From the NCBI RefSeq assembly GCF_019977755.1, contig NZ_AP025144.1, positions 558,001 through 622,000 on the forward strand: DNA of 64,000 nucleotides. The letters run 5' to 3'. Within the stretch, counting starts at the first letter, position 1, and every line of letters begins with the position of its first letter. Below are positions 1-64,000 of this stretch, piece after piece. Position numbers and translations under genes: made by a program. A model generated the notes under the pieces. That model made no database searches. It was not told where the DNA came from and saw nothing but the letters and a program-made list of their open reading frames with translations. The stretch comes from Vibrio penaeicida. GTDB taxonomy: Bacteria; Pseudomonadota; Gammaproteobacteria; Enterobacterales; Vibrionaceae.

Positions 1-1
1 G

Positions 2-1381
2 ACGGACTACAGCGCGGCGATCCACCCTGATGTTGCGGGGCGTATTACCGTTAATCTGACTGACGTAACGTTAGACGAAGTGCTTAAAGTGGTTCGTGAT
101 CTTTACGGCTTTGAAGTCGTCCAAAGTGGAAAGCTTATTCAGGTTTACCCGGCTGGCTTGCGTACCGAAACTATTCCAATCGACTACCTTCAATTTAAAC
201 GCTTAGGGCGTTCACTTACCTCCATTACAACTGGTTCTATTACCAGTAAAGATGGCGGGAGTGGATCCAGTTCGACAACTAAATCAAGTTCCTCAGACTC
301 GGGGGATTCGCGTTCTACAACAAGTAGTACCTCTCCTACTGGTGGTACCGAAATAGAAACCATCAGTGAAAGTGACTTTTGGGTTCAACTAGAAAAAGCC
401 GCACAAACACTCATTGGTACAGGGGATGGCCGTAGTGTGGTTGTTTCACCTCAAGCTAGTGTATTAACGATTCGAGCATACCCTGACGAAATAAGAGAGA
501 TAAGGCAATTCCTTGGTGTGTCGCAGCAGCGGATGCAGCGACAAGTGATATTGGAAGCGAAGATCCTTGAGGTCACGCTATCTGATAGCTACCAGCAAGG
601 GATTAATTGGAGCAATCTAACATCAACATTTGGTAATGCGAGTGTTTCCATCGGGCGGGGGCTAATTCCTGCTGATGGAAGTACACCTGCTTTACCGGGG
701 CTTGACGCCATTGGCTCACTTTTAGGCGGTCAAACCAACGTCACCATACAGAATGGTGATTTCAAGGGTGTGTTGAGTTTTGTTGGCACACAAGGTGATC
801 TCAATGTCTTATCAAGTCCACGGGTTACCGCAGCGAATAACCAAAAAGCCGTGATAAAGGTAGGGTCGGATGAGTATTTCGTCACCGATATCTCTAGTGT
901 GGTCGGCAGCGGTGATAACGCGAATGTTGCGCCAGACATAGAGCTAACGCCATTTTTCTCTGGTATCTCTTTGGATGTAACACCGCAAATCGATGATGAT
1001 GGCTTTGTTCTTCTTCATGTGCACCCTGCGGTAATTGATGTGCAAACGCAGACAAAAGTCATCAACCTTGAAGGTAAAAAATACGAAGTCCCTCTAGCAA
1101 AGAGCTCGATTCGTGAATCGGACTCGGTCATTAGAGCACGAGATGGTGATGTTGTCGTAATCGGTGGCTTGATGAAGTCAAACACCGTTGATCAAGTCTC
1201 CAAAGTACCCTTCTTAGGCGATGTTCCAGGCTTGGGGCATTTATTCCGAAACGTGACCAAGCTTACTCAAAAAACAGAGTTAGTAATTTTGCTAAGACCA
1301 ACCGTGGTCGGCGTGAATACATGGCAGCAAGAATTAGAACGTTCACGAGACTTATTACAAGAGTGGTTCCCTGAAGAATAA
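2..1381 (+). CDS. mshL: MshL, MSHA pilus secretin (5' end outside window)
   Basis: Outer-membrane secretin of the MSHA type IV pilus, through which the pilus leaves the cell. The reading frame is open from base 2, so the start lies upstream; 459 residues are visible, probably lacking roughly 100 N-terminal residues including the signal peptide. The first visible residues form a secretin short N-terminal (STN-like) domain, followed by a Ser/Thr/Gly-rich linker (about bases 240-350) and the conserved C-terminal secretin domain, with the typical late motif VPFLGDVPGLGHLF and a final LRPTVV strand. The next gene, mshM, starts 2 bases after the stop, so they are one operon. A GTG at base 80 is an internal codon, not the start. 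Confidence 0.93.
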   Translation, partial: TDYSAAIHPDVAGRITVNLTDVTLDEVLKVVRDLYGFEVVQSGKLIQVYPAGLRTETIPIDYLQFKRLGRSLTSITTGSITSKDGGSGSSSTTKSSSSDSGDSRSTTSSTSPTGGTEIETISESDFWVQLEKAAQTLIGTGDGRSVVVSPQASVLTIRAYPDEIREIRQFLGVSQQRMQRQVILEAKILEVTLSDSYQQGINWSNLTSTFGNASVSIGRGLIPADGSTPALPGLDAIGSLLGGQTNVTIQNGDFKGVLSFVGTQGDLNVLSSPRVTAANNQKAVIKVGSDEYFVTDISSVVGSGDNANVAPDIELTPFFSGISLDVTPQIDDDGFVLLHVHPAVIDVQTQTKVINLEGKKYEVPLAKSSIRESDSVIRARDGDVVVIGGLMKSNTVDQVSKVPFLGDVPGLGHLFRNVTKLTQKTELVILLRPTVVGVNTWQQELERSRDLLQEWFPEE

Positions 1382-1383
1382 TT

Positions 1384-2229
1384 ATGTATCAGACATTTTT
1401 TGGATTTAAACAAGCGCCTTTCTCGCTAACCCCCAATACTGAATTATTTCAGGGGTTAGTGCCGCATTACGAGGCGATCCAAACCGTTTTGTCTGCTATC
1501 GACATGGGTGAAGGCGTTATAAAAGTATCTGGAGAAGTGGGCACAGGGAAAACCATGGTGTGCCGGATGCTCATTAACCAGTTAGTTGATGAAGTTTCGT
1601 TGGTGTACCTACCTAACCCACAGCTCACAGGTGAAGAGCTAAAAATAGCTATCGCAAAAGAGCTTGAAGTCAAAATTCGAGATAGCGATAGCTTGGTCGA
1701 TGATATTCAAGCGCAATTATTAAAATTGCACCTGAACGGGAAGCGTGTTGTGGCACTGATCGATGAAGCACAAGGCCTCAGTGATGAAGCCCTCGAAGCG
1801 ATCCGATTGTTTGGAAACCTTGAAACGGAACAAGCTAAGCTGATGCAGATTGTTTTGCTAGGGCAGCCCGAGCTTGATGCGCGATTAGAGCACCACCACC
1901 TTAGACAGTTGCGTCAACGTATTTCCTTTAGTGCGACATTAAGACCGCTTTCTATTGAGGAAGCCTTTGCGTATATCGATCATCGCGTTCAGGTGAGCGG
2001 TGGAAACGTTAATCTGTTTGATGCAAAAGTCAAAAAAGCGATTTGGAAAGCGTCGCGCGGTGTTCCACGCTTAATTAACCAAGTTTGCCATAAGGCACTC
2101 TTGTTAGCATTTACGGCTAACGCGACTCATATCCATATGGAGCACGTCTATAATGCGATTAACGATACGCTAGATACAGTCAAGCCCCGCTTTAAAAAGC
2201 CATTTCTATGGGGATGGGGCGTGTCATGA
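1384..2229 (+). CDS. mshM: MshM, ExeA-like AAA ATPase of MSHA biogenesis
   Basis: Cytoplasmic or membrane-associated ATPase of the ExeA/GspA family, 281 residues, needed in MSHA assembly. The start MYQTFFGFKQAPFSLTPN is the usual family N-terminus. Walker A is GEVGTGKT (around residue 51) and Walker B is VVALIDEAQ (around residue 122); sensor and winged-helix-like segments follow (GVPRLINQVCHKALLLAF). Unlike ExeA, no C-terminal transmembrane/peptidoglycan-binding part is present, which is normal for MshM. Its stop overlaps the mshN start (ATGA), which supports translational coupling. Confidence 0.92.
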   Translation: MYQTFFGFKQAPFSLTPNTELFQGLVPHYEAIQTVLSAIDMGEGVIKVSGEVGTGKTMVCRMLINQLVDEVSLVYLPNPQLTGEELKIAIAKELEVKIRDSDSLVDDIQAQLLKLHLNGKRVVALIDEAQGLSDEALEAIRLFGNLETEQAKLMQIVLLGQPELDARLEHHHLRQLRQRISFSATLRPLSIEEAFAYIDHRVQVSGGNVNLFDAKVKKAIWKASRGVPRLINQVCHKALLLAFTANATHIHMEHVYNAINDTLDTVKPRFKKPFLWGWGVS

Positions 2230-3503
2230 GCGTTATCAATAAAGCATTATCCGAAATGTCAGACAAGAAGTCGCCTTCAGGGCGTATTGAAAAGGTTGAT
2301 GTTTCTCCCGTTAAAAAACGTCCGCAAGCTATTTGGGCAGTCTTATTTATCGCCCTACTGATTGCTGGGGGATCTTGGTTTACTTTGAGTCAATCTACCA
2401 GTGAGCAAGAAATAGCTCAAATTCCTGAAAAGCGCAATCTTGATAACGCCTCTGACTCGGCGAAACCTGTGACCACGGTGGTTACCATGGAGGTTGCTTC
2501 GCCAACTCAGCAAACAGTTTCTGAGTCGGTGGCTAACATATACCAAGATCAGGCTGTGGAAGATCCTGAAGCTTTAATAAGCTCAGCAGTATCTGATGCT
2601 GTTCAAGTCGCAAGTAACGAATCAGAAAAAAGCATTGGCGAACCAAAATCTGCGCCTAAGCCGATAGCAGAACAGGTTGTTAAGGCTGAGAAAAAACAAA
2701 TTATTAAAAAAGCAGAAGCTCCAACAGCTGTTGCTTCTAAGAATGCGATTACACCTCAAAAACAATTGACTTCAAAGAAAGAAGTGAAGACTGAAAAAGC
2801 ACCTAAAGTTCAATTGGCAAATGCCTCTTCAATAGCAGAAACAGATACGTTCGAGCTACCGCCACAACCCATAACAGATGGTGAAATGGCGATTCAGCAA
2901 GTTGAACTTACTCCTCAGCAGCTAGCGGATAAATCGTTGTCTAGGGCAAAAAAATCGTTAGATGCCAATGATTTTGATGGTGCAATAAAAGGGTATCAAT
3001 CAGCTTTGCGCTACGTTCCTAAAGATGAAGTGGTACGTAAAAAATTGGCGGCACTTTATTATGGGCGTGGCAATGTACGTCAATCTTTAGAGGTATTACA
3101 AAAAGGCATCGTGCTGAACCGAGATAGCCAAGTGCTGAGGCTTGCAGCAATGAATATATTGGTAAAAGAAGGCATCAATGAGGCCGCTTTGGGGGTGCTT
3201 GAGCATTTGCCACCTAACCCCGAGCAAGATTACCTCGCGGCTCGAGCGGGTTTAGCACAACAACTCAAAAATTACCCGATTGCACTTGAAAGTTACCAAA
3301 TGCTAGTGAGAAGAGATAAGGACAATGGCAAGTGGTGGTTAGGGCTTGGAATACAGCAAGAGCGCAGTGCTCAATATTCTCAAGCAAAGGCCTCATATCA
3401 GAAAGCACTTAATCGAGTAGGTTTGTCGGCACAGACCAACAGTTTTATTCGTGAGCGTATTGCTTATATCAATGACAGAGAGGCGTCTTCAAATGCAGAT
3501 TAA
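2226..3503 (+). CDS. mshN: MshN, TPR protein of MSHA biogenesis
   Basis: Bitopic inner-membrane protein of 425 residues. I chose the ATG at 2226 (MSVINKALSEMSDKK), which overlaps the mshM stop as ATGA; an upstream in-frame ATG at 2208 would only add a Met-rich extension. A single transmembrane segment (AIWAVLFIALLIAGGSWF) follows about 30 cytoplasmic residues. The middle is a long low-complexity, Lys/Ala/Glu-rich periplasmic linker, and the last about 200 residues carry tetratricopeptide-type repeats. The 3' end overlaps mshE by 11 bases. Likely a periplasmic scaffold of the pilus machine. Confidence 0.88.
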   Translation: MSVINKALSEMSDKKSPSGRIEKVDVSPVKKRPQAIWAVLFIALLIAGGSWFTLSQSTSEQEIAQIPEKRNLDNASDSAKPVTTVVTMEVASPTQQTVSESVANIYQDQAVEDPEALISSAVSDAVQVASNESEKSIGEPKSAPKPIAEQVVKAEKKQIIKKAEAPTAVASKNAITPQKQLTSKKEVKTEKAPKVQLANASSIAETDTFELPPQPITDGEMAIQQVELTPQQLADKSLSRAKKSLDANDFDGAIKGYQSALRYVPKDEVVRKKLAALYYGRGNVRQSLEVLQKGIVLNRDSQVLRLAAMNILVKEGINEAALGVLEHLPPNPEQDYLAARAGLAQQLKNYPIALESYQMLVRRDKDNGKWWLGLGIQQERSAQYSQAKASYQKALNRVGLSAQTNSFIRERIAYINDREASSNAD

Positions 3504-5220
3504 ACTACGTAAACGTCTTGGTGATTTGTTAGTTGAAGAAGGCATCATCTCAGAACATCAAGTCGAAGAAGCCTTAGGTCACCAAAAGAGTACAGGCAGA
3601 AAGCTTGGTGATACTTTAATACAGCTTGGGTTCTTAACTGAAACGCAAATGCTGACCTTCCTGTCGCAGCAGCTTAACGTGCCGCTAATCGATCTAAGTC
3701 GGGCGAATGTGGATGTTGATGCCGTTCAAATACTACCAGAGGTGCATGCTCGTCGATTGAGAGCGTTAGTTGTTGGTCGTCAGGGTGACACATTGCGTGT
3801 TGCGATGAGTGATCCCGCTGATTTATTTGCTCAAGAATCGCTGTTAAGCCAGCTTCAACAATACGCGCTTGATTTTGTCATCGCGCCAGAAAAGCAGTTA
3901 GTAGAAGGCTTTGACCGATACTATCGCCGAACAAAAGAAATTGCCTCGTTTGCTGAGCAGCTTCAAGCTGAGCACCAGGTGAGTGATACGTTTGATTTTT
4001 CTTTTGGAGACGATGAAGACAGTGAAGAGGTTACAGTTGTAAAACTGGTTAACTCTCTGTTTGAAGATGCCATTCAAGTTGGCGCATCCGATATTCACAT
4101 TGAACCGGATTCAAATGTACTAAGACTTAGACAGCGCGTTGATGGTGTGCTTCATGAAACACTGCTGAATGAGGTTAATATTGCGTCAGCACTCGTGTTG
4201 AGGCTCAAATTGATGGCGAATCTGGATATTTCAGAGAAACGCTTACCTCAAGATGGTCGTTTCAATATTCGCGTGAAAGGTCAGTCTGTAGATATTCGTA
4301 TGTCCACGATGCCCGTTCAGCATGGCGAATCGGTGGTTATGCGACTGCTCAACCAATCTGCTGGCGTTAGAAAACTCGATGAATCGGGCTTACCTGAAGA
4401 TTTATTGCTGAGATTGCGAAAACAGCTCCGACGCCCTCATGGCATGATCCTCGTTACTGGGCCGACGGGTTCTGGTAAAACAACCACGCTTTATGGTGCG
4501 CTTTCCGAATTAAATGAACCAGGCAAGAAAATCATAACAGCGGAAGATCCCGTTGAGTATCGGCTTGAACGCGTTAACCAAGTTCAAGTAAACACCAAGA
4601 TTGACCTCGGATTCTCTAAGATTTTAAGAACATTCTTGCGTCAAGATCCCGACATTATATTGGTGGGGGAGATGCGTGACCAAGAAACGGTGGAGATTGG
4701 GTTAAGAGCTGCATTAACAGGTCACTTAGTATTAAGCACCTTACACACAAACGATGCTATCGACAGTGCACTGCGTATGATGGATATGGGGGCACCCGGC
4801 TACTTGGTCGCCAGTGCGGTAAGAGCGGTTTTGGCTCAAAGGTTAGTACGAAAGATTTGCCCAGACTGTAGCACTCACGATGATGTAGATGAGTCTCGAA
4901 AGCAATGGCTTGGAAGCCGATTCCCAAACCAAGCCGATGCCACTTTCTTTAAAGGGCGAGGGTGTCAAAACTGCAATTTAACAGGGTATCGAGGTCGAGT
5001 AGGGGTCTTTGAGTTACTCGAGCTTGAACAGCATATGATGGACGCACTTCGTTCAGGAGATGCAGTCGAGTTTGCAAAGCAAGCACGTAGAGCTGCGGGA
5101 TATAAACCGTTACTGGCTTCTGCTATGGAACTCGCATTAAAAGGTGTGGTGAGTCTAGATGAAGTTATGAATCTCGGTGAAGGCGACTCTTCAGCGACCA
5201 TTGAACCGATTCTGCTCTAA
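3493..5220 (+). CDS. mshE: MshE, MSHA pilus extension ATPase
   Basis: Hexameric GspE/PilB-type ATPase that powers MSHA pilus polymerisation, 575 residues. I chose the ATG at 3493 (MQIKLRKRLGDLLVEEG) inside the end of mshN. The N-terminal MshEN domain (RLGDLLVEEGIIS, then KLGDTLIQLGFLTE) matches the domain that in V. cholerae MshE binds cyclic di-GMP, so extension is probably under c-di-GMP control here too. Walker A is GPTGSGKTTTLYG, the Asp box and Walker B (DPDIILVGEMRDQETVEIGLRA) are intact, and a tetracysteine zinc site (CPDC...CQNC) is present near the C-terminus. Confidence 0.95.
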   Translation: MQIKLRKRLGDLLVEEGIISEHQVEEALGHQKSTGRKLGDTLIQLGFLTETQMLTFLSQQLNVPLIDLSRANVDVDAVQILPEVHARRLRALVVGRQGDTLRVAMSDPADLFAQESLLSQLQQYALDFVIAPEKQLVEGFDRYYRRTKEIASFAEQLQAEHQVSDTFDFSFGDDEDSEEVTVVKLVNSLFEDAIQVGASDIHIEPDSNVLRLRQRVDGVLHETLLNEVNIASALVLRLKLMANLDISEKRLPQDGRFNIRVKGQSVDIRMSTMPVQHGESVVMRLLNQSAGVRKLDESGLPEDLLLRLRKQLRRPHGMILVTGPTGSGKTTTLYGALSELNEPGKKIITAEDPVEYRLERVNQVQVNTKIDLGFSKILRTFLRQDPDIILVGEMRDQETVEIGLRAALTGHLVLSTLHTNDAIDSALRMMDMGAPGYLVASAVRAVLAQRLVRKICPDCSTHDDVDESRKQWLGSRFPNQADATFFKGRGCQNCNLTGYRGRVGVFELLELEQHMMDALRSGDAVEFAKQARRAAGYKPLLASAMELALKGVVSLDEVMNLGEGDSSATIEPILL

Positions 5221-5229
5221 GGTTACGGC

Positions 5230-6453
5230 ATGGCAACGTATCAGTACCAAGGCAGAGATTTACAAGGCAGTAAGGTGGCAGGACAGGTTGATGCGCCTAC
5301 TGAAGAGCTCGCAGCCGAGGCATTGATAAACAAAGGGGTAATACCAACCTCGATAAGTAAAGGAAAAAGTGCAGAAGGTGGTGCTGGATTCGATGTTTCC
5401 GCTCTCTTTACACCGTCGATTCCGTTGGAAGTGTTCGTTATATTTTGCCGACAACTGTATAGCCTGACGAAAGCGGGAGTGCCCATTTTAAGAGCCATCA
5501 AAGGGTTGGTTCAAAACTGTGGGAATAAGCAACTCAAACAGGCTTTGGAAGATGTCGGGAATGAATTGACTAATGGTCGAAACTTGTCTTCGTCCATGCA
5601 GCAATACCCCAAAGTATTCAGCCCATTGTTTATTTCAATGATCAATGTTGGTGAAAATACGGGGCGTTTAGATCAAGCCTTGTTGCAGCTTTCTCAATAT
5701 TATGAACAAGAGTTGGAAACACGGAAAAGAATAAAAACGGCGATGAGATACCCTATTTTTGTATTGAGTTTTATTTCAATTGCAATGATAGTGTTGAATG
5801 TTAAAGTAATTCCGCAGTTCACATCAATGTTTGCTAAGTTTGGTGTGGATTTACCTTTACCTACAAGGATTTTGATCAGTACATCCAACTTTTTTGTCAA
5901 TTATTGGGTATGGTTAGTTGTCGCCTTTCTTGCATTTTTGTTTGGCATGAAAGCTTGGATTGGGACACCCGATGGTAGAGAAAAGTGGGATAAATTTAGA
6001 TTAAGGCTCCCAATTGTAGGAGATATTGTGAATCGTGCTCAGTTATCACGATTTTCAAGAACTTTCGCACTTATGTTGAAATCCGGAGTACCGTTAAATC
6101 AGTCTTTAGCTTTGTCAGGCGAAGCTCTAGGAAATCGATTTTTAGAGCTTAGAATTTTGGAAATGAAATCGGCAATTGAAGCGGGAAGTACAGTGTCGTC
6201 AACGGCAATTCAGAGTCAAATTTTTACACCTTTGGTAATACAGATGATTTCTGTCGGAGAAGAAACAGGTCGAATAGATGAGCTATTACTTGAAGTTTCA
6301 GATTTCTACGATCGTGAAGTGGACTACGACCTGAAAACATTAACGGCAAGAATAGAACCACTACTGCTGACTATTGTAGCGGGTATGGTTTTGATTTTAG
6401 CTATGGGGATTTTCTTGCCAATGTGGGGCATGTTGGATGCAATTCAAAAATAG
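5230..6453 (+). CDS. mshG: MshG, inner-membrane platform protein
   Basis: PilC/GspF-family polytopic platform protein of 407 residues on which MshE acts. It has the duplicated GspF domain: first copy around residues 70-190 (FCRQLYSLTKAGVPILRAI) and second around 270-395 (FSRTFALMLKSGVPLNQSL), with hydrophobic segments after each. Start is ATG 9 bases after mshE. The length is that of the family. Confidence 0.94.
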   Translation: MATYQYQGRDLQGSKVAGQVDAPTEELAAEALINKGVIPTSISKGKSAEGGAGFDVSALFTPSIPLEVFVIFCRQLYSLTKAGVPILRAIKGLVQNCGNKQLKQALEDVGNELTNGRNLSSSMQQYPKVFSPLFISMINVGENTGRLDQALLQLSQYYEQELETRKRIKTAMRYPIFVLSFISIAMIVLNVKVIPQFTSMFAKFGVDLPLPTRILISTSNFFVNYWVWLVVAFLAFLFGMKAWIGTPDGREKWDKFRLRLPIVGDIVNRAQLSRFSRTFALMLKSGVPLNQSLALSGEALGNRFLELRILEMKSAIEAGSTVSSTAIQSQIFTPLVIQMISVGEETGRIDELLLEVSDFYDREVDYDLKTLTARIEPLLLTIVAGMVLILAMGIFLPMWGMLDAIQK

Positions 6454-6467
6454 TTGGGTGCATTAAC

Positions 6468-6914
6468 ATGGAGGGAAAAGCTGTTCCTGCAATAGCCATT
6501 TGGATGTTTTTAGTTGGCATTTTGCTTGCCACTTTGGCTTTCAATTGGCAAAAAATTGACGATGAAGCTTCTGGTACCACTTTTTTGATGCTGGAGAACC
6601 AAATTACAGAACGCGCAAATGCCTATAGACAGCAATGGGTTATCAGTAAGCAACCAAGTTTTATTGAGTACGAAGGTAAAAAAGTTCAGCTAGATGATAA
6701 CGGATGGGTATTACCTTTGCATGGTAATGAAGTGAACTGCAAATGGTGGCTAGAAACATTGTACCCTAGGTTGGGAAGTACCTATCTAGCAGCACCAGAA
6801 ACACAAATGCTTTCTGGATATCCAACATACCATTGTCGATATAAATTTAATGAAGAAATGGTGCTGGACTTGGTTTTGAATGAGAAGAAGCTCTCAATAA
6901 GTACTATAAAATAG
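6468..6914 (+). CDS. mshF: MshF, MSHA biogenesis protein
   Basis: Small 148-residue inner-membrane-anchored protein. The start at 6468 (MEGKAVPAIAIWMF) is preferred over an in-frame ATG at 6423 that would overlap mshG. One N-terminal hydrophobic segment (VPAIAIWMFLVGILLATLAF) is followed by a soluble domain with two Cys residues. Function is not established; position between mshG and mshB and overall size match MshF of other vibrios. Sequence is AT-richer than its neighbours and poorly conserved in this family, so the name rests mainly on position. Confidence 0.78.
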   Translation: MEGKAVPAIAIWMFLVGILLATLAFNWQKIDDEASGTTFLMLENQITERANAYRQQWVISKQPSFIEYEGKKVQLDDNGWVLPLHGNEVNCKWWLETLYPRLGSTYLAAPETQMLSGYPTYHCRYKFNEEMVLDLVLNEKKLSISTIK

Positions 6915-7002
6915 GCAGTTAAATTACCTAAATCATAGTCTTACTGGTGGGTGTGCGATATAATGAAATCACTCAGGAATGAGTAAAAAAATAGGTGAAG
7001 AA

Positions 7003-7572
7003 ATGAAAAAGCAGTTCGGTTTTTCATTAGTAGAACTGGTTGTAGTGATTGTTATTCTTGGCTTGCTAGCGGCGGCGGCATTGCCCAAGTTTTTAGATGT
7101 CACCGATGAAGCCAAAAAGGCAAGTATTGAAGCGGTTGCTGGTGGATATGCCACAGGTGTTCTCTCTGCTCGAGCGCAATGGGAAGCGAAAGGCAGACCG
7201 GGAGTGGGCACAGGAAATAGTAAGCAACATTACATTGAGTACGATGGAGTGGAGTTTTGGCTAACCCGTTCGTTTGATGACGATGGCAATGACAGCTCAT
7301 TCAGAGATGGCTATCCGATTGCATTAAAAACAACGGGGCAAACTGCTGCTCCATCGGCTATATCTTCATCTGATTGTGTGAATTTGATGGAGAATTTGCT
7401 ACAAAACCCACCCAAAGTTGGGGATGCAGCAAGCAGTAACCTAACCGATTTAAAATACACTGCTGAAGCAAACAGTTCTGAGAGTACTTGTTCTTATGTA
7501 CAGCAAGAAGGCAGTGATCATAAGTTTGTGTATGAAATAAAAACTGGTCGTGTGACCGTAGAATTGCAGTAA
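7003..7572 (+). CDS. mshB: MshB, minor prepilin
   Basis: Type IV prepilin-like protein of 189 residues. The start at 7003 (MKKQFGFSLVELVVVIV) has a good ribosome site (AGGTGAAG) just upstream and gives a short charged leader, a prepilin peptidase site after Gly6 (G^FSLVE), Glu5 of the mature protein and a hydrophobic helix. A Cys pair near the C-terminus fits the usual pilin disulfide loop. Likely a minor pilin of the MSHA tip or initiation complex. A spacer of about 90 bases from mshF suggests a separate promoter for the prepilin group. Confidence 0.9.
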   Translation: MKKQFGFSLVELVVVIVILGLLAAAALPKFLDVTDEAKKASIEAVAGGYATGVLSARAQWEAKGRPGVGTGNSKQHYIEYDGVEFWLTRSFDDDGNDSSFRDGYPIALKTTGQTAAPSAISSSDCVNLMENLLQNPPKVGDAASSNLTDLKYTAEANSSESTCSYVQQEGSDHKFVYEIKTGRVTVELQ

Positions 7573-7618
7573 CTGATTTGGTTACAGCGTTAATATCTAA
7601 ACATAGAGAGAAGTGACT

Positions 7619-8074
7619 ATGAAAAGACAAGGCGGTTTCACCCTAATCGAATTAGTGGTTGTAATTGTTATTTTGGGTATTCTAGCGGTAACCGCTGCAC
7701 CTAGATTTTTGAATATTCAAGATGATGCACGAAATGCAACTTTGGAAGGTTTGTCTGGTGCAATTCAGGGATCAGCACAGATTATTTATGGTAAGGCTGC
7801 AATCGCAGGTTTTGAAACAACCTCTGGGGGAGTGGTCGTTGGCGGAAATACTATTCAAACCACATTTGGTTACCCTAACGCAACAGAAGATGACATTACT
7901 AATATTGTCGATGGTATTGGCGGCGATTTTGAATTTATAAAAGTAGTGTCTGGGGCAACTCCAGCAGCGACATTTGGTATTGATGATTACACAACTCAAT
8001 GTGTTAAATATACTCAAGCTGCCAACGCAACAACTCCGGCAACAGTTGTGGTTGGTGGTGACGATTGCTCATAA
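7619..8074 (+). CDS. mshA: MshA, major MSHA pilin
   Basis: Major subunit of the MSHA pilus, 151 residues before processing. Leader MKRQGG is cut before [14 protein letters not shown], the type IV pilin N-terminal helix with Glu5. The rest is Gly/Ala/Thr-rich with two Cys residues (TTQCVKY and the last GDDCS) that should form the C-terminal disulfide loop. The start at 7619 is taken rather than the GTG six bases upstream because it gives the standard leader. In vibrios this pilin mediates surface attachment. Confidence 0.94.
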
Positions 8075-8098
8075 GTAATTGAGGTAGGGGCACTTAAT

Positions 8099-8683
8099 TT
8101 GCCCCTGCCGACTATTCTCTATTTATATATGCGCAGTTTATCTGATGGATTCGATGGCAGCTTAAAGCCGCGTAGACTGGTTTCTTCTGCGTCTAAAGGA
8201 TTAGTTCGTCAGTCAGGATTTACATTGACTGAGCTTATCGTTGTTATTGTTATAATTGGCATCATATCTACCTATGCTGCCAGCAAGTATGTAGGCGTAT
8301 CAGGCTTTTCTTCTTTCGCCGCTCAAGAGCAATCCATTTCTATCATTCGGCAAATTCAGCTTGGTCGAATGCAATCCAATTTACCTTCTCTTGACTACTC
8401 TGGCGATCAAAGCCAATACCGATTGGTGGTTTCTGGCAATTGTTTAGGTTCTGGCACTGGGTGCACAGCAGATAATCGAAGCAACTTTGTCTTCATTGAA
8501 GATCAAACCTTCTCTTTTACACCAGCAAGTATGATCGTCGAGTTTGATCTTTTAGGTGTTCCAACGTGCATTTCTGGTTGCTCCACACCTGTTGCTGGGG
8601 GCAATATTTCTATTGGCATTTCGAACGGTGTAGAGTCTGCTCAAGTTTGCATTAACAGCGAAGGATTTGTCTATGGCTGTTAA
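8099..8683 (+). CDS. mshC: MshC, minor prepilin with long leader
   Basis: Minor pilin, 194 residues from the first ATG or 184 from the ATG at 8129 (MRSLSDGFDG). Prepilin cleavage site is QSG^FTLTELIVVIVIIG, so the leader would be about 29-39 residues, far longer than the 6-8 residues of its neighbours. The mature part has Cys residues in CLGSGTGC and CISGC patterns, giving two likely disulfides. The 3' end overlaps mshD by 11 bases. The start codon is the uncertain point. Confidence 0.85.
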   Translation: MPLPTILYLYMRSLSDGFDGSLKPRRLVSSASKGLVRQSGFTLTELIVVIVIIGIISTYAASKYVGVSGFSSFAAQEQSISIIRQIQLGRMQSNLPSLDYSGDQSQYRLVVSGNCLGSGTGCTADNRSNFVFIEDQTFSFTPASMIVEFDLLGVPTCISGCSTPVAGGNISIGISNGVESAQVCINSEGFVYGC

Positions 8684-9239
8684 GCAACGTGGTTTCACGC
8701 TGGTTGAAAGTATTATCGCCATCATTGTTTTAGGCATTTCGATGTCGGTATTGCTTTCTATTCTTTTTCCTCGTGTTCAAAACTCGGCGCATTCACAATA
8801 TGAAGTTCGAGCGTCTATTTTGGCTCAAAGTATCATGACTGAAATTCTAGCGAGAGGGTTTGACCATGTGAGTGATCCGAATGGCAGTATCATTCGGTGC
8901 GATGAAACTGGGGCTCCAACTTGTACGGTAACGTTAGGCCCAGAAACCGGAGAAACAACGGCAACGTTTAATGATGTTGATGATTACATCGGGTGCTGGC
9001 ATACCAATAACAACGCATCGGATTGTGTACTGAATGCTCGTGGCAGCCTTAATGACATTTTTGGCTCTAACATCGCTAATGACTACCCAAATTTTAGAAC
9101 TGAAGTTGCCGTCGTATACGTTCCGAGTAGTGACCTTGGTTTTGCTGACTCTCTACATAGATATAAACGAATTACGTTAACGGTCATTGCAGGGCAGTAT
9201 GGGGAGTTTCGATTCAGTGCTTATAAGGGGAACTACTAA
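8673..9239 (+). CDS. mshD: MshD, minor prepilin
   Basis: Type IV prepilin-like protein of 188 residues. Leader MAVKQRG is cut before FTLVESIIAIIVLGIS; mature residue 5 is Glu. Four Cys residues in the soluble part (RCDETGAPTC, GCWH, DCVLN) suggest disulfides. The chosen ATG at 8673 lies inside the end of mshC; the stop overlaps the mshO start by one base (TAATG), which implies coupled translation. Confidence 0.9.
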   Translation: MAVKQRGFTLVESIIAIIVLGISMSVLLSILFPRVQNSAHSQYEVRASILAQSIMTEILARGFDHVSDPNGSIIRCDETGAPTCTVTLGPETGETTATFNDVDDYIGCWHTNNNASDCVLNARGSLNDIFGSNIANDYPNFRTEVAVVYVPSSDLGFADSLHRYKRITLTVIAGQYGEFRFSAYKGNY

Positions 9240-9982
9240 TGAAAAAATTAGGGTTCACTTTAATGGAGATGATCGTCACGATACTGATCGTCTCTATCAT
9301 GTTTTTAGGCATTGCTGGATTCGTTAAGATTGGCGCTCAAGGTTATGCTGACACGACTCGAAGGCAGGCTCTGCACAATCAAGCACGATTTGTGATTGAA
9401 AAAATGTCTCGTGAAATAAGGCATGCCGTACCCAATAGTCTGGCGACTTCAAGTGGCGGTTCGTGCGTGTCTTTCTATCCCATTCGATATTCTGGCTTTT
9501 ACCAGATAATGGATTCGATAAGTGGTGGCAGTGATACGTTGCAATTTATTGTGGGCAATGATGGCTTTACCCAGACGGACATGAATGCTGCAATTAGCGC
9601 CGGAGCCCGTTTGGTGATTAATCCAAGTCAAATATCGGATTTGGTCGATCCTTCTTCTGCTTCAGTATTGTTAACTGGGGTCAGTTTAAGCGGTGCAATC
9701 TACAGCCTCTCTGCGTCATTTTCGAGTAATTCAATTGCCAACCGACACTATATTTACATACCGTCAGAGCAAGTAGAGTACTGTGTGAATGCTGGAACGG
9801 GTTTAATTACTCGAGATGCTGGAACCGTTGTTCAGGTAGGCGAAAATGCAACTAGTGCTGCATTCGCTGTCGATGGAATGTCACTACAGCGTGGTGGCTT
9901 AGTCCACATGGATATTCTATTCGAAAGCGATGGTGAGCAAAGTCACTACAATCATGATGTGCAGGTGCTTAATGTCCCATAA
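9239..9982 (+). CDS. mshO: MshO, minor prepilin (PilW-like)
   Basis: Minor pilin of 247 residues. Leader MKKLG precedes FTLMEMIVTILIVSIMFLG, with Glu5 kept. The size and the soluble domain with only two Cys (SCVSF, YCVN) resemble PilW/GspJ-type minor pilins that cap the initiation complex. It overlaps mshD by one base and mshP by 11 bases, so the five prepilin genes are tightly coupled. Confidence 0.9.
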   Translation: MKKLGFTLMEMIVTILIVSIMFLGIAGFVKIGAQGYADTTRRQALHNQARFVIEKMSREIRHAVPNSLATSSGGSCVSFYPIRYSGFYQIMDSISGGSDTLQFIVGNDGFTQTDMNAAISAGARLVINPSQISDLVDPSSASVLLTGVSLSGAIYSLSASFSSNSIANRHYIYIPSEQVEYCVNAGTGLITRDAGTVVQVGENATSAAFAVDGMSLQRGGLVHMDILFESDGEQSHYNHDVQVLNVP

Positions 9983-10418
9983 AAAGAACCAGACAGGCAG
10001 CGTGTTGATTATTGCCATTTTTGTTATTGTTGTGATGGGTATGCTTGCGCTAACTTTAGTTCGCTTAGAGTGGTCAAACCAAGATACTCTGACTCGTGAG
10101 GTGCTTGGCACGCAAGCGTGGTTTTTGGCTCACTCTGGTAACGAGTGGGGTTTGACTTACATGTACCCATTAAATGAAAGTGCTGGGACACCTCAGTTAA
10201 CCTCTCGTTGCACAAATTTAAATACCGCTGCAAATGCAGCTGAAGAGGCGTTGCGTATAAACTCTAACGTTCCGTGTTCTTCGTTAAATATCACTTGCGC
10301 ACAAAGTGGGTCGGGTGATTTAACATTCTATAGAATCAGTTCCGTTGCGGTATGTGGCGGAAGCAATACCTTTGAAGTTAGCCGAGAACAGGAAGTTTGG
10401 GCTAAAGCCATGGAATAG
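9972..10418 (+). CDS. mshP: MshP, PilX-like minor pilin
   Basis: 148-residue protein with an N-terminal SHKKNQTGSVLIIAIFVIVV segment. This is a PilX/GspK-like N-terminus: a short leader ending in TG^S rather than G^F, and without Glu5, as is usual for this class of minor pseudopilin. Four Cys residues are in the soluble part. The ATG at 9972 inside mshO is chosen; the upstream ATG at 9930 adds a non-conserved segment. Likely part of the MshD-O-P initiation tip. Confidence 0.87.
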   Translation: MSHKKNQTGSVLIIAIFVIVVMGMLALTLVRLEWSNQDTLTREVLGTQAWFLAHSGNEWGLTYMYPLNESAGTPQLTSRCTNLNTAANAAEEALRINSNVPCSSLNITCAQSGSGDLTFYRISSVAVCGGSNTFEVSREQEVWAKAME

Positions 10419-10423
10419 ACCTC

Positions 10424-13400
10424 ATGATGTTGAATGCTTTTCGCTTGGTTCAAGCCAAGTGGTCTTTGTTTCTGCTTTTTATCCTATTTCCACTTCATTC
10501 GATAGCAGCGACAGAAGTGCTTAATGGAGCGAGTGTCAATGCGAACGATGGGTTTTGCTTTGTTTTTAACATGGACTCAGATGGCAGTAATCGAGCGCGT
10601 TTAGAGGGCTCTCGATTTTATCCATTTTGGACGGATGACAATACATACCAACGGTACAGTCCATTTGTCTATGAATCACGGCATGTTACCGATCCTCAAG
10701 TACGACAGTATAAAGTTCAGTTTATTCCTGATCAAAACAATCAAAATAATATCAAGGGTACAGTAAAGTACTTTGTTGATGGTTTTAAAGAAAAAGAGCA
10801 GGCGAACTTTAACCTGACAACGGCTGTTGGCGTTTCAGCTAGCGACCCATTTTTGAATCTCCGTGTACTGGGAAATCAATTTTCTGCAAATAACTTCCGT
10901 ATCTCTAAGGGGCGAAATTGCCCTTCAATTCCTCGTGTGAAAATGGGCTATGATGATGCCCAGTATGAATTTGGTCGTTTACAAGGTGCCAATTGTAAAA
11001 ATGGCTGCAGTATTCGATTTACGAAACAATATCGAACGGAGCCATTGGTATTTTTGATGCCAACCGTTGCTGCAAGTAATGCCGACAACGATAAGCCTGC
11101 TACGTTATCTGTAACATCGATTACAAGGCAGTCCGTCAGTTTTATTCAGGATACCGCCCCCACTGATGCAGAATATAATGGCATTGATGAAGTGCTGATG
11201 GACTCAATAAGCTATATGGTGATTGAGCCAGGTACAGCGACATTTGTGAGTCGAAGTGACGACGATGATGACGATGACGACGATACCAAAGCGCATAAAG
11301 TAGTCGCTGGTTATGTTTACACACAAGCGTACCGCGGTGATCAAACCAGCAGTACCCCCAATAAAGTGAAAGTGAGTTATTCCGCCTTCTCAAACACGAC
11401 ATTTGATGAACCTATTGCGTTAGCGCAAATCAACTCTCCGACCGACCGATGGATGACCGCTGGCATCAAAAACGTTAAAAACGATTCTATCGACTTGTTT
11501 TTAGAGCTAACTCGAGTGAATCGAAATACCCCCGTTACGAATACAGAGAAAATCGCTTTCCTGATTAGTGATGAAGGGAAAGGTATAGCCGATGGTGTCC
11601 GTTACGAATTTGGAAAAGTCGAGGTGAATGAGCACAGTGGGAATACTCCGATACAAGATGCCTGTAATGAACTAGAAGAACTCGAACATGGCTATAATTC
11701 AGAGCCAGGTATCATTGCCAATAAACAAAAACGAAGTGGAAGTCATGGTGGGTGGCTGCGGCGTTGTAAATTGTCCGGTGAAGGTGATTCCAGTGATGAT
11801 GACGACGATGATGATGGTGATTACGAAGTGAGTTTTGTCATTGATGAAGACCTTTCGGAATCTGGGTCAAAATCTAAGCGTTCACATACTGAGGAAGAGG
11901 TCGGATATTTTGCTTTTGGTCAGCAGTATATACCAACTCCAAGATTTAATGTTTGCACACTGTTTCCGTCTGCTGCCCAAGGGTGGAAAGAGGGGCGTAA
12001 CAGTCAAATTTCCATGTCCAACAATGCTTCTATCTTAAATGCTCGATTGATCAATGGTCAGCGTACTGTCGGTTTCTCATCTGCTAGTTTTAACAACCAG
12101 TCAAATTGCGATGGTGGTACTTGCGCCAATGATGCCAACTATCAGGTTTCTATGGATAAACTGCCTGATTTTTCGCTCAAAACATCGATCCCTAACATTT
12201 GGGATGAAACGGTCACACTGTCGCCACTGCGTTCAAAAACACTGAATATCGGGCGTTCCAATGTGACTCTTCAGTCGGGTCATTACTATTTTGAAAATCT
12301 TGATATCAACAGTGGTTCAACAATTAACATTCAAGGGAAAGTGGTACTGCACGTTCAAAAATTGACACTTTCTAACGACTCCAAATTTAATAATATGGGT
12401 AACCCTGATCACTTATTTATCGTGGGGTACAATCCGGAAAAGAGTGGTGGTTCTTGCCCAGCTGGTGGCTGTGTTATTAGTTTGACTAAAAATGACAAGC
12501 TTAAAGGGCTTATTTACAGTGAAGCGACGGTTAACTTGTCCAATAGTGTTCACATTTATGGTGCTGTTACCGCATTGAATTTGAACATGTCGAACAGCGC
12601 TAAAATCACGGGTGAAAGCCAGTGCTTCTCAGAACCAGAATTAGTGATTACACCCGCTACTGCCACAGGGCTTGCCTGTGATGGGATCCCTGTAACGTTT
12701 AAATTGGTGGATAAAGCCACAAAGCAGCTGCTTAATAACTATTCGGGCACACTTAGTGTAGACATTCCTAATAATGCCTCAGGGCAATCTTGTTGGCTTT
12801 CCGGTTCTGACCCCGTTCGTTGTTCGACACCTTTCCGTCATGAATTTGTAGCAGGGCAAGATGCGATTGTGACGAAAACATTGTCGAGTACCTCTTTATC
12901 TCCTGTCCATATTCAAGGGACGTTACTCCAGAATATCAATGTGTCCGCAGATGCCGGACCATATCAATTTGTTCCGTATGGTTTTAAAGTTACCGATGAA
13001 AACCGGGTCGACGGCAATAAAGGGCAAGTCGCAAGTCGTCCCTTTAGTGTTAAAGTGTCAGCGGTCGCATCAAGCGCAGCGAACCCTAGGCAATGTCAAA
13101 CGATAGAAGACTATACAGGCACTCAATCGCTGAACATGTCCTATGAGCTGATTGCCCCATCACTTATCAATAACAACAATTCTCTTATTGTCCACAATAC
13201 TGTCATTCCGAAAGGAAGCGATCCCCTTGCTGGAGAAACGATACGCAATATTCAGTTTGATAAGGGTGTTGCAGTCTTAAATAGTGTTTATTCGTCAGCT
13301 GGTCAGTTCAAGCTCCATGTGGCAGATGCTAAATGGCAACCATCACAGGTCAGTTTACCTTCGTGGTCAGGTTTAGCAGGAAGTGCCACCATAAGCAGTC

Positions 13401-14863
13401 GCCCCTTTACACTATCTATTTGTCATGCTCCAAACGGGGGGGCTTATCAGTTGTTTCCTTCTGGTACTGCAAGTGGGGGTGATAAATTTACTGGCTCAGG
13501 TAATTTTGTGGATTCGCGATTAAGAGCCTTACGCTGGTATTCCAGCGCTGATACTAATAATGATGGTGTGCCTGATAGCGGTTACATGGATCCGCAATTG
13601 TGTTTCGAGGACAGTGTGACCGGCTTTGAAGTCTCTGCTGAAGTGTATTTTGACCTTCATACTCCTTCCTCAGGGCACAAAGGAATACTTGAGATGGCGA
13701 ATCAGATAAGCAACTCAAGTAACAGTTATTTACCTATATCCGTGAACTTCAATGAATGGGGGCTTTCTGATCAAAGCTTTAGATGGTCTGAAGTAGGAAG
13801 TATTCAGATGTGGGTTGAAAAGCACAACTATTTAAACGGCATGTCTGTACCCTTCATTAAGCACTCGATTGGTCGCTTTTACCCATCTCATTTCTCTCTT
13901 GAAAAAGCAGAATTTACCTATCCCACAGGGCAGAATAATTTTGTTTACATGAACCAGCCTTTCGAAGAGGTAGGGTTTGAAGTGAAAGCGTTGTCAGCTA
14001 TGACTGAAGGGAATACACCTCTCTCTACGCTAAATTATGGGGCACATTACAGCCAACAGTTAAAAGCCTCTTTCTCGCTAAAAGGGGATTACGCCGACCG
14101 GCTTTCCATTAACGACTCCGACCTTGGAAGTGAGTTGTGGGGCAGCGATGCAGTGTGGCGCTTCAATCCATCGGATGATGTCACTTGGTCACGTTTAATG
14201 GTGAGCATTGCTCAAACTTATCCGGATAAGTTATTTAATTATTCTGGAACCCTAACGGAGCTTGATTCAACAACAACAGAAATCGAGTTGGAAATCCGAG
14301 GTGTGGATCCTGTGAGTTTCTCCGCTAACTCGGATGAAGAACGTATACGTTTACCTCAACAGCCAGACGTTCGATATGGGCGTATGATTTTGGAAGATCT
14401 GGGTACACAATCGAATGGTCGAGTATCAATACCCATGCGTACTGAATTTTGGAGTGGCGAAGAATTTATTGTTAATAATGACGACAGTAAAAGCAGCTTT
14501 GTGGGAAATCAATTCTGTCGTCAAACAATATGGAATAGTGTCGGCAGTGAGCTTTCAACAGCAAGTTTCAATGAATCTGGCAGAGTGTCCCATGGTGAGA
14601 GTGATGAGCTAATCGCGAAACAAAATGCCACTATAAGAGAACAAGTGCGTTTATGGTTAAGAATTGGTACCGGGCAGGTCGTAAAAGTGAACCCAACAGA
14701 TAACAACATAGAATGTTGGAGCTCGTCAGGAAATCAAGATTGGTTGAAATACAATTGGAGAGGTGTTGGGGATGAAATACCTTCGGCAGTTATCACTTTT
14801 GGAACTTACCGTGGAAATGACCGGATCATTTATCGAGGAGAGCCAAGAATCACTGGTCGATAA
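10424..14863 (+). CDS. mshQ: MshQ, large MSHA-associated surface protein
   Basis: Very large (1479 residues) exported protein at the end of the msh locus. A Sec signal peptide (hydrophobic WSLFLLFILFPLHSIAATE) is at residues about 13-32. Two acidic runs stand out: nine Asp in a row at residues 279-287 (11258-11284) and seven at 458-464 (11795-11815). The region around residues 600-740 has a parallel-beta-like, Asn/Ser-rich pattern (FENLDINSGSTINIQGKVVL; NLSNSVHIYGAVTALNLNMS), then Ig-like beta-rich repeats and a DUF6701-type C-terminal half with many spaced Cys. Its position after mshP in one operon suggests an adhesin-like or tip-associated role; this is inference. Confidence 0.88.
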   Translation: MMLNAFRLVQAKWSLFLLFILFPLHSIAATEVLNGASVNANDGFCFVFNMDSDGSNRARLEGSRFYPFWTDDNTYQRYSPFVYESRHVTDPQVRQYKVQFIPDQNNQNNIKGTVKYFVDGFKEKEQANFNLTTAVGVSASDPFLNLRVLGNQFSANNFRISKGRNCPSIPRVKMGYDDAQYEFGRLQGANCKNGCSIRFTKQYRTEPLVFLMPTVAASNADNDKPATLSVTSITRQSVSFIQDTAPTDAEYNGIDEVLMDSISYMVIEPGTATFVSRSDDDDDDDDDTKAHKVVAGYVYTQAYRGDQTSSTPNKVKVSYSAFSNTTFDEPIALAQINSPTDRWMTAGIKNVKNDSIDLFLELTRVNRNTPVTNTEKIAFLISDEGKGIADGVRYEFGKVEVNEHSGNTPIQDACNELEELEHGYNSEPGIIANKQKRSGSHGGWLRRCKLSGEGDSSDDDDDDDGDYEVSFVIDEDLSESGSKSKRSHTEEEVGYFAFGQQYIPTPRFNVCTLFPSAAQGWKEGRNSQISMSNNASILNARLINGQRTVGFSSASFNNQSNCDGGTCANDANYQVSMDKLPDFSLKTSIPNIWDETVTLSPLRSKTLNIGRSNVTLQSGHYYFENLDINSGSTINIQGKVVLHVQKLTLSNDSKFNNMGNPDHLFIVGYNPEKSGGSCPAGGCVISLTKNDKLKGLIYSEATVNLSNSVHIYGAVTALNLNMSNSAKITGESQCFSEPELVITPATATGLACDGIPVTFKLVDKATKQLLNNYSGTLSVDIPNNASGQSCWLSGSDPVRCSTPFRHEFVAGQDAIVTKTLSSTSLSPVHIQGTLLQNINVSADAGPYQFVPYGFKVTDENRVDGNKGQVASRPFSVKVSAVASSAANPRQCQTIEDYTGTQSLNMSYELIAPSLINNNNSLIVHNTVIPKGSDPLAGETIRNIQFDKGVAVLNSVYSSAGQFKLHVADAKWQPSQVSLPSWSGLAGSATISSRPFTLSICHAPNGGAYQLFPSGTASGGDKFTGSGNFVDSRLRALRWYSSADTNNDGVPDSGYMDPQLCFEDSVTGFEVSAEVYFDLHTPSSGHKGILEMANQISNSSNSYLPISVNFNEWGLSDQSFRWSEVGSIQMWVEKHNYLNGMSVPFIKHSIGRFYPSHFSLEKAEFTYPTGQNNFVYMNQPFEEVGFEVKALSAMTEGNTPLSTLNYGAHYSQQLKASFSLKGDYADRLSINDSDLGSELWGSDAVWRFNPSDDVTWSRLMVSIAQTYPDKLFNYSGTLTELDSTTTEIELEIRGVDPVSFSANSDEERIRLPQQPDVRYGRMILEDLGTQSNGRVSIPMRTEFWSGEEFIVNNDDSKSSFVGNQFCRQTIWNSVGSELSTASFNESGRVSHGESDELIAKQNATIREQVRLWLRIGTGQVVKVNPTDNNIECWSSSGNQDWLKYNWRGVGDEIPSAVITFGTYRGNDRIIYRGEPRITGR

Positions 14864-16079
<1,216 letters not shown>

Positions 16080-16111
16080 GCCTTGCTGCTTTTAACTTCG
16101 GGTAAACAGCG

Positions 16112-17005
16112 ATGAAACCGATATTTGGCAGGGGACCATCCCTGCAACTGCGTCTGTTTTTTGCGGTCATACTATCAGCCAGCCTTATGCTGGCTGATAG
16201 TCGTTTAGACACATTTTCCAGCGTACGTTATTTCTTAAACAGCTCCGTTGCGCCAATCCAATATTTGGCGAATTTACCTCGCACCATGTTTGATGGCATG
16301 TACGAGAGAATGAACACGCGCGAAACTCTACTCACGTCCAACCAAGCGTTGAAACGAGAAGTGCTTCGGCTCAAAAGCAATTTGACCCTTCTAGATCAGT
16401 ACCGTGAAGAAAACCAACGCTTAAGAAAGTTACTAGGCTCCCCTTTTATTCGTGATGAAAGAAAGGTGGTGACGGAAGTAATGGCTGTGGACTCTTCACC
16501 TTATCGTCACCAAGTGGTGATCGATAAAGGTCAAATTGATGGGGTATATGTTGGTCAGCCTGTTATCAACGAGAAAGGCATTGTTGGTCAAGTAACCTTT
16601 GTTGCCGCTCACAATAGCCGTGTCTTATTGATCACCGATACCAACAGCTCCATTCCCGTACAAGTGGTGAGAAATGATATTCGTGTTATTGCTTCGGGAA
16701 ACGGGAGTATCAACACCATACAACTTGAACATATTCCAAGTAGTACAGAAATTGAAGAGGGTGACTTACTGGTCACTTCTGGCTTGGGGGATCGTTACCC
16801 TGAAGGCTACCCAGTTGGTTACGTCACAACGGTTGAGCGAGACAATCGCCGCCCGTTTGCGTCGATCACAGCAGAACCCGTGGTGGCATTTGACCGATTA
16901 CGCTATCTACTATTGGTTTGGCCAAGTGAAAATAGACAAGATGCTCAACCTGCAGAAAATGAAAATAGCAGTGAACCTGTCAGTGAGGTGAGTGATGGCG
17001 AATAG
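16112..17005 (+). CDS. mreC: MreC, rod-shape protein
   Basis: Periplasmic scaffold of the elongasome, 297 residues. One N-terminal transmembrane helix (LQLRLFFAVILSASLMLAD), a coiled coil (residues about 70-112) and the beta-barrel MreC domain (VIDKGQIDGVYVGQPVINEKG) are in order. The Glu/Ser-rich tail after residue 275 is dispensable-looking. It overlaps mreD by 11 bases. Confidence 0.96.
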   Translation: MKPIFGRGPSLQLRLFFAVILSASLMLADSRLDTFSSVRYFLNSSVAPIQYLANLPRTMFDGMYERMNTRETLLTSNQALKREVLRLKSNLTLLDQYREENQRLRKLLGSPFIRDERKVVTEVMAVDSSPYRHQVVIDKGQIDGVYVGQPVINEKGIVGQVTFVAAHNSRVLLITDTNSSIPVQVVRNDIRVIASGNGSINTIQLEHIPSSTEIEEGDLLVTSGLGDRYPEGYPVGYVTTVERDNRRPFASITAEPVVAFDRLRYLLLVWPSENRQDAQPAENENSSEPVSEVSDGE

Positions 17006-17483
17006 TGTTCTAAGAGGGCGCATGGTCATTTGGGCGACTTTCCTTATTGCTTTAGTCTTTCAATCCATTCCTTGGCCGGGGATGTTTGAAATATTCCGCC
17101 CTGCGTGGTTGTTACTCATCGTGTTTTACTGGGTCTTGGCTTTGCCGCATCGAGTCAACGTGGGTACTGCGTTAGTACTTGGGTTGATTTGGGATTTGCT
17201 ACTGGGTTCCACTCTAGGTATACGTGGCATGATGATGTCAATCACCGTTTACTTAGTGGCCATGAACTTCCTTGTTTTAAGAAACATGGCACTGTGGCAG
17301 CAAGCCATTATTATCGGTGCGTTGACGGCATTGGCTGAATTATTGGAATTCTTTGGTGAATACCTCATTCAGGATGTTACGTTTAACCCACTGTCCCTGT
17401 GGGCTGCGGTAGTGAACTGTATTTTGTGGCCATGGATATTCCTTTTGCTGCGTCGAGTGAGACGCCATTGGCATATTCGGTAA
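16995..17483 (+). CDS. mreD: MreD, rod-shape membrane protein
   Basis: Polytopic inner-membrane partner of MreC/RodA, 162 residues. I take the ATG at 16995 rather than the GTG just before it. Five or so hydrophobic segments cover nearly the whole chain, with the family-typical FRPAWLLLIVFYWVLALPHR near the start and GLIWDLLLGSTLG in the middle. Confidence 0.95.
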   Translation: MANSVLRGRMVIWATFLIALVFQSIPWPGMFEIFRPAWLLLIVFYWVLALPHRVNVGTALVLGLIWDLLLGSTLGIRGMMMSITVYLVAMNFLVLRNMALWQQAIIIGALTALAELLEFFGEYLIQDVTFNPLSLWAAVVNCILWPWIFLLLRRVRRHWHIR

Positions 17484-17500
17484 TTGATAAGGAAAAAGGT

Positions 17501-18073
17501 ATGTCCCAGACAGAGCGCAGGTTAACCTTAGCTTCTAGCTCACCAAGACGAAAAGAATTGCTTGGTAAATTGGGCTACCCGTTTGACACGGTTTCTCCAG
17601 ATATCTTAGAAGAAAAAAGCGAAAGTGAGTCCGTTTCCCAATATGTGGTACGACTTGCGAAAGAAAAAGCGCAAGCCGGTTTATTGATGACCGATCAAGC
17701 AGATATTGTTATTGGCTCTGACACCATTGTCGTCATTGATGGTGAAGCGCTAGAGAAACCAGAGAATTTTGAATGCTCACGAACTATGTTGAGCCGCTTG
17801 TCAGGACGCAGTCATCAGGTGCTAACCGCCGTGACTGTATTAGACAAAACTCGCAGCGAGTCTGTACTTGTTGAAACAAACGTATGGTTTAAATCCCTGT
17901 CAGAACAAGAAATAACAAGTTACTGGGAAACAGGCGAACCGTGCGATAAAGCTGGCAGTTATGGAATTCAGGGGATTGGTGGGAAGTTTATTTCTCGCAT
18001 TGAAGGGAGTTACCATGCCGTTATGGGGCTACCATTGATGGAAACTGACCAGCTCTTGCACAAGTTTTTCTAA
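17501..18073 (+). CDS. maf: Maf-family nucleotide pyrophosphatase (YhdE)
   Basis: House-cleaning dTTP/UTP pyrophosphatase of 190 residues. The start at 17501 has AAGG upstream and gives the family N-terminus LTLASSSPRRKELL; a longer in-frame extension into mreD is rejected. The catalytic segment GSDTIVVIDGEALEKP and the C-terminal GSYGIQGIGGKFI motif are intact. Gene order mreD-maf-rng is standard in gammaproteobacteria. Confidence 0.95.
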   Translation: MSQTERRLTLASSSPRRKELLGKLGYPFDTVSPDILEEKSESESVSQYVVRLAKEKAQAGLLMTDQADIVIGSDTIVVIDGEALEKPENFECSRTMLSRLSGRSHQVLTAVTVLDKTRSESVLVETNVWFKSLSEQEITSYWETGEPCDKAGSYGIQGIGGKFISRIEGSYHAVMGLPLMETDQLLHKFF

Positions 18074-18092
18074 TTTAATTTGAGGCACACGA

Positions 18093-19562
18093 ATGAGTGC
18101 AGAGTTGTTGATAAACGTTACTCCGAGCGAAACTCGGGTAGCGATGATTGTAGGTGGAATACTACAAGAAGTTCACATTGAACGAGAGTCGAAAAGAGGC
18201 ATAGTTGGTAATATTTACAAAGGTCGTGTGAGCCGAGTATTACCGGGAATGCAAGCCGCCTTTGTTGATATTGGTTTGGAAAAAGCCGCTTTCCTCCATG
18301 CTTCTGATATCGTCCCGCATACAGAATGTGTTGCTGAAAATGAAAAGCAGCAATTCCAAGTCAGAGACATCTCTGAACTGGTTCGCCAAGGGCAAGACAT
18401 TGTCGTGCAGGTCGTAAAAGATCCGCTTGGCACAAAAGGTGCTCGCCTTACGACAGACATTACGCTTCCTTCCCGTTATTTAGTCTTTATGCCAGGTGCA
18501 AGCCACGTGGGTGTATCTCAACGTATAGAAAGCGAAGATGAACGCGAACGATTGAAAAAAACGGTCTCCAGTTATTGCGATGAGCACGGTGGTTTTATCA
18601 TTCGCACCGCTGCTGAAGGAGCGGATGAGCAAGAGTTATCTCAAGATGCCGCTTTCCTAAAGCGCTTATGGATGAAAGTCATCGAGCGCCGAAAGAAATA
18701 CAAAACTCGTTCAACGCTATACGGTGAGCTGGGTTTAGCGCAGCGAATTTTACGGGATTTTGTCGGAACAGAACTCGATAGCATTCAAGTCGATTCAAGG
18801 CTGGTGTACGAAAATCTTAGAGAATTCGTATCGGAATTCGTGCCTGAGCTGCATGAAAAACTGAAGCTTTACGAAGGCGATAAGCCTATTTTCGATATGT
18901 ACGATACCGAGAATGAGATTCAGCGTTCTTTAGACAGAAAAGTTGAGCTTAAGTCGGGTGGTTATCTTATTATCGATCAGACAGAGGCGATGACAACAGT
19001 CGATATCAACACCGGTGCTTTTGTTGGTCGTCGAAATTTGGAAGAAACCATATTCAATACGAATGTTGAAGCGACTCAAGCCATTGCCCGTCAGCTTAGG
19101 CTGCGCAATCTTGGGGGCATCATTATCATCGACTTCATTGACATGATGTCAGATGAACACCGTAAGCGAGTGATCACTTCGCTGGAATTGGCGCTTGCTC
19201 ACGACAGAGTTAAAACGAACATCAACGGATTCACACAGTTGGGTTTAGTTGAAATGACACGTAAGCGAACTCGTGAAAGTATTGAACATGTTCTGTGTTC
19301 CGAGTGTCCAACCTGTAAAGGTCGTGGTTCAGTGAAAACGGTCGAGTCGGTGTGTTATGAGATCTTGCGCGAAGTGACTCGTGTAAACCGCGCTTACGAT
19401 GCTGATAAGTTCGTTGTGTATGCGTCTCCTGCGGTTTCAGATACCCTGACCGGCGAAGAGTCACATGCATTGGCAGAGCTTGAAGTCTTTATTGGAAAAG
19501 AAGTAAAAATTCAACCTGAACCACTGTATGTCCAGGAACAATTTGATGTCGTTATGATGTAA
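18093..19562 (+). CDS. rng: Ribonuclease G
   Basis: Endoribonuclease of the RNase E/G family, 489 residues, the normal length for RNase G, so without the RNase E scaffold tail. S1 RNA-binding domain around residues 37-120 (GNIYKGRVSRVLPGMQAAFV), catalytic Asp pair in TVDINTGAFVGR and IIIIDFIDMM, and the zinc-link cysteines CPTCKGRG. It acts in 16S rRNA 5' maturation and mRNA decay. Starts 19 bases after maf. Confidence 0.97.
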   Translation: MSAELLINVTPSETRVAMIVGGILQEVHIERESKRGIVGNIYKGRVSRVLPGMQAAFVDIGLEKAAFLHASDIVPHTECVAENEKQQFQVRDISELVRQGQDIVVQVVKDPLGTKGARLTTDITLPSRYLVFMPGASHVGVSQRIESEDERERLKKTVSSYCDEHGGFIIRTAAEGADEQELSQDAAFLKRLWMKVIERRKKYKTRSTLYGELGLAQRILRDFVGTELDSIQVDSRLVYENLREFVSEFVPELHEKLKLYEGDKPIFDMYDTENEIQRSLDRKVELKSGGYLIIDQTEAMTTVDINTGAFVGRRNLEETIFNTNVEATQAIARQLRLRNLGGIIIIDFIDMMSDEHRKRVITSLELALAHDRVKTNINGFTQLGLVEMTRKRTRESIEHVLCSECPTCKGRGSVKTVESVCYEILREVTRVNRAYDADKFVVYASPAVSDTLTGEESHALAELEVFIGKEVKIQPEPLYVQEQFDVVMM

Positions 19563-19573
19563 ATGGAGCAACA

Positions 19574-22500
19574 GTGAAGTTTCTGCCATCTCTACTTTGG
19601 CGTACGCTCATTTGGAGTTTAGTAACCGTAATGGTGATCCTAGCGATCACCGTTACTGTTTTGCGTGTCTCTCTTCCTCGCTTAGACAAGTATCAAGCCG
19701 ATATCGAAACGTGGGTTTCTCAATCCACTGGAATAGAATTTCGAAGTGAAAAGGTCAGTGGGTATTGGAAAAATACTCACCCTTTCATTGCATTAGAAAA
19801 CCTGCAAGCCATTCTTCCCGACGAAGACAAAACCCAAATTCTCATCCGAGAAGCCGAAATAGAATTGGACGTTTTTGCTTCTCTCCGCAACCTAACACCT
19901 GTCGTGTCGACGCTACGTGTTGATGGGCTGAGTCTAGATGTTCAGCACATCAAATGGTTGAAAGAAGGCAATCAAGCCATCGGAAAACCCGAAGCATCTT
20001 CCCCGTCATCTGAAAGTGTTTTAAACGATATTGAATACTTGCTTCTGCGCCAATTGAACGATTTTTCGATTGCCAATTCCAACGTAACTTATCAGACGTT
20101 TACCGGAGATATAAAAACGTTAGAAATTGAACATTTAAAGTGGCAGAACTTTGGAGATCGGCATCGCGCTGATGGCGTTATTGGTATTGCAGATAACGAC
20201 ATAAACAGCTTAACGGTGAAAGCTGACTTTATCGAGTCGGGAGACTTGTCTCGAATCAGCGGTGATTTCTTTGTTAGCGCGGAAAATCTTCAAGTGACGC
20301 CTTGGCTTACGAAATACTTGAAAGATAAAGTGGGCATTGCTCAAGGACACGCGAGCTTTAATTCTTGGATTACGGTGGACAAAGGCCAGCCTAAAAATGC
20401 TTACTTAGAAATTCTGCCAAGCGAAATCAGTTGGAATAAAGAAGCGCAGCATAGCTTAATGCTGGAACACGGTATTGTCAGTATGGCGCCGTCAGGTTCA
20501 GGTTGGCAAGTGAATGCCCACTCACTAAGACTCCGAACGGATGATACACCCTGGCCTTTGTTGGATGCGGCATTTAAATTTAACAAAGAAAACTGGCAGC
20601 TAAATGTATCTGAATTGAATGTCGCAACCCTAACGCCATTTGTTCATTTGATGCCAGAGTCGGATAAGCTTAACCAGTGGCTGGATACCGTTCAACTCGG
20701 AGGCAGAGTAGAAGATATTCGTGTTTCCATGGGGGAAGACCTATCAAGCATGCGCTTTTCTGCCAACCTAGAAGATGGAGCCATGCAGCAGTGGGAGCTG
20801 CTACCTGAGCTGCATCACCTCAGTGCCCAATTGTCTGGTTCGCTCGATCAGATCAATGCTCGTGTTTCTCTGATTGATGATGAGCTGCCTTATGGTGATG
20901 TATTTCAAGCCCCGCTTAAAATTCGCCAAGCGCAGGTGGACATTACATGGAAAGATCAGGGAGATTGGGGGTGGAGCTTATGGGCGGACAAAGTCACGGC
21001 AGCCACACCTGACCTTCAAGTGTTAGGCGCCTTTAAATTAGATTTCCCCAAAGGGAAAAGCCCATTCCTTTCTTTTTATGCTGAAGCTGATGCCTTCAAC
21101 GCAGGTGAAACGTGGCGCTACCTTCCAACTCTGGCGTTAGGTACGGAGTTGACGGATTACCTATCAACGGCGATTCAGGCAGGTAAAGCGAGCACATCTA
21201 AGTTGCTTTGGTATGGCAGTTTGGATCGATTCCCATACTCTAATAATGACGGCATGTTCCAAGCATTGGTAAATTTAAAGCAGTCGCAGTTTAGCTTTGA
21301 CACGGCGTGGCCGCCACTTAAGAGCCTTCAGCTTGATCTGTTGTTCCAAAACGAAGCCATGTTTATGGATTCTCGAAGCGCGACACTCATGGACGTGAAG
21401 GCTAGTCGAATTACGGGAAGGATCCCGTCGTTGTCGGAAAATGGTCATATTGAAATTGAAGCCACAGCAAAAGGCAAAGGCGACGCTGTTCGTGATTACA
21501 TGATGGCCACACCTTTGGTTGATTCTGTTGGTGCCGCTTTAACCGCTGTTCAAGTAAAAGGCTTAGTTGATGCGGATTTTCAGCTAAAGATTCCTTTTGA
21601 TGGAAGCGATACTCGAGCTTGGGGCTGGGCAAAACTGCCGGACAATCAAGTTAATATAAAAACTCCATCAATGACGTTAAGTAATGCCTCTGGTCTCATT
21701 GAATTTGATAATGATGTGGTTCGCTCCTCTGGTCTATCTGCTGAACTCTTGGGGCAGCCCGTTTCTTTAGACTTTTTAGGGCAAACTCAGAGTAAGAACT
21801 ACAATGTGAACATCGATGTTCTTGGAGATTGGGATGTACAACCATTAGTTCCCTATGTCGGCGAAACGTGGTTGAAGCGTGTTCAGGGTCATGCGCCTTG
21901 GAGCATGGACGTCGACCTGCAAATCAACGATGTCGGCTTTACTTATCAAGTTGATGTGAAAGCGGAAACCCAATTTATTGCCAGCCAATATCCAGAGCCT
22001 CTCGGTAAAGCGTTGGGTGAGAAAGGCAGTGCTAGGTTACAAGCCTCTGGCAACCAAGAAACCATTTCTGCACGCCTACAGCTTCCTGAATTTAAATATC
22101 AGGCTGAAATTGATATTCGCAATGAAAGACCCGAGTTCGGAGCCTCTCACCTAGTGGTTGGACGTGGCGCATTCCGAGTCAGCCCTATTGTTGGTCACAG
22201 TGCTGTTGTACGCCGCGACAACTTCGATCTCGACCAATGGTTGGAACTCTTTTTGGGACCCGTCACCGGACCCCAACCTTTGGTCAGCGAGCTTGATGTG
22301 CCTAAAATCCCAATCCCAGAAAGCGTTAAGGTGGAAAGCAAAGCGCTGACGTTAGCTGGGGTGGAATGGCATGATCTAGATTTCAGTGCTCGTAAGAAGA
22401 GCCTTGGTTGGAAAATGGAAGTAGAGGGGGCTGAGATATCAGGTCACGCAAGCTATCTTGAACCGTATGATTTAACGGTTTCACTGGATAGGCTACAACT

Positions 22501-23446
22501 TTATATTCCAGGTTTAGATACATCAACGGATCCTGAGCCGCTCGCTTTGGATGATGAAAAGCCCCAACCTTTGATTAGACCTTTTGACCGAGTTTTTCAT
22601 GATGCGGTACCTAACCTAACGCTGGCAATAAACGACTTTTGGTTACAAGGCTACAAGATCGGAAAGGTCAATGTGGATTTCTTAAGGCAAGGCGATCGTC
22701 TTGAATGGAAGAATATTTCTTTCTCAAGTGGCGACAATAAGTTTAAGGCTTCGGGTTGGTGGATGCTCAAAGAGAATCAAAGTCGTTCTAAATTTAAAAT
22801 GTCGATGTCTGGTAAAAACAATACGGAAGTGATGGAACGTTTTGGTATTACGTCAGGCATTCAAAAAGCCCCATTTGATGTGGAAACAGATCTAGAATGG
22901 AATGGAGCACCTTGGTTGCCTCAAATGACCTCTATGAATGGAACCATCTCCTCAAAGCTCGGGAAAGGTGTCATTTCCGATGTGAGCGGTGCGGCGCGTC
23001 TTCTTGGGTTATTCAGCTTAGACTCCATTATCCGTAAAATGCAGCTCGATTTCAGTGATGTGTTTGATAAGGGCATGGCGTTCAATAGCATTACAGGTTC
23101 TGGTGAAGTGAAGAACGGTATTTTCGTCACCAATGACATTAAAATGGATGCTGTAGCAGGACGTATGTCGATTAAAGGTTTAGCAAACCTAGAAACACAA
23201 ATAGTGGATGCTGAAGTAGAGTTTGTGCCCGATCTAACATCCGGTATTCCCGTCATTACCGCGTTTGCCGTGGCACCACAAACGGCAATTGTCGTTTTTG
23301 CAATTACTACGGCGTTGTCCCCAGTCGTTGAAGTAATTACCAAGGTAAACTATGCCGTGAAAGGGGCGCTGGATAATCCCAGTGTAACGGAGATTTCAAG
23401 AAGCAAGGGTGAATATACAGTGCCCAAAAACGCCACTCAAGACTGA
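19574..23446 (+). CDS. yhdP: YhdP, AsmA-like envelope lipid-transport protein
   Basis: Giant (1290 residues) AsmA-like protein anchored in the inner membrane and spanning the periplasm; in E. coli YhdP acts with TamB and YdbH in phospholipid transport to the outer membrane. One N-terminal membrane helix (LIWSLVTVMVILAITVTVL) precedes beta-groove repeats; a C-terminal AsmA-like domain and a hydrophobic end (FAITTALSPVVEVITKV) follow. The start is a GTG at 19574 with GGAG seven bases upstream. Twelve bases separate it from rng. Confidence 0.95.
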   Translation: MKFLPSLLWRTLIWSLVTVMVILAITVTVLRVSLPRLDKYQADIETWVSQSTGIEFRSEKVSGYWKNTHPFIALENLQAILPDEDKTQILIREAEIELDVFASLRNLTPVVSTLRVDGLSLDVQHIKWLKEGNQAIGKPEASSPSSESVLNDIEYLLLRQLNDFSIANSNVTYQTFTGDIKTLEIEHLKWQNFGDRHRADGVIGIADNDINSLTVKADFIESGDLSRISGDFFVSAENLQVTPWLTKYLKDKVGIAQGHASFNSWITVDKGQPKNAYLEILPSEISWNKEAQHSLMLEHGIVSMAPSGSGWQVNAHSLRLRTDDTPWPLLDAAFKFNKENWQLNVSELNVATLTPFVHLMPESDKLNQWLDTVQLGGRVEDIRVSMGEDLSSMRFSANLEDGAMQQWELLPELHHLSAQLSGSLDQINARVSLIDDELPYGDVFQAPLKIRQAQVDITWKDQGDWGWSLWADKVTAATPDLQVLGAFKLDFPKGKSPFLSFYAEADAFNAGETWRYLPTLALGTELTDYLSTAIQAGKASTSKLLWYGSLDRFPYSNNDGMFQALVNLKQSQFSFDTAWPPLKSLQLDLLFQNEAMFMDSRSATLMDVKASRITGRIPSLSENGHIEIEATAKGKGDAVRDYMMATPLVDSVGAALTAVQVKGLVDADFQLKIPFDGSDTRAWGWAKLPDNQVNIKTPSMTLSNASGLIEFDNDVVRSSGLSAELLGQPVSLDFLGQTQSKNYNVNIDVLGDWDVQPLVPYVGETWLKRVQGHAPWSMDVDLQINDVGFTYQVDVKAETQFIASQYPEPLGKALGEKGSARLQASGNQETISARLQLPEFKYQAEIDIRNERPEFGASHLVVGRGAFRVSPIVGHSAVVRRDNFDLDQWLELFLGPVTGPQPLVSELDVPKIPIPESVKVESKALTLAGVEWHDLDFSARKKSLGWKMEVEGAEISGHASYLEPYDLTVSLDRLQLYIPGLDTSTDPEPLALDDEKPQPLIRPFDRVFHDAVPNLTLAINDFWLQGYKIGKVNVDFLRQGDRLEWKNISFSSGDNKFKASGWWMLKENQSRSKFKMSMSGKNNTEVMERFGITSGIQKAPFDVETDLEWNGAPWLPQMTSMNGTISSKLGKGVISDVSGAARLLGLFSLDSIIRKMQLDFSDVFDKGMAFNSITGSGEVKNGIFVTNDIKMDAVAGRMSIKGLANLETQIVDAEVEFVPDLTSGIPVITAFAVAPQTAIVVFAITTALSPVVEVITKVNYAVKGALDNPSVTEISRSKGEYTVPKNATQD

Positions 23447-23476
23447 GTGGGTGGTTTGAGATCTAAGGAGAGGGAC

Positions 23477-24304
23477 ATGCGAGTAGGACTGATTCAAATG
23501 ACGTCAAATGCTTTGCCTCAACATAACTTAAATGTGATTGAGAGAGGCGTCGAATCTTTGGTCGAACAAGGGGCTGAGCTGATTTCCACCCCAGAAAATG
23601 CACTTGTATTTGGCGGTCGAGATGAGTATCACACCGTTGCCGAAAAGCTTGGTGAGGGTTTGCTTCAACAGGCTTTTCAAAACTTAGCTCAAACCTATGG
23701 TATCTGGCTTCATATTGGCAGTTTTCCAATTCAACAAGCCAAAGGAGTCACGACAACGTCATTGCTTTATAGCCCGCAAGGTGAATGCGTTGCCCATTAC
23801 GACAAACTTCACCTATTTGATGTGGACGTCGCAGATAAGCAGGGGAGCTATCGCGAATCCGATACTTTTGCCTACGGCAACAAGATTTCGCTAGTTGATA
23901 CACCCTCTGCTACACTTGGTCTAACAATTTGTTATGACTTAAGATTTCCTTCTCTATTTAGCGAACTTAGAAACCAAGGTGCGGATATTATATTTGTACC
24001 AGCCGCATTCACTGCCGTCACCGGTCAGGCGCACTGGGAAACTCTGTTAAGAGCGAGAGCCATTGAAACTCAGTGCTTTATCATTGCCGCAAACCAAGGC
24101 GGAACACATGAATGTGGGCGTGAAACCTGGGGGCACTCAATGGTGGTAAGCCCTTGGGGTGAAGTCATCGCTACATTGGAACAAGAATCAGGAACATTAT
24201 TGGTAGAGCTGGACTTAGAACAGCTTGCCTCAATCAGAAAGAATATGCCGTTGATAGAGCACAATCGCTTTAGCAACGTAATGAAGAAAGAGCCGATCAA
24301 ATGA
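23477..24304 (+). CDS. Nitrilase-superfamily carbon-nitrogen hydrolase (Nit1-like)
   Basis: 275-residue Nit1-type amidase, family members of which repair deaminated glutathione; that substrate is inferred. The catalytic triad is visible: Glu in TPENALVF, Lys in YDKLHLFDV and Cys in TICYDLRFP. Start ATG at 23477 is preceded by GGAGAGGG. The stop overlaps the tldD start as ATGA. The yhdP-nit-tldD order is conserved in gammaproteobacteria. Confidence 0.93.
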
Positions 24305-25746
24305 CAATAAATCAAATTGAACAAGAATTACTGGCACCTACGGGTCTCACTGAGAAAGATCTTGCTGAGACATTAGGTCTGATTGCCAGCCGAGATGTGG
24401 ATTATGCGGATCTGTACTTTCAGTCAAGCTGGCATGAATCTCTGGTTCTGGAAGACAGTATTATTAAAGATGGCTCTTTTAATATTGACCGTGGTGTGGG
24501 TGTTCGTGCTATCACGGGAGAGAAAACGGGTTTTGCATACTCCGATCAAATCGATCTTAACGGGTTAAAGCAAAGTGCCATTGCCGCTCGCGGTATTGCA
24601 TCCCAAGGTCAAACGGGTTCAGTTAAAGCGTTCTCTCGCAGTCAGGCTCCAGAATTCTACCGTTCAGTTAATCCGCTAGAAAGCTTGCAGAAGCAGCAAA
24701 AAATAGAATTATTGAAGCAGCTCGATGCATACATTCGTACTAAAGAACCTTTGATACAAGAAGTTTCTGTAAGCATCAGTGGCGTCTATGAGCAGATGCT
24801 GGTTGCTGCAACGGATGGTACTTATGCCGGCGATATACGACCTCTTGTCCGATTGTCTATCAGTGTATTGGCGAAGAAAGGCGATCGCCGAGAGCGTGGC
24901 AGTTCTGGCGGTGGTGGTCGATATGGCTATGAATTCTTCTTGCAAGAAGAAGGCGGTCGAAAGCGTGCTTTTGATTTTGCGGATGAAGCCATTCGCCAAG
25001 CTATGGTTAACTTAGAAGCGGACGCAGCTCCTGCTGGTACTATGCCCGTTGTTTTGGGTGCAGGCTGGCCTGGCGTTCTATTGCATGAAGCGGTTGGTCA
25101 TGGATTAGAAGGTGATTTTAACCGAAAAGCGTCCTCTGTGTTTTCAGGTAAAGTAGGTGAACAAGTCACATCAAAACATTGCACCATTGTTGATGATGGA
25201 ACCTTACCAGACCTGCGTGGTTCATTGAATGTTGATGACGAAGGTGTCGCTGGAAAATACAACACTCTTATTGAGAATGGTGTCTTAAAAGGCTACATGC
25301 AAGATAAGCACAATGCCCATTTAATGGGGGTTGCGCCAACAGGTAATGGTCGTCGTGAATCATACGCGCACCTTCCAATGCCTCGTATGACTAATACTTA
25401 CATGCTGGCTGGCGAACATTCTCCTGAAGAAATCATCTCAACGGTGAAAAACGGTCTTTACGCCCCTAACTTTGGTGGGGGACAAGTGGATATTACTTCG
25501 GGTAAATTTGTATTCTCAACATCAGAAGCGTATTTGATTGAAGACGGTAAGGTTACTCGACCTGTTAAAGGTGCAACTCTTATTGGTTCAGGCATCGAAG
25601 CGATGCAACAGGTATCGATGGTAGGTAACGATCTTGCCTTAGATCGTGGCGTTGGTGTCTGTGGTAAAGCTGGACAAAGCGTGCCAGTCGGTGTCGGTCA
25701 ACCAACACTGAAACTGGACTCCATCACTGTTGGTGGTACCGAGTAA
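24301..25746 (+). CDS. tldD: TldD, metalloprotease subunit
   Basis: 481-residue catalytic half of the TldD/TldE (PmbA) heterodimeric zinc protease, known for maturing microcin B17 and degrading CcdA. The zinc motif [11 protein letters not shown] is intact around residue 262. The gene overlaps nit by 4 bases. Its partner pmbA is 760 bases downstream, separated by the opposite-strand yjgA. Confidence 0.97.
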
Positions 25747-25751
25747 GTACT

Positions 25752-25781
25752 TAACCTGAACTCGGGATAGCAGCTTGCTTT
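25752..25781 (+). repeat. Single end of a dispersed inverted-repeat element
   Basis: The 18 bases TAACCTGAACTCGGGATA just after tldD, plus the next CAGCTTGCTTT with one change, match the left end of the 197-bp inverted-repeat element at 49264-49460. No matching right end is visible here, so this is a solo end or remnant. Confidence 0.6.
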
Positions 25782-25822
25782 GTTTGCTGTGACCTAGTTG
25801 CTGAAATAAATCAGTTAGTTAT

Positions 25823-25851
25823 AAAAAAGCTGCCTAGGCAGCTTTTTTTTT
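25823..25851. terminator. Bidirectional terminator between tldD and yjgA
   Basis: AAAAAAGCTGCC and GGCAGCTTTTTT form a perfect stem with a two-base centre, with T- and A-runs on the two sides. It serves the convergent tldD and yjgA genes. Confidence 0.9.
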
Positions 25852-25857
25852 GTGTCT

Positions 25858-26385
25858 CTACTCTGTCTCTTCGAAAAGCACTTTTAGAGTTTGGAAAATC
25901 TCTCTAGAGGATTTCGGCGGTTTGTTGTTTTGTTTTTCCCTTTTTGCCTGACGAGAAAGCTGACGTAAGCGCTGCCTGTCTGCTGATGGGAATCGCTCTA
26001 ACACGTCCGCAATCGCGCTATCACCTTCTTCTATAACGCGATCTCTCAATTGCTCCAATTTATGCAATTCCGCAGTGGCTTGGGAGTGCTTGTTGCGAAC
26101 TTTATCCAATGCGGCTTGAATAGGCTCTGGATCTTCTGTACGCATCAGTTTTCCAATGTACTGAAGCTGACGACGTTTGGCTTCATTTTTGAAACGTTGC
26201 GCGTCTGCGATGGCGTCTCGCAGATCTTCACTGAGTGGAAATTTTTCCAACACCGCTGGTTTTAGTTCCACCAGTTCTTCACCTAGCTTCTGCAGTTCTT
26301 CCATATCCTGCTTCATCTCGGATTTACTTACCCAGATGATTTCTTCTTCCTCTTCCCACGGCGCTTTTTGGTTTTTACGTGCCAT
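25858..26385 (-). CDS. yjgA: YjgA/DarP, 50S assembly-associated protein
   Basis: 175-residue highly charged protein of the DarP (YjgA, DUF615) family that binds late 50S precursors. Typical features are the [18 protein letters not shown] start region (here [20 protein letters not shown]) and the C-terminal [20 protein letters not shown] stretch. It is divergent from pmbA, and both share the 121-base gap 26386-26506. Confidence 0.93.
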
Positions 26386-26506
26386 TTTTGTCTGCCTACT
26401 TCGATATCAGTGTTCAATTATCGCTTATTTTAACAAGAATTATGGGGCGAAAGCGAAAACCTTGTTATCCTTAATCAATAATCCCTTAAACAACAGTTAT
26501 TTCGGT

Positions 26507-27850
26507 ATGGACGTAAAAGCGCAAATCGCACAACAAAAGTTGGAATTAGAGGAAGCTGTCAGCAAAGCATTGGAAATTGCGACAGGAACGGCAGACGCTG
26601 CTGAAGTCGCTATTAGCAAAAGCACTGGTATCAGCGTATCAACTCGCATGTGTGAAGTTGAAAATGTCGAATTTAATAGTGACGGTGCTTTAGGCATCAC
26701 TGTGTATCGTGGCCAGCGTAAAGGCAGCGCCTCGACTTCTGATCTGAGTGAAAAAGCAATCCAACAGACAGTGATGGCAGCGCTCGATATCGCAAACTAC
26801 ACATCTGAAGATCCTTGTGCGGGCCCTGCACCGAAAGAACTGATGGTTAAGGAAATCCCTGATTTGGATCTTTTCCACCCAGATGTACCGGAACCAGACC
26901 AAGCAGCTAAGCTTGCCATTGCAGCCGAAGAAGCGGCACTCAGTTACAGTGACAAAATCAAGCAGAGTGACGGTGCAAGCTACGATAGTCATTATGGCTT
27001 AAAAGTGTATGGCAACAGCCACGGTTTACTGGCGAGTTATGCGTCGAGCCGACACAGCATGAGCTGTTGTGTGATTGGTACGGGTGAAAATGGCGATATG
27101 GAGCGTGATTACAACTACACTGTTTCACGTCGAAAAGAAGATTTATGGTCACCTGAAACGGTTGGCTTAAAAGCGGCTGAAAAGACTATAAGCCGTTTAG
27201 ATGCACAGCGTTTACCCACTGGGAAAATGCCCGTCATGTTTGCTGCGGATGTCGCAACTGGCTTGATCGGTCATCTTGTGATGGCTATCAGCGGCGGAAA
27301 TCTCTACAGAAAATCTTCATTCTTGCTGGACAAGTTAGGCGACCAGATCCTGCCATCTTGGTTTAATATTCACGAAAAGCCGCACGTGCTTCGTGGTTTG
27401 GCTTCCAGTCCATTTGATAACGAAGGTGTCTTTACCCAAGACAAACAAATCATTACGGATGGCGTTCTATCTACTTACCTACTAACGAGCTATGCAGCGC
27501 GCAAAATGAACATGACACCAACGGGGCACGCTGGTGGTATTCATAACTGGTTTGTGGAATCTACTGGTCAAAACTTTGAAGCCATGCTTAAAGAGCTTGG
27601 TACTGGCTTTCTAGTTACAGAACTTATGGGACAAGGTGTGAACTCTGTAACGGGTGATTACTCTCGCGGTGCGGCTGGTTTTTATGTCGAGAACGGAGAA
27701 GTGAAATACCCAGTATCAGAAGTCACAATTGCTGGAAACCTCGTGGATATGTATCAGCAAATTGTTGCCGTGGGTAGTGATGTGGAAACACGCTCTCAGA
27801 TTCAGACGGGCTCTATATTAATTGAATCTATGAAGATTGCAGGCGAGTAG
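26507..27850 (+). CDS. pmbA: PmbA/TldE, metalloprotease partner subunit
   Basis: 447-residue partner of TldD. The start at 26507 ([18 protein letters not shown]) gives the usual length; a long in-frame extension back to 26177 runs across yjgA and is rejected. It lacks the HExxxH zinc motif, as expected for TldE, and keeps the conserved end ([15 protein letters not shown]). Confidence 0.96.
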
Positions 27851-27906
27851 AAACATACGGTTTAAGTGAAAAGGACCACGTTTTTATATTTACCTTAGTA
27901 CTTATG

Positions 27907-27938
27907 AAAAAGCGCCAATGACTTATTGGCGTTTTTTG
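27907..27938 (+). terminator. pmbA terminator
   Basis: AAAAAGCGCCAATG, a short loop and ATTGGCGTTTTTT make a GC-centred stem with a run of six T about 57 bases after the pmbA stop. Confidence 0.9.
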
Positions 27939-27982
27939 TTTTTACCCTTGCCTCTCCTACCATTGTTCCTCACAAAAATGAA

Positions 27983-27997
27983 TGTATATGGTATAAT
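27983..27997 (+). promoter_or_regulatory. Candidate extended -10 promoter for the methyltransferase
   Basis: TATAAT at 27992-27997 with TGG directly before it (extended -10 TGnTATAAT form) lies 77 bases upstream of the m5C methyltransferase start. A good -35 is not obvious. Its strength would suit early methylation, but this is inferred from sequence only. Confidence 0.55.
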
Positions 27998-28073
27998 CCC
28001 CGCCCTTTTTACTGACGCTTTGTACAGTAAAATGCTTTAATCTTGTCATAACCGATACCAAACGAGTGCATCA

Positions 28074-29084
28074 ATGAAATTAACGGTCGCTTCTTTTTTC
28101 AGTGGAGCTGGTGGTTTAGATCTTGGCTTTGAAAAAGCGGGATTCCACATCCCTTTCGCCAATGAGTACGATAAGCAAATCTGGGATACGTACGAGCATA
28201 ATCACCCATCCACTGAGCTGGATCGTCGAAGTATCGTTAATATTGAAAGCGAAGAAGTACCAGACTGCGATGGCATAATTGGTGGTCCACCATGCCAAAG
28301 CTGGAGTGAAGCGGGCAGTAAGCGTGGAATAGACGATCACCGCGGGCAGTTGTTCTACGAGTTCATTCGCATTCTTACCGATAAAAGGCCGAAATTTTTT
28401 CTAGCAGAAAACGTGAGTGGGATGCTGGCGCCAAGGCATAAACAAGCACTCGAAAACATAAAAGAAACGTTCCGAGAAGCAGGGTACGATCTTCATTTTA
28501 AGTTGATGAATGCTGCAGATTACGATGTTCCCCAGGATAGAAAGCGGGTGATATTCATCGGCTTTCGCTCCGATCTCAATATCGATTATCATTTTCCTGA
28601 ACCACACGAATATAAGCCAAGTTTAAAAGATTGCCTGAAAGATTTAGACGGATTAGCCGTCCCTGCTATAGCAAAGTCCAAGCCTAATCCAGAGGTTGCA
28701 ATTCCTAATCATGAATACATGACGGGAGGCTTTTCAAGCATGTTTATGAGTCGAAACCGAGTACGTACTTGGGATGAGCCCTCATTTACGATTCAAGCGG
28801 GTGGACGCCATGCACCGTTGCATCCTAGTGCACCGAAAATGCAGAAAGTCGAAACCGACAAATTTGTCTTTGTGGATGGGCACGAATACCGTCGTTTAAG
28901 TGTTCGAGAATGCGCTCGAATCCAAGGTTTTCCGGACAGCTTTGAATTTCTTTACAAGGATCTTGGGGCGGGCTACAAAATGATTGGCAATGCAGTGGCG
29001 GTGAATTTTGCTGCGGCTATTGCTGAAAGTATTAAAGAGGCATTGGCTAAAGCAGGAGCGATTGGTAAATCTCAAGCAGCGTAA
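28074..29084 (+). CDS. DNA cytosine-5 methyltransferase (HaeIII/NgoPII-like)
   Basis: 336-residue m5C methyltransferase with all main motifs: I ([16 protein letters not shown]), IV with the catalytic Cys ([10 protein letters not shown]), VI (AENVSGM), VIII ([11 protein letters not shown]), IX ([15 protein letters not shown]) and X ([12 protein letters not shown]). The chain closely resembles what I recall of M.HaeIII (for instance [27 protein letters not shown]), so methylation of the inner C of GGCC is likely; this is from memory, not a search. The opposite-strand gene downstream is the probable endonuclease, and a terminator lies between them. Confidence 0.9.
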
Positions 29085-29153
29085 TCATGACGTTCGTATA
29101 TTTTTCGTTGTCTAATTGCGTCTTTTAGATTCTCTCTATGGTGCCATTTAAAC

Positions 29154-29192
29154 AAAACCTCAGATTCTTGCCGAATACTGAGGTTTTTTTTA
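29154..29192. terminator. Terminator between convergent R-M genes
   Basis: AAAACCTCAG and CTGAGGTTTTTTTT form a stem around a 12-base loop. It ends the methyltransferase transcript and, through its A-run, could also act on the convergent endonuclease transcript. Confidence 0.85.
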
Positions 29193-29201
29193 TTTCGAAG
29201 G

Positions 29202-30017
29202 TTATTTCTTGGTGGGAATGTCGATATTAAAGGTTCTCAAGTTTTGGATTAGACGATTGTGGTTTAATCCATTAGGTGCAACGAGTTCGAAGGTGCCTAA
29301 TTTTGTTAGATCTTTCAGAGTTTCTACTTTTGTCATCTTACTCAAGCGTTTTGTCGGACGAAATTGAGTATAAGTACACTTCCCTCGGTTACTTCTTTCT
29401 GTTTTGGGATTTATTGGGCGGTAAACCACCTTAAAATTACGACTTATGGTTTGTATTACTTCATTGCTTATTGGTTGCAGTTTTTGTATGAGATCGAGTA
29501 GGTCACTTGGGACTTTATTGCTCACCAAAAGGCAATTCGCCACCAAATTTCCTTTGCCAGTACCCGCTACAATTTTCACGATATCTTGATAGTCAAACAC
29601 TTGAGTAAACTCTCGGGCGGTTTTCCCTGAACGTTTTCCAAAACAAATACTCACGCCTACGAAGAAAGATGCGGAAGGACTTTTTGCCCATTGTTTCGCC
29701 CATTGAGTGCAATCTTTTGTGAGGTTGTTAAACGCTCTGACGCCAAAATCTTGAAGGATTCGATTGTGTGAGTACCAGTTACCAAAGTAATGGGCGCTGC
29801 TCATTTTTGCTGAAATCTTAATAGGGGATCCATCCGACAATTTTATGAGGATATCTGTTTTGCCGCCAATCGCCCCTTGCGCTTGAACAGAAGTGACTTT
29901 GGCTCCAGGTTTTACACCGATCTCTCTCATCCATGCTGGTATATCATTGGGTAGCGTGTCTCCAATGTTTACACTCGCAGCAACGTCTTTTTCAAATTTA
30001 TCGGTTTTTTTAGACAT
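29202..30017 (-). CDS. Putative type II restriction endonuclease
   Basis: 271-residue protein convergent with the m5C methyltransferase. I do not recognise the family with certainty. A PD-(D/E)xK-like core is visible at residues about 50-75 (GGKTDILIKL, then IKISAKMSSAHYF), with Asp and Lys spaced as in many type II nucleases. Pairing with a HaeIII-like methyltransferase suggests cleavage at GGCC. The start MSKKTDKFEKDV has a GGGAAAAC stretch upstream. No controller (C) gene is present. Confidence 0.65.
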   Translation of the reverse strand: MSKKTDKFEKDVAASVNIGDTLPNDIPAWMREIGVKPGAKVTSVQAQGAIGGKTDILIKLSDGSPIKISAKMSSAHYFGNWYSHNRILQDFGVRAFNNLTKDCTQWAKQWAKSPSASFFVGVSICFGKRSGKTAREFTQVFDYQDIVKIVAGTGKGNLVANCLLVSNKVPSDLLDLIQKLQPISNEVIQTISRNFKVVYRPINPKTERSNRGKCTYTQFRPTKRLSKMTKVETLKDLTKLGTFELVAPNGLNHNRLIQNLRTFNIDIPTKK

Positions 30018-30225
30018 GTTTTCCCTACAACCATCATCAGCAATGTTGAAAGATGGGTATTATGCACTTATGTGATTAATACATGTGAATTGTGGATCAG
30101 TTATTGCCATATTTGCGAGCAACTAAAATATTTCAGGTAATTGATAACCAACTAATTTTCTTGAGTAGGGGGAGGTGGGGCATTACTCGGTAGCTGTTTG
30201 AAGAGAATTCAATGAGTGGGTGTTT

Positions 30226-30540
30226 TTGAGAATCTAAAACGACAAAAGATCGTTAAAATCGTAGCCTCTGAATAGTGGTATCGTGAGGCGGATTGATTGG
30301 ACAGGCATCCCTGACGCCACGCCGAATTTATTGAGATTCTAAAACAACGAAAGGTCGTTAAAATCGTGGCTTTTGAATAGTGGTATCGTGAGGCGGATTG
30401 ATTGGACAGGCATCCCTGACGCCACGCCGAATTTTTTGAGATTCTAAAACAACGAAAGGTCGTTAAAATCGTGGCTTTTGAATAGTGGTATCGTGAGGCG
30501 GATTGATTGGACAGGCATCCCTGACGTCACGCCGAATTTT
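30226..30540 (-). repeat. Three 105-bp tandem repeats derived from the tRNA-Leu 3' half
   Basis: Three direct copies start at 30226, 30331 and 30436, nearly identical, with a fourth partial copy (30541-30588) running into the tRNA-Leu 3' end. Read on the - strand each unit has TTCGGCGTGGCG, an about 18-base insertion, TCAATCCGCC and then CACGATACCA, which follows the tRNA variable arm, T-arm and CCA end of the neighbouring tRNA-Leu (TTCGGGCGTGGCG, TCAAGTCCGCC, CGGTACCA). After this comes AACGACCTTTCGTTGTTTT, a small terminator-like hairpin matching the tRNA terminator region. The layout resembles the tyrT (rtT) repeats of E. coli. Confidence 0.85.
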
Positions 30541-30557
30541 GAGATTCTAAAACGACG

Positions 30558-30582
30558 AAAGGTCGCTATAAAAGCGACCTTT
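30558..30582 (-). terminator. Native tRNA-Leu terminator (orphaned)
   Basis: AAAGGTCGCT and AGCGACCTTT pair around a short loop. On the - strand it follows the tRNA 3' half and is itself followed by CGTCGTTTTAG. It was probably the terminator of the intact tRNA-Leu gene before island insertion. Confidence 0.7.
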
Positions 30583-30588
30583 CTTTAT

Positions 30589-30644
30589 ATGGTACCGGTG
30601 GGCGGACTTGAACCGCCACGCCCGAAGGCAACGGATTTTGAATC
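30589..30644 (-). pseudogene. tRNA-Leu(CAA) 3' half, left copy (att of island 1)
   Basis: 56 bases identical to 40961-41016. On the - strand they run from the anticodon stem-loop (GATTCAAAATC) through variable arm and T-arm to an encoded CCA. The 5' half is missing here, so this copy cannot make a tRNA. It is the left attachment-site repeat of island 1. Confidence 0.92.
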
Positions 30645-30737
30645 TCAAAGCAGCAGTTGATTCCGTCATGATATGCTTGTTTAACTTAGACTTCAACCAA
30701 TACCAATTTACGGTGATCTACTCTTGTTTACGTTGAA

Positions 30738-30757
30738 TTACACACAATTTACACACG
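30738..30757. repeat. Paired TTACACAC arm-type sites, island 1 left end
   Basis: TTACACAC occurs at 30738-30745 and 30749-30756, about 95 bases inside the island's left repeat. The second overlaps the stop codon of the AlpA-like gene. The same octamer occurs as a pair at 32155/32167 and next to the right repeat at 40857. I read these as integrase or excisionase arm-binding sites; binding is inferred. Confidence 0.5.
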
Positions 30758-30997
30758 ATTAAGAGACGTTTTTGAGTCTGAATCTTCACTAGTGTCTCGA
30801 GATAATAAACTGTTTTCCCACTCTTCGACTTGCCAAGCAAGGTATCTATTGGGACGCCCCTCTATTACTGGCGCAGGAAAACCCTTGTATTCTCTCCATC
30901 GCCACAATGTCGTAACTGAAAGTGGAGCAAATCTATCTAAAATGTCCTCAGTTGTAAGATATTTTCTAGGTAATATTTTTGGTGAGTTGTTCATCAT
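30749..30997 (-). CDS. AlpA-family transcriptional regulator / excisionase-like
   Basis: 82-residue protein when started at the ATGATG at 30997, which has AGGAG at good spacing upstream; an in-frame ATG at 31060 would add 21 poorly matching residues. It has an AlpA/MerR-like winged helix: PRKYLTTEDILDRF, SVTTLWRWREYKGFP and RPNRYLAWQVEEWEN. AlpA proteins activate or assist integrase-dependent excision of P4-like islands. Location at the island end opposite the integrase fits such a role. Confidence 0.85.
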   Translation of the reverse strand: MMNNSPKILPRKYLTTEDILDRFAPLSVTTLWRWREYKGFPAPVIEGRPNRYLAWQVEEWENSLLSRDTSEDSDSKTSLNRV

Positions 30998-31350
30998 TTT
31001 TGCTCCTAGTTTTGTTTCGGTAAGACAAATTTTGAGCAAAATGAAATAGTGATCAATCATAGAAGTGAGTTGATCACTTTATGTTGTATGAAAGTCCCAA
31101 TTCTTATCTAAGTACGGCTTTTTTGACGTAAACCGGACACTTTTTGCCACTTATCTCTAAGTGATTTGTGAAACAAAACCTGATAAATGTCCGGTAGTAT
31201 ATAAAAACTCTTGAGCCTACAAATTCTAGAGCATTTCACTTTTGAGCATGCGGTGTTTACTTTTGGATCCGAACACCTTCAGTCACACGAATTGAGCTTC
31301 TCTTAACCAAAGTCTACACATCCTAAAACCGTATATGTCATTGGAGTCAA

Positions 31351-31905
31351 TCATAAGCGACTTAACCCGTAATCATTGGTACCAGAGGTATCACTCTCCT
31401 TGCTACGGGTTTTGGCTAAGTATGAAGCTCGCTCCACGAACTTGTAGTATTTAGGGGAGTTTCTGCGTTTAAAAAGGTAATAACAGTTTTTGGGTAAATG
31501 TAATGAGAAGAATTTCTGATGTTCGAAAAATCTAATTAGCAGCTTTGTCAGTCTGCTAGGAGCAACCCGTCTACCATCTACCAACAAGAACCAGTGGTAA
31601 TGCTGATTACCGGATCCAGCCAACTCTCTAACCCACAAGTAACCTACTTCTATATTTTCAAATGTTCTCCTAAGCTCATTTCTGATTTTTGCTCTTAGGG
31701 TGCTAATAACTCCATTGGTTTTGGTATACATGCCAATGTTGATGTCCAACCTTACAGCTAAAACACTACCTGTTTTAGCTATCATTGCGTCTGCTTGTCG
31801 CAGGAGTCCTTTTAGTATTTGAGGGTACCAACCTAGGTTTCCATTAGGGATTGGAATTATTAGTCCTTTGTACTTCAAGTAAGATTTGTGACTGATACTT
31901 TTCAC
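31351..31905 (-). CDS. Inovirus Gp2-like (YagK/YfjJ C-terminal domain) protein
   Basis: 184-residue protein resembling the inovirus-type Gp2/YagK-YfjJ family common on P4-like islands. Visible features: AVRLDINIGMYT near residue 50, a central EVGYLWVRELAGSGNQHYHWF segment with His residues like a HUH-type replication fold (HYHWFLLVDG), and a C-terminal FVERASYLAK. Function in islands is not settled; a rolling-circle-replication-like role is plausible. The gaps on either side are about 300 bases. Confidence 0.7.
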   Translation of the reverse strand: MKSISHKSYLKYKGLIIPIPNGNLGWYPQILKGLLRQADAMIAKTGSVLAVRLDINIGMYTKTNGVISTLRAKIRNELRRTFENIEVGYLWVRELAGSGNQHYHWFLLVDGRRVAPSRLTKLLIRFFEHQKFFSLHLPKNCYYLFKRRNSPKYYKFVERASYLAKTRSKESDTSGTNDYGLSRL

Positions 31906-32215
31906 ATTGCCTTCAAACTAGGGCTAGCCTAGATAGATAATATTTAAACCTTTCGTAACTTGGTGTTTTTTAGGTCGTATTCAATCGGTACATCTGTCTT
32001 TCAACATAATGACTTCAGGTGGACTTGTACTGAATACTTCGCATTCATCATTTTAGTTATCTCTGACAAAAGTGGGATGTTTAGAACCGTCTTAGGTCGA
32101 TCAACTTAAAATAAAGCCACCAACTAGGTGCTGGTGGCAACCTTAAACTACTTTTTACACACAAGATTACACACGAAATGTCATGCTTCTCTATGCTACA
32201 AGGGCTGACAAGAGA
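31906..32215. other. Intergenic stretch in island 1
   Basis: I see no convincing gene. The segment holds a stem GCCACCA...TGGTGGC (32116-32138) without a T-run and a pair of TTACACAC sites (32155-32162 and 32167-32174) that duplicate the pair at the island's left end. Confidence 0.5.
32155..32174. repeat. Internal paired TTACACAC sites, island 1
   Basis: Two TTACACAC octamers 12 bases apart, almost the same arrangement as at 30738/30749. No copy of the GATTTTGAATC core lies beside them, so they do not mark a present attachment site; they may be leftovers of an older island end or extra recombinase-binding sites. Confidence 0.45.
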
Positions 32216-32449
32216 TTATTTATCCGTTACTCCATTCTGTTCAGGTAGTTCCCCATTCATCCACATAGCAAACAAGCTAAGGTTGATGTAACCCTTCTTA
32301 CCAACAATCCTATAGCACTTAGCTAACCCATGATGTTCTCTTCGCTTCCAGATAAGATGTTTTAGTTGCGGTAAAGAGAACTGCTTATAGCGCCTAGCTA
32401 ATTCAATCACTGTCACCCAGTTATTTAAGTCTAATTCTTTCTTTGTCAT
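32216..32449 (-). CDS. Small HTH-like DNA-binding protein of unknown role
   Basis: 77 residues, basic, with the pattern WVTVIELARRYKQFSLPQLKHLIWKR followed by a beta-rich YRIVGKKGYINLSLFAMWMNG, which resembles small winged-helix excisionases or regulators. A GGAGGAACG stretch precedes the ATG, a strong ribosome site. I do not recognise a named family. It sits beside the internal TTACACAC pair as the AlpA-like gene sits beside the terminal pair. Confidence 0.6.
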   Translation of the reverse strand: MTKKELDLNNWVTVIELARRYKQFSLPQLKHLIWKRREHHGLAKCYRIVGKKGYINLSLFAMWMNGELPEQNGVTDK

Positions 32450-32725
32450 TCGTTCCTCCAGTTAAAATCAACGGTCAACAAAATCGTCCTATCTCTCTCA
32501 CGAGTGCGGTTGTTTCCGGTAAAAGAAGATTAACGGGCTGACGGAAGAAGCGTTACGAAGACGGGATCTTTTCCCAATTGCAGACAATAAAAGAGGGTTT
32601 TATGCAACTGATTTCAAAGTTTCCTTTAAAGTGCTTTGACTTCTCTATACATGATGACATAGACTTCGCCTGATTTTTTCGGTCAGAATTCAACCGCACA
32701 GAAAACCTCCAAAGAACCCTAACCT

Positions 32726-33505
32726 ATGTTTGATACAAGTCGTCTAGAGCTATTGATTCAATATGCCTTACTCCGAGCAGGAGAAGAGGACGATTTTAGC
32801 AGTCGAAATTTAGGCCCCATACACATAATCAAATATGTTTATTTAGCTGACCTCTATTACGCTGAGAAACATGGCGAGACATTTACAAAAATAGATTGGC
32901 AGTTTTATAACTTCGGACCTTGGTCAAACAATGTTTATTCATCAATCGATAGCTCTTTAGCCAAGATTATGGCTAGAAAAGAATGCTTGGAAAGCATATA
33001 CAGTGATGAGGATTGTGTACGTTGGAACTTACAAGATAGTGATAGGCTGAGGCTTATTTCAAGAGAAGTTCCTGCCACCATAACAGCTCGACTTAAACGG
33101 GATATTCATACATTCACCAATGATACGAAAGCACTATTAGATTTTGTTTATAAGACCCCTCCCATGCTTGAGGGCACTCCTAAAAAGTCGTTAGTATTTC
33201 GAGTAAAACCGAGTAGAAGTCAAGAAGAACAACCTTCTAAGCGAATTGATACACTCTCAAAACGAAAACAAAAAGATTTTAAGAGTAAGCTATTGGCACT
33301 AAAGGCCAGCAATCAAAACCGGAAGCTAAGAATGGAACTAGTAAATCCAGTGATCAACCCTCGCCGAGACGAAGTTTATTCACATGGTATTGAGTGGTTG
33401 GAAACTTTAAGTGGAGAAAAGGATAGCATGGACGAAGAAGTTGTCGTGGAGTTCTCAAATGAAATTTGGGGTTCTGACGTGAGGAAAGACTATGACTTTT
33501 CCTGA
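32726..33505 (+). CDS. Panacea-domain (SocA-like) antitoxin
   Basis: 259-residue protein whose first half matches the Panacea/SocA (DUF4065) pattern: IHIIKYVYLADLYYAEKHG near residue 32 and IDWQFYNFGPWSNNVYSSID near residue 55. Panacea proteins neutralise diverse toxins in two-gene modules. The second half (residues 150-259) is charged and unlike the core domain. Its stop overlaps the start of the downstream toxin-like gene (ATGA-type coupling: ATG at 33492 inside the last codons), as in antitoxin-toxin operons. The gene is intact although the partner is broken. Confidence 0.75.
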   Translation: MFDTSRLELLIQYALLRAGEEDDFSSRNLGPIHIIKYVYLADLYYAEKHGETFTKIDWQFYNFGPWSNNVYSSIDSSLAKIMARKECLESIYSDEDCVRWNLQDSDRLRLISREVPATITARLKRDIHTFTNDTKALLDFVYKTPPMLEGTPKKSLVFRVKPSRSQEEQPSKRIDTLSKRKQKDFKSKLLALKASNQNRKLRMELVNPVINPRRDEVYSHGIEWLETLSGEKDSMDEEVVVEFSNEIWGSDVRKDYDFS

Positions 33506-33638
33506 AGATTGCTTACAAAGTGTCATAGGTTCTGAGCGCTGGTGGGAAAAGGCAACTAACCCTTCAACAGTTCAACGTGGTGACTTAATTTATGCATTTT
33601 TGCCGCACTGATCTGCTCCAGCAAGACTGGACACTTCA

Positions 33639-34492
33639 TTAAGCGACATTTTGCTGTTCAAAGTTAACTGGGCTTAGATACCCAAGAGCACTGTGCCTTC
33701 TCATCCGATTATAATCAACCTCAATGTACTCGAAGACCGTTTGGCGCATCTCATTTCTTGTCATGATCGGTTCGTATTGGATCGCCTCGACTTTCATAGA
33801 ATGGAAGAAGCTCTCAACACACGCATTATCCCAACAGTTTCCTTTTCTACTCATACTTTGTTTTAGGTTATAAGCACTTATTATGTCCCTATAGTCTTTT
33901 GAGCAATACTGGCTACCTCGATCACTATGGACAGTAACATGCTCAGGGAACCCTCGACGGAACAGAGCCATTGATAATGCATCGCAGACCAGAGTTGCCG
34001 TCATCCTCGTATCCATTGACCAACCGATCACTTGTCGTGAGTAAAGGTCGATGATGACAGCCAGATACAACCAGCCTTCGCTCGTGGCAAGATACGTGAT
34101 ATCTCCCGCCCATTTTTGATTCGGAGCCGTTGCGTTAAAGTCTTGAGCTAGCAAGTTCGGCGCTACGGGCATCTTATGCTTGCTATCCGTCGTACATTTA
34201 AACTTGCGTGCCGCTTTCGGCGTTAAATCCTGACGCTTCATACTGGCGGCAATGGTTTTAACATTACGGCTATCCCCATTCTCAGCTAGCTCTTTCTGGA
34301 TGCGCCTTGAGCCATCACGCCCCTTACTATTGTCAAAAGCTTTTTTGACTTTTTCATCAAGCTTTTGGCGTATTGCCTCACGCTGGATGTAGCCTTGTGG
34401 CGATGCTTAATCCAGTAATAGAACCCACTTCGTGAAACTTCGAACACCTTAGCCATGCGGACCACATTGAAACACAGAAGGTGTTCTAGCAT
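33639..34492 (-). pseudogene. IS3-family transposase orfB, frameshifted
   Basis: Compared with the intact copy (35491-36342), two extra bases at 34392-34393 shift the frame after KHRHK, about 35 codons from the start. The downstream part still encodes the rve integrase core with the DDE residues (WAGDITYLA, HSDRGSQY, NACVESF). This copy should not transpose on its own but could be moved by copy B. Confidence 0.9.
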
Positions 34493-34506
34493 AAATTCAT
34501 AGCAAT

Positions 34507-34794
34507 CTACTTTAGATTTTTCGCGAAGTAGGTGGCGGCCTTTTTTACGATATCTAGCTCTTCAGCTTGCTCAGCCAATTGCCTTTTGAGCTTGGCGACT
34601 TCGGCAGCGAGATCTCTTTCACGCTGACTGGTACTGGTGTCTTTTTTAATTGCCTTACGCCAACCGTAGATCTGGGATTCATGCAACCCGAGCTGCCTCG
34701 CTGCCGCAGCAACTCCCACTTTCTCTGATAGCTTCAAAGCTTCTGCCTTAAATTCAGGGGAATGTTTAATTCTAGTTTTTTTGTTAGTTGTCAT
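34507..34794 (-). CDS. IS3-family transposase orfA (copy A)
   Basis: 95-residue helix-turn-helix protein with a C-terminal leucine-zipper-like coiled coil, identical to orfA of copy B. The A-AAA-AAG slippery heptamer on the - strand is at 34546-34540 and would normally give the OrfAB fusion. Confidence 0.92.
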   Translation of the reverse strand: MTTNKKTRIKHSPEFKAEALKLSEKVGVAAAARQLGLHESQIYGWRKAIKKDTSTSQRERDLAAEVAKLKRQLAEQAEELDIVKKAATYFAKNLK

Positions 34795-35188
34795 TGTTCA
34801 CCTCGTTAGTGATTGTACTCACTTAACTTGGTGTCCAAAACTGCTGGGGCGGATCACACGTTGATCAGGTTCCATACGCTTTCTACCCAGTCGGCAGAGA
34901 AATTCCTACCGAACACTCTCGTGCATTAGTAAAAGTTGAGCCAATCAACATAAATGCCAAGCTTCATCAAGTTGATTTACCTGTTGCCGCAATGCCAAGG
35001 TTTGAGCATGAAGTCTGGGGCGCTTATAGAGCCAAACGACGCCCTTGTATTGTCTTAAGTGTTGAGTCCTCATTAGTCGACAAGTCTCTGACAAGAGGAA
35101 AAGCTAATCACTCAACATCACCTACATGATCCGCCCCAACAGTTTTGGACACCAAGTTAAGTGAGTACAATCACTAACGAGGTGAACA

Positions 35189-35476
35189 ATGACAACTAAC
35201 AAAAAAACTAGAATTAAACATTCCCCTGAATTTAAGGCAGAAGCTTTGAAGCTATCAGAGAAAGTGGGAGTTGCTGCGGCAGCGAGGCAGCTCGGGTTGC
35301 ATGAATCCCAGATCTACGGTTGGCGTAAGGCAATTAAAAAAGACACCAGTACCAGTCAGCGTGAAAGAGATCTCGCTGCCGAAGTCGCCAAGCTCAAAAG
35401 GCAATTGGCTGAGCAAGCTGAAGAGCTAGATATCGTAAAAAAGGCCGCCACCTACTTCGCGAAAAATCTAAAGTAG
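35189..35476 (+). CDS. IS3-family transposase orfA (copy B)
   Basis: 95 residues. An N-terminal HTH (EFKAEALKLSEKVGVAAAAR, then LGLHESQIYGWRKAI) binds the IS ends; a coiled coil follows. A slippery heptamer AAAAAAG at 35437-35443, in the A-AAA-AAG phase, allows a -1 ribosomal frameshift into orfB. Confidence 0.93.
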   Translation: MTTNKKTRIKHSPEFKAEALKLSEKVGVAAAARQLGLHESQIYGWRKAIKKDTSTSQRERDLAAEVAKLKRQLAEQAEELDIVKKAATYFAKNLK

Positions 35477-35490
35477 ATTGCTATGAATTT

Positions 35491-36342
35491 ATGCTAGAAC
35501 ACCTTCTGTGTTTCAATGTGGTCCGCATGGCTAAGGTGTTCGAAGTTTCACGAAGTGGGTTCTATTACTGGATTAAGCATCGCCACAAGTACATCCAGCG
35601 TGAGGCAATACGCCAAAAGCTTGATGAAAAAGTCAAAAAAGCTTTTGACAATAGTAAGGGGCGTGATGGCTCAAGGCGCATCCAGAAAGAGCTAGCTGAG
35701 AATGGGGATAGCCGTAATGTTAAAACCATTGCCGCCAGTATGAAGCGTCAGGATTTAACGCCGAAAGCGGCACGCAAGTTTAAATGTACGACGGATAGCA
35801 AGCATAAGATGCCCGTAGCGCCGAACTTGCTAGCTCAAGACTTTAACGCAACGGCTCCGAATCAAAAATGGGCGGGAGATATCACGTATCTTGCCACGAG
35901 CGAAGGCTGGTTGTATCTGGCTGTCATCATCGACCTTTACTCACGACAAGTGATCGGTTGGTCAATGGATACGAGGATGACGGCAACTCTGGTCTGCGAT
36001 GCATTATCAATGGCTCTGTTCCGTCGAGGGTTCCCTGAGCATGTTACTGTCCATAGTGATCGAGGTAGCCAGTATTGCTCAAAAGACTATAGGGACATAA
36101 TAAGTGCTTATAACCTAAAACAAAGTATGAGTAGAAAAGGAAACTGTTGGGATAATGCGTGTGTTGAGAGCTTCTTCCATTCTATGAAAGTCGAGGCGAT
36201 CCAATACGAACCGATCATGACAAGAAATGAGATGCGCCAAACGGTCTTCGAGTACATTGAGGTTGATTATAATCGGATGAGAAGGCACAGTGCTCTTGGG
36301 TATCTAAGCCCAGTTAACTTTGAACAGCAAAATGTCGCTTAA
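35491..36342 (+). CDS. IS3-family transposase orfB (copy B)
   Basis: 283 residues from the internal ATG; the real product is probably the OrfAB fusion made by -1 frameshifting at 35437-35443, since the orfB frame is open upstream through REKSKVDCYEF. HTH_21-like region, then rve integrase core with DDE residues in WAGDITYL, VHSDRGSQY and NACVESFF. IS3 family, IS3-like group; the exact IS name is not assigned. Confidence 0.93.
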   Translation: MLEHLLCFNVVRMAKVFEVSRSGFYYWIKHRHKYIQREAIRQKLDEKVKKAFDNSKGRDGSRRIQKELAENGDSRNVKTIAASMKRQDLTPKAARKFKCTTDSKHKMPVAPNLLAQDFNATAPNQKWAGDITYLATSEGWLYLAVIIDLYSRQVIGWSMDTRMTATLVCDALSMALFRRGFPEHVTVHSDRGSQYCSKDYRDIISAYNLKQSMSRKGNCWDNACVESFFHSMKVEAIQYEPIMTRNEMRQTVFEYIEVDYNRMRRHSALGYLSPVNFEQQNVA

Positions 36343-36701
36343 TGAAGTGTCCAGTCTTGCTGGAGCAGATCAACATACATAGTTGCACCATATTATGGTG
36401 TAAACACGGGCAAACGTTCTGGTTACACGAACTTATTTACTGAACGAGTTAGACATTGTGAATATTCGCAATTTCACTGGGATATGCTCCCGATTTCGGG
36501 AGCTACAGAATCAATATTACGTCTGGATCACCTGATGCCCATAGGTAATCACTACAAGTCTTACAAACATACTGGGTATAGGCTATCTAAAGAAGCTCTA
36601 GAAGTTATTGATGACCTACTAGTGTGGAACCTCAAAGGCGGTGTTCCACCAGACAGTATTATTATTACTTACAGAGAAATTATCGAAGATTGCTTCGTTG
36701 C

Positions 36702-37694
36702 TTAAAAAAGATGGTTATTTTCCCCTGAAGGTACTTCTTTTTCGTTAAAAGTGATATTACGAATTACATTACTAACTTCCTTCAAGTGCTCCCTATTTGG
36801 CAAAGGGAGCACCATATCTAATCTATCTTTAGAAACTTTTAGTAAGGACAGCTTCTCAGATGTATCACCATATAGAAGTACCATATTCGCAGCAATTTTC
36901 TCCTCTCTAAACTCCACATCTCTATTAGATTGACCAACTACAAGTAAGTAGCGACCATAATTTAGAATTGCTCTTGAGGCATGCAGACTACCGCCGGTCA
37001 GATCTGATTGAACTAAAACAACAGCTTTCGCCAAAGCAGCTTGAATCCGATCCCTCTCCACAAAGTTTGAGCGGCCGACATAAGAATTGTAACTATACTC
37101 ACTGACTAACAACCCACCTTTATCTGTAATATCACTAGCTAGCCTTTTGTTTTGAGCCGGATAAATTTTTTCCAGACCATGAGCTAACACAGCTATAGTT
37201 TTGCCTCTTGCCTCTAAACAAGATTCATGAGCAACAGTATCAATTCCTTTTGCTAAACCACTAGTCACACACCAGTTATTCTCAGAAAACCACTGGGTGA
37301 TTCTTTGAGCAATAGCCACCCCATGTTCTGTTGGAGATCTAGTCCCAATAATAGTAATTGAGTCAGATTTCAATATGCGCAGATCCCCTGCACAAAAAAG
37401 TATTGGTGGAGCATCGGGCAATTTTTTTAAGGAATCAGGGTATTGTTCATCGAGTCTACAGATAATCTTATGCCCCAATGACTCAGCTATCTTGATTTGC
37501 CCCGCCGCAAGTTCAAACGCTTGCTCCAACTGCTCTTTAGAAAACTTATCCGCCCCTATCTTACCTGCCGCAAAAGCCTCATCTACCGAAGTTCGAGATA
37601 ATTGAGCTGATATTGCTATATCATTCAAATACTTTCTTCCAACTCCTTTGAGGTATCTATACGCAAGTAGAGACTTAGCACTCTCGGATATCAT
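36702..37694 (-). CDS. shosA: ShosA-like DprA/SMF-domain protein
   Basis: 330 residues from the ATG at 37694, which overlaps the stop of the preceding gene as ATGA; an in-frame upstream ATG at 37724 is less likely. It has a DprA/SMF Rossmann (SLOG-type) domain: TIIGTRSPTEHG, SGLAKGIDTVAHE, KTIAVLAHGLEKIYPAQN, GLLVSEY and LTGGSLHASRAILNYGR. Coupling to a phosphoribosyltransferase gene, not to a chromosomal dprA context, points to the ShosTA toxin-antitoxin/antiphage system, in which the DprA-like protein is the antitoxin. The house-keeping dprA is a different gene, so this is not the competence protein. Confidence 0.8.
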   Translation of the reverse strand: MISESAKSLLAYRYLKGVGRKYLNDIAISAQLSRTSVDEAFAAGKIGADKFSKEQLEQAFELAAGQIKIAESLGHKIICRLDEQYPDSLKKLPDAPPILFCAGDLRILKSDSITIIGTRSPTEHGVAIAQRITQWFSENNWCVTSGLAKGIDTVAHESCLEARGKTIAVLAHGLEKIYPAQNKRLASDITDKGGLLVSEYSYNSYVGRSNFVERDRIQAALAKAVVLVQSDLTGGSLHASRAILNYGRYLLVVGQSNRDVEFREEKIAANMVLLYGDTSEKLSLLKVSKDRLDMVLPLPNREHLKEVSNVIRNITFNEKEVPSGENNHLF

Positions 37695-39154
37695 ACTTCT
37701 TCCAAATTCTCCGTATGTGTACATTGAGGTTTTTTAAAATAGCCTTTACACCCTAAAAAGTTAGTTTTGTCACTGTTACGCTGCTGTGTATACATCCCTT
37801 CTCCGCAACGTGGACAATCTTTAATAATAATTGACTCTACATGAGTACATTTATCGAACAACTCGAAAAAACCTGTACAGCCATAAAAATGTATCCCTGT
37901 TTTCTTATTTGTTCTAACTTGCATTAGTCTTGCGCACTTTGGACATTCGATAGCCTCTTCTCTCACACTCACTGTTTTTGCTAGACATGCTCCAAAAGTG
38001 TATGCAGCACCGGCATTTTCTAAAAGGCAGAATGCATGATTAAACGTAGCCCCAGTGGTAATTACGTCATCAAGTACCAATACTGTTTTTCCTTTAATAT
38101 CATCCAGATACTTTTCTTTGATGTGCAAGTTCATCATTAACTCAGCAGATCGATTATCCACTCCCCCGAGTGTTTTGAGACTTTTCGCTCCAGATGAAAA
38201 TTCAAACAAGTCAGGAATAAACTCCGAACGACCTTCGCAAGAGCTTTTAACTTTTCCAAGCATGTTCTCTAAACGTTTGTTTTTACCCTTCTTCGCTGGA
38301 ATTACTGTAACAATATCAAACTCTGCATTCGCATCCTCAAAGACATACTGTGGCAATCTGAATACTACTCTTGACATCAAATCAACGAAGTAGCCCGGTA
38401 TAACATAGCTCTCCGCTAACTCTTTCGCATAAATATCTTTTGATAGCTGGTGGTTCTCATGAAGTTGTGCTGTGAGCGTAGAGTTCTGGCTGAAATAACG
38501 CCCAAAAGCGACAAGCTTAATGTCTTCACGGTTTAATGGAACCAATTCGCCTTTAGTATTTAGAGGAATAAAGTTGAGTTGTTTTTTATAAAAATCGAAT
38601 GACCTTTCTTTAGCAGTTCTATCTGCAATCAAAGCCAACTCTTCGATACTTTCTATATTGTCCACAAGGTATTGTGACTTGGTAATTGTAGCTGGTATCT
38701 GAGCAATGGGAGTTCTTTTGGCCCATGCTGGAGCTACTGGCATTATCTTTGCCTTATAAGCGGCAATAAAATCAGTTTCTGCATCGCCCACATAGATAAC
38801 ATGGTCGTCTTCACATACACCTAATTTTTCCATTGCCAACTTAATGCCTATAGGAGATGGCTTGATTCCACCAGCTCCAACATCGTCGTAGCAGACAAGA
38901 GCATCAAATAAATCTATGTCATGGAAAGCCAATACCTTTTCTGCATACCACTTAGGCGAATTCGTCACTAAACCTAGTGGGATACCTGCTTCTTTCAAAT
39001 CTCTCAACATCTTGGAAACAGGCTCATAAATCTTTGTCTTGTATAAATTTGCATCTAAACCAGCTACGTCTTTAGTTCGACGGAACTCCTCAACTTTCGA
39101 AGTACCAACTAATGTGTCATCAAGATCGAAAATAATCGCATCAACCTTAGCCAT
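37691..39154 (-). CDS. shosT: ShosT-like HAD-phosphoribosyltransferase protein
   Basis: 487 residues with three parts. Residues 1-170 are a HAD hydrolase (DLDDT nucleophile motif, VTNS, KPSP and GDAETD motifs). Residues about 225-400 are a type I phosphoribosyltransferase with PRPP loop VLVLDDVITTGAT. The C-terminus has two topoisomerase-type C4 zinc ribbons (CPKC...GC, CPRC...GC). PRTase plus DprA pairs are the hallmark of ShosTA, where the PRTase is the toxin. The HAD domain may act on the nucleotide product; this is inference. An own promoter appears to lie at 39192-39218. Confidence 0.8.
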   Translation of the reverse strand: MAKVDAIIFDLDDTLVGTSKVEEFRRTKDVAGLDANLYKTKIYEPVSKMLRDLKEAGIPLGLVTNSPKWYAEKVLAFHDIDLFDALVCYDDVGAGGIKPSPIGIKLAMEKLGVCEDDHVIYVGDAETDFIAAYKAKIMPVAPAWAKRTPIAQIPATITKSQYLVDNIESIEELALIADRTAKERSFDFYKKQLNFIPLNTKGELVPLNREDIKLVAFGRYFSQNSTLTAQLHENHQLSKDIYAKELAESYVIPGYFVDLMSRVVFRLPQYVFEDANAEFDIVTVIPAKKGKNKRLENMLGKVKSSCEGRSEFIPDLFEFSSGAKSLKTLGGVDNRSAELMMNLHIKEKYLDDIKGKTVLVLDDVITTGATFNHAFCLLENAGAAYTFGACLAKTVSVREEAIECPKCARLMQVRTNKKTGIHFYGCTGFFELFDKCTHVESIIIKDCPRCGEGMYTQQRNSDKTNFLGCKGYFKKPQCTHTENLEEV

Positions 39155-39191
39155 ACGCTTAACCTTAAATTACTTATGGAAATGTCGAGAG

Positions 39192-39227
39192 ATTATACGT
39201 ACATAATTGCACATTCAATAGAGTGCA
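39192..39227 (-). promoter_or_regulatory. Candidate shosTA promoter and operator
   Basis: On the - strand TTGAAT (39218-39213) and TATAAT (39197-39192) are separated by 15 bases, 38 bases upstream of the shosT-like start. An inverted repeat TGCAC...GTGCA (39208-39212 and 39223-39227) straddles the -35 box, as a repressor site would. Confidence 0.5.
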
Positions 39228-39289
39228 TAAGTAAGATAAGCGAACTTCACAAAAATTAAGAAGCAGTGGACAGAACACAAAAACCAGCA

Positions 39290-39862
39290 TCACCTCTTAA
39301 GTTCGCGGTAACTATCAATATTCAATAAGACACTTCTATAATCTTGCCTTTCAAAATACTCACCTGCTAACTCGATCATTTTGTTCCAAATTGGCTCATC
39401 ACAAATTTCTCGCCCTTTCGTAAACTTAATGCTTGAGCTAACTAACCTTATAGAAACCCCAAGCAGTTCAGCGATTTCTACTTGTTTTGCACCAGCTTCC
39501 CAAGTGACCCTCATAGCCCAAGAACGCCAACGCATGTCTTCAAATTCAAGGGGGACTTGCCCTTTACCCACCTCAAATATAGACCCACCATTGGCAAAAT
39601 TAGACAAATTACCAACAACGAAATCCCAAACGTGCTTGTCCATATCATCGCGAAACTCTACCTGTTCTAGAAATTTAGAAACCAAAAGCATCGCTTGTTT
39701 TTTTGATGACGCACGAATTGGGGCTTGTGTTTTATCGAACTGTGAGCATGAATAGTCCTGTCCAAAGGACAACCACTTGATCATTTCATCAGCATCTAGG
39801 TCATGTAAATAATCAGGTAGCTCTACATCTTCCACTAGAAATTTCTCCCATGAAATCATCAA
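39290..39862 (-). CDS. HTH-type protein overlapping the integrase gene, unknown
   Basis: 190 residues, not recognised. A sigma-like or resolvase-like helix-turn-helix is visible near residues 128-150 (KQVEIAELLGVSIRLVSSSI). The 5' end overlaps the 3' end of the integrase gene by 50 bases, so it is cotranscribed with int. It could regulate the island (excision or cargo), but there is no direct evidence. Confidence 0.65.
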   Translation of the reverse strand: MMISWEKFLVEDVELPDYLHDLDADEMIKWLSFGQDYSCSQFDKTQAPIRASSKKQAMLLVSKFLEQVEFRDDMDKHVWDFVVGNLSNFANGGSIFEVGKGQVPLEFEDMRWRSWAMRVTWEAGAKQVEIAELLGVSIRLVSSSIKFTKGREICDEPIWNKMIELAGEYFERQDYRSVLLNIDSYRELKR

Positions 39863-40844
39863 TTAGTTTGTGCTTTTGACTGACACAAAGGTGGGCATAC
39901 CGCTGAGTCATTTGTATAGATTTATGTCCTAAAACTTCAGCAATCTGGATTAATGAAGCTCCATTCTTAGCAAGGATAGAAGCTGCTGTATGGCGTAAAT
40001 CATGAAATCGACAATCTTTGATTCCAGCCATTGAGATAGCCCTATACCAATGGATATCAAAGTTACGAAAGTAGTCATGCTGGTGACCTACTCTAGGAAA
40101 TACGTAATCTGCACTAGCACTTTGAAAACGAGATAGTTCGGCAACCACGTTGTCAGTTAGAGGTAGGATTCTCGGCTCCCCATTTTTTGTTTTTTTTACT
40201 AAAGCACGTCTATCTCGAATACTGATATCACTCCAACGTAGAGTTAAGATCTCTGTTCTTCGAGCGCCGGTAGTTATAGCCATCAACAAAAGCAGGTATA
40301 AACGGTCCCAACTAGAATCTTTAGCTATGCTTAGCAATCGCTCGACTTCCTTTTCTGTTAAAAACCGCGTCCGAGCATTGTTCTCTTTAAGCTGCTTTAC
40401 TTCCCTCGCAGGGTTGTGTGTACTGTCATATTCATCTGATAGGAATGCGTATACAGCACTTAGAGCTGCCTTATATCGATTAACTGTTGCGGGGGCCTTC
40501 CCTTCTTCAGACAGAGCTTTTAGAGCGGTTCTCACACATGACTTAGTAACTTGCCCAGTTTTCTTGCTGCCATAAAGTGAACACCACCAGTTTAATCGTT
40601 GCCCTATAGATTGGTCTTTACCTGTGTGGTAGCGGAGATACTCTTTACATGCCTCATCCAACGTCAAGTTAGACATTGCGTAGCTTGTTAGTAGGTTGGT
40701 TAGATCATCGTTAGTCAAAAGCTGTGCATGAAACTGCTCTGCTTCTTTCTTCTTGGTGAATACCTTGGAGATACGTTTACCATTGCGCATAATTTGCACT
40801 CGGTATCGTACGCCAGACTTTCTTTGAATTTTCTGGATTGCCAT
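39813..40844 (-). CDS. Tyrosine recombinase, integrase of island 1
   Basis: 343 residues. N-terminal arm-binding-like region (YRVQIMRNGKRISKVFTKKKEAEQF), SAM-like core-binding domain, and the catalytic domain with Arg in TGARRTEIL, HxLR-H in HDLRHTAAS, His/Lys in LGHKS and the Tyr nucleophile in MTQRYAHL. It sits 117 bases from the right attachment repeat, as integrases of tRNA-targeting islands do. A TTACACAC site is in that gap. Confidence 0.95.
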   Translation of the reverse strand: MAIQKIQRKSGVRYRVQIMRNGKRISKVFTKKKEAEQFHAQLLTNDDLTNLLTSYAMSNLTLDEACKEYLRYHTGKDQSIGQRLNWWCSLYGSKKTGQVTKSCVRTALKALSEEGKAPATVNRYKAALSAVYAFLSDEYDSTHNPAREVKQLKENNARTRFLTEKEVERLLSIAKDSSWDRLYLLLLMAITTGARRTEILTLRWSDISIRDRRALVKKTKNGEPRILPLTDNVVAELSRFQSASADYVFPRVGHQHDYFRNFDIHWYRAISMAGIKDCRFHDLRHTAASILAKNGASLIQIAEVLGHKSIQMTQRYAHLCVSQKHKLIDDFMGEISSGRCRAT

Positions 40845-40856
40845 TGCTGAAACCTA

Positions 40857-40864
40857 TTACACAC
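40857..40864. repeat. TTACACAC site beside the island 1 integrase
   Basis: One octamer, followed by a near match TTTTCACATG, between int and the right 56-bp repeat. It matches the paired sites at the left end. Confidence 0.45.
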
Positions 40865-40928
40865 GTTTTCACATGAAAAATTTCAACCGCAACACTTTGA
40901 GAGAGATTTTGCCGTACCCTAAATACGA

Positions 40929-40953
40929 CGAAAGCCCTGCTAAAGCAGAGCCT
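40929..40953 (-). terminator. Island-borne terminator after the tRNA-Leu 3' half
   Basis: On the - strand AAGGCTCTGC and GCAGGGCTTT form an imperfect stem right after the tRNA CCA end. It would have terminated the tRNA rebuilt by island 1. Confidence 0.55.
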
Positions 40954-40960
40954 TCTAAAA

Positions 40961-41016
40961 ATGGTACCGGTGGGCGGACTTGAACCGCCACGCCCGAAGG
41001 CAACGGATTTTGAATC
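40961..41016 (-). pseudogene. tRNA-Leu(CAA) 3' half, right copy
   Basis: Identical to 30589-30644. Joined to the 5' half at 48538-48578 it would give a full 85-base tRNA-Leu(CAA) with paired acceptor (GCCGGTG with CACCGGT, G-U at the end pair). Island 2 now separates the two halves by 7.5 kb, so no tRNA is made here. Confidence 0.92.
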
Positions 41017-41076
41017 GGTTCTCTATTGATTTTTAATTTACTTTTTCAACAGCTTAACCTAAATTAACCCTATTCT

Positions 41077-41098
41077 TATACAAGTTTTTATACAACTT
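41077..41098. repeat. ATACAA arm-type repeats, island 2 left end
   Basis: ATACAAG and ATACAAC follow each other with a TTTTT between them, just upstream of the integrase start. The same motif occurs twice near the right end (48443-48462). These pairs at both ends look like recombinase arm sites. Confidence 0.5.
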
Positions 41099-41110
41099 TA
41101 AGGGGTTTTT

Positions 41111-42469
41111 ATGTATGAGAGTCTAACAAAAGGCTTGGCAATTTACAGGCAAAATCATACTAAAAGTATCTATGTTCGACTAAGAGCCAATGGAATGGAA
41201 ATCAAGCGTTCTTTAAAGACCTCTGACATAGATGAAGCTAAAAGCAGAGCTTGGGCTTTAAAGTTTGAAACAGAGGGAAAGATCACCGCTGGGATTCCAC
41301 TATATGAAACAAAAGAGCTATCAATTAAGAAAGCCTTTGATATGGTCATTGCCGACTTGAACAATAAAAGAGTTCAACGCCCTACTTATAAAGACTACTG
41401 TTATGTCATTCAAAACTTCATCGTTCCATACTTCAAAAGAAAAACGATCTCAGAACTTACAACAAAAAATATTCGTCAATACTTTGAAAGTCTAGAACTT
41501 TCAGAAACACGATACAACATAAATAAAACTTGTTTTACTCGATTGCTTGATCTTCTTGAAGAAGAAGAGATTTTAAAAAGGTCAGATTTTCCAAGACTTC
41601 CAAAAAAAATCACAACTAAAAAAGCTGATGATAGAAATCCATTTGCACCAGATGATCTAGATATAATCCTTAAAGAATTAAAAGTATTCCATCAATCAGG
41701 CGCAAGAAACAAAATATCAATCGCTCATAAAAAAACACTATACCAATACTTTATTTTTCTTTTAGAAACTGGTGTTCGCACAGGTGAAGAAGTTTTCCAT
41801 TTAAAATTTAGTGATATTAAAAAAGGAAAAGAAAATCATTATGTTTATATTACCAAAGGAAAAACTGAAGAATATAATGGAAATGGTCGCAGAATCGCAT
41901 TAAGTGAAAAAGCTTTAAATGCAATAATTGAAATAGCAAAGATTCAAAACCCAGACAAAAAGATTACTGAAAAGAACTTTTTAAACATTGATAGATTAAT
42001 ATTAGAAAATGCAAATAATAAAATCCCTTGCTATTCAACTCTTTTTGGTAGTTTCAAAAAACATCTGCTCAAAAAAGGAATCGAGTTTAGAAATAAAAAT
42101 TATGTTCTTTATTCTTGCCGACACTCATTTATTACTACCAGATTAGCGTTAGGCGTTGATATCTATCTAGTGTCAAAATACGTTGGTAGTCGAGTTGAGA
42201 CAATCCAAGAATTCTATGATGATTATAGACTAAACAATCAACAGCATATTGACCAAATCACGCTAAGAGATCGAAATAAAGAGCGTTGGGACGAGTATCA
42301 CCGCATAATGGAAGAACAGAAGAAACTAGGAGTTAAAGTAGATGACGATATGCCTAACTTCTTAACAGAAGAAGAAGAGGAAGAACGTATCAGGCTTCAA
42401 GTTGAAGCGTATAATCTATCTCACCCACCAGAAAATGATGTGCCACCCCAACCGCCAGAAGAATGGTAG
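41111..42469 (+). CDS. Tyrosine recombinase, integrase of island 2
   Basis: 452 residues. N-terminal arm-binding-like part (YVRLRANGMEIKRSLKTSD), core-binding domain, and catalytic residues Arg in TGVRTGEEV, Arg-His in YSCRHSFITTR and Tyr in IQEFYDDY. The first His of the HxxR box is replaced by Tyr, a known variant in this wider family. A long acidic, Pro-rich C-terminal tail follows the catalytic Tyr. It lies 94 bases from the left core and is unrelated in detail to the island 1 integrase. Confidence 0.93.
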   Translation: MYESLTKGLAIYRQNHTKSIYVRLRANGMEIKRSLKTSDIDEAKSRAWALKFETEGKITAGIPLYETKELSIKKAFDMVIADLNNKRVQRPTYKDYCYVIQNFIVPYFKRKTISELTTKNIRQYFESLELSETRYNINKTCFTRLLDLLEEEEILKRSDFPRLPKKITTKKADDRNPFAPDDLDIILKELKVFHQSGARNKISIAHKKTLYQYFIFLLETGVRTGEEVFHLKFSDIKKGKENHYVYITKGKTEEYNGNGRRIALSEKALNAIIEIAKIQNPDKKITEKNFLNIDRLILENANNKIPCYSTLFGSFKKHLLKKGIEFRNKNYVLYSCRHSFITTRLALGVDIYLVSKYVGSRVETIQEFYDDYRLNNQQHIDQITLRDRNKERWDEYHRIMEEQKKLGVKVDDDMPNFLTEEEEEERIRLQVEAYNLSHPPENDVPPQPPEEW

Positions 42470-42475
42470 ACAAAA

Positions 42476-42512
42476 AGAAAGAGAAGATAAAAAACCATCT
42501 TCTCTTTCTTTT
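42476..42512. terminator. Terminator after the island 2 integrase
   Basis: AAAGAAAGAGAAGAT and ATCTTCTCTTTCTTT form a long perfect stem around an eight-base loop, followed by T-runs; it can serve both the integrase and the convergent 133-residue gene. Confidence 0.85.
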
Positions 42513-42535
42513 CGCCAGAATTTCAATTAACACCA

Positions 42536-42937
42536 TCAGTTTCTTACTTTTTTATTGTTAATGGTGTTCATATTTTTTATTTTTATAGATATAGCACTTT
42601 CTAGCTTATCAGCTTCGATTGGATTGTATTTTCTTAATTTTGATATAGCTAGTTTAACAATTTCAAGCCAAGATAACGTTTGTACATCATTAGATTTCGT
42701 ACTTTCTCTTAACTCATTTAACAGCTCTTGTTTTTCATCAATAAAACTATCAAGAGAAGTTTTCTTATTTGGATTAAACTTTTCAAAAACCCCTTTTTTA
42801 ACTATTGCTTTATTCAATTTTTCATTTGTATTTTCAAGCTCATTAGAAACATCATTTGATATTTCATTTTGTGTTTTTGCTTTTTCAACTGCCTTTTTTG
42901 CTGCATCTAAGTGTTTTTTATCTTTGTCCTTTTTCAT
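42536..42937 (-). CDS. Lys-rich coiled-coil protein, possible mobilization accessory
   Basis: 133 residues, highly charged and mostly helical (DAAKKAVEKAKTQNEISND...). Not recognised. It is the second gene of a two-gene operon (stop/start TAATG with the 47-residue gene) divergent from the MobV-like relaxase, the usual place of a MobC-type accessory protein; that role is inference from position. Confidence 0.6.
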   Translation of the reverse strand: MKKDKDKKHLDAAKKAVEKAKTQNEISNDVSNELENTNEKLNKAIVKKGVFEKFNPNKKTSLDSFIDEKQELLNELRESTKSNDVQTLSWLEIVKLAISKLRKYNPIEADKLESAISIKIKNMNTINNKKVRN

Positions 42938-43080
42938 TATTCAGGACTCCAATTTAAATCACTAAAAGTTTCGTCAATTTCTTCTTGTTCTCGACAGAGT
43001 CTACATAATTCCCTCCCTCGCTCTATGTCATTCCCACACATTCCACACGTATCTAAACCATCATCATAGTTATTCATCAT
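42937..43080 (-). CDS. 47-residue zinc-ribbon-like protein
   Basis: A short gene not seen at usual length cut-offs. The product has two CxxC pairs (TCGMCG and LCRLC, about 14 residues apart), as in a small zinc ribbon, and an acidic tail. AAAGGA precedes the ATG at good spacing, and its stop overlaps the next start as TAATG, so it is probably translated. Role unknown; DNA binding near the relaxase origin is possible. Confidence 0.65.
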   Translation of the reverse strand: MMNNYDDGLDTCGMCGNDIERGRELCRLCREQEEIDETFSDLNWSPE

Positions 43081-43340
43081 TTATTTTCCTTTCTATTATT
43101 TTACAATTCAACAAGGTGTTACACCTTAATTTGTCATACCACACTTTTGACATATTTCAATAGCGTGATAACAATTAAAAAGGTAAGAGACTTAAAAGTC
43201 GCTTACTAATAAAAACCCTTTTTAGTCTCCCCGCCACTTTTTCTTGCTACGCTGCGAATAAAGTGTCGTGTAGAAAAGGGTAAACTTTAAAAAAGTTTAA
43301 TCAAATATGGATAACCAACAAGCCAAAAGGAAAAATAAAA
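43081..43340. promoter_or_regulatory. Divergent mob region with inverted repeats, candidate oriT
   Basis: This gap between two divergent operons holds a perfect palindrome AAGGTGTTACACCTT (43113-43127), an imperfect 11-bp inverted repeat at 43183-43206 (GTAAGAGACTT / AAGTCGCTTAC), and a CACTTT...AAAGTG pair around 43231-43267. Such nested repeats beside a relaxase gene are typical of an origin of transfer and of divergent promoters. The nick site cannot be placed from sequence alone. Confidence 0.5.
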
Positions 43341-45044
43341 ATGGAAACATCAACAGTATTATTTAAAACAAAAAGATATCGTATTTGTGATAAAACAAAA
43401 TTAGCTAATTTAGTTAATCACATATTACGAAACTATAAACCTGACACGATACAATATAAAAGAGACTTTAACGCTGACGATACAAAACTAAATTTAGTTA
43501 TCGGTCCAGACTTTAAAGTTATAAAAAAAGGTGCTGACTGGTTTGATAAAGTTCAAACTGAAAGCCAATCATTAAAAGACACGCTTCAACAATCATTAAT
43601 TGAAGCTGATGAAATGGCTGAACAAAATATTTCATTATCACGACAACAAAAAGATATTACTTTAAAATCTATAACGTATTTTTCAAAATTAAAAAATTAC
43701 GATGAAAACGCTGAAAGTCATTTATTAGAAATCATGACGCAGTGTTTAGAAGTAAAAAACCAAAGTAAAAATAAAAAAGATTATTCTGTTATCGATCAAG
43801 AATCTTTAAAAACTGCATTAGACTTTTATCAAAATCCCCCAGAGAATTTTAAAATAAAAGGGCTTAATGCCAAGAAAAAGCATTTAACCCAGATACTCGA
43901 AACAGTCGATAAAATGCAAGTCCATAATGATCGCAGAACTACCGCTTCAACTCGTTCAATAGGTTTTGAAGATGTGCTGTTCAAAATCCCAAAGCATAAC
44001 GACAAGAGCCTAAAAGACGTTGATATGATCAAGATTATGAGGGATTGGAACAACAAGTATTTTGCAGATTTTGCCATTCTTGGCGGTGCTTTCCACAAAG
44101 ACGAAAGAACGAAGAAAGGCAATGCAGCAGATGACCATCTTCACTTAATCAGATCAGGCTTTAATCGCTTTACAAAGCGTTTTGATTTGCCTGACTATAC
44201 TCATCAGCTTGGTTTGAGATTAGCGCAGGAGCAAGGCATACCGTTCGAGCCTGACGGTAAGAAATACAACGAAACAAACGAAATTTTAAGAACGGTAGCG
44301 AGTGAAGCACTTCAAACAGAGTTCTATGAATTTGCAAATAAAAAATTGGCTAAATATGGCTATGAGTTCAGATTTGAAAAAAAGGAACTTACACCAGAAG
44401 AAAAGGAATTAAGAGCTTTTTTAAAAGAACAAAGCAATTTACCAAAATCCCAGAGAATGCAAAATCTTCATTCTTATATGGAAGAACAAGCTAAAAAAGA
44501 ACAACAAAACAGAAATAAACAAATCAAAGCTGCTAATAAAGCTATTGCAAAGAAAAAAGCTGTTGATACTGAAATTACAACTAAAAATGTAGAATTAGAA
44601 GAAATAAATGAAAATATAAATTCTTCAACTGATAAATTAGATAAGGTTAATGAGCAATTAGAAAACAATCAAAAATGGCTTTATAACATAATAAAATCTA
44701 ACGCAGTTCAAAAAAGAATTGAAATGATAAGAGAATTAACAAATCATTCTATGGAGTTTTATAAGTCAGTTAAAAGGTTTATTAAAGGGATTAATCAACA
44801 AAATGAGGAATATATACAAGATTTAGAAAAAGAAAATCCTGAATGGTATAAACAAGAGAAAACAAGATTAAAACTTGAAGAAGAGCTAAAACAAGAAAGA
44901 ATTAAAAATAGACATTATGGAAATGAATATATTGAAGAAGTAAGAAAAGAAATAAAGGAAGAGTCAAGACTGGAAATAATATTTGATGATAAACCCAAAC
45001 AGAAGAAAAATAAAAGATTTAGTTTTGGGAAAAGTAAAAGCTGA
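43341..45044 (+). CDS. MobV/Pre-like relaxase (putative)
   Basis: 567 residues. The centre has AILGGAFHKDERTKKGNAADDHLHLIR near residues 248-275 (HKDE then DHLHLI), which follows the HxDE...PHxH metal-binding pattern of MobV/Pre plasmid mobilization relaxases, with a short insertion. The C-terminal 200 residues are a Lys/Glu-rich coiled coil, as in that family. It would nick oriT and allow transfer by a helper conjugation system. Family assignment is by motif only. Confidence 0.6.
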   Translation: METSTVLFKTKRYRICDKTKLANLVNHILRNYKPDTIQYKRDFNADDTKLNLVIGPDFKVIKKGADWFDKVQTESQSLKDTLQQSLIEADEMAEQNISLSRQQKDITLKSITYFSKLKNYDENAESHLLEIMTQCLEVKNQSKNKKDYSVIDQESLKTALDFYQNPPENFKIKGLNAKKKHLTQILETVDKMQVHNDRRTTASTRSIGFEDVLFKIPKHNDKSLKDVDMIKIMRDWNNKYFADFAILGGAFHKDERTKKGNAADDHLHLIRSGFNRFTKRFDLPDYTHQLGLRLAQEQGIPFEPDGKKYNETNEILRTVASEALQTEFYEFANKKLAKYGYEFRFEKKELTPEEKELRAFLKEQSNLPKSQRMQNLHSYMEEQAKKEQQNRNKQIKAANKAIAKKKAVDTEITTKNVELEEINENINSSTDKLDKVNEQLENNQKWLYNIIKSNAVQKRIEMIRELTNHSMEFYKSVKRFIKGINQQNEEYIQDLEKENPEWYKQEKTRLKLEEELKQERIKNRHYGNEYIEEVRKEIKEESRLEIIFDDKPKQKKNKRFSFGKSKS

Positions 45045-45048
45045 TATA

Positions 45049-45789
45049 TCAGCTTTTAATAGAGCTATCAATTATTTCATCAAAATCAAAATCATCAACA
45101 GAAAATATTTCATCTATATAGTCATCACTTAAAACATTAGTTACTTTTTTATTATCAGAATATAAGCTTGTTTTACTATAAAAGAACTTATAATGTTCTT
45201 CTTCTCTTTTTTCATTTTGATTTTTTGGATGTTTATACTCAAACTCAACTTCAATATTTTTAAATGCTTTCTTTATTTTTGCAATTCTATTGTCTCTTCT
45301 TTTAATCCCATTAAGATCTAAAACTTTACATAAATAGTAGTAGTCAAAATATCCCTCTTTTTTTATCTCCGTAAGAACTGATAATTTTGAAGATCGAATG
45401 TCAGCAATAGATTTCAAATCAATTAGATTAATCTTTTCAAATCCATTATTTCTTAAATCATTTTTATATTTACTTGAAAGTTTGAAATGTATTTCATTCG
45501 CTATAACTTCAATATTATCAAAGAATGGACTTTGTAATTTATTAACAAATATTATTATTTTCTTTGCTGTCATATTATTTCTAGTAATAATACTATTTTC
45601 ACCAAGAAACCCTTTCACAGAAAAGTAATGTTCGCTTTCTTTTTTTGTTGTTCTATAAATCATAGTTGAGTATGCGAGTATTGTAACAAATAATTTAAAC
45701 TCAACATTGTTTTTAAAATCAAATAATGCGTAATGTAAAGGGTTTTTTCTATTCATAATTTCGTTTGGTATGGTTAGATATTCAATCAT
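45049..45789 (-). CDS. Plasmid replication initiator-like protein (Rep_3-like)
   Basis: 246 residues with two winged-helix-like halves. The segment DLKSIADIRSSKLSVLTEIKKEG...YYYLCKVLDLNGIKRRDNRIAKIKKAFKNIEVEFEY resembles the Rep_3/RepB pattern (surface for the helix LkSkyairLYe..., then a recognition helix and a final FxY). It starts about 210 bases from three 23-bp iterons, the natural binding sites of such initiators. The relaxase gene ends 4 bases before it on the other strand. Low-complexity acidic tail. Confidence 0.6.
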   Translation of the reverse strand: MIEYLTIPNEIMNRKNPLHYALFDFKNNVEFKLFVTILAYSTMIYRTTKKESEHYFSVKGFLGENSIITRNNMTAKKIIIFVNKLQSPFFDNIEVIANEIHFKLSSKYKNDLRNNGFEKINLIDLKSIADIRSSKLSVLTEIKKEGYFDYYYLCKVLDLNGIKRRDNRIAKIKKAFKNIEVEFEYKHPKNQNEKREEEHYKFFYSKTSLYSDNKKVTNVLSDDYIDEIFSVDDFDFDEIIDSSIKS

Positions 45790-45923
45790 TTATATTTCCT
45801 TTTTATAAGTTGTAGAACTTCCGAAATATTAATGATTATAATATTATTTCTAATGCAATATTGACTATTTTGCATTTGGATATATATTAAAAATTAATAC
45901 TTCTTGGCAGGGAAGTTTAATTT

Positions 45924-45954
45924 AAAAAGTCGCAATTTATATTGCGGCTTTTTT
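45924..45954 (+). terminator. Hairpin terminator between rep and iterons
   Basis: GTCGCAA and TTGCGGC pair around a six-base loop, followed by TTTTTTA on the + strand. It would stop + strand transcripts coming from the rep side before the iterons. Confidence 0.7.
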
Positions 45955-45998
45955 ATTTCTTAAATCTAGTAAATCACAATTCAATTCTTTGTCAAATT

Positions 45999-46065
45999 GT
46001 AACTAAGTATAGGGGGCAAAAGTAACTAAGCGTAGGGAGTAAATGTCACCAAGTGTAGTCCTATT
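45999..46065. repeat. Three 23-bp iterons
   Basis: GTAACTAAGTATAGGG (45999), GTAACTAAGCGTAGGG (46022) and GTCACCAAGTGTAG (46045) repeat at exactly 23-base steps, about two helical turns. This is the hallmark of theta-type plasmid origins bound by Rep_3-like initiators. Confidence 0.75.
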
Positions 46066-46343
46066 AATAAATTAATAATACAGACTTTATAATAAAGACT
46101 TTTTATATATGTGTAATTGGCATTGTTTTTATCTTTATGACGCAGTGGCGAAATATTCATTCTGATTTGCTAATGGAGCTTGCGGAATGAAGCGTTTAAA
46201 TATAAAAATTAAGGCAATTTTAAAAAAGTGTATCACTTAACATATCTAAACTAAATAAATGGCTAAAAATGGCATTCTCGATTATATAAACTGATATTAC
46301 TGCTTTATTAATCAAATCTTTGAACTATATTTTTTGCATACAT

Positions 46344-46372
46344 AAAAAAAAGCCCGATAATTCGAGCTTTAT
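46344..46372 (-). terminator. Terminator of the restriction-modification operon
   Basis: On the - strand AAAGCTCGAATTATCGGGCTTTTTTTT forms a stem with a run of eight T, about 45 bases after the methyltransferase stop. Confidence 0.8.
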
Positions 46373-46416
46373 TTAGTCAAAATGGATTTACAACTGATTT
46401 TTATTTGTTGTAAATA

Positions 46417-47355
46417 CTATGAAACCTTTTTTAAGGAAGTGGTTTTTAATATTGGTTCTAGTTTACGAGAAATTGCCCGAACAACTGGAACACACACACT
46501 ATTTCCAAATTGCTTGTAAGCTTGGACATCACTCACAACGATTTTATATGTATCAGGGAAACCTTGTAATCTAGCCGCTTCTCTAGGGGTGATTTTACGA
46601 GGGTTTTTATCTTCCCCTTGGTTTACTAATATCTCTGAACCATCTTTATAATATCGAGCTGATATAGTGTTTGTATGGGTTGAGTCGTGATCAACCATCC
46701 CATAACCAAAACCATTACCTTTTGTCTTATGTTCTCGTTTTCTTCTTTGATGCCCTTCCCAAAGACGATCCGAGATCGTATATTTCTCTGGCACATCATC
46801 TTGTAAAATGTCACCAACTCTTGTTTTTTCCATAGTTGGCTTAGGAAAATCAAAAGTTGCACCATTTTTCAAAGCAACAATATAGATGCGTTCTCTATTT
46901 TGAGGTCTACCAAAATCTTTAGCAGCTAGGATTTGGCTTGTTACTGTATAACCTAAATCTTCAAGAGTTTCTTTCATAACACGATAAGTTTTACCTTTGT
47001 CGTGTGTCTTTAGTCTTTTTACGTTCTCTAAAAGCACAACACTAGGCTGATGATGCTCTATGATCTTCGCTATGTAGAAAAACAGTGTTCCACGAGTATC
47101 ATCAAAACCTTTCTGTAACCCTGCTTGCGAAAATGGCTGACAAGGAAAACCTGCAAGTAACAAGTCAAACTTAGGGATTTCACTTGGTTCAATTAAAGTA
47201 ATATCGCCATTTGGTTCTTCACCAAAATTTGCTTGATATGTTTGCCTTGCAAACTTATCAATTTCAGAAGAAAAAACACACTCTCCACCAATTTCATCGA
47301 ATGGTAATCTGATACCACCAACGCCAGCGAATAGATCAATAAACTTAAAACTCAT
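46417..47355 (-). CDS. DNA cytosine-5 methyltransferase of island 2
   Basis: 312 residues with motif I DLFAGVGGIRLPF, catalytic Cys in GFPCQPFSQAG, LLENVKRL, QNRERIYIVAL, RLQGFP and FGNSVCVPVV. It is complete. Its ATG overlaps the endonuclease stop (TAATG), so it is translated after the nuclease. Partnering with an EcoRII-type nuclease suggests a CC(N/W)GG-like site; the exact site is not readable from the sequence. Confidence 0.92.
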   Translation of the reverse strand: MSFKFIDLFAGVGGIRLPFDEIGGECVFSSEIDKFARQTYQANFGEEPNGDITLIEPSEIPKFDLLLAGFPCQPFSQAGLQKGFDDTRGTLFFYIAKIIEHHQPSVVLLENVKRLKTHDKGKTYRVMKETLEDLGYTVTSQILAAKDFGRPQNRERIYIVALKNGATFDFPKPTMEKTRVGDILQDDVPEKYTISDRLWEGHQRRKREHKTKGNGFGYGMVDHDSTHTNTISARYYKDGSEILVNQGEDKNPRKITPREAARLQGFPDTYKIVVSDVQAYKQFGNSVCVPVVRAISRKLEPILKTTSLKKVS

Positions 47356-48239
47356 TACTTAGCCCAATACTCTAGATTCTGTGGGATTTCATCGAAGAAG
47401 TAATCCTCAAAGCTAACGACATTACGCTTCTTAACAAGCGTATCTTGTGCTTTAACATCCCTATAAACTACAAGTATTACATTATGATTTGCCATTTGTT
47501 CAACTTTACTTGAACTGATATCTTCATCAACAGTTAATAGGTAAATACTTGGCAAACCTGTTCTGTTAATTTCTTCAATAACTTCCTGCCAACGTTCACG
47601 AAGAGTTGTTTTCATCGTGCCGATAATGACTTTATCTCGTCTTTGCTCAAACGCTTCTAGGTTCGGTAAAAGGGAATCTACAATCTTACCTAGCTTCTTA
47701 GTCTGAAAGTTCTTTGAGCCTACTGTAGCCTGTGATTCGTAAGGGTAATCCAACACGTCATATAAACCATAAATTATCCCCTCAAAGACTTTACCCGCTC
47801 TTGAGCGCCTAGATTGAGTATTACTTAATGATAACCTGTAGATGTAAGGGTAAATTTGCCCTGCATAATCACCAAAAAAGCTTCTTAACTTCTCTTTTAT
47901 TTCTTCATCACTTTTTTGAAATATATCAAATAGATAATCAAACTTTTCTTCTGGAACAGTAAACTTTTCTGAAATATGCTTCAAAATAAAAGCGTTCATT
48001 TTAGCTTCTTGCTCAAGAAATGAGCGAAAGGCTTCCTCTCTTAATGTTCTTACAACACCAGAAACGTCTTTTTCATCTTTGAGAGCCTCCATCAAGTCAG
48101 AATGTTCTGCTAGGACTCTCTTAACCGTGTCTTTAGGAGGGAGAATAAACTCTTTTCTTGCTGCTTGAATGTAGCGATCAAAAGCTTTTTGCTCCTCGCT
48201 AGGAATCTCAGTTAGGAATGTTAAATCCTGCATATCCAA
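47355..48239 (-). CDS. EcoRII C-domain-like type II restriction endonuclease
   Basis: 294 residues. The segment SRRSRAGKVFEGIIYGLYD near residue 142 is the RSRAG.xxE signature of the EcoRII-C/PspGI/SsoII group (sites of the CCNGG/CCWGG type), followed by KIVDSLLPNL and IGTMKTTLRERW, which supply the Asp and Lys of the PD-(D/E)xK centre. The first about 110 residues are an effector-like helical part. It precedes its methyltransferase in one operon. A second start (MQDL) lies two codons downstream. Confidence 0.85.
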   Translation of the reverse strand: MDMQDLTFLTEIPSEEQKAFDRYIQAARKEFILPPKDTVKRVLAEHSDLMEALKDEKDVSGVVRTLREEAFRSFLEQEAKMNAFILKHISEKFTVPEEKFDYLFDIFQKSDEEIKEKLRSFFGDYAGQIYPYIYRLSLSNTQSRRSRAGKVFEGIIYGLYDVLDYPYESQATVGSKNFQTKKLGKIVDSLLPNLEAFEQRRDKVIIGTMKTTLRERWQEVIEEINRTGLPSIYLLTVDEDISSSKVEQMANHNVILVVYRDVKAQDTLVKKRNVVSFEDYFFDEIPQNLEYWAK

Positions 48240-48311
48240 CCCTATGGTTCAAAAACGGCCAACTATTATAAATTAGATAAATTTAAACTCAATCTAGAAA
48301 GCAATAGATAC

Positions 48312-48341
48312 AAAAAAAGCCGTTCCGAAGAACAGCTTTTC
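48312..48341 (-). terminator. Terminator of the island-borne tRNA-Leu
   Basis: On the - strand GAAAAGCTGTTC, a TTCG loop and GAACGGCTTTTTTT make a strong intrinsic terminator eight bases after the encoded CCA. Confidence 0.9.
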
Positions 48342-48349
48342 TTTAAATA

Positions 48350-48434
48350 TGGTAGCGGTAGCCAGACTCGAACTGGCACAGCTTTCGCCGGGGGATTTTG
48401 AATCCCCTGTGTCTACCAATTTCACCATACCGCC
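48350..48434 (-). tRNA. tRNA-Leu(CAA), complete, carried by island 2
   Basis: 85 bases with encoded CCA. Acceptor stem GGCGGTA pairs with TACCGCT (G-U at pair 1), anticodon stem GGGGA/TCCCC with loop TTCAAAA (anticodon CAA), long variable arm CGGCGAAAGCTGT, and T-arm GCCAG TTCGAGT CTGGC. It differs clearly from the split host tRNA-Leu (GCCGGTG acceptor), so it is not a copy of it. It lies 104 bases inside the island's right junction, in line with the host tRNA promoter at 48611-48638, and should replace the destroyed gene. Confidence 0.93.
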
Positions 48435-48442
48435 ATTGGTTT

Positions 48443-48462
48443 TTATACAACTCTATACAACT
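48443..48462. repeat. ATACAACT arm-type repeats, island 2 right end
   Basis: Two ATACAACT copies separated by CT lie between the island-borne tRNA and the right core. They match the pair at 41077-41098. Confidence 0.5.
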
Positions 48463-48537
48463 TTTTTAATAGAGTTAAAATCAATGTAAGACACTGATTT
48501 TAAGCCAGTTTATGATATAAAACGCATACAAGCAAGC

Positions 48538-48578
48538 GATTTTGAATCCGTCGTGTATACCAATTTCACCACACCGGC
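48538..48578 (-). pseudogene. tRNA-Leu(CAA) 5' half, host copy split by island 2
   Basis: On the - strand this begins GCCGGTGTGGTGAAATTGG and ends with the anticodon loop GATTCAAAATC. It is the exact missing part of the 3' halves at 40961-41016 and 30589-30644. Beyond the loop the sequence is island DNA that cannot complete the fold. Confidence 0.92.
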
Positions 48579-48610
48579 ATCTCTGGGCTATTGCCCTTTC
48601 GATGATTGGC

Positions 48611-48638
48611 ATTATACGGATGACTTAAGCGGGTGCAA
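48611..48638 (-). promoter_or_regulatory. Host tRNA-Leu promoter
   Basis: On the - strand TTGCAC (48638-48633), a 16-base spacer and TATAAT (48616-48611) lie 33 bases upstream of the tRNA 5' end. It is a near-consensus sigma-70 promoter and now points into island 2, toward the complete tRNA-Leu at 48434. Confidence 0.8.
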
Positions 48639-48771
48639 GGGTTAAATCTTTAAAAACCATTCGTTTGGCGATTATTTCAGCATAAGTGCTCGTGCTGTGC
48701 GCTATATCACTTCCAAATTCTTGTACTAGTTTATATTCTGTCGCTTTCCAACGATTACCCATGTGAGAACT

Positions 48772-49242
48772 ATGTCTTTTCAAACGAAACCTGCAGGATT
48801 ACTTCGAAGGCTAGGTGCGTTGATGTACGACGCCCTGATTATACTCTCCATAGAAATGATGGCAGGGGGGCTAGTGATTGCGATTCTCTTTGCCTTTCAC
48901 GCTGCAGGTTTGATGAGTTATGGAAGTTATGCGGACGCCAGCGATTTACTCACCAACCACCCTGTATGGAGTGCTCTGTACACGGCGTATCTCGCTACTG
49001 TGTGGATTGGGTTTATTGTGTTCTTCTGGACAAAAGCGGGACAGACTTTAGGCATGCGAGCATGGAAGCTGCGTGTGCAAAACGAAGATGGTTCATCCAT
49101 CTCGTTGACTCAAGCGCTCATCCGAGTCGCAACCTCTGGTTTTGGCTTAGCAAACCTTACGGTGCCATTTGATCCCAAGAAGCGTGCCTTTCATGACATT
49201 TGGGCAAAAACACAAGTGGTTGTTCTGCCGAAAGCAAATTAA
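48772..49242 (+). CDS. RDD-family membrane protein
   Basis: 156 residues. Start at ATG 48772 (MSFQTKPAGLLRRLGALMYD) preferred over a GTG nine bases upstream. The RDD pattern RRLGALMYDALI, three hydrophobic segments and QTLGMRAWKLRVQNEDG are present. Function of this family is not established here. In vibrios it neighbours lptG. Confidence 0.85.
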   Translation: MSFQTKPAGLLRRLGALMYDALIILSIEMMAGGLVIAILFAFHAAGLMSYGSYADASDLLTNHPVWSALYTAYLATVWIGFIVFFWTKAGQTLGMRAWKLRVQNEDGSSISLTQALIRVATSGFGLANLTVPFDPKKRAFHDIWAKTQVVVLPKAN

Positions 49243-49263
49243 CTCAAAGCACGTTTGCTTAAA

Positions 49264-49460
49264 TAACCTGAACTCGGGATAACAACTTGCTTTCTAATGG
49301 CTCTTTTCACTTATTACTGCGTTGAATCCTCTCCCAATAACCTGTTATTGGTTCGTGGCTTCGCCTTGTCTTAAGTGAAAATTTCTCATTAGAGTGCCTC
49401 AATAGAAAATGTTTATTTATTTTAATGGGTTAGCTAACCTCTTATCCCGAGTTCAGGTTA
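49264..49460. repeat. 197-bp element with 19-bp perfect terminal inverted repeats
   Basis: TAACCTGAACTCGGGATAA at 49264-49282 is exactly inverted at 49442-49460. The interior contains further imperfect inverted segments (CTAATGG...CATTAG, CACTTA...TAAGTG) and no gene. This is MITE-like. A partial copy lies after tldD (25752). It sits between the convergent RDD and lptG genes. Confidence 0.75.
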
Positions 49461-49468
49461 AATAATTT

Positions 49469-49492
49469 GAAAAGGAGGGTGCCCTCCTTTTC
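49469..49492. terminator. Bidirectional terminator, lptG end
   Basis: AAAAGGAGGG and CCCTCCTTTT pair around two bases, with T-rich flanks. It ends the lptF-lptG operon. Confidence 0.85.
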
Positions 49493-49508
49493 TATTGTTA
49501 GGGAGTGC

Positions 49509-50579
49509 TTACACTTTTCGCCGCATCAATAAAATTGCGATGCTCATAAATACGATACTGGGAACCAGTGCACCAACAGGGGCAGGAAGCTTATAGAGTA
49601 AACTGACGTTACTGAAGGTTTCGGCAAAAATGTAGAAACCAAATCCCGCAATAACACCAGAAAGAATTCTTGCCCCCATGGTCACGCTTCGAAGTGGACC
49701 AAACACAAAGGACATGGCCACAAACATCATGACTCCGACCGATATGGGCTGAGTGGCTTTACGCCAGAAAGCCAAATCATAGCGGCTTGCATCCTGCTCT
49801 GAATCTTTTAGGTAGGTTACGTAGCTCCAAAGCTCAGTTAGGGGCAGCTCTTCAGGTTGAACGGTTACTACGGCTAGCTTGTCTGGGGTTAATGTGGTTG
49901 TCCAACTTTGGAGTGCAATTTTTTCTTTTGATATTTCAACGTCATTATCAAAGCTGGTTTTGACGACATCTTTTACTTCCCAAGTACGATCTGAGGCGTA
50001 GTTAGCTTCCTTTGCAAACATGGTGTGGGCTAATTTCTTATCCTCATCAAAGAACCAAACGTTAACACCTTGCAATTGCTCCCCATTTACTCGCCCTACA
50101 TAGATGAAGTTGCCGCCATCTTTCGCCCATACGCCACTTCGTACAGATACGATGTTACCTCCCGATACCGCGAATGTCCGTAATTCTCTCGCCATTTTTT
50201 GGGTGGCAGGGGCGCCCCATTCACCAAGCATCATTACAATGACCATGATAGGAATGGCTGTTTTAAGTACTGAGAAACCGATATCTAGCTTAGAGTAACC
50301 CGATGCCTGCATGACTACTAATTCGGAACTTGCCGCTAACATTCCAAGACCAATTAGAGCACCCAGTAATACAGCCATTGGAAAAAACAATTCCACATCA
50401 CGAGGTAGAGCCAACATTACGTAATAGAAAGCGAGTAATGCATCGTAGCTGCCTTCGCCGACAGCCCTAAGTTGTTCAACATATTTGATGATGGCGGATA
50501 AACCGACCAAAGTCGTCAGAGTTAAAGCGGTGGTCGAGATGATAGTTCGACCAATGTACCAATCGAGGATCTTAAACAC
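49509..50579 (-). CDS. lptG: LptG, LPS export permease
   Basis: 356-residue YjgP/YjgQ-family permease that with LptF and LptB2 lifts lipopolysaccharide from the inner membrane. It starts MFKILDWYIGRTIISTTALT, with six membrane helices split by a periplasmic beta-jellyroll (residues about 130-265). It begins 3 bases after lptF. Confidence 0.95.
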   Translation of the reverse strand: MFKILDWYIGRTIISTTALTLTTLVGLSAIIKYVEQLRAVGEGSYDALLAFYYVMLALPRDVELFFPMAVLLGALIGLGMLAASSELVVMQASGYSKLDIGFSVLKTAIPIMVIVMMLGEWGAPATQKMARELRTFAVSGGNIVSVRSGVWAKDGGNFIYVGRVNGEQLQGVNVWFFDEDKKLAHTMFAKEANYASDRTWEVKDVVKTSFDNDVEISKEKIALQSWTTTLTPDKLAVVTVQPEELPLTELWSYVTYLKDSEQDASRYDLAFWRKATQPISVGVMMFVAMSFVFGPLRSVTMGARILSGVIAGFGFYIFAETFSNVSLLYKLPAPVGALVPSIVFMSIAILLMRRKV

Positions 50580-50582
50580 GCT

Positions 50583-51680
50583 TTACGCCACCTTTCTTCT
50601 GAAATTTTCTTTTAACTGCCGCACGAAAGTACTGTCCATACTATTGAGTAATATACCCAAAAGAAGCGTTACACCATTGATTGACCACAGCCCAATTGAC
50701 GCCGGTAAACTGCCCTCTTCAATGGCTGATTTTCCGGAACTCAGTAGCAGGAAGTAGGTAAGGTAAATGAGTACCGCCGGTGCCATTTTCGCAAAACGAC
50801 CTTGGCGAGGGTTTACCGCGGAAAGCGGAATAACAATCATCGTAAGCAGGGGAATACAAACGATAAGAGAAATTCGCCATTGAAGCTCGGCTTGAGATCG
50901 CTTGTCGTCTGAGTTGATAAGATCAAGCGTTGGCGTGGCCATTAAGCTTAATGAACGTTGCGCAGCCGCTCTTTGTCCTATCAAGGCTTCATACTCTTTG
51001 TAATCGGTTATCATGTAATCGAGACGAGTCGGAATACCTTCGTATCTTTTACCATCATAAAGAGTAAGAACTTGGCGACCATCAGATAGCTCTTGCATCT
51101 TCCCTGTGTCTGCAAACATGACACTTGGGCGAATAGAATCTCTCGGTATTAACTGAGCAATAAAGACGTTTTTTAACTCTTTATTTTCAATATCATCGAC
51201 AAAGACGACGGCAGAACCATCAGGAGAGGCTTGAAATTGCCCTTTTTGCAGCAGGTCGATACTGTTATCCGATTCGATTTCCGAGAATATTTGGGTGATT
51301 TGTTGTTGGCTCCAAGAGGATAACCACAAAGAGTTAAATGCCGCTAAAGCTCCTGTGATTACCGCTAAGCTAAGTGCCGCTTGAATCAAGAATTTATTCC
51401 CGATTCCGGTCGCGTTCATTACGGTAATCTCACTTTCAGCGTACAGCCGCCCGAAAGTCAGTAAGATCCCAAGATATAAACTTAACGGCAGCATTAACAT
51501 TCCCATTGTGGGCATGTTTAAACCGACTAGCGTTAAGATCAAACGAGCGGGCACATCGCCATCAGAGGCGTTAGACAGTACTCGAATGAATTCTTGGCTA
51601 AGAAAGATCAAAAACAGGACTAAAAATACCGCAAATTGAGTCTTGATTGTCTCGCGGATCAAATATCTAACAATAATCAC
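50583..51680 (-). CDS. lptF: LptF, LPS export permease
   Basis: 365-residue partner of LptG with the same six-helix plus periplasmic jellyroll layout; N-terminus MIIVRYLIRETIKTQFAVF is typical. First gene of the operon, divergent from pepA. Confidence 0.95.
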   Translation of the reverse strand: MIIVRYLIRETIKTQFAVFLVLFLIFLSQEFIRVLSNASDGDVPARLILTLVGLNMPTMGMLMLPLSLYLGILLTFGRLYAESEITVMNATGIGNKFLIQAALSLAVITGALAAFNSLWLSSWSQQQITQIFSEIESDNSIDLLQKGQFQASPDGSAVVFVDDIENKELKNVFIAQLIPRDSIRPSVMFADTGKMQELSDGRQVLTLYDGKRYEGIPTRLDYMITDYKEYEALIGQRAAAQRSLSLMATPTLDLINSDDKRSQAELQWRISLIVCIPLLTMIVIPLSAVNPRQGRFAKMAPAVLIYLTYFLLLSSGKSAIEEGSLPASIGLWSINGVTLLLGILLNSMDSTFVRQLKENFRRKVA

Positions 51681-51702
51681 GCTGAAATCACCTATAGAAA
51701 AC

Positions 51703-51729
51703 TTGTTTTTTTAATTGAATCACTATAAT
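51703..51729 (+). promoter_or_regulatory. Candidate pepA promoter
   Basis: TTGTTT (51703-51708) and TATAAT (51724-51729) with a 15-base spacer, 142 bases upstream of the pepA start. The -10 is good; the spacer is short. Confidence 0.4.
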
Positions 51730-51871
51730 TTCTCGTTGAATCTTTTATTTTTAAATCTTTGGCTAATTGTTAGTCAACATAATGGGCTTAGCGTTCCAAC
51801 GTGAATATTTTAAGCTAAGTCGCCATTATCTAACATTTAGTTCAGTTTGTCTTCAGGATGTAGGAGTACGC

Positions 51872-53383
51872 ATGGAGTTCAGTGTAAAAAGTGGCAGCCC
51901 TGAGAAACAGCGCAGCGCATGTATCGTTGTTGGTGTTTTTGAGCCTCGCCGTCTTTCTCCAGTAGCGGAGCAGCTCGATAAAATTAGTGATGGCTACATC
52001 AGTTCACTATTACGACGCGGTGACTTGGAAGGAAAACCAGGGCAGATGCTACTTTTGCATCAAGTACCTGGTGTTTTGTCTGAGCGCGTTCTACTCGTAG
52101 GCTGTGGTAAAGAGCGTGAGCTTGGTGAGCGCCAATACAAAGAAATTATTCAGAAAACCATCAGCACACTTAATGAGACAGGCTCAATGGAGGCAGTTTG
52201 CTTCCTAACAGAATTGCACGTTAAAGGTCGAGATACTTACTGGAAAGTTCGTCAAGCTGTTGAGTCAACGAAAGACGGCTTGTACACGTTTGATCAATTC
52301 AAAAGCACGAAGCCAGAAACTCGTCGTCCTTTGCGCAAGCTTGTATTCAACGTACCAACTCGTCGTGAGCTGAATTTAGGCGAGAAAGCGATCAGCCACG
52401 GTTTAGCCGTAGCATCAGGCGTGAAAGCGTCGAAAGATCTGGGCAACATGCCGCCAAACGTAGCGAATCCTGCGTATCTTGCATCTCAAGCTCGCCGTTT
52501 AGCTGATGAGCACGAAACGGTAACGACCAAGATCATTGGTGAAGAAGAGATGGAAAAGCTGGGTATGACTTCTTACCTAGCTGTTGGTCGTGGTTCTCAC
52601 AACGAGTCTCTTATGTCCATTATGGAATACAAAGGTGCACCAGATCCTGACACCAAGCCAATTGTATTGGTCGGTAAGGGGCTGACGTTTGATTCAGGTG
52701 GTATTTCATTGAAGCCGGGTGCAGGCATGGATGAAATGAAGTACGACATGTGTGGTGCTGCATCTGTATTCGGTACGATGAAGGCTCTCGCAAAGTTAAA
52801 CCTTCCAATTAATGTTGTTGGTATCCTAGCTGGTTGTGAAAACATGCCTGGTAGCAATGCTTACCGTCCTGGCGACATCTTAACGACGATGTCAGGTCAA
52901 ACGGTTGAAGTATTGAACACCGATGCGGAAGGGCGTTTGGTTCTTTGTGATGCACTAACGTATGTAGAACGTTTTGAACCAGAATGTGTGGTTGACGTAG
53001 CGACGTTGACGGGCGCATGTGTTGTCGCATTGGGTCATCACATTAGCGGCGTAATTTCGAACCATAACCCACTTTCTCATGAATTGATTAATGCTTCTGA
53101 GCAAGCTGGTGATCGCGCATGGCGTTTGCCTATGGGGGAAGAGTACCAAGAACAAATTGCTAGCCCGTTTGCTGATATGGCAAATATTGGTGGCAAATCA
53201 GCCGGTACGATTACTGCGGGTTGTTTCTTGTCTCGCTTCACTAAGAAATACAACTGGGCGCACCTTGATATAGCAGGCACGGCTTGGCGATCTGGCGGTA
53301 AAGACAAAGGCTCGACTGGTCGTCCCGTCTCAATGCTGGTCCAATTCCTTCTGAACCGAAGCGGCCAGGATACTGAAGAGTAA
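51872..53383 (+). CDS. pepA: Leucyl aminopeptidase PepA
   Basis: 503-residue M17 aminopeptidase, also a DNA-binding accessory protein in Xer recombination. The start at 51872 ([13 protein letters not shown]) has TAGGAG upstream and gives the normal length; the frame is open further upstream but not conserved. Active-site motifs [25 protein letters not shown] and [10 protein letters not shown] are intact. Confidence 0.97.
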
Positions 53384-53397
53384 ATCTTCAAATTTTA

Positions 53398-53425
53398 GAA
53401 AGGGCCGAAAGGCCCTTTCTTTTTA
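53398..53425 (+). terminator. pepA terminator
   Basis: AAAGGGCC, a GAAA loop and GGCCCTTT followed by CTTTTT directly after pepA. Confidence 0.9.
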
Positions 53426-53515
53426 ATTGTATTTAGCTTTTTAACTGCGTTTAGCTTTTTAACAGAAGGTTCCTATTGAACCACATACCGCATTTTAAAT
53501 GAGTTGTGATAGCAG

Positions 53516-53965
53516 ATGGCAACAGCAACATTTTATTTGATCAAAAAAAATAGCCCTCAGTCTGAAGAATTGGGGTTTCACACGTATGTTGTATTTCTTG
53601 CTCATCATTTTGCCAAGCTGGGTGCGAAAGTGTACGTCAATGCAGAAAACAAAAAGAGTGCAGAAGCGGTTGCAGAACTGTTTTTTCAGGCGAAACCTGA
53701 AACGTTTGTTGCGCATAACTTGGTGGGTGAGGGACCCAAATCAGGGACGGGGATCGAAATTGGTTACTCAAATGTGAAGCCTGCGTGGAACCGACAGCTC
53801 GTTATAAATATGGCGAATGACAAGACAACTTTTGCTCCAACCTTTGGTCAAGTGGTAGACTTCGTTCCCTGCGAAGAAAAAGCTAAGCAACAAGCTCGAG
53901 AAAGGTATAAAATTTACCGTCAAGCTGGGTATCAGCTGGAAACTATCGAGATTCAAAACCCTTAG
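53516..53965 (+). CDS. holC: DNA polymerase III chi subunit
   Basis: 149-residue HolC, which links the clamp loader to SSB. Typical start MATATFYLIKK and conserved AHNLVGEGP and RQLVINMA segments. Order pepA-holC-valS is standard. Confidence 0.95.
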   Translation: MATATFYLIKKNSPQSEELGFHTYVVFLAHHFAKLGAKVYVNAENKKSAEAVAELFFQAKPETFVAHNLVGEGPKSGTGIEIGYSNVKPAWNRQLVINMANDKTTFAPTFGQVVDFVPCEEKAKQQARERYKIYRQAGYQLETIEIQNP

Positions 53966-54034
53966 TCAAACCTTATAGTTAAGAGGTTTCGCAAGTACTT
54001 ACCGTACTGAGAGTTCTCAATTATAAAGTTTGAC
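53965..54034 (+). promoter_or_regulatory. Long stem-loop in the valS leader
   Basis: GTCAAAC at 53965 pairs with GTTTGAC ending at 54034, continued by TTATA/TATAA; an inner AGTAC...GTACT hairpin sits in the loop. The whole 70-base fold fills most of the holC-valS gap and lacks a T-run, so it is not a normal terminator. Confidence 0.5.
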
Positions 54035-54071
54035 CAAGATTAACCCGTAAACGTATCCATCTAAGAGCACT

Positions 54072-56945
54072 ATGGAAAAGACATATAACCCAACATCTAT
54101 TGAACAAGCTTTGTATCAAGCTTGGGAAGAGAAAGGCTACTTTAAGCCACACGGTGACACGACCAAAGACTCATACAGCATTATGATCCCACCGCCGAAT
54201 GTCACGGGTAGCCTGCATATGGGCCACGCATTCCAAGATACCATCATGGATACTTTGATTCGTGCAGAGCGTATGAAGGGGAAAAACACCCTTTGGCAGG
54301 TTGGTACTGACCACGCGGGTATCGCAACTCAGATGGTTGTAGAGCGTAAGATCGCCGCTGAAGAAGGCAAAACAAAACACGACTACGGACGTGATGCTTT
54401 CATCGACAAAATCTGGGAATGGAAAAATGAATCGGGTGGCACGATCACTCAGCAACTTCGTCGCCTTGGTGCATCTGTAGATTGGGATCGTGAACGCTTC
54501 ACAATGGATGACGGCTTGTCTGCTGCAACTCAAGAAGTGTTTGTTCGTCTATACGAAGAGGACTTAATCTACCGTGGCAAGCGTCTAGTAAACTGGGACC
54601 CTAAATTGCACACTGCAATTTCTGATCTTGAAGTTGAAAATAAAGACAAAAAAGGCTTTATGTGGCACTTCCGTTACCCGCTGGCGAACGGTGCTAAAAC
54701 TGCTGACGGCAAAGACTATATTGTCGTTGCGACTACTCGTCCAGAAACCATGCTTGGCGATACCGGTGTTGCGGTTAACCCAGAAGATCCACGCTACAAA
54801 GATCTTATCGGCAAAGAAATCCTGCTTCCTGTTGTTAATCGTCTTATCCCTATCGTAGGTGATGAACACGCTGACATGGAAAAAGGCACAGGTTGTGTGA
54901 AAATTACGCCTGCTCACGATTTTAACGATTACGAAGTGGGTAAGCGAAACAACCTGCCAATGATCAACATCCTAACGTTCAACGCTGATATCCGTGATGC
55001 TGCTGAAGTGTTCACTACTAACGGCGAAGAAAGCGATGTGTACTCGACAGAAATCCCAGCTAAGTACCAAGGCATGGAGCGTTTTGCTGCTCGTAAAGCT
55101 ATTGTTGCTGAATTCGAAGAACTTGGTCTTCTAGATGAAATCAAAGATCACGACCTAACGGTCCCTTACGGTGACCGTGGTGGCGTAGTTATCGAACCAA
55201 TGTTAACCGACCAGTGGTATGTACGTACTGCCCCTCTTGCGGAACCAGCAGTAAAAGCGGTTGAAGATGGTCAGATTCAATTCGTGCCTAAGCAATACGA
55301 AAACATGTACTTCGCGTGGATGCGTGACGTACAAGATTGGTGTATCTCTCGTCAACTTTGGTGGGGACATCGCATCCCAGCATGGTACGACAACGATGGT
55401 AAAGTTTACGTAGGTCGCACTGAAGAAGAAGTTCGTGAAAAGAACAACCTAGCGCCTGTGGTTGTGCTTAAGCAAGATGACGACGTACTCGATACATGGT
55501 TCTCTTCTGCACTTTGGACGTTCGGTACACAAGGTTGGCCGGAAGATACTGAGGCTTTGAAAACGTTCCACCCATCTGAAGTATTGGTATCTGGTTTCGA
55601 TATCATCTTCTTCTGGGTTGCTCGTATGATCATGATGACCATGCACTTCGTGAAAGACGAAGATGGCAAACCGCAGGTACCGTTCAAAACGGTTTACATG
55701 ACGGGTCTTATCCGTGATGAGAACGGCGATAAGATGTCTAAGTCGAAAGGTAATGTACTTGATCCTATCGATATGATTGACGGCATCGACTTAGAGTCTT
55801 TGGTTGAGAAACGTTGTGGCAACATGATGCAGCCAAAACTAGCCGCTAAGATCGAAAAGAACACACGTAAAACATTCGAAAACGGTATCGAACCATACGG
55901 CACCGATGCTCTGCGTTTCACTCTTGCTGCTATGGCTTCAACAGGTCGTGACATCAACTGGGATATGAAGCGTCTAGAAGGTTACCGCAACTTCTGTAAC
56001 AAGCTATGGAACGCAAGCCGTTACGTACTGATGAACACAGAAGAGCACGACTGTGGCATGTCACTGTCTGTTGAAGATCGTGTAAACATGGAATTCTCTC
56101 TAGCAGACAAGTGGATTGAATCTCAGTTTGAAGTGGCTGCGAAAGAGTTTAATGCTCATTTAGACAACTATCGTCTAGACATGGCTGCTAACACGCTTTA
56201 CGAATTCATCTGGAACCAATTCTGTGACTGGTACTTAGAGCTAACTAAGCCTGTGCTTTGGAAAGGGACTGAAGCTCAACAACAAGCAACTCGTTACACG
56301 CTGATCACCGTTCTAGAGAAGACGTTACGTCTTGCTCACCCAGTGCTTCCTTACATCACAGAATCTATCTGGCAGAGCGTTAAGCCGCTAGTAGAGGGTG
56401 TTGAGGGCGAGACAATCATGACTCAAGCGCTTCCTCAGTTTAACGAAGATAATTTCAATGCAGAGATCGTCGAAGATATTGAGTGGGTGAAGACGTTTAT
56501 CACCGCTATTCGTAACCTACGTGCGGAATACGACATTGCACCTAGCAAAGGTCTAGACGTAATGATCAAAGTTGCAAGCGAGAAAGACGCTGCGCGTATT
56601 GAAGCCAACAAGGTGGTTCTGAACTCTCTTGCCAAGCTAGATAGTTTGACTGTACTTGCAGACGGCGCTGAGACTCCAGCGTGTGCGACTAAACTGGTTG
56701 GCAAGTCTGAATTGATGATCCCAATGGCAGGTCTTATCGACAAAGATGCAGAACTTGCTCGTCTTGATAAAGAAGTAAAGAAAACACACGGCGAAATCAA
56801 GCGCATCGAAGGCAAGCTGAGTAACGAAGGCTTTGTTGCTAAGGCGCCAGAAGCTGTAATCGCTAAAGAGCGTGAAAAACTTGAAGGCTACCAAGACACT
56901 TTGGTGAAGCTTGAAGAGCAAAAAGCAACGATTGCTGCACTTTAA
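54072..56945 (+). CDS. valS: Valyl-tRNA synthetase
   Basis: 957-residue class Ia synthetase that charges tRNA-Val. HIGH motif is [19 protein letters not shown] motif is DKMSKSKGN, the editing domain with [15 protein letters not shown] is present, and the C-terminal coiled coil ([19 protein letters not shown]) is complete. Confidence 0.98.
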
Positions 56946-56983
56946 CGTTAGGCTTCCTTACCTTTGGTTTGGAAGCTTGAATC

Positions 56984-57019
56984 AAAAAAATCCGGTCATC
57001 TTAGATGACCGGATTTTTT
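56984..57019. terminator. valS terminator
   Basis: TCCGGTCATC, three-base loop and GATGACCGGA followed by TTTTTT, with an A-run on the other side, between convergent valS and plsC-like genes. Confidence 0.92.
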
Positions 57020-57076
57020 ATATCTAAATACTGGCAGAATCGTTTCTAAACTAAGACCTCGATTTAAGATCTTAAA

Positions 57077-57808
57077 TTATTTTTGAGTATTTAGTTGCTC
57101 GACTTCTGCGTCTAACTCTTCAAGTTTTTGCTTCATTTGTTCACGGCATAGATTAGCCAACTCACGGACATTCTCTTTGCCATAACCGTCAATACTGACT
57201 GGTGGAAGCATTTCAACAATGACATGGCCATTGTTCCAGCGATTAAGCTTAAACTTACCTTCTGTAGTACTGCATACAATTGGAATGATTGGTACTTGAG
57301 CCCCAACCGCGGCATGAAAAGCGCCTGTTTTGAATGGAAGTAAGCCTCTGCCACGAGAGCGAGTACCTTCAGGGAACATCCATACTGAAATGTCACGACC
57401 TTTGATTTTTTCAACGACTTGTTCAATCGTACCCATGGCTTTACTGCGATTGGCGCGATCAATAAGGATATTGCCGGTGATCCAGTAAAGTTGACCAAAC
57501 AGTGGCATGTAGGCAAGGCTTTTCTTTCCAACCGTTACCACATTTGGTGTCACTGCAGATGAGACAGTAAAGATATCCCAGTTATTTTGGTGATTGGCAA
57601 TGTAAATATGCTGACCACGCTTATACGCATCTTCCGGGATCCTAAGATCCAATTTAATGCCGAATACTCTGGACATACGCCCGAAGTAACGGCCAAAGGT
57701 AAAGACGTGTTTAGGGTTTCTTGGGCTCAATAGGCAATAGCCACACCCAAATACAAACATTAAGACGGCGAAGATTGCCACCGCAATGAGACGCAATAAA
57801 GCGATCAT
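57077..57808 (-). CDS. plsC: 1-acyl-sn-glycerol-3-phosphate acyltransferase
   Basis: 243 residues from the ATG at 57808 (MIALLRLIAVAIFAVLMF); a 42-residue upstream in-frame extension runs over the murA terminator and is rejected. Acyltransferase motifs are NHQNNWDIF (NHxxxxD) and FPEGTRSRG. Makes phosphatidic acid at the inner membrane. Several PlsC paralogues exist in vibrios, so the symbol is by family. Confidence 0.88.
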   Translation of the reverse strand: MIALLRLIAVAIFAVLMFVFGCGYCLLSPRNPKHVFTFGRYFGRMSRVFGIKLDLRIPEDAYKRGQHIYIANHQNNWDIFTVSSAVTPNVVTVGKKSLAYMPLFGQLYWITGNILIDRANRSKAMGTIEQVVEKIKGRDISVWMFPEGTRSRGRGLLPFKTGAFHAAVGAQVPIIPIVCSTTEGKFKLNRWNNGHVIVEMLPPVSIDGYGKENVRELANLCREQMKQKLEELDAEVEQLNTQK

Positions 57809-57887
57809 AAAATTCTCTTTGATAGTTATTCTACTTACGTTTAAACCATGCGATCGGAAAATAAACGGAAGCGGGGTAATACGCAAC

Positions 57888-57926
57888 AAAAAAGCCGAAA
57901 CCTGAGATAGACAGTTTCCGGCTTTT
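57888..57926 (-). terminator. murA operon terminator
   Basis: On the - strand AAAAGCCGGAAAC, a loop and GTTTCGGCTTTTTT, 18 bases after the murA stop. Confidence 0.85.
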
Positions 57927-57943
57927 AGATTCAAAGCTCGAGT

Positions 57944-59209
<1,266 letters not shown>

Positions 59210-59215
59210 TCAACC

Positions 59216-59470
59216 TTAAAGAGACATCAGTTTCTTATCGCGTTCCCATTCTTCCGGCGTGTAAGCCTTAATCGAAACTGCATGAATATCGTTTCTTTGA
59301 ATGTATTCCATCAGCGGAGCGTAGATGAGCTGCTGTTTTTTTACACGGTTCATTCCATCAAAACTTGGGTCTACAGCAATCACTTCGTAGTGGCTGCCTT
59401 CCCCTTTTACGTGTAACTCTTCTAGATTAAGAGCTTGATCTAAAATGTTTTTTACTTCAACGCTGTCCAC
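59216..59470 (-). CDS. ibaG: IbaG, BolA-family protein
   Basis: 84-residue BolA-like protein (YrbA) with the [17 protein letters not shown] and [13 protein letters not shown] motifs. In V. cholerae IbaG binds an Fe-S cluster with a glutaredoxin and affects the envelope; the link here is by family and position between mlaB and murA. Confidence 0.93.
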
Positions 59471-59482
59471 GGTAGATCCTAT

Positions 59483-59842
59483 TTAAACTTCAATGTGATT
59501 GCGTTCACCCGATGATTCAATCTGAGACTTTTGTGCGGTTTCAGTTTCGGGGAATAGCATTGCTTCGACATTACTCAGTTGACACAAAGTGCGCAGCTGG
59601 TCAGGCACGAAACTGAGCATTATATGACAGTTTTGCTTTTTTGCATGCTCTATTAAGTGAATCAGCATCACCATACCAGCGGAATCGACGCGTTTCACTT
59701 CGCGCATGTCAATATTTAGCTGAGTCGTGTCAGTTTTTCGTTTCTTCAAAAATTGCCATAAATTGGGGACACTTTCACGATCCAAGTTCCCGGAAAGTTG
59801 GCACTGAGTCGGGGCGACTTGCTGCCACTGGGGATGACTCAT
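59483..59842 (-). CDS. mlaB: MlaB, STAS-domain protein
   Basis: 119-residue STAS protein that binds MlaF and activates the MlaFEDB lipid transporter. Core NIDMREVKRVDSAGMVMLIHL is the STAS signature. The start overlaps the mlaC stop by one base. Confidence 0.92.
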   Translation of the reverse strand: MSHPQWQQVAPTQCQLSGNLDRESVPNLWQFLKKRKTDTTQLNIDMREVKRVDSAGMVMLIHLIEHAKKQNCHIMLSFVPDQLRTLCQLSNVEAMLFPETETAQKSQIESSGERNHIEV

Positions 59843-60501
59843 TATTTTGTGTCCTTGAATTGAATTGGTCTCGCTGCCAATTCTTGCAAATCTTTGCTGA
59901 CCTCTAAGAGTCCATCTCTTCTAATTTTGCTGTTCCATTCTGACTGCTTACTTGAGAGCAGGCTTACCCCTTCAGCCACCATATCAAATGCAGCCCATTC
60001 GCCGCTTTTTTTATCTTTTCTCAATTTAAAGTCGAGTTTAATGTTTGGGTTTGGGTTGTCGATGATTTCTACTCGAATAGAGATAATACGGCTTTTAGGA
60101 TCGAGTGGTCTTGCTGGGGCGAATTCTATTGATTGATCAGTGTACTGAGTCAAAACTTGAGCGTAAGACGTCACAAGGTAAGCGCGAAAAGCTTCAACAA
60201 AAACTTTAACGTCTTCTTTTTTCGATTTTTTTAAGTTCGGTCCAAGCAGTTTCAACGCAGCGTAGCGATTGTTTACAAAGGGCATCAGCTCCTCTTCAAC
60301 CACAACTTTTAGTGTGTCTGGGTTGGATTTGATCTGGCTTTGCTCGTTTTTTAGGCGAGAGAACGTCTTGTCGGCGACTTGTCGCATCATGTCGTACGGT
60401 TTGGTGGCATCAATAGTTTGTGCCGCGCTAGTTTGTACAATGCTGACAAGCGAAAGAGCGCCTAGCGTTGCTGCTAATGTCCATTTTTTAAACCATTTCA
60501 T
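59842..60501 (-). CDS. mlaC: MlaC, periplasmic phospholipid carrier
   Basis: 219 residues with a Sec signal peptide (WTLAATLGALSLVSIVQTSAAQ). Shuttles phospholipid between the MlaA outer-membrane complex and MlaFEDB. Overlaps mlaB and mlaD by one base each. Confidence 0.95.
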   Translation of the reverse strand: MKWFKKWTLAATLGALSLVSIVQTSAAQTIDATKPYDMMRQVADKTFSRLKNEQSQIKSNPDTLKVVVEEELMPFVNNRYAALKLLGPNLKKSKKEDVKVFVEAFRAYLVTSYAQVLTQYTDQSIEFAPARPLDPKSRIISIRVEIIDNPNPNIKLDFKLRKDKKSGEWAAFDMVAEGVSLLSSKQSEWNSKIRRDGLLEVSKDLQELAARPIQFKDTK

Positions 60502-60992
60502 TACGGTTCCTCCGAACTCTCTGAGTCACCACCGACGCGATACAAGACCTGTCCAATGAGATCTTCGAGTACTAGTGCTGACTTCGTATCCTCTATATAG
60601 TCGCCATCCTGCAACATGTCGATGTCTTCATCAACAAAACCGGGTATCAACCCGATATATTGCTCACCAATTAATCCTGAAGTGAGGATTTGTGCGCTAG
60701 ATGTTTCTGGGAATTCACCATATTGCTTATCAATAGTGAGCGTAATAACGGGCAAGTAGCTTTCAATGTCCAAAGTGATGTCCGAAACACGCCCAACAAC
60801 AACACCACCAATTTTCACGGGGGAGCGGAGTTTTAAACTGCCGATGTTATCGAACTGGGCTTTCAGCTGATAGGTTTCCCCTGAACCAAAACTTTTTACA
60901 TCGGCGACTTTTAGAATCATAACAAGAATGGCAATCACACTCGCGATGACAAAGCTTCCTACTAATAATTCCAGTTTACGAGTTTGTTGCAT
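60501..60992 (-). CDS. mlaD: MlaD, MCE-domain protein
   Basis: 163 residues: one N-terminal membrane helix (LLVGSFVIASVIAILVMIL) and a single MCE domain (FDNIGSLKLRSPVKIGGVVVG). Forms the hexameric periplasmic ring of the transporter. Confidence 0.95.
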   Translation of the reverse strand: MQQTRKLELLVGSFVIASVIAILVMILKVADVKSFGSGETYQLKAQFDNIGSLKLRSPVKIGGVVVGRVSDITLDIESYLPVITLTIDKQYGEFPETSSAQILTSGLIGEQYIGLIPGFVDEDIDMLQDGDYIEDTKSALVLEDLIGQVLYRVGGDSESSEEP

Positions 60993-60994
60993 CT

Positions 60995-61783
60995 TTAGTT
61001 CCCAAACATAAGTGCTGTAAGGACGAAATCGAGGCCCAGAACAGCCAGTGATGAGTGCACCACTGTTTTAGTTGTAGCACGACTGATCCCTTCAGATGTT
61101 GGAATCGCATCGTATCCGTTAAAAAGTGCTATCCATGTAACTGTTAAAGCAAAGACGGTACTTTTAATTAAACTGTTACCAATATCTTGTCCTAGTTCCA
61201 CAGAGGACTGCATCGAAGCCCAAAAGCTTCCGTGATCGATGCCTTTCCAGTCAACACCGACAAGTTGACCGCCCCAGATACCAACAGCCATAAAAATCAT
61301 TGCAAGAAGTGGCATTGAAATGACGCCAGCCCAAAAACGAGGAGCAATGACTCTTCTAAGTGGGTCAACGGCCATCATTTCCATACTGGATAACTGCTCG
61401 GTGGCTTTCATTAAACCGATTTCAGCTGTTAAAGCAGAGCCCGCTCGCCCAGCAAATAACAGCGCAGTCACCACTGGACCTAATTCTCGCAAAAGCGAAA
61501 GAGCCACCATCTGACCTAATGCGCCTTCTGCACCGAAATCGACTAAAACGACATACCCTTGCAGGCTAATGACCATGCCGATGAACAACCCAGATAGCAC
61601 GATGATGACCATTGACTGGACACCTACACTGTAAAGTTGTTTTACCAGCAACGGAAAGTGTTTGATTGGCTGAGGTTTGGCAACCAGTGCACCAAAAAGC
61701 ATGAGTGTCGCCCGTCCCCAAGCTCGACAAATTGACAGCGTGCTGTGTCCAACACTTGTTATAACATTCAGCAAGGTGTTCAT
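60995..61783 (-). CDS. mlaE: MlaE, lipid transporter permease
   Basis: 262-residue MlaE/Ttg2B permease with about five membrane helices and the typical [19 protein letters not shown] segment. Overlaps mlaF by 4 bases. Confidence 0.95.
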
Positions 61784-62595
61784 TGAGCACTTCCCGGTGT
61801 ATTGAAAAGATCTTGAGTCAGGTCACCTGCTGGGAATTGGAATGGGACGGGACCGTCTGCCATTCCAGTCAGGAATTGCTGTACATTTTGGTCTGGGTTC
61901 GCCATCAATTCCTTAGGTGTTCCGCTCGCAATGATTTTGCCATTGGCAAGAATGTAAGCATGGTCTGCGATACTCATGACTTCCGGTACATCGTGAGACA
62001 CGACTATTGAAGTGAGGTTCAGCGCTTGGTTTAAATTCTGAATGAGCTTCACCAATACACCCATGGTGATTGGATCTTGTCCGACAAATGGTTCGTCATA
62101 CATAATGAGCTCGGGGTCTAGGGCGATAGCTCTTGCTAAAGCCGCTCTGCGAGCCATACCGCCGGAAAGTTCGCTGGGCATTAATTCTGCGGCACCTCGT
62201 AACCCTACGGCTTCAAGTTTGAGTAAAACAATACTACGAATGAGCTCTTCGCTAAGTTCAGTGTGTTCTCTTAGAGGATACGCAACATTTTCAAAGACAT
62301 TGATATCAGTAAAGAGTGCACCAGATTGAAAAAGCATGCTCATTTTCTTACGCGCTTCGTACAGTGCATGTCGAGAAAGGCGAGGAATATTATCGCCATC
62401 AAAGATGACATCGCCATTATCAGGGTGAATTTGTCCCCCGATCAGGCGGAGTAAGGTTGTTTTTCCGATACCAGAAGGCCCCATGATGGCAGTAATTTTT
62501 CCTTTGGGAACAGATAGGGTGACATCATCAAAGATTTTTCTTGTTCCACGATAGAAAGTCAGGTTTTGAATGGTGACTAAATCCGCTGTCGACAT
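61780..62595 (-). CDS. mlaF: MlaF, lipid transporter ATPase
   Basis: 271-residue ABC ATPase: Walker [10 protein letters not shown], signature LSGGMARR, Walker B ELIMYDEP. First gene of the mlaFEDCB-ibaG-murA run, divergent from the antiporter gene. Confidence 0.96.
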
Positions 62596-62768
62596 AAAGT
62601 TCTTCTAATATGCTGCTAGTTGAGCTGAGGTGAATTGGCAATGATAAGCACTAAACGCGTTGAATTCAAAGTAAAGCTAACGAATATGACCTTAATTTAA
62701 CCCAAAACTCAAACCGAGCATCCTTTCTTAATACCGTTAGTCTGTCGCGAATCCTTGTTTCTTTTTAC

Positions 62769-62774
62769 TATAAT
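62769..62774 (+). promoter_or_regulatory. -10 element upstream of the antiporter gene
   Basis: TATAAT 78 bases before the antiporter start, in the 256-base gap shared with mlaF. No good -35 is visible at normal spacing. Confidence 0.4.
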
Positions 62775-62851
62775 GGCTTCCATTTTGGGTCACGAACCGT
62801 CAAAATTAGCGGCTACTTGTCTTTCTACTCAGTTAATTTAAAGGGAACATC

Positions 62852-63817
62852 ATGCTTGAAGCCGTTGCGTTGCTTGTCGTAGGCTTAACTTTGCTCGTCT
62901 GGAGCGCAGATAAATTGGTTTTAGGAGCTGCGGCTCTTGCCCGAAATTTTGGTATCTCACCATTGGTAATCGGTATGACCATTTTAGCAATGGGTTCCTC
63001 TGCACCAGAGATGATGGTTTCTGCTACCGCTGCTTTAGATGGAAAGACAGACACAGCGGTAGGAAATGTCTTAGGTTCAAACATCGCCAATATAGCCCTT
63101 ATTTTGGGTATTACCGCGCTTATTAAGCCTTTATCTATTAGTTCTGTCGTGGTTCGACGCGAGCTTCCTCTTATGATCGTCGTCACCGTCGTGGCGGGCG
63201 CATTGATGTTCGACAATTTCCTTGGTTTCTACGAAGGTATTTTGTTGTTTGTTCTTTTTGCTGCGTTCATTCTTGCGATGCTGCGAATTAGCCAAAAAGA
63301 AAAACAAAATGGCGATGCATTCGTTGAAGATCAAGAATCTGAAATCCCCGAGGGAATGCCAAATTCTAAAGCGGTGATGTGGGCGGTTATCGGTCTTATT
63401 CTGCTGCCACTATCAGCGGATATCTTGGTGGATAACGCTGTAATCATCGCAAAATACTTTGGTATGAGTGATTTAGTCATTGGGTTAACCATTATTGCGA
63501 TTGGTACCAGTTTGCCTGAATTGGCCGCTTCTTTAGCTGGTGTAATGAAGGGTGAAGATGACATGGCTGTCGGTAATATCATTGGCTCAAACGTTTTCAA
63601 TATTCTTGCCGTAATGGGTATTCCGGGAATCTTAAACCCTTCTATTCTTAATGAGCATGCAATGGGACGTGACTTTTGGGTCATACTTGCTGTTTCGTTA
63701 TTACTCGTCGTAATGGCACTGGGCAAATCGCGAAGCGTCAACCGCATTGAAGGTGGCATTCTGTTCACTATTTTTGCGGTTTACCAAGGTTATCTTTTTT
63801 ATAATGTAGCTGCTTAG
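62852..63817 (+). CDS. yrbG: YrbG-like Na+/Ca2+ antiporter
   Basis: 321-residue CaCA-family antiporter with two inverted five-helix halves. The alpha repeats are GSSAPEMMVSATAALDG with AVGNVLGSNIANI, and GTSLPELAASLAG with AVGNIIGSNVFNI. An acidic cytoplasmic loop (residues about 150-175) divides the halves. It is followed by kdsD, as in E. coli. Confidence 0.94.
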   Translation: MLEAVALLVVGLTLLVWSADKLVLGAAALARNFGISPLVIGMTILAMGSSAPEMMVSATAALDGKTDTAVGNVLGSNIANIALILGITALIKPLSISSVVVRRELPLMIVVTVVAGALMFDNFLGFYEGILLFVLFAAFILAMLRISQKEKQNGDAFVEDQESEIPEGMPNSKAVMWAVIGLILLPLSADILVDNAVIIAKYFGMSDLVIGLTIIAIGTSLPELAASLAGVMKGEDDMAVGNIIGSNVFNILAVMGIPGILNPSILNEHAMGRDFWVILAVSLLLVVMALGKSRSVNRIEGGILFTIFAVYQGYLFYNVAA

Positions 63818-63843
63818 TCTATTTCTTCTTCAGGAGCCTATCC

Positions 63844-64000
63844 ATGTCGAAAACATTCGATTTCTGTAGTGCCGCGAGAAAAGTCTTGGAAATTGAAATC
63901 CAAGGGCTGTCTCAGCTTGAGCAGTATTTTGATGCTTCTTTTGTCCGGGCTTGTGATGCAATCCTCGAGGCTAAAGGCAAAATTGTGGTCATGGGCATGG
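63844..64000 (+). CDS. kdsD: KdsD, arabinose-5-phosphate isomerase (3' end outside window)
   Basis: First 52 residues only (MSKTFDFCSAARKVLEIEI...AKGKIVVMGM). The start of a SIS domain and the place after the antiporter gene identify KdsD, which begins Kdo synthesis for LPS. TCAGGAGCC lies upstream of the ATG. Confidence 0.88.
   Translation, partial: MSKTFDFCSAARKVLEIEIQGLSQLEQYFDASFVRACDAILEAKGKIVVMGM

Follow-up and report, generated by a model that had tools for sequence, protein, structure and literature searches.

A Vibrio penaeicida element that splits a host tRNA-Leu(CAA) gene and carries a complete tRNA with the same anticodon

The split tRNA-Leu(CAA) gene and the two islands

The 64-kb stretch of Vibrio penaeicida DNA analyzed here (the window) contains, according to ARAGORN, a single complete tRNA, a tRNA-Leu(CAA) scoring 53.7 bits against the Rfam tRNA model (Table 1). 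An 11-base core, GATTTTGAATC, which corresponds to the anticodon loop and inner stem of tRNA-Leu(CAA), has four exact matches in the window, at 30634, 41006, 48394 and 48538. The tRNA-Leu(CAA) gene of the host is interrupted within its anticodon loop by island 2 (about 41017-48537, approximately 7.5 kb), its 5′ half (48540-48578) and its 3′ half with the core (40962-41016) being separated by 7,532 bases. From the 5′ half, the tRNA sequence ends at the core and 105 bases then lead to the complete tRNA, which is carried in the same direction as the orphan 5′ half and shares 62 of 85 positions with the split host gene. Neither junction of island 2 continues as tRNA, and the 3′ half at the other end is likewise incomplete; conventional restoration by island 2 was therefore rejected. 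These data agree with the original prediction of a host gene split in the anticodon loop, with unrestored halves 7.5 kb apart and a complete, different tRNA-Leu(CAA) inside the element in the direction of the orphan promoter; only the distance, given as 104 bases, has to be corrected to 105. A pattern of one half followed by a complete tRNA (GATTCAAAA N126-156 GATTCAAAATC) matched once in the window and in none of 100 shuffles, so that a chance origin of this layout was also rejected.

The promoter of the 5′ half, which had been described as near-consensus, deserves this name for its perfect TATAAT (48616-48611) but not for its weak -35 box, TTGCAC, at a spacing of 16. In 16 of the 18 same-genus relatives searched, a tRNA-Leu(CAA) gene runs uninterrupted across the loop. 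A pattern search of the whole genome gave two CAA-type cores (those of the split and carried genes), three tRNA-Leu(UAA) and one match with two mismatches, which was judged to be due to chance; no further intact CAA copy, for which a check had been proposed, was found. A genome scan for the tRNA family yielded at least 105 tRNAs, from 150 scored of 442 candidates.

Table 1. Features of the split tRNA gene, island 2 and the adjoining part of island 1 (positions in the window).
Feature	Positions	Strand	Basis or remark
Host tRNA promoter, TTGCAC-16-TATAAT	48611..48638	(-)	TATAATGC -10 also before intact genes of relatives
Orphan 5′ half, host tRNA-Leu(CAA)	48538..48578	(-)	Includes 11-bp core, 48538-48548
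Attachment-site arm, 5′ half to carried tRNA	48435..48537	(-)	Two TTGTATA words inside
Carried complete tRNA-Leu(CAA)	48350..48434	(-)	ARAGORN, Rfam
Terminator-like hairpin 3′ of carried tRNA	48312..48343	(-)	
Restriction endonuclease, EcoRII-C domain	47355..48239	(-)	Pfam PF09019, E 3e-18; PADLOC REase_II
Cytosine-C5 DNA methyltransferase	46417..47355	(-)	Pfam PF00145, E 1e-108
Iteron-like direct repeats, 23 nt	45999..46067	(+)	Two by tool, third weaker copy by eye
246-aa protein, RepE/Pi initiator fold	45049..45789	(-)	Structure match
567-aa possible relaxase	43341..45044	(+)	No Pfam; Foldseek 4ht4, prob 0.99, E 0.046; weak
133-aa protein	42536..42937	(-)	No family match
Island 2 tyrosine integrase, 452 aa	41111..42469	(+)	Pfam PF00589, E 6e-9; alignment
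Orphan 3′ half, host tRNA-Leu(CAA)	40962..41016	(-)	Core 41006-41016
Island 1 integrase (conventional neighbor)	39813..40844	(-)	
Displaced tRNA 3′ half, far end of island 1	30590..30644	(-)	Core 30634-30644

The 246-aa protein of island 2 has the two-winged-helix fold of the plasmid initiators RepE and Pi (1rep, 2nra) over the whole length, and iteron-like repeats adjoin the gene, but the identity with these initiators is only about 10% and there was no Pfam match at E 0.01. The weak match of the 567-aa protein is to 4ht4, which we take to be the NES relaxase. Searches of PDB sequences with both proteins returned nothing convincing, and no conjugation genes, parA/parB or dnaB were matched among the six island 2 proteins scanned. 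Island 2 has the integrase (Pfam PF00589) expected of an integrative mobilizable element, and we regard it as a plasmid-like integrative element that may be mobilizable.

The integrase of island 1 adjoins the 3′ half at 40962, and an extra copy of the 3′ half is present at the far end of that island. Island 1 is of the restoring type: it supplied the 3′ half at 40962, with which the gene was rebuilt, and displaced the older one. It was this rebuilt gene that island 2 split later, and this two-step history is an addition to the original prediction. Also, a gene pair of island 1 (36702-39154) matched the ShosA/ShosT (PsyrTA-like) defence models. Inside the island, a transposase-type insertion was spotted by eye in two similar copies of opposite orientation (33601-36390), with 899 of 1,270 positions matching in an ungapped comparison, and a tandem array (30223-30565, period 105, 3.3 copies) adjoins the displaced 3′ half.

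Recurrence of the layout among relatives of the integrase

Relatives of the island 2 integrase were found in 10 of 227 genomes of the genus (E ≤ 1e-10), 12 of 329 of the family (1e-20) and 11 of 394 of the order (1e-30), the genome of the window being counted where it was searched and the sets overlapping. A class-wide search at E ≤ 1e-40 matched that genome only (1 of 369), at a stricter cut-off which several of the order-level matches would fail. Among the genomes of named species, the scan with the single integrase gave no relative and the scan with an alignment gave eight loci; annotated phage and plasmid records gave no match. The set of relatives amounts to 27 distinct genomes or contigs, our own included.

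All 16 Leu-targeting elements with both ends readable, that of the window included, present the split gene together with a replacement, and they span Vibrio, Marinomonas and two further families. Thus, the combination of integrase and full tRNA, which it had been proposed to look for in other genomes, is present there. Throughout the 16, the integrase adjoins the orphan 3′ half and points away from it, while the orphan 5′ half lies at the opposite end and is followed, after 99-195 bases, by a complete co-directional tRNA-Leu with the anticodon of the split gene; elements that split a UAA gene carry a UAA tRNA. The layout was read on one contig in 14 cases and across two contigs in the other two (G640, G377). 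An assembly error is scarcely conceivable, as the same arrangement recurs in 16 assemblies and the RDD gene flanking island 2 also lies near the 5′ half in seven other elements (at 1 kb or less in five, at 4-5 kb in two more).

It may be asked whether the carried tRNA is ordinary cargo or a codon-usage tRNA, the host surviving through wobble reading of UUG by tRNA-Leu(UAA). UUG is probably also read by tRNA-Leu(UAA), for which the genome has three genes, leuX is dispensable in E. coli, and both Marinomonas genomes keep a second intact host CAA gene, all of which would suit this explanation. However, in every one of the 16 elements the carried tRNA matches the anticodon of the split gene (UAA included), has the same orientation and lies 99-195 bases from the orphan 5′ half, a constancy that makes this explanation improbable.

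A search for the layout pattern that ignored the integrase gave 5 of the 394 order genomes, all five being among the 11 integrase-positive ones. This search missed G615, G624 and G640, each of which has the layout, and is thus not exhaustive. The pattern was absent from the 140 genomes of f9, a family that is probably Pasteurellaceae, and the 21 IMG/VR stretches that matched the half-plus-complete pattern contained no ARAGORN tRNA.

The relatives outside the 16 were diverse. In P. profundum and one IMG/VR sequence (L108), a Leu 3′ half adjoins the integrase and the contig ends. Sister integrases adjoin 3′ halves of tRNA-Ser(UGA) and tRNA-Phe: the tRNA-Ser gene of G133 (L086) appears conventionally rebuilt, so that the habit of replacement is not universal in the wider integrase family, whereas G003 and G014, with a tRNA-Ser(UGA) 3′ half, were not resolved at both ends, and G519 (L069) and G528 (L070), with a tRNA-Phe 3′ half, had no complete tRNA over 20 and 40 kb. 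Another contig of G519 (C57) also bears an integrase, together with a tRNA fragment. The G537 case is odd, no orphan 5′ half being seen, and no tRNA piece was seen adjoining the integrase in a Shewanella MAG, G285 and Novosphingobium. The Leu(CAA) rows are not united in a single clade of the integrase tree, whose well-supported branches require no fewer than three changes of this label.

Two elements carry more than a single plain tRNA. The V. intestinalis element (L055:8602-8932) splits a tRNA-Leu(UAA) located in a tRNA cluster and carries Leu(UAA), Gly(GCC) and Cys(GCA); a Cys tRNA that is located 3′ of the split host gene might lose its promoter. In M. alcarazii, the carried tRNA-Leu(CAA) contains a group I intron in the anticodon loop (L048:16485-16746; covariance model RF00028, 62.6 bits against a gathering threshold of 50). 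In G615, three or more copies of the orphan 3′ half with the element arm follow each other at intervals of about 653 bases (L099, oriented, ~24-1331), next to an element whose carried tRNA is exactly the host gene. A 79-kb plasmid of Dongshaea marina shows a tRNA-Leu-like match (L152:6001-6079) under which no gene is listed.

Short direct repeats are common to both ends of several elements. TTGTATA, present twice in the arm next to the carried tRNA, occurs twice more at the other end of island 2 (41077 and 41089) and is also shared by the ends in M. pollencensis; the corresponding word is TTTATAC in V. europaeus and TGCAAAG in four others. The longest shared end word was matched by at most 5 of 200 shuffles in the window element, M. 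pollencensis, G080, G615 and G624, and was equalled by 12 to 133 of 200 shuffles in the other 9 of the 14 elements tested. We infer that the shared end words may be arm sites of the integrase.

Expression, anticodon stem and loss of the carried tRNA

A TATAAT -10 box precedes the 5′ half in 13 of the 16 elements, and the promoter p values range from 0.00 to 0.09 over all 16. In the two elements from Marinomonas, the sequence is TTGACA-16-TAGAAT or TAAAAT instead, and V. intestinalis, whose split gene belongs to a cluster, has only TTGACC-16-TAAAGT. No terminator was found in the 16 gaps between 5′ half and carried tRNA, by a test that found one 3′ of only 10 of the 16 carried tRNAs and missed known ones, including the hairpin of the window itself, and that is consequently not sensitive; a separate listing of terminators in the window also gave none in the 48435-48537 gap. 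The carried tRNA could instead be driven solely by its own promoter in the attachment arm, the host promoter being uninvolved. This is what promoter-like sites at p ≤ 0.01 in the gaps of V. europaeus, V. ezurae and G128 would suggest, but there is none at this level in the other 13 gaps, and the gap of the window contains no convincing promoter (p 0.47) by the simple consensus score, itself a weak test. We regard this alternative as unlikely, and read-through from the host promoter into the carried tRNA as the best reading for island 2, and a plausible one, judging from the position of these signals.

Across the 16 elements, between 0 and 23 positions distinguish the carried tRNA from the split host gene. 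The anticodon stem of the carried tRNA is changed in 13 of the elements, and all five pairs are kept in 12 of these 13, the exception being the intron-bearing tRNA of M. alcarazii, which has a mismatch in its changed stem. The carried tRNA of G655 departs from its host gene at just two of 87 bases, which face each other in a single stem pair. The stem is unchanged in three elements of one genus (G606, G615, G377), two of which carry a tRNA identical to the host gene throughout. In the carried tRNAs, 99.3% of the cells were paired, and 53 two-sided changes were counted against a shuffled mean of 12.2, with 0 of 500 shuffles as high; the count used 12 sequences for 13 of the 16 elements (V. ezurae and G128 share one; M. 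alcarazii, G606 and G615 are not among them), and its shuffle control ignores the relatedness of the sequences. Such a high pairing together with two-sided changes indicates that the carried sequences behave as functional tRNAs.

The ACGGA/TCCGT stem is present in 88 of the 96 CAA tRNAs that were matched in a set of 95 Vibrio genomes. As a marker of elements, a variant stem holds for five of the eight exceptions, which lie in elements; one more is a copy on chromosome 2 of G128, and the last two belong to G161 and G012, where no element was visible in the surrounding DNA (40 kb and 3 kb, respectively). The G161 gene (L153:11045-11129), located about 4.5 kb from an RDD gene and provided with a TATAAT promoter-like site, is identical to the carried tRNA of V. 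europaeus at 80 of 85 positions, and may represent either a donor lineage or a domesticated copy. The G128 copy is a complete extra tRNA-Leu(CAA) (L130:9881-9965) among transposase-like genes, with no integrase in the 20 kb examined; as it stands behind the same kind of TTGTATA arm, it looks element-derived too.

The original prediction also held that the element would become hard to lose, like a tRNA-based addiction, unless excision rebuilds the host gene; the addiction would come from its being the sole source of a CAA tRNA. Indeed, in 12 of the 13 G-numbered genomes with CAA elements, that of the window included, no intact CAA tRNA was seen apart from the carried one (the exception being G128), a count in which some one-mismatch matches were judged by eye to be due to chance and from which more divergent tRNAs would escape. 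However, joining the two halves in the window yields a gene of 85 bases with the very sequence of the intact gene in two relatives (G004, G018); in three other relatives compared, the intact gene differs from it by substitutions. As the halves join to the exact host gene, a cell from which the integrase has cleanly excised the element should be normal and pay no price, and a cost on loss would arise only from random deletions that remove the carried tRNA. The addiction hypothesis did not withstand this comparison, and we consider it very improbable.

Proposed mechanism and relation to known elements

The interpretation that we favor, and hold to be likely, is that island 2 combines an integrase-split tRNA gene, a whole replacement of the same anticodon fed by the host promoter, clean excision and, possibly, immunity through the stem. 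The tyrosine integrase would recombine in the anticodon loop of tRNA-Leu(CAA), probably with the 7-base loop as overlap, leaving the two dead halves observed in the sequence. In place of a 3′ rebuilding piece, the element brings an entire tRNA-Leu with that anticodon, located next to one attachment arm on its inner side; the host promoter, which stays with the 5′ half, would have to read through some 100 bases to reach it. The host gene would be restored exactly on excision, and the excised circle could replicate by means of the RepE-like protein, as its fold suggests. Carried tRNAs mostly keep the loop and alter the stem pairs adjoining the crossover, a change which may hide them from the integrase of their own element; the three carried tRNAs that keep the host stem argue against this part. 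Stems recoded pair by pair, or split by a self-splicing intron, might further reflect a lineage-wide substitution of a host tRNA, or of a set of clustered tRNAs, by functional, element-owned versions that are targets neither of the element's own integrase nor of other elements using the same site, a reading that we put forward only tentatively.

The layout itself is not new, and the original prediction had overstated its novelty. The ICEPmu1/ICEMh1-like ICEs of Pasteurellaceae, larger elements of livestock pathogens, are described as combining a split tRNA gene with a replacement (PMC6028734, PMC6861422). The ICEMh1 repeat is GATTTTGAATC and its target a UUG tRNA; a further disrupted copy of the tRNA is reported upstream of the full-length one, and maintenance of the complete tRNA by the attL end is a speculation of that study (PMC6861422). 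Island 2 therefore has in common with these ICEs, as described there, the same core in tRNA-Leu(CAA), disruption at both ends and an intact tRNA-Leu inside one of them. In contrast, the ICEs measure 49-79 kb and possess conjugation genes, parA, parB, dnaB, resistance regions and XerD-family integrases of 30 and 36 kDa, whereas island 2 measures 7.5 kb and has a 452-aa integrase, a RepE-like gene and restriction-modification. ICEHin1056 and ICEApl1 also lie in a tRNA-Leu gene, that of tRNA-Leu(UAA) (PMC4908127). In the restoring tRNA-gene islands of the Islander definition, a carried fragment rebuilds the gene (PMC4383910); island 2 resembles them by its tyrosine integrase and a crossover inside the anticodon loop of a tRNA gene, but unlike them it has neither end rebuilt, island 1 being of the restoring kind.

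The available descriptions of the ICEPmu1/ICEMh1-like ICEs (PMC6028734, PMC6861422) contain no stem change, intron or multi-tRNA replacement. Altered stems or an intron in a carried tRNA were reported by no paper among the matches listed, most subscription papers lying outside this scope. Altered stems, intron and multi-tRNA replacement are thus the parts not found in print. Literature on the layout in Vibrio or Marinomonas was likewise absent among the matches listed, a scope outside which preprints and most subscription papers fell.

Our data provide a second setting in which a split tRNA gene is replaced instead of repaired, and replacement is the rule among the readable Leu-targeting relatives. 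Also, these elements offer natural pairs of target and replacement with which to test how an integrase reads the anticodon stem. Finally, a mobile element can supply the host's only CAA-anticodon decoder of UUG, and the tRNA inventory of these bacteria is thus partly a property of their elements.
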